From a virus: a stretch of 25,102 nt of DNA. Numbering within the stretch: position 1 is the stretch's first letter; every line of letters begins with the position of its first letter. A model generated the notes under the pieces. The model ran no database searches. It was given only the letters and a program-made list of their open reading frames with translations, and was not told the DNA's origin. This document shows, piece after piece, positions 1-25,102 of this stretch. Where the stretch lies: IMG/VR virus record IMGVR_UViG_3300046516_000325, positions 1 to 25,102 of that record. The stretch is one strand, 5' to 3'. Both the position numbers and the translations under genes were made by a program.

Positions 1-27
1 GGCGCCAAGACCGCGAAAAAACGCTAG
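1..27 (+). CDS. 3' end of an upstream gene (partial)
   Basis: Frame 1 reads GAKTAKKR and then a TAG stop. A short basic, lysine-rich tail directly before the terminase genes would fit the end of an upstream phage gene, but eight codons cannot prove coding. No function can be given. Confidence 0.25.
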   Translation, partial: GAKTAKKR

Positions 28-44
28 TCGGTTCAATTGCCTAG

Positions 45-84
45 GGTTGCCTCATTCGCGGTTGCTTCAGTCGCGAGGTTGCCT
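45..84 (+). repeat. Tandem 15-bp direct repeats before the small terminase gene
   Basis: Two adjacent 15-mers (45-59 and 60-74) match the pattern GGTTGC[C/T]TCA[T/G]TCGC. A third partial copy, GGTTGCCT, lies at 77-84 and runs up to the ATG at 85. The last copy also contains the gene's ribosome-binding site. Repeats close to the small terminase gene can be packaging recognition sites, as with the cosB R sites bound by lambda Nu1, but that role is only inferred here. Confidence 0.5.
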
Positions 85-633
85 ATGGACGACTTTCTGA
101 CGCAGGAACAGTTCGCGGAGGCCTGGGAAAAGTCGAAGACGGCGGTCCAGAAGGCCCGGCGTGACGGCAGGATACCGCCCGAGCTCGTGAAGAAGCAGGG
201 CAGGCAGGTCCTGATCCATCGCTCGGCCCTCGAGCTGCTCAAGGCGAGCACCGACCCGGCGGCCGCGGCGAAGAACGAGCTGTCCGAACCCGGAGAGGTC
301 CCGCTGGTCTGGAAGGATCCGCACAGCTATCAGCTCGAGCGCGCGAAGCGCGAGAAGTTTGCGGCGCTCTCGGCCGAGCTCGACTACAACAGGGCGATCG
401 GGCGCGTCGTGGAGGTCGACGCGATGAACGAAGCGCAGCGGCGCCTTTTCCGGGACGCTCGGGACAAGCTGCTCAATTTGGCGGATCGGCTGACGCCGAT
501 GATCACGCCGGACATGGATCCGGCCCGACGCCATGCGACGATCAAAAGGGAGCTCGAGAAGGTGCTGAATGAACTCTCCGATGATGCACGCGCCGAGTCT
601 TCCGAAGGGGCTGCCGAACGCCTGGCGGCTTAG
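85..633 (+). CDS. Terminase small subunit (Nu1-like)
   Basis: This is the probable DNA-recognition subunit of the packaging motor, 182 residues long. The N-terminus (LTQEQFAEAWEKSKTAVQKA, about residues 5-24) looks like the winged helix-turn-helix of Nu1-type subunits. A charged helical region at about 80-182 would serve for oligomerisation and for binding the large subunit. ATG 85 is chosen because GAGG at 75-78 lies 6 nt upstream. An in-frame TTG at 37 would add 16 residues made from the tandem repeats and has no comparable site. The 3' end overlaps the large subunit gene by 65 bp, which suggests coupled translation. The call rests on the HTH-like start, size and position; overall similarity to lambda Nu1 is weak by eye. 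Confidence 0.8.
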   Translation: MDDFLTQEQFAEAWEKSKTAVQKARRDGRIPPELVKKQGRQVLIHRSALELLKASTDPAAAAKNELSEPGEVPLVWKDPHSYQLERAKREKFAALSAELDYNRAIGRVVEVDAMNEAQRRLFRDARDKLLNLADRLTPMITPDMDPARRHATIKRELEKVLNELSDDARAESSEGAAERLAA

Positions 634-2638
634 CTGCAAGAATTTCGCCGCGGCGATCCGTCCGGATCCGATCCTGACGGTCGACGAGTGGGCGGACCGG
701 ACCCGGATACTGTCCTCGGACATTTCGAAGGAGCCCGGCCCCTGGCGCACCGATCGCGTGCCCTTCGCGCGCGAGATCATGCAGGTGCTCTCGCCGAGCG
801 ATCCGACGCAGGAGGTGACCTTCGTCGCCGGCACGCAGGTCGCGAAGACCGAGATCGGCAACAATTTCCTCGGCTACATCATCGACTGGGCGCCGGGCCC
901 GGTGATGGTGGTGATGCCGACGTCGAACACCGGCAAGCGCGCCTCGAAGACCAGGCTGTCGCGCATGATCGAGTCGGCGCCGAGCCTGCGCGCCAAGATC
1001 AGCGATCACGCTCGCGACCGCTCGAACACGGCGACGATGAAGGACTTCCCGGGCGGCGTGCTGGTGATCGCCGGCGCGAACAGCGCGGCCGAGCTGAAGT
1101 CGATGCCGGTGCGGTATTTGTTCGAAGACGAGATCGACGAGTATCCGGACGACGTCGACGACCAGGGCCCGGCCGACGAGCTCGCGGAGAAGCGCACCGA
1201 CACCTACTCGTACCGGCGCAAGATCTATCGCGCCTCGACGCCGAAGGCCGACCGGCAGAGCTCGAAGAGCTGGAAGCACTGGCTGCGCTCTGACCAGCGC
1301 CGCTATCACGTCCCGTGCCCGCACTGCGCGCACGAGCAGGTGCTGCGGTGGGAGCAGTTCAGATGGACCACGCGCAAAGTGTGGGAGACGATCGGCAAGG
1401 ACGACGGCGAGATCACCGAGGTCGATCCAGGCACCGAGGGCGCGATCGTGCGCGACACGGGCGAGCTGCTCGATGTCTGGTACGAGTGTGAGGCCTGCGC
1501 CGCGCGCATCGAGGAGCACCACAAGAACGAAATGCTCCCCCGCGGCCGCTGGATCAAGGGCAACCCGAGCTCGAGCCGCGCCGGCTTTCACCTGCCGTCG
1601 TTCTACTCGCCGCTTGGCTGGTTCTCCTGGTGGAGCGCGGTCGAGAAGCGCCTCGAGGCCGAGAAGGACCCAACGGGATATTCGCTCAAAGCGTGGACGA
1701 ACACCGTCGCCGGCGAGCCCTACTCCGACAAGGGCGAGCAGCCCTCCGAGCTCGACCTCAAGGGCCGCGCCGAGGACTATCGCCGCGCCACGGTGCCGAT
1801 GGGCGGGCTGCTGGTCACGGCATCGGTCGACGTGCAAGCCGACCGGCTCGAGGTCAAGGTCAAGGCCTGGGGGCGCGGCGAGGAGTCGTGGCTCGTCGAT
1901 CACCAGGTGATCCACGGCGACACCGAGACCACGCAGCCGTGGGTCGAGCTCGACGAGTATCTGCAGAAGCAGTTCCCGCACGAGTGCGGGGCGACGCTGC
2001 GGATCAGCGCGACCGCCGTCGATGCCGGCTATCGCACCCAAACCGTCTATGCCTTCTGCCGGCCGCGCACGCACCGGCATGTGTTCCCGGTGCGTGGCCA
2101 GTCGCAGCCAGGAAAGACGGTCCTCGGCCGGCCGAGCGACCAGGACATCGACCACAACGGCCAGAAGATCCACGGCGGCATCAAGCTGTGGCCGATCGGC
2201 GCCGACACGGCGAAGTCGAAGATCTACGCCCGCCTCAAGATCGTCGAGGCGGGCCCGGGCTGCATGCACTTCCCGCTCGGGCTGCCCGACGAGTATTTCA
2301 AGCAGCTGACGGCCGAGCGCCTGGTGACGAAATATGTGCGCGGCTACCAGAAGCGCGTCTGGGAAAAGGAAGCGGGCGAGCGGAATGAAGCGCTCGACCT
2401 CGAGGTGTACGCCTACGCGGCGGCGATCTACTACGGCATCACGCGCGCGCCGTGGGACAAGATGGAAGCGACCCTGCGCAGCACTGGGCAGGATTTGTTC
2501 GTGAAAGCGCAGTCCGGAGCGGATACCTCGCAAGTCCAGTCGCCGGCGAGCGCGGGCGTGCAGACATCTGCACCGCCCGCGCGCCAGTCCGCGCCTGGGC
2601 GGTCGAGAACGAGTTTCGCGCAACGCTGGAAGAACTGA
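569..2638 (+). CDS. Terminase large subunit (lambda gpA family)
   Basis: This is the ATP-driven DNA translocase and nuclease that fills the prohead; at 689 residues it is near lambda gpA (641). A Walker A-like loop VAGTQVAKTE is at 86-95. The Walker B strand with acidic residues is YLFEDEIDEYP at 183-193, and an STP coupling motif is at 223-225. Two Cys pairs, CPHC (250-253) and CEAC (307-310), form the zinc-finger-like insertion typical of the GpA family. The nuclease half begins near 415 with acidic beta-strand residues in SVDVQ and again in TAVDAGYRT (about 485), fitting an RNase H-like fold. AAGG at 559-562 supports ATG 569. The last 50 residues are low-complexity (Pro/Ser/Ala/Gln). Lambda gpA-type enzymes usually cut at cos ends. 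Confidence 0.95.
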   Translation: MNSPMMHAPSLPKGLPNAWRLSCKNFAAAIRPDPILTVDEWADRTRILSSDISKEPGPWRTDRVPFAREIMQVLSPSDPTQEVTFVAGTQVAKTEIGNNFLGYIIDWAPGPVMVVMPTSNTGKRASKTRLSRMIESAPSLRAKISDHARDRSNTATMKDFPGGVLVIAGANSAAELKSMPVRYLFEDEIDEYPDDVDDQGPADELAEKRTDTYSYRRKIYRASTPKADRQSSKSWKHWLRSDQRRYHVPCPHCAHEQVLRWEQFRWTTRKVWETIGKDDGEITEVDPGTEGAIVRDTGELLDVWYECEACAARIEEHHKNEMLPRGRWIKGNPSSSRAGFHLPSFYSPLGWFSWWSAVEKRLEAEKDPTGYSLKAWTNTVAGEPYSDKGEQPSELDLKGRAEDYRRATVPMGGLLVTASVDVQADRLEVKVKAWGRGEESWLVDHQVIHGDTETTQPWVELDEYLQKQFPHECGATLRISATAVDAGYRTQTVYAFCRPRTHRHVFPVRGQSQPGKTVLGRPSDQDIDHNGQKIHGGIKLWPIGADTAKSKIYARLKIVEAGPGCMHFPLGLPDEYFKQLTAERLVTKYVRGYQKRVWEKEAGERNEALDLEVYAYAAAIYYGITRAPWDKMEATLRSTGQDLFVKAQSGADTSQVQSPASAGVQTSAPPARQSAPGRSRTSFAQRWKN

Positions 2639-2839
2639 GTGGGAGCATCCGGCAGCAACGAGTTTCGCAATGGCCGCAGGAAGCGGAAGACCGGCGTGCT
2701 GTTCCTGGGGTTGTGCGCTACCTGCCCGGCGTCCGTGTATTGGCCCGCAAAGCTGCTCCCGCAGCGGAACGGCATGAATCTCGTCGTGTGCGATCACTGC
2801 CACGGCTGCGCCGCAGGACAACAGAGGAAAGCTGCATGA
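2639..2839 (+). CDS. Small Cys-rich protein, possible zinc ribbon
   Basis: A 66-residue product of unknown function. It begins with GTG directly after the terminase stop, with GGAAGA at 2628-2633 as ribosome-binding site. It ends in an ATGA overlap with the next gene. The N-terminus is basic (RNGRRKRK, 10-17). Cysteines lie as C26xxC29 and C51xxC54xxC57, the spacing of a small zinc ribbon. It sits where lambda has gpW, but shows no gpW-like sequence; a gpW-like domain is found instead at 8730-9290. The tight fit between neighbours and good start signal support a real gene, but nothing in the sequence gives a role. Confidence 0.5.
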   Translation: MGASGSNEFRNGRRKRKTGVLFLGLCATCPASVYWPAKLLPQRNGMNLVVCDHCHGCAAGQQRKAA

Positions 2840-3603
2840 GAAGTCGGTTTGCGATCGCGATCCTCGTCCTGCTTTGCGCCGATGCGCGAGCTCAATACGT
2901 CGTAGACGCCCCGGCGGCCTCCCTGCGCGCCCCGTTCTCCGAGACGCAGGGCGCGACCATCGCGGTGAAGGTCCAGCTCGAGGCGCTCAACGCCGGCGGA
3001 GCCCCCACGCTGGTCGGCGCGGCGGTCCCTGTTTCGATCGACCTCGGGGCGGATTCGGCTGTTCTGGTCGATCTTCCCGGCAACAAGACCACGGTCGTAA
3101 ACGTCTCGTCGGTCAGGGCGACGATTACGGTCACGGGAATAGTCGGCTGGCAGCAGATCTCGGCGATTACCTGGCGGTTCCAGCTCGCGGCGCCGGTCGC
3201 GCTGCCGGCGGGGAAGAAGCTCGGCTGCCGCTATGACATGCCCGGGCAGGGCTGGAATTTCGATCTCAAGACGCTCTCGGTCTCCTGGGATCCGGCGGGG
3301 CAGGGACGGTTCAGGTGCGCCCAGCCGGGAGTCTTGGCGGCGACGATTCCGGCGTTGGTCGCCCCTGTTGCGCCGCCTCCAGCTCCTGCGCCAGTCCCGG
3401 CGCCCCTGCTGACATGGACGACGATCGCGCAGCAGCATCAGGCTTTCACGCTCGCAGCCGCGGCGGCCGTGCGCTATGGAGAAGTCGCGACGAACCGATT
3501 CGTTCAGCAGACGCTCGCGGCCGGCAGCTATACCTGCGATAACGCGCAGTTCACCGACCCGGCCGTGGGCGTCGACGCCAAGGTCTGTCAGACGCAGAAG
3601 TAG
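2836..3603 (+). CDS. Exported protein with Sec signal peptide, unknown function
   Basis: A 255-residue protein. ATG 2836 follows a strong GAGGAA (2824-2829) with 6-nt spacing and overlaps the previous stop. The N-terminus is a textbook signal peptide: basic MRSR, a hydrophobic core (FAIAILVLLC), and an ARA site predicted to be cut before Gln20. Residue 14 is Cys but lacks the small residue needed before a lipobox Cys, so a lipoprotein is less likely. The mature part looks beta-rich to about residue 170. It is followed by a Pro/Ala linker (PPPAPAPVPAP) and a C-terminal region with two Cys. Cleaved signal peptides are uncommon in virion gene blocks. A role at the cell envelope, such as surface change or superinfection exclusion, is possible but is not shown by the sequence. 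Confidence 0.75.
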   Translation: MRSRFAIAILVLLCADARAQYVVDAPAASLRAPFSETQGATIAVKVQLEALNAGGAPTLVGAAVPVSIDLGADSAVLVDLPGNKTTVVNVSSVRATITVTGIVGWQQISAITWRFQLAAPVALPAGKKLGCRYDMPGQGWNFDLKTLSVSWDPAGQGRFRCAQPGVLAATIPALVAPVAPPPAPAPVPAPLLTWTTIAQQHQAFTLAAAAAVRYGEVATNRFVQQTLAAGSYTCDNAQFTDPAVGVDAKVCQTQK

Positions 3604-3609
3604 CAGGCC

Positions 3610-4320
3610 GTGTCCTACACGGTGCAAAGGACGTCGAGGCGGGGGTCGGTAGCCTCGGCCGCATTCTACGATACGCTCTTCCCGCTAACCGAGAATCCGA
3701 TAGGAGGGACTGACTGGTTTCGCGGCTTGTCGGACGGCGGCAGTTGGACTGATCCTCAGACCGGATTGGCGTCGGACGGGACCACGCAAATCGCATTTGG
3801 CAAACAAGCCACCGGCACAACCCCGCCGTTCGACGATTCGGTCGCGTGCTTGCGCATGCTGTTCCCCCAGAACCAGTATGCGCAGGGAGTGATCTTCAAC
3901 GCTGCAGCCGATCAGATCGAAGTCGAGCTGACGGTTAATTCGACCATCGTCAACGGCAGCATCCAACTCTACGAGGCGGACTTCATCTTCTCGGGCACCA
4001 ACACTTGTGACCTGAAGTTGGTTCGCTGGAATGGAGGGTTGAATTCTTTTACCCCGCTCAACGGAAACACCCCGGTCGTGTCAGGGCTGAACATCAGCAC
4101 CGGCACTACGCACCGCTTGTCACGAATCGGTAACACTCTTGTCGGCACCAGGAACGGCGCGACGATCTACACCTACGATCTTTCGGCGAACTTCGTCGCA
4201 GACGGATCGAACATCTTGACCGGTGGTACTCCGGGCATGGGGTTCTGGGATCGCAGCCTTTCTAACGGTGCGAACCGTAACACGATGGGCTGGTCGAGGT
4301 TCTCGGCAGGTGCGCTGTGA
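3610..4320 (+). CDS. Beta-rich hypothetical protein, possible virion or fibre component
   Basis: 236 residues, starting with GTG after only a weak AGCAGG-like site, 6 bp downstream of the previous stop. The sequence is Gly/Asn/Thr-rich with alternating strand-like segments, for example IEVELTVNSTIVNGSIQLYE and RLSRIGNTLVGTRNGATIYT. These resemble a concanavalin/LamG-type beta sandwich in which a difference between curves is filled by aromatic residues. There is no signal peptide or membrane segment. Base composition is visibly less GC-rich than in the terminase or portal genes. It overlaps the next gene by GTGA. I do not recognise the family; a surface or adhesin-like virion protein is an inference from composition and context. 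Confidence 0.7.
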   Translation: MSYTVQRTSRRGSVASAAFYDTLFPLTENPIGGTDWFRGLSDGGSWTDPQTGLASDGTTQIAFGKQATGTTPPFDDSVACLRMLFPQNQYAQGVIFNAAADQIEVELTVNSTIVNGSIQLYEADFIFSGTNTCDLKLVRWNGGLNSFTPLNGNTPVVSGLNISTGTTHRLSRIGNTLVGTRNGATIYTYDLSANFVADGSNILTGGTPGMGFWDRSLSNGANRNTMGWSRFSAGAL

Positions 4321-5045
4321 CGATTAGCGTCCTGCAGGAAACACCCGCCGAGTCTCACGGATCGTTGCACAGCACGCAAGTGGTGACGCAGGCCGGGAAC
4401 ACTGCTGGGAGCAGCTTCCATCTCGGCCTGACGTTCGATACGAGCAACGGGACGACCACTGCGACGATCACCTCCGTTCCGTCCATGACTTGGACGCGGA
4501 AGGGCACCCAGACTGATGCGACCGACACCGAGCGCACTACGCACTATGTTGCCGATGGCGCGGCTTCAGGTTCGATTACCGTCACTGCGACCTTTGACGT
4601 TCAGACCGGACACTCGGCGATCCTCCTCAAAGAAATTGGAGGGACGAGCGGATACGATGCCGCTGCTGACGCGAACGCTTCGAACCAGCAGGCTACGCCT
4701 GGAGTCGGAGCCGACGGAGTAACCACCACAAACACTGCTGCTCTTAGCGCGCAACCTGCTCTTATCTCGGCGTTTTGCATGGACAGCGCAGGCGGCGGCA
4801 CTCCTGCTGCCGGGACTGGATTCACGAGCGATGGCACAGCCTGGAGTGGTTTCACCGGCACCGCGCTGATGCGCTCGGAGAGCAAGCGCGTGACCTCGAC
4901 TACGGCGCTGGCAGCGACATTCACGGCGGCAGCAAACGATAACAATCAATCCTTCGCCGCAGTTTTCACAGAAACAGGCGGGGGCGCGGGCCCGGCGCAG
5001 CGAGCTCCGATCGGCAAGCGATATATGGGATGGACGAACCCGTGA
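4317..5045 (+). CDS. Beta-rich hypothetical protein, Thr/Ala-rich
   Basis: 242 residues, starting with GTG inside the preceding stop (GTGA overlap), so translation is probably coupled. The protein is Thr/Ala/Ser/Gly-rich with repeated strand-like stretches (TTTATITSVPSMTWTRKGTQ, SGSITVTATFDVQTGHSAIL). It ends in a basic tail APIGKRYMGWTNP. The middle segment with TPAAGTGFTSDGTAWSG resembles galactose-binding or jelly-roll-like phage surface proteins, but no family can be named. It shares the lower GC of its upstream neighbour. Its 3' end overlaps the following small gene. A role in the virion surface or tail is inferred only from its setting and composition. Confidence 0.7.
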   Translation: MTISVLQETPAESHGSLHSTQVVTQAGNTAGSSFHLGLTFDTSNGTTTATITSVPSMTWTRKGTQTDATDTERTTHYVADGAASGSITVTATFDVQTGHSAILLKEIGGTSGYDAAADANASNQQATPGVGADGVTTTNTAALSAQPALISAFCMDSAGGGTPAAGTGFTSDGTAWSGFTGTALMRSESKRVTSTTALAATFTAAANDNNQSFAAVFTETGGGAGPAQRAPIGKRYMGWTNP

Positions 5046-5338
5046 CGCAGCTCATTCAGCAGTACATGCGCAGGCAGGGCGAGCAGACGCATGTCACGGA
5101 GGCCTACGTTTCCTCGCCGCCGGCGCTGACGATCACCGACGAGCGCGGTGATCTGTGGTGCATCGGTTTCAACAACGCGCCGCACGGGCGCGTGCCCGGC
5201 GGCGAGTTCGCTTACAACGTGCTGAAGAATGGCGAAGAGACCGGCGAGTTCGCGAGCCGCATCGAGCGCCGCGGCGGCAGGGTCCGGATCTTCACCACAG
5301 AAGGCTGGAAGCGCTGGACAGGCGTCTCGTTCGTATGA
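5030..5338 (+). CDS. Conserved-looking small hypothetical protein
   Basis: 102 residues, overlapping the end of the previous gene. ATG 5030 is used here; an in-frame GTG at 5042 (GTGA with the previous stop at 5043-5045) is an equally good start and would remove four residues. The C-terminal half, WCIGFNNAPHGRVPGGEF followed by NGEETGEFASRIER and IFTTEGWKRWTG, looks like a compact alpha/beta domain. There is no membrane segment or Cys motif. It ends in an ATGA overlap with the 33-residue gene downstream. Function unknown. Confidence 0.65.
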   Translation: MDEPVTQLIQQYMRRQGEQTHVTEAYVSSPPALTITDERGDLWCIGFNNAPHGRVPGGEFAYNVLKNGEETGEFASRIERRGGRVRIFTTEGWKRWTGVSFV

Positions 5339-5436
5339 GCCCGGCGACGCTCGAGCTGCACGAAGCGCTGATCCGCCTGGTGAAGGGCGCGATCACCGCT
5401 TGGGAACGATGGCTGGAAAAGCAGAAGCAGAGGTAA
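5335..5436 (+). CDS. 33-residue helical miniprotein
   Basis: ATG 5335 overlaps the stop of the previous gene (ATGA) and the reading frame ends at TAA 5434-5436. The product begins MSPATLELHEALIRLVKGAI and ends WLEKQKQR. It is predicted to be one amphipathic helix with a basic tail. The ATGA coupling is the main evidence that it is translated. Function unknown; chance is possible at this size. Confidence 0.45.
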   Translation: MSPATLELHEALIRLVKGAITAWERWLEKQKQR

Positions 5437-5478
5437 AAGCCGCAGTACCTTCAACTCAGGATTCGCCAAGCTCGCGCC

Positions 5479-5507
5479 GGGCCACGCTGCTTCATGCAGC
5501 CGCGCCC
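5479..5507 (+). other. Imperfect intergenic hairpin
   Basis: GCTGC (5486-5490) and GCAGC (5496-5500) form a stem around the loop TTCAT. An outer GGGC/GCCC pair (5479-5482, 5504-5507) is separated by a 3x3 internal loop. No T-run follows, so it is not a standard terminator. It lies in the 106-bp gap between the miniprotein and the gene at 5543, where nothing else stands out. Confidence 0.3.
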
Positions 5508-5542
5508 TGCAGATGCCTCCTTGGTACTCAAAGGAGCATCTC

Positions 5543-6031
5543 ATGTCCAGACAATACTCGGTATCGGCAGCAGGCGTCACCCCGACCGCTGCGGCTTGCA
5601 CGCTCGCGTTCGTCAATCCCGGCGCATCGCGCTCGCTGCAGTTCCTGCGCGCATGGGCCGGCCAGTCGGTCAACGCGACCAGCGCGCAGCAGCGCATCCA
5701 GCTGAACACGCAGGTCACGGCGTTCCCGACGCTGACCGCGGCAACGCCGGTTCCGCACACCTTGAGCGATCCGGCATCAGTCATCACGGGCGGCACGGCG
5801 GGCGCCGCCGGCACCGCGGGCACCAACGCCTCCGCCGAGGGCGCGGGCGCGAAGACGGTCATCTATCCGGACGCATTCAACGTCCTGAACGGCTGGCTGT
5901 GGATCCCCACGCCCAAGGATGTGATCGTGCTCAACGCCAGCGCGGCCTCCGGCTTCGGCATGCACGTTCCGGTGGCGGTGTCGCCAGCGGGCGCCTGGTC
6001 GTGGGGCGTGACCTACGAAGAGCTCGGGTAA
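5543..6031 (+). CDS. Hypothetical Ala/Gly/Thr-rich protein, probable virion component
   Basis: 162 residues. The start is fixed by AAGGAG at 5531-5536, 6 nt before ATG 5543. The N-terminal half is small-residue rich (AAGVTPTAAACTLAF). A flexible Gly/Ala/Thr stretch at about 75-103 (GGTAGAAGTAGTNASAEGAG) links to a C-terminal beta-rich part (NVLNGWLWIPTPKDVIVLN, ending WSWGVTYEELG). A linker between compact parts and the absence of catalytic motifs fit a structural protein, possibly a decoration or adaptor protein. No family is recognised. It is the first gene after a 106-bp gap and may be the first of a small group translated independently of the overlapping set upstream. Confidence 0.7.
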   Translation: MSRQYSVSAAGVTPTAAACTLAFVNPGASRSLQFLRAWAGQSVNATSAQQRIQLNTQVTAFPTLTAATPVPHTLSDPASVITGGTAGAAGTAGTNASAEGAGAKTVIYPDAFNVLNGWLWIPTPKDVIVLNASAASGFGMHVPVAVSPAGAWSWGVTYEELG

Positions 6032-6085
6032 GCGATAGCGCATTCCGCGCCGGTCGTGTTTCCCCGGGGAATCGAGGAGGGAAAC

Positions 6086-6277
6086 ATGATCGGTGGACGG
6101 ATGTGCGAGAACTGCGCGGCATATTCGGCGCTCACCAATGAGTGCCGCAGAAATGCACCGAAGGCGATGCCGATTCAAAGCGCCGAAGGGCCTTCGGTGA
6201 TTGGTGTCTTTCCGGCGACCAGCAAGACCAGCTGGTGCGCGGAATGGCTTGCTGACCAGACGCCTGCGCTTCAATGA
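6086..6277 (+). CDS. Small Cys-rich protein (CxxC type)
   Basis: 63 residues. ATG 6086 follows a strong GAGGAGGGAA about 3-10 nt upstream. The sequence has C7xxC10, C20 in ECRRNAP and C51 in WCAEW. This four-Cys layout is seen in many short phage proteins of unknown function and could bind zinc or an iron-sulphur group. No DNA-binding helix or membrane segment is visible. It lies between two presumed virion genes and reads in the same direction. The metal site is inferred from spacing only. Confidence 0.65.
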   Translation: MIGGRMCENCAAYSALTNECRRNAPKAMPIQSAEGPSVIGVFPATSKTSWCAEWLADQTPALQ

Positions 6278-6301
6278 CCTCGATGAGGAAATGATCCGAT
6301 C

Positions 6302-7453
6302 ATGGACGGCGTTCTTTTCCACACGAAGGGCCTGAAGCACGTCCCATCCGGGCAGCTGGAGAGATGGTACGGGGCGGAGGCGATGGCGCGCGTGAGCGGT
6401 TCGATGCGCGCCTTCCCTTTCCCGGCGCCGCTGCTCGACTGCCCAGGCCGCGTGTATGCGATGCCCGGCGGCGACTTCGTCGGGAGACTGAGAGCGGGCT
6501 CGGAAATGTCCGCGCTGGATCGCGCGGCCGACGCATTGCGGCGCTATCGGCGCGCGGCCAAGGCGCGAGGCCTGCAGCACGGCAGACTCAACGCCTTCGC
6601 TTCCCTCGATGCCCTGATCGCTGCGGCGACGGGCGGCAAGGCGCAGTATCTGAATTTTTCGCAGACCGGTGTTGCTGCCTCTGCAATAGGCGGCAGCATG
6701 GAAATGTGGACCCGCGGCCCGCAACCTGCCGCGGGCGCTGCGGGAGCAGCCGCGCCCGGTGGCACCGCAACCACCAATTCGACCACGGGCAACTGGGGAT
6801 GGTCGAATCCGACTAATGCGAATACCGGTCACTATCTCGCGATCGAAGTTACTGCGAGCGTCATCAACAACTCGCTCGCGATCGTCGACCAGCTTCTGCG
6901 GGTCGCGAAGACGATGAACTCGACGGCGACCGAGGCGGTCACGGGGACGTTCACCCGATATCAGTCCGGAACCGCGACCAACGCGGATTACATCGGCGGC
7001 AATTTCTGCTATCCCGCCGATCCGACCACGGTGCTGCCGGCGACGGCGCACAACTGGACGGTGTGCCAATACACCGATCAGGCGGGTAACACCGCGAACA
7101 GCTTTCCGTCTGCAGCCGGCATCAGCGCATGCCCGGTCGGCCAGATCGATCTCGCTGTCGGGCAGAACTCATGGTTCATGCCTCTCGCATCGGGCGACGT
7201 CGGTGTGAAGGCGCTCACCCAGATGCAGTGCTCGGCGCTGGTCGCGACCGGCACGATCGACTTCGTGGTCTCGCATCTGATCGGCCTGGTGGGATGTCCG
7301 ATAGCGAATCAGGTGTGCGTGGGCGACGCGCTCTATACGGCGCTGCAGCTCACGAGCGTCTTCGATAACGCCTGCATAACGGCGCTGGAAATGCCGAAGC
7401 CGGCGACGACCGCGACCTCATATGCGGGCCGCGTAACCCTCGTCTCGGAGTGA
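6302..7453 (+). CDS. Large hypothetical protein, probable virion component
   Basis: 383 residues with no recognisable family. ATG 6302 has GAGGAA at 6285-6290, a long 11-nt spacing. Residues 1-115 are helical and charged (LDRAADALRRYRRAAKARGL). The rest is beta-rich and Asn/Thr/Ala-rich, with a Gly/Ala linker at about 140-152 (PAAGAAGAAAPGG). At least seven Cys lie in the C-terminal half, including CYPAD, WTVCQYT, ISACPVG and VGCPIANQVC, enough for several disulphides outside the cell. The layout, a helical base with a beta-rich Cys-containing body, would fit a surface-exposed structural protein such as a fibre or decoration, but that is inference. The gene is followed by the repeat-protein gene after only 5 bp. 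Confidence 0.7.
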   Translation: MDGVLFHTKGLKHVPSGQLERWYGAEAMARVSGSMRAFPFPAPLLDCPGRVYAMPGGDFVGRLRAGSEMSALDRAADALRRYRRAAKARGLQHGRLNAFASLDALIAAATGGKAQYLNFSQTGVAASAIGGSMEMWTRGPQPAAGAAGAAAPGGTATTNSTTGNWGWSNPTNANTGHYLAIEVTASVINNSLAIVDQLLRVAKTMNSTATEAVTGTFTRYQSGTATNADYIGGNFCYPADPTTVLPATAHNWTVCQYTDQAGNTANSFPSAAGISACPVGQIDLAVGQNSWFMPLASGDVGVKALTQMQCSALVATGTIDFVVSHLIGLVGCPIANQVCVGDALYTALQLTSVFDNACITALEMPKPATTATSYAGRVTLVSE

Positions 7454-7458
7454 TCTGA

Positions 7459-8733
7459 ATGCCCGCCTGGTTCCTCCGGAGGCAGAAACTCAGAACCAAA
7501 TCGCGGTATCGAGCGCTAATACCGAAGACGGACGCGGCGAATACTCCGCCGTTTCTGCCTCAAAGCGCTCCGCCCCCGCCGACGTCTCGCCAGTGGATGC
7601 CAATCGTCCTTGCGGCGTGGGCGGCGAGCGCGAATTTTTCGCCGCTCTTTTCGGGCAGCTTCACCCCCGAGCAGAACGTCGCCGACAATCCGCCGTTCGG
7701 CGCGAAGCCGTGGCTCGAAGGCGTCATTGGCGCGTGGGACCCGGATCCGCCTCCGGCGCAGCAGAGGCGCATCCAGGCCGTGCAGGCCGGCGCCTCGGCC
7801 GATCAACCGTTCGGCTCATCGCTCGTCGTCATCGAGGCCGATTGGGACGCGGAGCCCGCGCCATTCCAGGCGCGGAGGTTCATTCCGCAAGGCGCCGTCG
7901 CGGCCGCGGCTTCGCAGCCCTACGCGAGCCAGCTCGAGCAGCTCGTCGCATCGTGGCAGCCCGTGGATCCGCCGGCGCAACAGCTGCGGCGCCTGGCGCC
8001 GATCCCGACGCCGGATCTGCCGCCGTTCGGCGCGCGGCCATGGGTCGAGCCGCTGCTCGCACTGTGGGAGCCCGAGCCCTTTAGCGGCCGCGCGCGGATC
8101 CTCGCGCCGATCCCGACGCCGGACCTGCCGCCATTCGGCGCGCGGCCATGGGTCGAGTCGCTGCTTGCGCTGTGGGATCCGGAGCCGTGGATCGGTCGGG
8201 CCCGGATCTTCGCGCCGATCGTGCCGGCCGCAACTGCGGACAACCCGCCATTCGGGGCGAAGCCATGGATCGAGCCGGTCGTTGCGCTGTGGGAGCCGGA
8301 GCCCTATAGCGGCCGCGCGCGCATTCTCGCGCCGATCGTGCCGGCAGCCGCGGTCGACAACCCGCCGTTCGCGGTGCGCGCGTGGCGCGCGACGGTGCTC
8401 GATTCCTGGGAGCCGGCGCCTTACAGGCCGCAGGTCCTGACGCACGTCGTCCAGGGCCAGCGCGTCGACAATCCGCCGTTCGCGGTGCGTCCGTGGATGG
8501 GGACCGTTCTCGCGGCTTGGCAGCCGGTTCCTCCGGACCAGGTCATCCTGCGCCGCGAAACGGAAGGCAGCGCCTTCGTGCCGGGAGTTTTCCCGCCTGA
8601 CTCGCCGCTGCACTTCCGCATTGGCCTGAAGACGGTCCGGATCGGATCGCCGAACGAAGCAGGCGCTGGCGAGCGGCTGGGCTCGGGAACGATCAACCCG
8701 TCGACGGGCAGGCTTGGAGACGAGGAAACGTGA
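7459..8733 (+). CDS. Tandem-repeat protein with PPF...W...P repeats
   Basis: 424 residues. The N-terminus is basic (about 1-25). From residue 76 to about 373 there are eight repeats of 34-39 residues, starting near residues 76, 115, 152, 186, 222, 261, 300 and 337. A degenerate copy lies at about 28-75. The consensus is D-[NL]-PPF-[GA]-x-[KR]-PW followed by a hydrophobic strand ending AxW-x-P-x-P, then a basic patch (GRARI or QQRRI) and a hydrophobic strand (LAPI). Every repeat has a conserved Trp before the Pro pair. The last 50 residues differ and end acidic (GDEET). There are no Cys, signal peptide or membrane segments. Such regular units suggest an extended rod or beta-solenoid-like assembly, possibly a virion whisker. 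The gene ends in GTGA overlap with the gpW-like gene. Family and function are not known to me. Confidence 0.8.
   Translation: MPAWFLRRQKLRTKSRYRALIPKTDAANTPPFLPQSAPPPPTSRQWMPIVLAAWAASANFSPLFSGSFTPEQNVADNPPFGAKPWLEGVIGAWDPDPPPAQQRRIQAVQAGASADQPFGSSLVVIEADWDAEPAPFQARRFIPQGAVAAAASQPYASQLEQLVASWQPVDPPAQQLRRLAPIPTPDLPPFGARPWVEPLLALWEPEPFSGRARILAPIPTPDLPPFGARPWVESLLALWDPEPWIGRARIFAPIVPAATADNPPFGAKPWIEPVVALWEPEPYSGRARILAPIVPAAAVDNPPFAVRAWRATVLDSWEPAPYRPQVLTHVVQGQRVDNPPFAVRPWMGTVLAAWQPVPPDQVILRRETEGSAFVPGVFPPDSPLHFRIGLKTVRIGSPNEAGAGERLGSGTINPSTGRLGDEET
7684..8577 (+). repeat. In-gene tandem repeat array, about 102-117 bp per unit
   Basis: The array encodes the eight protein repeats of the gene around it. 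Units starting at 8014, 8122 and 8239 are closest at DNA level; the stretch encoding PPFGARPWVE is nearly identical in the first two. The outer units share the protein pattern but have diverged in DNA. This gradient points to recent unit duplication in the centre of an older array. Confidence 0.8.
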
Positions 8734-9290
8734 GCTCGATCGGGATAGACAAGATCGTCGCCGGCGACACGCTCGACTTCCAGACCTCGGTCGACGGCTA
8801 TCCGGCGACCGACGGATGGACGCTCAAGTATTACCTGACGCCGCGGACGGCTGGCACGCAGCTCCTGCTCACGGCCGCGACCGCGTCGGACGGGCAGAGC
8901 TATCGCGTGCAGATCTCGCCGGCGACGTCGGCCGGCTATGCGCCTGGCACCTACGACTGGCGCGCGCGGGTCGAGAAGTCCGGCGCCGAGGTCACGATCG
9001 AGCAAGGGTTCCTCGAGATCCAGGCGAAGGTCGCCGGGCTCACGAGCTCGGACAACCGCAGCCACGCGCGCAAGGTCCTCGACGCGATCGAGGCGCTGAT
9101 CGAGACGAAGGGCACCGCCGATGTCATGGAGTACTCCATCGGCGGCCGCAGCATCAAGAAGATGACGACGCAGGATCTGCTGCCCTGGCGCGATCGCTAC
9201 CGCTGGGAAGTGGCCGATGAGGAAGCGGCCAAGCGGGTCGCCGACGGCCTGGGCAATCCTCGTCTCGCAGGCGTGAGGTTCAATCGATGA
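8730..9290 (+). CDS. gpW-like head-tail joining protein with N-terminal beta domain
   Basis: 186 residues; GTG 8730 overlaps the previous stop (GTGA). GAGGAA at 8722-8727 is rather close (2 nt). Residues 1-110 look like an Ig-type beta domain (AGDTLDF, DGWTLKYYL, APGTYDWRARVE). The C-terminal 70 residues contain ARKVLDAIEALI, then YSIGGRSIKKMTTQDLL and RDRYRWEVADEEA. This matches the helix-hairpin-helix layout of gpW, the 68-residue lambda protein that plugs the portal after packaging. Lambda W lies directly before portal gene B, and this gene lies directly before the portal gene. The fusion with a beta domain is larger than lambda gpW. The assignment is by pattern and position, so moderate. 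Confidence 0.6.
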   Translation: MSSIGIDKIVAGDTLDFQTSVDGYPATDGWTLKYYLTPRTAGTQLLLTAATASDGQSYRVQISPATSAGYAPGTYDWRARVEKSGAEVTIEQGFLEIQAKVAGLTSSDNRSHARKVLDAIEALIETKGTADVMEYSIGGRSIKKMTTQDLLPWRDRYRWEVADEEAAKRVADGLGNPRLAGVRFNR

Positions 9291-9311
9291 GCTCATTTGC
9301 GAAAGGCGACC

Positions 9312-11057
9312 GTGCTTGAAGCACTGAGAAAATCGATTGCGCGCGCCATCCGCCCGGCGAAGAAGCCCTCGGTGCAGGCGGAGATCCGGCGCGCGCTGCG
9401 CGAGGAGCTCAAGGCGGCCAGGGCCAGCATGGCGAACGGCGCCCGCGTCGACACGCGCATGTACCAATCCGCGCGCCCCTCGCGCCTCAACTCGCCGGGC
9501 TTCGTCTCTACGACCTCCGCCGACTCGGAGCTCGTCTCGAGCCTCACGAATCTGCGCAACCGCAGCCGGCAGCTGGTGCGCGATGCGGCCTATGCCAAGC
9601 GCGCGAAGGTGATCATCCAGAACAACGTGGTCGGCTCGGGCATTGGCCTGCAGGCGAAGGTGATGGCGACGCGCGGCCAGCTGCGCGAGACGGTCAACGA
9701 CGATATCGAGGAGGCTTGGGAGGACTGGGCCTGCGGCGAATACTGCCATACCGGCGGGGCGCTGCATTTCTCCGACCTCGAGCGCGCCATCATGGCGCAG
9801 GTGTTCGAGGCGGGCGAGGCGTTCATACGTCTGCACTTCAGCGCGTTCGGCGGCTCCGAGGTTCCCCTGGGCCTGGAGCTGATCGAGGCCGAGCGCATCG
9901 CCGACGAGCTGCAGTATCCGATCCCGGCGCCCTACGCGACCAGCCCGAAGGGCGCGGTGGTGCGCATGGGCGTCGAGGTCGACCCGTTCGGCCGTCCGAT
10001 CGCCTATTGGATCCGCGAGCAGCATCCCGCGGATCTGCGCTGGATCGTCGGCCAGCCGAACCGCGTGGAGCGCGTGCCTGCCGAGCAGATCATCCATCTG
10101 CGGCTGATCGACCGCTGGCCGCAAACGCGCGGCGAGCCCTGGCTGCATGCGACGGCCGGGAAGCTGAACGACATGGACGGCTATTCGGAAGCGGAGATCG
10201 TCGCCGCGCGCGCCGGCGCATGCATCAGCGGCACCATCGAGACGCCGAACCCGAACTCGGCGCTCGTCACGCAGATCGACGGCTCCGGCTCCGGCTTGGG
10301 AGCCGAGGTCCAGCTCGAGGCGGGTACATTCCAGCGCCTGGCGCCGGGCGAGGAGCTCAAGCCGTTCATGCCGAACCGGCCGAACTCAGCCTTCGAGCCC
10401 TTCATGCGCGCGATGCTGCGCGAAATGGCAGCCGGCACGGGCTACGGCATCAGCTACGAAGCGCTGTCGCGCGATTATTCGCAGCACAACTACTCGTCGC
10501 AGCGCGCGGCGATGCTGGACGATCGCGACTCGTTCAAGGTCCTGCAGCAGTGGTTCATCCGCAATTTCCGCTGGAAGGTGCACAAGATCTGGCTCAAGCA
10601 AGCGGTGCTGGCGCGGGCCGTGAGCACGATCGGCATCGCTGAGTACGCGCTCGACCCGGAGAAATTCGAATGCTGCGCGTTCAAGGCGCGCGGCTGGGGC
10701 TGGATCGACCCGACGAAGGAGGTCCAGGCCTATGAAGACGCGATCAAGGCCGGCCTCACCACGCGCGCGGACGTTATCGCCGCCACGGCCGATGGCCGCG
10801 ACATCGAAGACGTCGATCAGCAGCGGGCGCAGGAACTGCTGGACGAGGAGCAGCTGCAGCTCGAGTTCACCACCTCGCCGAGCGTCTACATCCCGGCCGT
10901 CACGGGCTCGGAGCGTGGCACTGGGCAGCCCGTCCCGCAACAAGGCGAGCCCGGCGACTCGGAGCCTTCAGTGGCCGAGGGAGAAGCGGCTGCCGGAGGC
11001 GGATCCAGTCCAAGCGGCGGCCAGCCCGCCGGTCGCGTCGTAAAACTTCGGAGGTAG
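9312..11057 (+). CDS. Portal protein (lambda gpB family)
   Basis: Forms the dodecameric ring through which DNA enters and leaves the capsid. The 581-residue sequence has the gpB-type opening segment (SELVSSLTNLRNRSRQLVRD, then AKRAKVIIQNNVVGSGI). It also has the conserved stretch for the clip/wing region (HLRLIDRWPQTRGEPWLHA) and the basic helix region YSEAEIVAARAGACISG. The C-terminus is low-complexity Gly/Ser/Pro. GTG 9312 is preferred because AAAGG at 9302-9306 is 5 nt upstream. A TTG at 9297 would add five residues without a site, and the ATG at 9287 is out of frame and stops quickly. It follows the gpW-like gene by 21 bp and precedes the protease-capsid gene by 3 bp, the classic head-gene order. 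Confidence 0.93.
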   Translation: MLEALRKSIARAIRPAKKPSVQAEIRRALREELKAARASMANGARVDTRMYQSARPSRLNSPGFVSTTSADSELVSSLTNLRNRSRQLVRDAAYAKRAKVIIQNNVVGSGIGLQAKVMATRGQLRETVNDDIEEAWEDWACGEYCHTGGALHFSDLERAIMAQVFEAGEAFIRLHFSAFGGSEVPLGLELIEAERIADELQYPIPAPYATSPKGAVVRMGVEVDPFGRPIAYWIREQHPADLRWIVGQPNRVERVPAEQIIHLRLIDRWPQTRGEPWLHATAGKLNDMDGYSEAEIVAARAGACISGTIETPNPNSALVTQIDGSGSGLGAEVQLEAGTFQRLAPGEELKPFMPNRPNSAFEPFMRAMLREMAAGTGYGISYEALSRDYSQHNYSSQRAAMLDDRDSFKVLQQWFIRNFRWKVHKIWLKQAVLARAVSTIGIAEYALDPEKFECCAFKARGWGWIDPTKEVQAYEDAIKAGLTTRADVIAATADGRDIEDVDQQRAQELLDEEQLQLEFTTSPSVYIPAVTGSERGTGQPVPQQGEPGDSEPSVAEGEAAAGGGSSPSGGQPAGRVVKLRR

Positions 11058-11060
11058 CCG

Positions 11061-13403
11061 ATGGCCGTCAAAGTCAATGCGCCCGGTGTGGCGCAGGCGA
11101 GGAGCTTTATCGCCGAGGGGAAGATCAACGGTGGCGCCTGGAGCTTCACGGCGGCCGACGGCGACAAGCTGCTGGGCCCGAACGGCGACGACTGGCCGAA
11201 CTTCGCGAAATATCACCTCGCGGAGCATCCCGACCAGCCCGAGAAGACCAAGGCGCGCTACGGCTATCCCTACGGCAAGGCCGGCGAGGTCTACAAGCGC
11301 GGAGTCGAGGCCGCGAAATCGCGCGCAGCGCAGCAGGGCGACAAGGAGGTCGAGGCGCGCGCCGCGGAGCTGCTCAATCTGATCGAGGAAAAGTCGGAGG
11401 CCCCGGGCGCGGATACTCCCGCGGAGGAGGCGGCGGAGACCGCGCCGAAGAAGTCGGTGCCGATCGACGAGATCCGCGCGCGTCGCGATCTGCTCGAGGG
11501 CATGTTCGAGCGCGCCACGGTGGACGAGCAATCGCGCACCGTCGCGATGTCGTTCTCGTCCGAGGAGCCGGTCGAGCGCTTCTACGGCAACGAGATCCTC
11601 TCGCATGCCAGGGACGCAGTGAACCTCGACCGGCTCGGCTCCGGCCGCGCGAATCTTCTGGTGAATCACGATCCAAGCGACTGGGTCGGCGTGGTGCAGT
11701 CCGCTTCTGTCGGAGACGACAAAAAGGGCCGCGCGGTCGTCAAGTTCGGCAACAGCCAGCGCGCCTCCGAGGTCTTTCGCGACGTGAAGGACGGGATCCT
11801 GACGTCGGTGTCGGTCGGCTACATGCGCGACGACATGAAGCTGACGGGCGAGAGCAAGGACGGCCCCGACACATACACCGTCACCCGTTGGACGCCTTTC
11901 GAGGTGTCGCTCGTGACCGTGCCCGCGGATCAGACAGTCGGCGTGGGCCGGAGCGCAGCCGCGGAAGCGGCCGAGCGCGCGCGCGTCCACGCCGAAAACG
12001 AGCAACAAGCTCTCGCGGAAGCTGCGCGGCGAGCGGCTGCAGAAGTCCCCACCAAATCCGCGGCTTCTGCCGCTATCAAGGAGCATGCTATGACGCCCGA
12101 GGAACAAGCGGCTGCGGACGCTGCCGCCAGAACCAAGATCACCGCAGTTCAGGCCGAGAAGGAACGCCGGCAGGCCATCATCAACCTCTGCAAGGCGAGC
12201 AAGATCGATCCGCGCGTCGAGGAGCAGTGGATCCGCGACGGCACCACGCTGACCGAGGTCGCCGACGGTATCCTCGAGGTCGAGGAAGAGCGCAGCAAGC
12301 AGCGCCCGCACGAGGCCGCACGCCTGGGCCTGACGAGCCGGGAGAGCCAGCGCTGGAGCCTGTTCCGCGCGATGCGGCATCTGAACAAGCCGGCCGACCC
12401 GAAGTTCCGCGAGGAGGCGGCATTCGAGATCGAGTGCACCGCCGAGCTGGAGAGGAAGAACCCGGGCCTGGCGTCCGGCCAGACGAAGATTCTCGTGCCC
12501 TCGGAGATCCTGCACCGCGAGCTTCCGGAAGAGGCGGCCAGGCGCGCGATGGGCATGCGCGCCCTGGACATCACGCCGGGCTCCAAGGGCGGCTATCTGG
12601 TCGCGGTCGACCAGATGGACTTCATCGGGATCCTGCGCAATCGCTCGGTCGCGATGCGCATGGGGGCGCGCGTGCTCTCCGGCCTGCAGGGCAACCTCGT
12701 CTTCCCGCGGCAAACGGGCAAGCCGAGCGTGACCTGGCAGGGCGGAGGCGGCACGAGCGTCTCGGCGGCCGATCAGACTCTCGGCCAGCTCTCCATGACC
12801 CCGAAGACGGCGATCGTGATCACCGATGTCTCGATCCAGCTGCTCCAGCAGGCGTCGCCCTCGGCCGAGGCGTTCGTCATGGCCGACCTGGCCGCGGACA
12901 TCGCGATCGACGGCGTGGACAATGCCTCGATCAACGGCACGGGCGGTGCGCAACCGCTGGGCATCAAGAACACCACCGGCATCACCAGCGGCCAGGATGC
13001 GTCCTCGGCTACCTATGCCAAGATCCTCGCCTTCCCGCAGACCGCGGGCAGCGCGAATGCGATCCTCGGCAATCCGGGCTTCGTCACGAACACCGCCGGC
13101 GCGTCGCGGCTCATGCAGGTGCAACGCTTCACCTCGACGGACACCCCGCTGTGGGTCGGCAACATGCTCGACGGCATGTGCGTCGGCTTCAACGCGATGT
13201 CCTCCGAGCAGCTCGCATCGGCCAACCTCATCTTCGGTTCCTGGGACACCCTGGTGATCGGCGAGTGGGGCGTCCTGCAGCTCGACACCGACACCGGTGG
13301 CACGCGCTTCAATCAGGGGCAGGTCGGTATCCGCGCGCTGTGGATGGTCGACGTGATGCTGCGCTACCCGACGGCATGGGTGGTCGGCACGAACCTCTCG
13401 TAG
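11061..13403 (+). CDS. Prohead protease-scaffold-major capsid protein fusion
   Basis: A 780-residue polyprotein that should build the head. Residues 1-110 form an accessory domain (ARSFIAEGKINGGAWSF, KARYGYPYGKAGEVYKRG) often found ahead of phage proteases. Residues about 135-300 are an HK97-type prohead protease, with His203 in LLVNHDP and Ser251 in TSVSVGY as likely catalytic residues. Residues 305-500 are charged and helical, like the scaffolding delta domain. From about 524 (ALDITPGSKGGYLVAVDQ) the HK97-fold capsid protein runs to the end. GGAGG at 11050-11054 supports ATG 11061. Protease and capsid protein are separate genes in HK97 itself; fusions are known in other phages. An internal start at 12090 could supply extra capsid protein. 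A terminator hairpin follows. Confidence 0.92.
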   Translation: MAVKVNAPGVAQARSFIAEGKINGGAWSFTAADGDKLLGPNGDDWPNFAKYHLAEHPDQPEKTKARYGYPYGKAGEVYKRGVEAAKSRAAQQGDKEVEARAAELLNLIEEKSEAPGADTPAEEAAETAPKKSVPIDEIRARRDLLEGMFERATVDEQSRTVAMSFSSEEPVERFYGNEILSHARDAVNLDRLGSGRANLLVNHDPSDWVGVVQSASVGDDKKGRAVVKFGNSQRASEVFRDVKDGILTSVSVGYMRDDMKLTGESKDGPDTYTVTRWTPFEVSLVTVPADQTVGVGRSAAAEAAERARVHAENEQQALAEAARRAAAEVPTKSAASAAIKEHAMTPEEQAAADAAARTKITAVQAEKERRQAIINLCKASKIDPRVEEQWIRDGTTLTEVADGILEVEEERSKQRPHEAARLGLTSRESQRWSLFRAMRHLNKPADPKFREEAAFEIECTAELERKNPGLASGQTKILVPSEILHRELPEEAARRAMGMRALDITPGSKGGYLVAVDQMDFIGILRNRSVAMRMGARVLSGLQGNLVFPRQTGKPSVTWQGGGGTSVSAADQTLGQLSMTPKTAIVITDVSIQLLQQASPSAEAFVMADLAADIAIDGVDNASINGTGGAQPLGIKNTTGITSGQDASSATYAKILAFPQTAGSANAILGNPGFVTNTAGASRLMQVQRFTSTDTPLWVGNMLDGMCVGFNAMSSEQLASANLIFGSWDTLVIGEWGVLQLDTDTGGTRFNQGQVGIRALWMVDVMLRYPTAWVVGTNLS
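12075..12092 (+). promoter_or_regulatory. Internal ribosome-binding site and in-frame ATG for capsid part
   Basis: Inside the protease-capsid gene, ATCAAGGAG (12075-12083) lies 6 nt before ATG 12090, which is in frame (Met344). The same nine bases with the same 6-nt gap precede the real start at 13468. A product from 12090 would be 437 residues: scaffold region plus capsid protein, without protease. Lambda makes Nu3 from a comparable start nested in C. Its use here is inferred. Confidence 0.6.
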
Positions 13404-13414
13404 CAAAACCCTCC

Positions 13415-13447
13415 GGCGGCGCGGGGAAGATCCTCGCGCCGCCTTTT
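13415..13447 (+). terminator. Factor-independent terminator after capsid gene
   Basis: GGCGGCGCG (13415-13423) pairs perfectly with CGCGCCGCC (13435-13443). GGG/CCT (13424-13426, 13432-13434) extends the stem to 12 bp with one G-U pair around the 5-nt loop AAGAT. TTTT follows at 13444-13447. It may trim transcription after the most-needed protein. Confidence 0.8.
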
Positions 13448-13467
13448 CATCGATCAAGGAGAAAGAC

Positions 13468-13665
13468 ATGCAAGTCAGAGCGCTCAGAGGCGTCTGCGTC
13501 GGCGTCGGCCAAAACATGAGGGGCCCGGTCAAGGACGAGGGCGGGAAGATCACCACTCCCGGCGAAGTCCGCGAGCTCGACAAGGAGACCGCCGCCTATC
13601 TCAAGGCGATCGGGGCAGTCGAGGACGCGCACTCCGGCCAGGAACCCGCCGGCAAGTCGAAGTAA
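13468..13665 (+). CDS. Small virion-region protein, copy A1
   Basis: 65 residues, with AAGGAG at 13456-13461, 6 nt before ATG 13468. It shares the pattern RGVCVGV, G-E/D-VR-x-LD, TAxYLKxIGA with the gene at 14721, so the two are paralogues. This copy has a 13-residue insertion (about 20-32) and a shorter C-terminus. A small beta-type domain is likely, with a single Cys at position 10 in both copies. Short proteins of this kind often follow capsid genes in phages, and head decoration or completion is a reasonable but unproven role. It lies between a terminator and a hairpin. Confidence 0.75.
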   Translation: MQVRALRGVCVGVGQNMRGPVKDEGGKITTPGEVRELDKETAAYLKAIGAVEDAHSGQEPAGKSK

Positions 13666-13677
13666 TTCCACCATCAC

Positions 13678-13694
13678 GCCGGGCATCGCCCGGC
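13678..13694 (+). other. Intergenic hairpin
   Basis: GCCGGGC (13678-13684) and GCCCGGC (13688-13694) form a perfect 7-bp stem with a 3-nt loop. An AAGGAG ribosome-binding site follows instead of a T-run. It may slow mRNA decay or set translation of the gene at 13712; termination is unlikely. Confidence 0.5.
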
Positions 13695-13711
13695 AGGAAA
13701 GGAGAAGTGGC

Positions 13712-14212
13712 ATGAGAATCTTCACCGATATCGTTCTTCTCGTGGCGTTCGTCACCATCGTGGTCTTCGCGCTCGCGCACCGCCGCGAGCTGATCACGAT
13801 GGCCGAGAACGCCTTCACCGGCGCCCGGCTGCTGCTGAACCAGGCCTCGGCGGCCTCGGGGGCGTCACTGATCGACGCCGTTTCGGCCGCGAACACCGCC
13901 GCTGCCACCAGCGGGAGCGGCAAGTGGCTCGACGTGCGCCCCTACGACGGAGAAATGCTGGTCATCCAGCAGGTCGGGGCCGTGACCGGCTCGATCACCG
14001 GCAAGTGTCAGTCGGCGAGTGACGCCAACGGTACGGGTGCCGCGGACATCACGGGAGCGACATTCACCATCGTGAGCTCGTCGAACAACACCCAGAGCAT
14101 CGCGGTCGACCCCAGAAAGGTCGTCGGCGGGTTCCTGGGCTACGTGGGAACGATCGCCACCGGGCCGTCGCTGGTCAGTGTTACGGCGTTCGGGAAAAAG
14201 CACACGGTCTGA
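13712..14212 (+). CDS. Virion-region protein copy B1, with N-terminal membrane segment
   Basis: 166 residues, with AAGGAG at 13699-13704 before ATG 13712. Residues about 5-24 are a strong hydrophobic helix (FTDIVLLVAFVTIVVFALA) followed by HRR, as in a membrane anchor with the basic end inside. From residue about 44 it is a clear paralogue of the gene at 14293: both have SLID, GSGKWL, DGE, SATDANG or SASDANG, GAADI, and GGFLGY near the end. The membrane helix is absent from the other copy. A second ATG (13799, Met30) would avoid the helix but has no good ribosome site. The shared part looks like a compact beta domain, perhaps decorating the head. Function unknown. Confidence 0.75.
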   Translation: MRIFTDIVLLVAFVTIVVFALAHRRELITMAENAFTGARLLLNQASAASGASLIDAVSAANTAAATSGSGKWLDVRPYDGEMLVIQQVGAVTGSITGKCQSASDANGTGAADITGATFTIVSSSNNTQSIAVDPRKVVGGFLGYVGTIATGPSLVSVTAFGKKHTV

Positions 14213-14214
14213 AG

Positions 14215-14266
14215 GACGCGGCCTCGAAAGCGCTGCCTCGGCGGCGCTTCCTCGGGGCGCGTCTTT
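14215..14266 (+). terminator. Long imperfect hairpin, possible terminator
   Basis: GACGCG (14215-14220) pairs with CGCGTC (14258-14263). Inside it, CC..CGA..AAGCGC pairs with GCGCTT..TCGGG segments, giving a long GC-rich stem. It begins 3 bp after the B1 stop and is followed by TTTCGG, a weak T-run. It could be a terminator or an mRNA-stabilising end. Confidence 0.5.
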
Positions 14267-14292
14267 CGGCTCTCTTCGAAAAGGATCACATC

Positions 14293-14688
14293 ATGCTAGG
14301 CAGCCAGGCATCGGCCGCGACGCCGACGTCACTGATCGACACGATCTCGATCTCCGCGAACGTCGCGAGCGGCAGCGGAAAATGGCTCAACGTCGGGCTT
14401 CATGATGGCGAGCTCATCGTGATCCAGAACGTGGGCGTGCTCACCGGCACCAATCCCACGGTCGCCGGCAAGCTCCAGAGCGCCACCGATGCGAACGGCT
14501 CCGGCGCGGCTGATATCTCGGGCGCAACCTACACGTTGGTCTCGGCGAACAACAACGTGCAGGCGCTCGTCATCGACACGAGAAAGGTCCCCGGCGGCTT
14601 CCTCGGCTATGCCGGAACCCTGGGCGGAACGGTAGGGCCGACGGCGCTGCTCAGCGTCGTTGCGGCCGCGAAAAGGCACGTCGTCTGA
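14293..14688 (+). CDS. Virion-region protein, copy B2
   Basis: 131 residues, paralogous to the protein at 13712 over nearly its full length. By eye, about half the residues are identical in the shared region, with highest agreement around DANG-GAADI-GAT and RKV-GGFLGY-GT. It has no membrane helix. AAAAGG at 14279-14284 serves as ribosome site. The sequence is rich in Gly, Ala, Thr and Val with strand-like alternation and lacks Cys and catalytic motifs, as expected for a structural beta protein. The presence of two related but distinct copies suggests either two positions on the virion or one diverged copy. Function not known. Confidence 0.75.
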   Translation: MLGSQASAATPTSLIDTISISANVASGSGKWLNVGLHDGELIVIQNVGVLTGTNPTVAGKLQSATDANGSGAADISGATYTLVSANNNVQALVIDTRKVPGGFLGYAGTLGGTVGPTALLSVVAAAKRHVV

Positions 14689-14720
14689 GGACATCGGGAA
14701 AACGCAAAGGAGCAGAGATC

Positions 14721-14966
14721 ATGAGAGTGAAAGCTACGCGCGGGGTCTGCGTTGGCGTCGAGGACAACCTGAAGGAAGGCGATGTCCGGGATCTTGACCC
14801 GGCCACGGCGGACTACCTGAAGAACATAGGGGCTGCCGTGGATGCTCCGGAGGAGGAAGTCGCGGGCGTGCCCGCTGCCGAAGCGAAGCCGGCGGCGGAA
14901 GAGAAAGCAGCCGCAGCGCCCAGCGGTGAAGCGTCTGCCGGCGCCGGCGACAAACCGGCGGCCTAG
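14721..14966 (+). CDS. Small virion-region protein, copy A2
   Basis: 81 residues, with AAGGAG at 14707-14712 before ATG 14721. The first 45 residues match copy A1 at 13468 (RGVCVGV, GDVRDLD, TADYLKNIGA). It lacks A1's internal insertion. The C-terminal 35 residues are low-complexity Ala/Glu/Pro/Lys and probably unstructured. The single conserved Cys10 is kept. It is followed after 3 bp by the gpFII-like gene, so it probably belongs to the head-completion set. Function unknown. Confidence 0.75.
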   Translation: MRVKATRGVCVGVEDNLKEGDVRDLDPATADYLKNIGAAVDAPEEEVAGVPAAEAKPAAEEKAAAAPSGEASAGAGDKPAA

Positions 14967-14969
14967 CAG

Positions 14970-15248
14970 GTGTTCGCCGAGGACCTCGACGTCTTTTTCA
15001 ACCCGGACGACTTCGCCCCGGGCGCGACGCTGCAGGGCGGCGCGATCGTGAACGTCATCTTCGACGCGGCGCACCTCGAGGTCCTCGGGGTGAGCTCGGC
15101 GAACCCAGTGGCGCTGGCGAAGGCCTCTGATGTCGCGGACAGCGACATCGGAAAGACGCTGACGATCAATGCCGTGGCATACACGATCCACGACCGGCAG
15201 CCGCAGGACGACGGGGCGACGGTGCTGCTGCAGCTGAGCAAGCCATGA
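14970..15248 (+). CDS. Head-tail attachment protein (lambda gpFII-like)
   Basis: 92 residues. The opening FAEDLDVFFNPDDFAPGATL and the late strands IGKTLTINAVAYTI and GATVLLQLS match the small beta-barrel joining proteins of the lambda gpFII type. These sit at the head-tail interface and take part in tail attachment. Lambda FII is 117 residues. GTG 14970 has only a weak AGCAGG-like site 3 bp after the previous stop, so coupling is likely. The gene ends in an ATGA overlap. Position between head and tail genes supports the call. Confidence 0.75.
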   Translation: MFAEDLDVFFNPDDFAPGATLQGGAIVNVIFDAAHLEVLGVSSANPVALAKASDVADSDIGKTLTINAVAYTIHDRQPQDDGATVLLQLSKP

Positions 15249-15379
15249 GCGTCATGCTGAACGCAATCCTGTCTCGCGACAGGATGGCTCGAATCTTGGA
15301 TTGGGCGGTGACGATCGGTTTCATGGCGCTCGCGGTCGGGGTCGTGATCCTCGGATTTCTGTCGGTCCTTCATGGCTGA
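15245..15379 (+). CDS. Small single-pass membrane protein, 44 residues
   Basis: ATG 15245 overlaps the previous stop (ATGA), and the frame ends at TGA 15377-15379, inside the next gene's start. The product begins MSVMLNAILSRDRMARILDW. A hydrophobic helix follows at about 21-42 (VTIGFMALAVGVVILGFLSV). Overlaps on both sides argue for a real, translationally coupled gene. Membrane miniproteins are known in phage operons, often as holin-like or membrane-active proteins, but nothing here shows a role. It lies where lambda has Z. Confidence 0.55.
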   Translation: MSVMLNAILSRDRMARILDWAVTIGFMALAVGVVILGFLSVLHG

Positions 15380-15818
15380 CCACGTCGCCGAGCAGATCGT
15401 TGCCGCGGCGAAGGCCGCGCTGACAGGTCTCGCCACGACCGGGGCGCGGGTATTCGATTCGCGCGTCTACCCGGTGAAGGAGACGGACTGCCCCTGCATC
15501 CTGATAGACCAGGGCGAGGAGCAGGTCGGTGCCGGCGAGCTTTATGGCTTCAGTCGCGCGGTCGAGCGCACGCTGCAGCTGCATGTGATCGCGAAGGTCG
15601 AGCAGAACGTCGACTATCGCAAGACGGTGAACCAGATCCGCAAGGAGGTCGAGATCGCGCTCGCGGCCGCCGGCGGGATTGGCGGGGCGAAGTGGGTGCA
15701 GCCTTCGTCGACGCTGCTCGAGCTCTCGGGCGAGGGAGAGAAGCCGATCGCCTCCGGGACCATGACTTTCGACGTTTTCTACATCACGGCGCTGAGCACG
15801 CCGGACGTGGCGCTCTGA
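15372..15818 (+). CDS. Tail terminator protein (lambda gpU-like)
   Basis: 148 residues. The start AEQIVAAAKAALTGL, the phrase CPCILIDQGEEQV, the strands RTLQLHVIAKV and GTMTFDVFYIT, and the helix YRKTVNQIRKEVEIAL follow the alpha/beta layout of gpU-type tail terminators. These form a hexameric ring that stops tube growth and binds the head. Size is close to lambda gpU (131). The gene overlaps the preceding membrane gene by 8 bp and is followed by a strong terminator. The call is by pattern and by position just before the tube gene, as in lambda. Confidence 0.75.
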   Translation: MADHVAEQIVAAAKAALTGLATTGARVFDSRVYPVKETDCPCILIDQGEEQVGAGELYGFSRAVERTLQLHVIAKVEQNVDYRKTVNQIRKEVEIALAAAGGIGGAKWVQPSSTLLELSGEGEKPIASGTMTFDVFYITALSTPDVAL

Positions 15819-15840
15819 TCCGCTAGTTCCGTTTGCCCCG

Positions 15841-15868
15841 AGGCCCGCTCTTGCGGGCCTTTTCTTTT
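15841..15868 (+). terminator. Factor-independent terminator before the tail tube gene
   Basis: AGGCCCGC (15841-15848) and GCGGGCCT (15853-15860) form a perfect 8-bp stem with a TCTT loop. TTTTCTTTT follows (15860-15868). It stands between the tail terminator and tail tube genes, 12 bp before the tube start codon, whose GGAG site (15869-15872) begins right after the T-run. Confidence 0.85.
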
Positions 15869-15880
15869 GGAGATCCCGAA

Positions 15881-17095
15881 ATGACCTTCGCCACCGGCGT
15901 CGCAAAGCAGCTCAAATACAAGGTCGAGTCCACCTGGGGCACGGTTCCGTCGGCATCGGCCTCGCAGTCCCTGCGGCGCGTGACGTCGAATCTCAGCCTG
16001 AAGAAGGCGACTTACGAGTCGAATGAGATTCTCTCGACTTACCAGCGATCGGATTACCGCCACGGGATCCGCTCGGTCGAGGGAGCGATCAACGGCGAGC
16101 TCTCGCCGGGCACCTACAAGGACTTCATGGCGGCCGCGCTGCGGCGCGCCTTCACGGCGGTGACGGCGATCACCGGCGCCTCGATCACGATCGCGGGCAC
16201 GGGCCCGACCTGGACGATCGCGCGCGCGGCGGGCTCGTTCCTGACCGACGGCATCAAACAGGGCCATATCGTGCGGCTCACCGCCGGCGGGTTCAATGCG
16301 GCAAACCTGAACAAGAACCTGATCGTAGTATCGGCGACGGCGACGCCGTTGACGGTGGCGTTGTTTCCGGGCGTGGCACCGCTGGTCGCCGAGGGCCCGA
16401 TCTCCGCAGCGACGGTCACCGTTCCCGGCAAGGTCACCTTCGCGCCCTCGAGCGGCTTCACTGACCTGTCCTATTCGATCGAGCACTGGCATTCGGACCT
16501 GTCGCTCTCGCATGTGTACTCCGGCTGCAAGGTCAGCAAGATGGACCTAGCGCTGCCGCCGACCGGGATGGCGACCGGCGCCTTCAGCTTCCTCGGCAAG
16601 GACATCACCACCGCCGGCGCGGAATATTTCACCTCGCCGACGGCGCAGACCTCGACCGGGGTTACCGCCGCGGTCAACGGCCTGCTGGTCGCGCAGAGCG
16701 GCCTCGCAGCGAACGTCACCGGCGCGACGATCGCCTACGACGGCAACATGACCACCGAGCCGATCGTCGGTTCGAACGTCTATGGCGACATCGCCGAGGG
16801 CCGCATCCTGTTCAGCGGGCAGCTCACCGCCGTGTTCCAGGACGCGGTGATGCGCGACTACTTCATCAACGAGACCGAGGTCTCGCTCGCGATCGCGCTC
16901 TCGGCCTCGAGCGCCGTCGGGTCGGATTTCATTTCGTTCGCACTGCCGCGCATCAAGTTCGGCGCGGCCGACATCGACGACGGCGACAAGACTCTGATTA
17001 TCACCCTGCCCTATACCGCGCTCTACAACTTCGCCGGCGGCGCCGGCGTGCAGACCGAGCAGACGACCTTCCAGATCCAGGACTCGCAGGCCTAG
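15881..17095 (+). CDS. Major tail tube protein (lambda gpV-like), with inserted domain
   Basis: 404 residues; the GGAG at 15869-15872 precedes ATG 15881. The N-terminus (KQLKYKVESTWGTVPSAS), the stretch SVEGAINGELSPGTYKDFM and the late segment YGDIAEGRILFSGQLTAVF fit the two-layer beta sandwich that polymerises into the tube of siphoviruses. Compared with lambda gpV (246) it is long. A beta-rich segment at about 90-190 (ASITIAGTGPTWTIAR, SFLTDGIKQGHIVRLT, NLIVVSATATPLTVAL) looks like an inserted domain likely to face outside. The C-terminal ALPRIKFGAADIDDGDKTL is typical of tube proteins. A terminator-like hairpin follows. Confidence 0.85.
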   Translation: MTFATGVAKQLKYKVESTWGTVPSASASQSLRRVTSNLSLKKATYESNEILSTYQRSDYRHGIRSVEGAINGELSPGTYKDFMAAALRRAFTAVTAITGASITIAGTGPTWTIARAAGSFLTDGIKQGHIVRLTAGGFNAANLNKNLIVVSATATPLTVALFPGVAPLVAEGPISAATVTVPGKVTFAPSSGFTDLSYSIEHWHSDLSLSHVYSGCKVSKMDLALPPTGMATGAFSFLGKDITTAGAEYFTSPTAQTSTGVTAAVNGLLVAQSGLAANVTGATIAYDGNMTTEPIVGSNVYGDIAEGRILFSGQLTAVFQDAVMRDYFINETEVSLAIALSASSAVGSDFISFALPRIKFGAADIDDGDKTLIITLPYTALYNFAGGAGVQTEQTTFQIQDSQA

Positions 17096-17098
17096 TTA

Positions 17099-17143
17099 CT
17101 CCGAATTTAACCGCAGGTCCTGCGCGGATTCGGAGGGCATTTT
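17099..17143 (+). terminator. Terminator-like hairpin after tail tube gene
   Basis: CTCCGAAT (17099-17106) pairs perfectly with ATTCGGAG (17128-17135). Inside it, CGCAG (17112-17116) pairs with CTGCG (17120-17124). TTTT (17140-17143) follows after GGCA. It begins 3 bp past the tube stop codon and separates the tube gene from the Ntn-hydrolase gene. Confidence 0.65.
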
Positions 17144-17163
17144 CTGAAGCCAAGGAGCAGAAA

Positions 17164-17712
17164 ATGACATGCATTGTCGCGTTGCGCGATAAGAACACGA
17201 TTTACATGGGCTGCGATTCGGCCGGCACGAATGGGTCTTTTAGTAGACAGAATCGTGCGGATCCAAAGATCTACCGCGTAGGCAAGAGCTTGATCGGATT
17301 CACGAGCTCCTTCCGCATGGGGCAGCTGCTCGGCCACGCACTGACGTTGCCTGAACATCACTCCGATGTCGCGGTGGAAAAGTGGATGGTGACAAGTTTC
17401 GTCGACGCCATTCGCGGGTGTCTCAAGAATGGCGGATACGCAGAAAGAAAAGATGAGGTCGAGAAGGGCGGATTTTTCCTCGTCGCTTATCGCGGCAGGA
17501 TCTTCGAGATTCAGAGCGACTATCAGGTCGCCGAGAGAGAGGAGCCCTACGGCGCAATAGGCTGCGGCGAGGACCTGGCGCTGGGCGCGCTCTTCGCTTC
17601 GGAGCATCTAGCGGATAAACCGCGCAAGCGTGTCGAGCTCGCCCTGCAGGCGGCCGCCGCCTTCTCGGCCGGCGTCTATCCGCCGTTCAGGATCGAAGAA
17701 CTGAAGGGTTGA
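17164..17712 (+). CDS. Proteasome/HslV-like N-terminal nucleophile hydrolase
   Basis: 182 residues, like HslV (about 175). AAGGAG (17152-17157) fixes ATG 17164. After removal of Met1 the protein would begin TCIVAL, with Thr as the first residue, as in proteasome beta subunits and HslV. Counting from that Thr, Asp17 falls in YMGCDSAGT and Lys34 in DPKIYRV, close to the Thr1/Asp17/Lys33 triad of the family. IGFTSSFRMGQLL follows, like the family's strand-turn near the active site. The GAIGCGEDLALGAL helix matches the GSG..A-type segment of the fold. Threonine-peptidase activity is inferred. It sits between tube and chaperone genes, flanked by hairpins, and its base composition is less GC-rich than its neighbours, as in a moron. 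It could instead be an inactive structural relative. Confidence 0.75.
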   Translation: MTCIVALRDKNTIYMGCDSAGTNGSFSRQNRADPKIYRVGKSLIGFTSSFRMGQLLGHALTLPEHHSDVAVEKWMVTSFVDAIRGCLKNGGYAERKDEVEKGGFFLVAYRGRIFEIQSDYQVAEREEPYGAIGCGEDLALGALFASEHLADKPRKRVELALQAAAAFSAGVYPPFRIEELKG

Positions 17713-17734
17713 GATAGCCGTTAGCAGCCCTTTC

Positions 17735-17763
17735 GCAGGCGTCCAGACGTCTGCACCGGCCCC
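17735..17763 (+). repeat. 29-bp segment repeated from the large terminase gene end
   Basis: This stretch matches 2552-2580 at 24 of 29 positions. It includes the perfect palindrome CAGACGTCTG (17744-17753). In one frame both copies read AGVQTSAP followed by Pro-rich codons, although the copy here is not within a recognised gene. It may be a remnant of a lost coding segment or a shared recombination patch. Confidence 0.45.
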
Positions 17764-17834
17764 CCCGCCGGCGTGCGCCGAGGCGTTCTTCTCCTCCTTG
17801 GTGGGCTCGATCGAAGCGCGCTGTCCGGCGGGGG
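17762..17834 (+). other. Long-range inverted repeat before the chaperone gene
   Basis: CCCCCGCCGG (17762-17771) and CCGGCGGGGG (17825-17834) are perfect 10-bp inverted repeats around a 53-nt loop. CTTTCT follows, a weak T-run, and the chaperone's AAGGAG lies at 17846-17851. It may end transcription of the Ntn gene or structure the leader. The whole 147-bp gap between the two genes is filled by this and the repeated segment. Confidence 0.55.
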
Positions 17835-17859
17835 CTTTCTACACCAAGGAGAAACCGCA

Positions 17860-18294
17860 ATGCAAGGCAACGGCAGCATCGACCTGTCTATCTTCGACAC
17901 GAAGACGCAGGCCGACCAGGGCGTCGAGCTCGATATTCTGCACATCAAGACCGGCAAGCCGATCGGGTTCCGGATCCGCGTACTGGGCGAGGATTCCGCT
18001 TTGATGCGGGCGCATGTCCGCGCCTATCGCGAGCAGGTCCTCGAGCAGGCGCGCGAACAGATGCGCGGCAGCCGCACCCACGAGGACATCGAGAACGAGG
18101 CGCTCGAGCGCCTGGTGCTCGCCACGGTGGGCTGGACGGAGGGCGCGACCTTTTTCGGCGAGGCCTTCCCCTTCTCGCGCGAGAACGCGCGCCGGCTCTA
18201 TACCGATCCGCGCATCCCCGAGATCCGCGAGCAGGTCGAGCGCGGCATGGCGAAGCGCGCAAATTTCTTGCCGGCGAACGGCACCGGCTCCTAG
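17860..18294 (+). CDS. Tail assembly chaperone (gpG-like)
   Basis: 144 residues, like lambda gpG (140). AAGGAG (17846-17851) precedes ATG 17860. The sequence has an N-terminal part (SIDLSIFDTKTQADQGVEL, GKPIGFRIRVLGEDS) and long charged helices (RAYREQVLEQAREQMRG) typical of phage tail assembly chaperones. It ends with the phrase WTEGATFFGEAFPFSRENAR, a common chaperone motif. It should bind the tape measure protein and guide tube assembly, but is not part of the mature virion in lambda. Near the 3' end a slippery site lets some ribosomes shift to the -1 frame, making a longer form. Confidence 0.88.
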   Translation: MQGNGSIDLSIFDTKTQADQGVELDILHIKTGKPIGFRIRVLGEDSALMRAHVRAYREQVLEQAREQMRGSRTHEDIENEALERLVLATVGWTEGATFFGEAFPFSRENARRLYTDPRIPEIREQVERGMAKRANFLPANGTGS

Positions 18295-18302
18295 CCTTCG
18301 CC
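18261..18302 (+). promoter_or_regulatory. Programmed -1 ribosomal frameshift signal
   Basis: The heptamer A AAT TTC (18261-18267) has the canonical X XXY YYZ form in the zero frame (GCA AAT TTC TTG). Five nt downstream a stem forms: GGCGAA (18273-18278) with TTCGCC (18297-18302), extended by GGC (18280-18282) with GCC (18294-18296) around one bulged C. The 11-nt loop holds most of the zero-frame stop. Site, spacing, stem and the open -1 frame agree with the gpG/gpGT mechanism of lambda. Confidence 0.85.
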
Positions 18303-18620
18303 CGCCATGACTTGGAGCTCGCGGTGCCGCAGGCCGATGGATACTCCCTTCGCCAGCATTACGAGGCGGCTGCGCGCCAGGGCAATCCCGAGGCCGGACG
18401 CCAGCTCGAGGGGCCCGAGCTCCCATATCTGCACGCCGAACTGTGGGGCTGGTTTCTCGAGCTCGATCGCGCCCGCGGCCAGGGCCCTGCAGCGCTCGCG
18501 TATGAAAGCATCGAGGCGTGGGCGCGCCTCACGGGTCGGCGGCTTTCGCCGGACGATGTTGCACTGATCGTCGATCTCGATCGCCTGGGGTTCCAGGTGC
18601 GCGCCGAGGCGAAGAAATGA
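18267..18620 (+). CDS. Frameshift extension of the tail chaperone (gpT-like part)
   Basis: In the -1 frame the reading frame stays open from the slippery site to TGA 18618-18620, adding 117 residues for a fusion of about 253 (lambda gpGT: 279). The part from about 18357 reads HYEAAARQG, LHAELWGWFLELDRARGQG and YESIEAWARLTG, then a helix with LIVDLDRLGF. This pattern is common in the second tail chaperone of phages. No normal start exists: the best in-frame candidate is TTG 18312 without a ribosome site, and ATG 18307 is in another frame. So production by frameshift is the best explanation. It ends in ATGA overlap with the gpZ-like gene. Confidence 0.82.
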   Translation, partial: LAGERHRLLAFARHDLELAVPQADGYSLRQHYEAAARQGNPEAGRQLEGPELPYLHAELWGWFLELDRARGQGPAALAYESIEAWARLTGRRLSPDDVALIVDLDRLGFQVRAEAKK

Positions 18621-19180
18621 TCCAGATCTCCGTGAAGCACGACATGTCCGCGATCGTTGTCGGGCTGGAGAACTATCGCAAGGAGCTCGTCGACGGCGCG
18701 GTGGTGCGCGCGCTCAACCGTACCGCGACGACGATCAGGGCCGAAGCCGCGCGCGAGATCAACGGCGAATACCCAGGGCTCAAGATCGGCGCGATCAAGG
18801 ACAAGATCGACATCCAGCGCGCGAACAAGATCACGCAGCGGGCGATCGTCTCGGTCTCAGGGCGTCCGATCCCGATCGTCGAGTTCGCCGCCCGGCAGAC
18901 CGCCGCGGGCGTCACCGTCAAGGTCAAGGGCACGCGCAAGCTCCTGCGCGGCGCGTTTCTCGCCACGATGCCGAGCGGCCACGTCGGTGTGTTCTACCGC
19001 CGCGGGGTGGCTGGCTCCAGAGTCGGCCGCACGCCGATCGACCAGGTCTTCTCGATCAGCCTGCCGGTCGCATTCAGCAACCAGAAGGTCATGGACGCCG
19101 TGGTGCGCGCGGCCAAGGAACGCTTCCCCGACGCGCTCTCCCAGGAAGTTCGCTTCATCAAGCTCAAGAAGGCAGCCTAG
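18617..19180 (+). CDS. Minor tail protein (lambda gpZ-like)
   Basis: 187 residues (lambda gpZ: 192). The start overlaps the chaperone stop (ATGA). The phrases VVRALNRTATTIRAEAAREI, GRPIPIVEFAARQTAAGV and RTPIDQVFSISLPVAF, with KKLLRGAF-like residues KLLRGAFLAT between, follow the gpZ family. It is thought to join the tail to the head or to complete the tail end, and may limit tail length. In lambda, Z precedes U; here it stands between the chaperone and the tape measure gene. The product is strongly basic (many Arg/Lys). Confidence 0.78.
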   Translation: MIQISVKHDMSAIVVGLENYRKELVDGAVVRALNRTATTIRAEAAREINGEYPGLKIGAIKDKIDIQRANKITQRAIVSVSGRPIPIVEFAARQTAAGVTVKVKGTRKLLRGAFLATMPSGHVGVFYRRGVAGSRVGRTPIDQVFSISLPVAFSNQKVMDAVVRAAKERFPDALSQEVRFIKLKKAA

Positions 19181-20968
19181 ATGGCTATCGAAAAAGCTGG
19201 CGTCGAGATCACCGCGATCGACAGCGTGACGCGGGTGTTCAACCAGATCATCGCGTCCGGAAAGCAGGTCGAGAAAACATTCGACGGCATGAAGTCGTCA
19301 GTCCAAGGCTTCGCGGCAGCGTTTGCAATCGACAAGGTAGTCGAAGAGACCATCCGATGGGAGCAGGCCTCATTTCGGCTGAACGCCACGCTGAAAGCGA
19401 CCGGGAACGCGGTGGGTCTGACGCGCAAGGAGCTGGACGATCTCGCGCAATCGCTCGAGCGGACGACGCCCTTCGATCTGACAGATCTGCGCCAGGCCGA
19501 GGCAAATCTCGTCAAGTTCGGGAACATTCACGAGGACGTTTTCAAGGAGGCACTGAAACTCTCCGCTGACTATGCCGCTTTCACCGGCAGCACGGTCGCC
19601 GAGGCGAGCCAGAAGCTCGGGCGGGCGCTGCAGGATCCCGTGGCCGGTCTGAGGACGCTGCGCGATGTGATCGGGAATCTGACCTTCACGGAGAAGGAAC
19701 GCATTGCCCAACTCGAGGCCTCCGGGAATACACAGGAAGCGCAGATCGTATTGATCGAGAAGCTCAAGAGCGCGATAGGCGGGACCGGATCCGCAGCGAA
19801 CTCGGGTCTGACCGGGTCGGTCGGGCTGCTCAGAAAGATATGGGACGAGGTCGGCGAGGCAGCGGCTCATGCCGTCTCGAATATCGAGAATGGCGTCGCA
19901 GCTGCAGCCGCGGCGATGGATAAGTCGGGCTTGGGAAATGCCAGTTCCAGATTCGTTGGGCCGCCAGCCCCGCCTCCGCCTCCGAGCTGGGAGGAGGCCT
20001 TCGCGCAACAGAACGCCCGCCTGGCTTCCAGCATGGCGCAGGTCGTCGAGCAGCAGGACCGCCAGCGCGAGGCCGCGGCCAAGGCCGCGCCGGTCGTCGC
20101 GCAATGGACGAACCTGCTCAAGGACCAGACGAACGAACAGCGCGCGCTCGACTTCGTGCTCGAGGGACAGGGCCGCACGCTGGCGGATCTCTACAAGGTG
20201 AAGATCCTGAACGTTGCCGTCGAGCTCGACTGGCGCCGCGTTCAGAAGGAGAACATGGACCTCGCAGCGCGCTATGCCAAGGCGCTGCAGGATGAGACGC
20301 TGAGCGAGGAGGAGAATCTCGCCACGCGGGTGGCGGTGATCGAGAGCGCCTGGATGGTCGGCACGCGCAAGACCTTCCAGGATTACATCAAGAACGCCAA
20401 GGATGGCGCGCAGCAGGCTGAGTTCTTCTTCACCCGCACCTTCCAGAACATGGAAGACGCGCTGGTCAGTTTCGTCACGACCGGCAAGCTTAAGTTCCAG
20501 GATTTGACAAACCTGGTGCTGGCGGATCTGGCGCGGATCATCGCGCGCCAGGCGATCGCGTTCGGCGCGTCGCAGGCCGGAATCGCAGGATTCGCTGGGA
20601 GCCTCTTCGGTCGCGGCACATTCGCCGACACGAGCTTCACTCCCGGCCTGAGCGAATTCCATTCTGGCGGGACGGTCGGCGTGGACGGACGTCCGAGAAG
20701 CAATGTCGATCCGCGCGTGTTCATTGGAGCGCGCCGCATGCACGCGGGCGGGCTCGCTGGCGATGAAGTCCCGGCGATCCTGCAGATCGGTGAGCGGGTG
20801 ATCCCGCGGGGCGGCTCCCCAGGTGGCTCGGTCGTCGTGCACAACCATATCGGCGGCGACGTCTCGGCCGAGACGCTGGCGAAGGTCGCCGAGGCGACGC
20901 GACGTGCGGCGATGCTGGGCGTCGCGCAGGAGCGCAAGCGCAATCCGAACGGCGCCTTCGGGGGTTAG
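19181..20968 (+). CDS. Tail tape measure protein (lambda gpH-type C-terminus)
   Basis: 595 residues, starting directly after the previous stop. It sets tail length and is placed in the tube lumen. The N-terminal half is helical with alternating charged heptads and phrases such as EASQKLGRALQDPVAGLRTL, common in tape measure proteins. A Pro-rich linker (PPAPPPPPS) lies near 265. The C-terminal part with KDGAQQAEFFFTRTFQNMED, FVTTGKLKFQDL and LADLARIIARQAI matches the conserved C-terminal region of lambda gpH relatives. The end is Gly-rich with HSGGTVG and MHAGGLAGDEVPAILQIGE. At about 0.15 nm per residue a tail of roughly 90 nm is expected, shorter than lambda's. No clear peptidase domain is visible. 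Confidence 0.92.
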   Translation: MAIEKAGVEITAIDSVTRVFNQIIASGKQVEKTFDGMKSSVQGFAAAFAIDKVVEETIRWEQASFRLNATLKATGNAVGLTRKELDDLAQSLERTTPFDLTDLRQAEANLVKFGNIHEDVFKEALKLSADYAAFTGSTVAEASQKLGRALQDPVAGLRTLRDVIGNLTFTEKERIAQLEASGNTQEAQIVLIEKLKSAIGGTGSAANSGLTGSVGLLRKIWDEVGEAAAHAVSNIENGVAAAAAAMDKSGLGNASSRFVGPPAPPPPPSWEEAFAQQNARLASSMAQVVEQQDRQREAAAKAAPVVAQWTNLLKDQTNEQRALDFVLEGQGRTLADLYKVKILNVAVELDWRRVQKENMDLAARYAKALQDETLSEEENLATRVAVIESAWMVGTRKTFQDYIKNAKDGAQQAEFFFTRTFQNMEDALVSFVTTGKLKFQDLTNLVLADLARIIARQAIAFGASQAGIAGFAGSLFGRGTFADTSFTPGLSEFHSGGTVGVDGRPRSNVDPRVFIGARRMHAGGLAGDEVPAILQIGERVIPRGGSPGGSVVVHNHIGGDVSAETLAKVAEATRRAAMLGVAQERKRNPNGAFGG

Positions 20969-20971
20969 GCC

Positions 20972-21604
20972 GTGACGATCAGCTTTCCGCTGTCGCTGCC
21001 CTCGACGCGCGCGCCGGCGCAGATCCAATGGCGGCGCAACGTCAAGGTGGGCTCGGTCGAGTCGCCATTCTCGTTCGTGCCGCAGACGTTCGTGTGGACG
21101 GGCGCCGACCGCTGGGAGGCGATGCTCAGCTGGGGCGAGATGGGTCAGGCCGATGCCGACGACGTCGAGGCCTTCCTCCTGGCGCTGAACGGCGCCGAGG
21201 GCTCGTTCCTGCTCGGCGACCCGCTGCGCACGGTGCCACGGGGCACCTGGGCGGGGCAGTCGCCGCTGGTGAACGGCGCATCGCAGACCGGCAAGACGCT
21301 CGCGATCGACGGAGTCACGCCGACCACGACCACCGGCAAGGCCGGAGACTATTTCCAGCTGGGGTCGGGTGCGACCTCGCGCCTGCATCGTCTGATCGCG
21401 CCCTTCACGGCCAACGGCGCGGGGCAGGCGACGCTCGACATCTGGCCGAGCCTGCGCGGCTCGCCGGCGGACAACGCGCCGCTGACGCTGAGCTCGGCGA
21501 AGGGGCTTTTCATGCTGGGCAGCAGCCTGCACGGCTGGTCGCAGCAGGATGTGCGCGACATGGGTATCGCGTTGGACGCGATCGAGGATCTGCGGGGGCT
21601 CTGA
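20972..21604 (+). CDS. Tail tip-proximal minor tail protein (distal-tail type)
   Basis: 210 residues, starting with GTG 3 bp after the tape measure stop. The opening FPLSLPSTRAPAQIQWR, then RWEAMLSWGEMGQADADDVE, the phrase GSFLLGDPLRTVPRGTW and GDYFQLGSG-T-RLH belong to a family often found after the tape measure gene in phages of proteobacteria. Position equals that of lambda M, and it probably forms part of the ring connecting tube and tip. The fold should be beta-rich. It shares TG with the next gene (TGATG overlap). The precise counterpart in lambda is uncertain. Confidence 0.7.
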   Translation: MTISFPLSLPSTRAPAQIQWRRNVKVGSVESPFSFVPQTFVWTGADRWEAMLSWGEMGQADADDVEAFLLALNGAEGSFLLGDPLRTVPRGTWAGQSPLVNGASQTGKTLAIDGVTPTTTTGKAGDYFQLGSGATSRLHRLIAPFTANGAGQATLDIWPSLRGSPADNAPLTLSSAKGLFMLGSSLHGWSQQDVRDMGIALDAIEDLRGL

Positions 21605-22185
21605 TGGCGACGCGCGATCTCACCTCCGCGCTGGCCACAGCAGTCCAGGCGGGCACTGTCTATCCTGCGATCCTGTACGAGGGCGAGTTCGACGACGGCG
21701 CCGGCGGCTCGGCTTTTCTGCGGTTGTGGAGTGGCCTGGGCGTGCTGTCATGGAATGCACTCTCCTGGACGGGGGCGGGCAACCTGATCGGCGTCAACGG
21801 CATCGCCGAGTCGACCGAGCTGCGCGCGAATGCCTTCGAGGTCTGGCTCTCGGGCGTGAGCAGCGCGATCGTCGCCACGGCGCTGACCGCGGCGCGCAAG
21901 AACCGCTCGGGCAAGCTGTGGCTCGCACTCTTCGCGGACGGCAATTCGCGCACGCCGCTCGCCGATCCGTATTTGCTCAAGCGCGGCCGCTTCGACACCA
22001 TCCCGATCGACGACTCGGGCGACACGGCCAAGATCACCGCGCGCTACGAAGACCGCCTGGCGACGCTCAGCATCCCGCGCGAGCGGCGCTATACGAATGC
22101 CGACCAGCAGCTGCGCGCGCCGGGCGACGGCGGCTTCCGCTACCAGGAGAGCCTCCAGGATGCTCAGTTCCTCCTGCCAACTTGA
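21604..22185 (+). CDS. Minor tail protein of the tip (lambda gpL position)
   Basis: 193 residues, with ATG 21604 overlapping the previous stop by one base. The beginning RDLTSALATAVQAGTVYPAI and the sequence LYEGEFDDG-GGSAFLRLWSG resemble tail proteins with a DUF2163-like start. The late phrase YEDRLATLSIPRERRYTNAD and QQLRAPGDGGFRYQ is a common signature in tip proteins located just before a small cysteine peptidase. It is the position of lambda L. There are no Cys, so no iron-sulphur site as in gpL. Its end overlaps the peptidase gene. Confidence 0.72.
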   Translation: MATRDLTSALATAVQAGTVYPAILYEGEFDDGAGGSAFLRLWSGLGVLSWNALSWTGAGNLIGVNGIAESTELRANAFEVWLSGVSSAIVATALTAARKNRSGKLWLALFADGNSRTPLADPYLLKRGRFDTIPIDDSGDTAKITARYEDRLATLSIPRERRYTNADQQLRAPGDGGFRYQESLQDAQFLLPT

Positions 22186-22594
22186 ACGGCTTCCCGGCTG
22201 GGAGGATCGGCTGTTCGCCGCGATCGAGGCGGCGCGCGGGCGCCCCTACAAGCTGGGCGAGCACGACTGCTTTCGCCTGGCCTGCGCGACAGTCGAGGCG
22301 CTGACCGGGGTCAACCCGTGGGAGCCCTGGGCAGGATCGTATGCCTCAAAGCGCGAGGCGCTGCGGCGCATCGCCGAGTTCGCCGGTGACTTCACCTCGG
22401 CGGCATCGAAGTTCTTCGGCTGCCGGCCCGAGCGCATGGAATTCGCGCGCCGCGGCGATATCTGCGAGTTCGTCGACGTCGACGGCGAGCAGCACCTGGG
22501 CGTGATGCTTGGCCTCTATGTGGCGCTCCTCGGGCCGCAGGGGCTGCATTTCGCGCCGCGCGAGTCCTGCAAGCACTTCTGGAAGATCGGCTAG
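22160..22594 (+). CDS. NlpC/P60-like cysteine peptidase of the tail tip
   Basis: 144 residues. The motif KLGEHDC gives Cys37 as the probable nucleophile. RRGDICEF (97-104) and QHLGV with His112 complete the C...GD...H pattern of NlpC/P60-like enzymes. Such proteins cut peptidoglycan peptides during tail assembly or entry; lambda gpK's C-terminal domain is the known relative. The protein is short and lacks gpK's JAB-type metallopeptidase half. ATG 22160 lies in the end of the previous gene (26-bp overlap), with GGAG at 22145-22148 upstream. Activity is inferred. Confidence 0.78.
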   Translation: MLSSSCQLERLPGWEDRLFAAIEAARGRPYKLGEHDCFRLACATVEALTGVNPWEPWAGSYASKREALRRIAEFAGDFTSAASKFFGCRPERMEFARRGDICEFVDVDGEQHLGVMLGLYVALLGPQGLHFAPRESCKHFWKIG

Positions 22595-25102
22595 ATGCCC
22601 TCGAGCATTATCACGTTCCTCGGCGCGCAGGGAGTGGCCGCGCTATCGAACCTCGAGCGCGCGATCGCATTCCTGGTGCCGTTCGGCAGCAACCTGATCC
22701 TGGTCGGTCTGCTCCGCTCGCTCAAGAAGCCGAGCACAGGTGCGGCGGTCGTCAGCAACAGCACCTTCTCGGTGCGGCAGCCGGCCTCGCCGTGGCAGAT
22801 AGTGTTCGGGCAGCGCCGCGTCGGCGGGATCATGTCGTTCGTCTTCCTCGCCACCGACAAGAAGTATTTGCACATGGTGGTGACGCTCGCGGGGCATGTG
22901 AGCGAGGAGATCGGCGACATCCAGCTCGATGACGAGGTGATCACCCCGGCCATGCTGGATGGCGCGGGCTCGGTGACCTCGGGGAAGTTCTCGCGTGTCG
23001 ATCAGACGCCGCACGTCGAGACAACGGCCTCCACGCCATACGCGAGCGCATTCTCGGTCGGAGCAGTCACGATCGTCGTCCTGACGTTCTCCGATAATCC
23101 CGACAATCCGCAGCAAGTGATCCTCACGGACGTGAGCCCGGCGGCTCCGAGCGGCATCCAATACAGCAGATCGGGGAATGTGTTCACTTTCGACCCGAGC
23201 GAGATCGCGCTCGGGACCGTGAGCATTACCTACCTCGAGAACATCGCGCAGCCGGTGTGCCGCATCAAGAAGTCGCTCGGCGCCGAGGCAGGCCAGCCGT
23301 TCCCAGATCTGGTGTCCGAGAGCGAAGGCAAGTGGGTCGACACCGACCGGCAGACCGGGCACACGAAGGTCTATATCCGCTTCGACACCTCGCTCTTGCA
23401 GGGCAGTGTGCCGAACGTCACGGGCGTGGTGAAGGGCCTCAAGCTCTATGATCCGCGCACGACCCTCACGACCTGGAGCGCGAACCCGGCGCTCGAGGTG
23501 CTGGCCTACCTAACGAATACCGAGTTCGGCATGGGCGCTGCGCTCTCCGAGACCGGCTCGGCCGAGTTCATCGCCGCCGCGAACAGCTGCGAGGAGCGGG
23601 TGCAGCTCGTCGGAGCGACCGCGACCTTCACGGCCGACGCCTCGAGCGACGCGCTCACCCTGGCCTCGGGATCCAGGCAGCCGGCGATCGGCGATGGCGT
23701 GCGCGTCTCGTCGACCGGGACGCTGCCGGCGGGTCTGGCCGCGGCGACGACCTACTATGTTTTCTACGCCGTGGGGTTGATGAAGCTCGCGACGAGCTTC
23801 GCCAATGCGCTGGCGGGCACGCCGATCAATATCACCAGCGCGGGCAGCGGCACGCACACGCTCACGTATTTCGACGAGCAGCGCTATACGGCCAACGGTG
23901 CGTTCCTGACCTCCGAGCGGCCGGTCGATATCTTCCAGCAGCTCCTGGCGGCCATGGCGGGCAGCCTGACGCAGGTCTCGGATACCTGGCGCGTCTTCGC
24001 TGGCGCCTACGAGGCGGCGACGCTGACGCTCATCGAGAAGGACTTCGCCGGCCCGATCCAGATCGAGCCGATGCAGCCGCGGGACAAGTGGGCGAACGGA
24101 GCGAAGGGGGTTTTCTGCGACCCGAGCTCGAGCTGGCAGCCGACCGACTTTCCGCCGCAGGTGCCGACCTCTATCAATCTTGCGGAGGACGGCGGCGAGA
24201 CGATCTACGCGGATCTTGACTTTACCCCGTTCGTCACCTCGAGCGGCCAGTCCCAGCGCCTGGCGCGCATAGCTGTGCGGCAGGCGCGCAGCGGCCTGGT
24301 GGTGACGGCGAGCTTCAAGCTGACGGCCTGGCGCTCATTCACGGGGCACTCGGTGGCGCTCACCTTCGCTAAGTATGGCTGGAGCGCGAAGGAATTCACC
24401 ATCGTCCAGTCCGGGTTCGCGGTGATCGACAGCAATGGAGGCCCGGCGCTGGGCGTGCAGCTAACGCTGCGCGAGACGTTCTCCTCGATCTTCAGCTGGT
24501 CTGCCGAGGACACCGCGCAGCCCACGCCGCCGCGCTCGAGTCTGCCGAATCCGTTCGCGGTAGCGGCGCCCGGCACGCCGAGCGTGACCGAGACGCTGTA
24601 TTCAACCAGCGGATCCGCAGGGGTTAAATCTCGGGCGACGGTGGCATGGACGGCGGTCGTCGACCCGCTCATCAAGAGCTACGAGGTAAGCTGGAAGGCA
24701 GTCGCTGATGCCGACTACACGATCGTGCCAGTTCCGATCGGCACATCGCTCGATATCGACGACCTGGCCGCGGGGCTTTACCTATTCGCGGTGCGCTCTT
24801 GCACCACGATCACCAAGAGCGTGTGGTCGACCTATGCGGCCAAGGAGCTGCTGGGATTGACCGCGCCGCCGTCTGACATCGCCAACTTCGCCGTGCAGAG
24901 CTACAGCGGGCAGGCGAAATTCACCTGGGACAAGCCGGACGCGGCCACTGATCTCGATGTGCTGATCGGCGGCAGGGTGTTCGTGCGCTATTCGCCCAAG
25001 ACTGTGGGCGCGACGTGGAACGACGGCACACTGGTGAACCCGGACGGTTATCCGGGCGATACATCGATCGGCTTCGGGCCGCTGACGACCGGCACTTACA
25101 TG
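22595..25102 (+). CDS. Tail tip host-specificity protein (lambda gpJ-like), partial
   Basis: Open for 836 codons, running past the window edge. ATG 22595 directly follows the previous stop. Residues about 24-45 are hydrophobic (AIAFLVPFGSNLILVGLL), like the segment of tail assembly protein gpI or the membrane-contacting loop in tip proteins. WSANPALEVLAYLTNTEFGM (about 292-311) and TSERPVDIFQQLLAAMAGSL (about 437-456) are gpJ-type phrases. Residues about 340-424 form an inserted beta domain with LPAGLAAATTYYVFYA and NITSAGSGTHTL, frequent in phage surface proteins. Fibronectin type III-like domains start near 665 and again near 758. It should form the central tip that contacts the receptor. 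Host range is probably set by its missing C-terminus. Confidence 0.88.
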   Translation, partial: MPSSIITFLGAQGVAALSNLERAIAFLVPFGSNLILVGLLRSLKKPSTGAAVVSNSTFSVRQPASPWQIVFGQRRVGGIMSFVFLATDKKYLHMVVTLAGHVSEEIGDIQLDDEVITPAMLDGAGSVTSGKFSRVDQTPHVETTASTPYASAFSVGAVTIVVLTFSDNPDNPQQVILTDVSPAAPSGIQYSRSGNVFTFDPSEIALGTVSITYLENIAQPVCRIKKSLGAEAGQPFPDLVSESEGKWVDTDRQTGHTKVYIRFDTSLLQGSVPNVTGVVKGLKLYDPRTTLTTWSANPALEVLAYLTNTEFGMGAALSETGSAEFIAAANSCEERVQLVGATATFTADASSDALTLASGSRQPAIGDGVRVSSTGTLPAGLAAATTYYVFYAVGLMKLATSFANALAGTPINITSAGSGTHTLTYFDEQRYTANGAFLTSERPVDIFQQLLAAMAGSLTQVSDTWRVFAGAYEAATLTLIEKDFAGPIQIEPMQPRDKWANGAKGVFCDPSSSWQPTDFPPQVPTSINLAEDGGETIYADLDFTPFVTSSGQSQRLARIAVRQARSGLVVTASFKLTAWRSFTGHSVALTFAKYGWSAKEFTIVQSGFAVIDSNGGPALGVQLTLRETFSSIFSWSAEDTAQPTPPRSSLPNPFAVAAPGTPSVTETLYSTSGSAGVKSRATVAWTAVVDPLIKSYEVSWKAVADADYTIVPVPIGTSLDIDDLAAGLYLFAVRSCTTITKSVWSTYAAKELLGLTAPPSDIANFAVQSYSGQAKFTWDKPDAATDLDVLIGGRVFVRYSPKTVGATWNDGTLVNPDGYPGDTSIGFGPLTTGTYM

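Follow-up and report, generated by a model that had tools for sequence, protein, structure and literature searches.

We report that the 25,102-nt stretch of viral DNA analysed here (the window) carries, between its tail tube and tail chaperone genes, a gene for a proteasome-like Ntn (threonine) hydrolase (17164..17712, plus strand). Our main reading, to which we give a probability of about 0.6, is that the product is an active threonine hydrolase of the AAH/PHROG_1040 family that works without an unfoldase in the infected cell, and that its gene is a recent accessory acquisition dispensable for virion assembly.

The 182-residue product of 17164-17712 begins MTCIVAL (translation MTCIVALRDKNTIYMGCDSAGTNGSF...ADPKIYRVGKSLIGFTSSFRMGQLL). 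ATG 17164 is the earliest ATG, GTG or TTG in the frame and thus the sole possible start, so that Thr2 directly follows the methionine and a propeptide is impossible. The sequence ahead of this ATG offers a ribosome-binding region, CCAAGGAGCAGAAA (17150..17163, plus strand). Translation places the putative nucleophile Thr2, along with Asp18, Lys35 and a GFTSSF turn, exactly where the sequence-only reading of this DNA had put them. That reading had also remarked that the gene is less GC-rich than its neighbours, and the difference is real: 58.1% GC against 65–67% for nearly all neighbours, and 71% GC at third codon positions against 87–90% in most surrounding structural genes. The gene is under purifying selection (dN/dS ~0.1), with dN of 0.19–0.28 set against a saturated dS of 1.5–2.2.

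Fold and catalytic residues of the hydrolase

The proposal at the outset was a proteasome/HslV-type hydrolase, to be abandoned if the predicted fold were not of the Ntn type or if close relatives lacked the catalytic residues. Fold and catalytic triad both support it. Thr2, Asp18 and Lys35 are invariant across 90 relatives, as are Gly45, Thr47, Ser49, Gly103, Phe105, Gly133 and Gly135. The two search patterns used to gather relatives spanned residues 14–21 and 45–52, and invariance within these segments is partly selected; Thr2, Lys35 and residues 103–135 lie outside the patterns, and their invariance is free of this bias. Such conservation indicates that the Thr2/Asp18/Lys35 arrangement is not a product of chance. 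A profile built from 63 relatives matched BPH (2.3e-5) and HslV (1e-4) among PDB entries, and the alignment pairs Thr2, Asp18 and Lys35 with Thr1, Asp17 and Lys33 of these enzymes.

The AlphaFold2 model of the protein (pLDDT 94.9, pTM 0.90) has a proteasome-type, alpha-beta-beta-alpha Ntn fold, in which DSSP assigns helices at residues 50–59, 71–89, 136–145 and 153–167 and a final strand at 176–181. The structure search suggested by the sequence-only reading, against HslV and proteasome beta subunits, returned BPH first (Foldseek E 3e-11, TM 0.74–0.79), HslV second (TM ~0.60–0.74) and proteasome beta subunits third. At E ≤ 0.001 it matched 824 PDB chains, and the best 50 of the 824 are all BPH, HslV or proteasome. 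Sequence models place the protein less evenly. PHROG_1040, named 'peptidase HslV family', matches over its full length (E 1.7e-27); Pfam PF00227 (Proteasome) scores 15.4 bits, under its cut-off of 22.4, and matches only 3 of 63 relatives at E ≤ 0.01; NCBIfam holds no model for the family. The sub-threshold Pfam score is a matter of search cut-off and reflects no biological feature, the model simply missing this divergent group.

The family is widespread in viruses, with 210 matching phage records and relatives encoded by 276 IMG/VR stretches; isolated phages with the gene include T5-like, Geobacillus, Moorella, Vibrio and jumbo phages. The relative in Pseudoalteromonas phage J2-1 (L208 5001-6167) has the same domain followed by ~200 extra C-terminal residues, in which a domain search found no domain.

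Met-Thr is a standard substrate of methionine aminopeptidase, and because of this the host enzyme would be expected to strip Met1 and so expose Thr2 with no propeptide to remove. Conservation and fold together suggest that Thr2 would then cut peptide bonds, aided by Lys35, Asp18 and the Gly45-Thr-x-Ser loop. The same fold could in principle serve other chemistry, such as that of a connectase-like transferase or ligase, or of a hydrolase restricted to a narrow set of peptides or amides. Connectase proves that ligation can evolve in proteasome homologs (PMC8665760), but its helical insertion between strands 3 and 4 is absent from the predicted secondary structure, and helices H1/H2, missing in connectase, are present in the window protein; we regard this kind of activity as highly improbable.

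An optional gene among the structural genes

The hydrolase gene lies between a tail (tube-type) protein gene (phrog_290; 15833..17095, plus strand) and a tail assembly chaperone gene (phrog_313; 17860..18294, plus strand), whose ATG at 17860 is preceded by AAGGAG. From the stop of the former to the ATG of the latter, this segment of the plus strand measures 764 nt (17096..17859). Two related contigs (L018/L092 and L019/L090), which share 85–90% nucleotide identity with the window over most of the aligned length (78–93% by segment), have 84–86 nt at the equivalent slot and lack the hydrolase gene. The 42-kb contig behind L092 carries no copy anywhere, by a search that was positive in five controls. 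The suggestion that the gene was separately acquired is thus upheld, and in the phage of the window it is an accessory gene. This pair of empty sites shows that the phage can do without it.

Relative to the empty sites, the whole of 17096..17859 has been replaced except for a near-palindrome, CAGACRTCTGCAC (17741..17756, no strand assigned), which is common to both arrangements and marks the right side of the insertion. Matches to it number seven in the window, against a shuffle mean of 1.3, and exceed those in each of 100 shuffles; the recurring element could be an operator or some other phage signal. A further copy lies at 2558-2573 of the window, the empty-site copies are at L018 6274-6286, L019 6283-6295 and L092 15882-15894, and the element also occurs 3' of the tail tube gene in relatives L028 and L029. 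We set aside a transposon insertion, since no flanking direct repeats pointing to one were found around the insertion. Elsewhere in the window, a second, small indel distinguishes it from L018 and L019: the stretch 15236-15372, between two structural genes, holds ~120 nt that they lack.

The gene had also been described as flanked by two hairpins, of which one stands. The stem-loop 3' of the tail tube stop (17099..17143, plus strand) is modestly stable, the fold of 17090-17163 that holds it having z = -1.98, with an equally good fold in 6 of 200 shuffles; the region 17762-17834 is at chance level (z = -0.38). Neither a canonical terminator nor a promoter was found at the gene flanks, and an Rfam search of the window gave no match.

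A position beside the tail tube is no conserved feature of the gene: relatives sit elsewhere, and in those other tail loci that allowed the distance to be measured the tube–chaperone slot is short, with a single exception. That exception is another phage, which carries a Rha-type regulator gene in the slot (L074 6245-6871), and this shows that the slot accepts cargo. We thus picture a transferable gene, its acquisition documented by the empty sites and probably recent, residing in a tolerant slot. The location between tail tube and tail chaperone also suggests that the hydrolase is probably made late, together with the tail genes.

Neighbourhoods of relatives and the likely role

The four closest relatives (L131, L132, L133 and L003; 66–77% identity) form a single clade with the window copy (support 100/100). 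They come from related phages, with capsid proteins 34–44% identical, and here the gene lies downstream of the capsid gene, in L132, L133 and L003 with a decoration-type gene on one side and a connector-type one on the other. Its differing placement indicates that the gene is mobile among these related phages, and its conservation exceeds that of the capsid. In the window itself the capsid gene is followed by two tandem genes (13712-14212 and 14293-14688) of ~53–55% mutual identity, probably duplicated decoration-type proteins.

A place among structural genes would suit a protease of virion maturation, one that processes proteins of the head or tail. This role was among those first suggested for the enzyme, and it draws on the adjacency of the gene to terminase, portal or capsid genes in many phages, as well as on the capsid-proximal position in the four closest relatives. 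A head gene is the immediate neighbour at 26 of 79 IMG/VR loci, in several different slots. In a dereplicated set of 40 contigs, each 30 kb or longer, however, head adjacency occurs in 7 against 2.7 expected (P ~0.02), a rough expectation that allots five slots to a genome of 700-bp genes; the weaker adjacency in this set is explained by short contigs being called viral through their hallmark genes. We accordingly discarded the idea of a strong head-module association. In large phages the gene instead adjoins thymidylate synthase, DHFR, ribonucleotide reductase and other nucleotide-metabolism genes, and near-identical phages do without it. A head protease is moreover already in place: an S78 prohead protease is present in all seven head modules tested among hydrolase carriers, and the major capsid protein of the window (11061..13403, plus strand) contains its own fused head-maturation protease domain (residues ~199–367). 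With this phage and the tested head-module carriers so equipped, neither a head-protease role nor a replacement of that enzyme is tenable, and we judge virion maturation in general very unlikely; the hydrolase would not be required for virion assembly as such.

Proteasome-type peptidases raise the question of an unfoldase partner. No AAA_2 domain (HslU/ClpX-like unfoldase) scored above cut-off in any of 20 carrier contigs, several of which are fragments and may be incomplete, and control genomes were positive in 14 of 14 cases. The absence of a phage unfoldase among these 20 contigs, some fragmentary, is no more than suggestive, and the host's HslU or ClpX might take that part. This leads to a further candidate role, the hijacking or poisoning of host HslUV or ClpXP, in which the phage protein would act as an alternative protease subunit on HslU or mix with HslV. 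Its HslV-like fold and the lack of a phage unfoldase in the carrier contigs are compatible with such a role; its identity to HslV is only ~17–24%, and relatives also occur on Bacillus and Streptomyces plasmids and in a Moorella phage, which makes this option unlikely in our estimate.

The role we prefer is that of an unfoldase-free peptidase at work within the infected cell. With no dedicated phage unfoldase, the enzyme would probably operate as a small oligomer on unfolded chains or peptides. That it clears unfolded proteins, or particular ones, from a cell that is busy and under stress is the least certain step, a guess consistent with the data.

Copies on symbiosis plasmids

Relatives of the phage gene are carried by 26 PLSDB plasmids, 21 of them from Rhizobium, Sinorhizobium, Mesorhizobium or Paraburkholderia, and nifH is present on all 12 rhizobial plasmids tested and absent from the Streptomyces and Bacillus plasmids tested. 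The rhizobial relatives are located at 9001-9546 in L215, at 8001-8546 in each of L221, L222, L223 and L225, at 9001-9549 in L213, at 8001-8549 in L224 and at 9001-9591 in L212. In Sinorhizobium mexicanum, S. terangae, S. fredii GR64 and S. americanum the gene has nifQ on one side and an Fe-S assembly gene on the other; nifS, nifW and fixAB come next, and rpoN is located upstream. Copies of the Rhizobium tropici type are close to nifH/nifD or nodD2. Among 148 Paraburkholderia genomes nine have the gene, eight of these belonging to the 35 nifH carriers (Fisher P 4e-5, for species that are related and hence not independent). The copy in R. tropici CIAT 899 (L219 8001-8540) is interrupted by an in-frame stop, carries no gene annotation and is apparently a pseudogene; intact copies are present on related plasmids.

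In most of these copies the upstream region carries sigma54/NifA-type motifs. In nine alpha-rhizobial copies the best sigma54-type site lies 111–124 nt upstream of the ATG; eight of them score 10–11 of 12 (shuffle P 0.001–0.02) and that of S. mexicanum scores 9 (P 0.056). Each of the nine also has at least one NifA-type TGT-N10-ACA motif within 400 nt, and of random places within these loci 1.4% have a sigma54 site scoring at least 10 together with such a NifA site. In five of the Paraburkholderia copies (L006, L007, L008, L010 and L212) the motif pair lies farther upstream, its spacing constant at ~288 nt. For one plasmid copy, Bphy_7682 (BPHY_RS37925, the hydrolase relative on pBPHY02 of Paraburkholderia phymatum), a published nodule RNA-seq table shows NifA-dependent expression, the gene being down in nifA-mutant bacteroids (log2 -2.52; PMC8305402).

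In the tree, which is midpoint-rooted and sampled heavily from phages, the Paraburkholderia copies form one clade and the main group of alpha-rhizobial copies another, both of them nested among phage copies, and a phage-to-plasmid direction of transfer appears likely from this topology. We consider it fairly probable that members of a phage-borne family were taken up on two or more separate occasions, by alpha-rhizobia and by beta-rhizobia, and came to lie on symbiosis plasmids under NifA/sigma54 control, where the product would serve as an unfoldase-free protease in bacteroids.

These copies also bear on the possibility that the phage enzyme is a counter-defence or host-takeover protease cleaving specific host proteins. 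Many counter-defence genes are, like this one, accessory and horizontally mobile. Neither a defence neighbour nor a target was seen, however, and domesticated rhizobial copies within a nitrogen-fixation regulon are not suggestive of phage-specific warfare; we hold this role to be doubtful.

Interest in the phage hydrolase rests on the function of its family and on the rhizobial lead. No function was given in the papers searched, phage copies receiving annotation remarks only, and we found no biochemistry in the literature for the AAH/PHROG_1040 group. The rhizobial copies, through their NifA/sigma54-type motifs and the one published NifA-dependent value, supply the first condition that switches a member on, and therefore make deletion phenotypes, substrates and the function of the family testable.

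Comparison with known proteasome homologs

BPH (beta-proteobacterial proteasome homolog; PDB 5OVS, 5OVT and 5OVU) offers the closest solved fold, with catalytic residues that align, although it is a cellular protein with ~23% identity to the window protein; its assembly is a heptameric double ring whose pore loop is long and acidic (PMC8665760). HslV (ClpQ) shares the fold and the catalytic Thr1, Asp17 and Lys33 but mostly has a propeptide, and it has an HslU partner; the phage protein leaves no room for a propeptide, and the 20 carrier contigs yielded no such partner.

The family entered the literature in 2021 among phage and bacterial proteasome homologs. Fuchs, Alva and Lupas presented 22 new homologs in that year; PPH and AAH are the two that occur commonly in phages, and for AAH the authors described no genomic neighbourhood that hints at a function (PMC8665760). 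PPH is likewise a phage-borne proteasome homolog, but it has ~140 residues and lacks helix H2; the window protein, with 182 residues and a helix at 71–89, does not belong to it. With AAH the protein shares a Group I compact subunit: it is of full size, with helices H1–H4, no propeptide and no C-terminal S12/H5, as seen from DSSP and the start codon. AAH occurs in many phages, alpha-proteobacteria and Actinobacteria, and our relatives come from phages, rhizobia and Streptomyces. Its length of 182 residues, the presence of both helices and the phage, alpha-proteobacterial and actinobacterial spread fit the published description of AAH, and we therefore file the protein as AAH-like. From PHROG_1040 it shows no notable difference, the name of that group being an annotation rather than a tested function. 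The phage gene itself is thus not new, and belongs to a described family, PHROG_1040/AAH.
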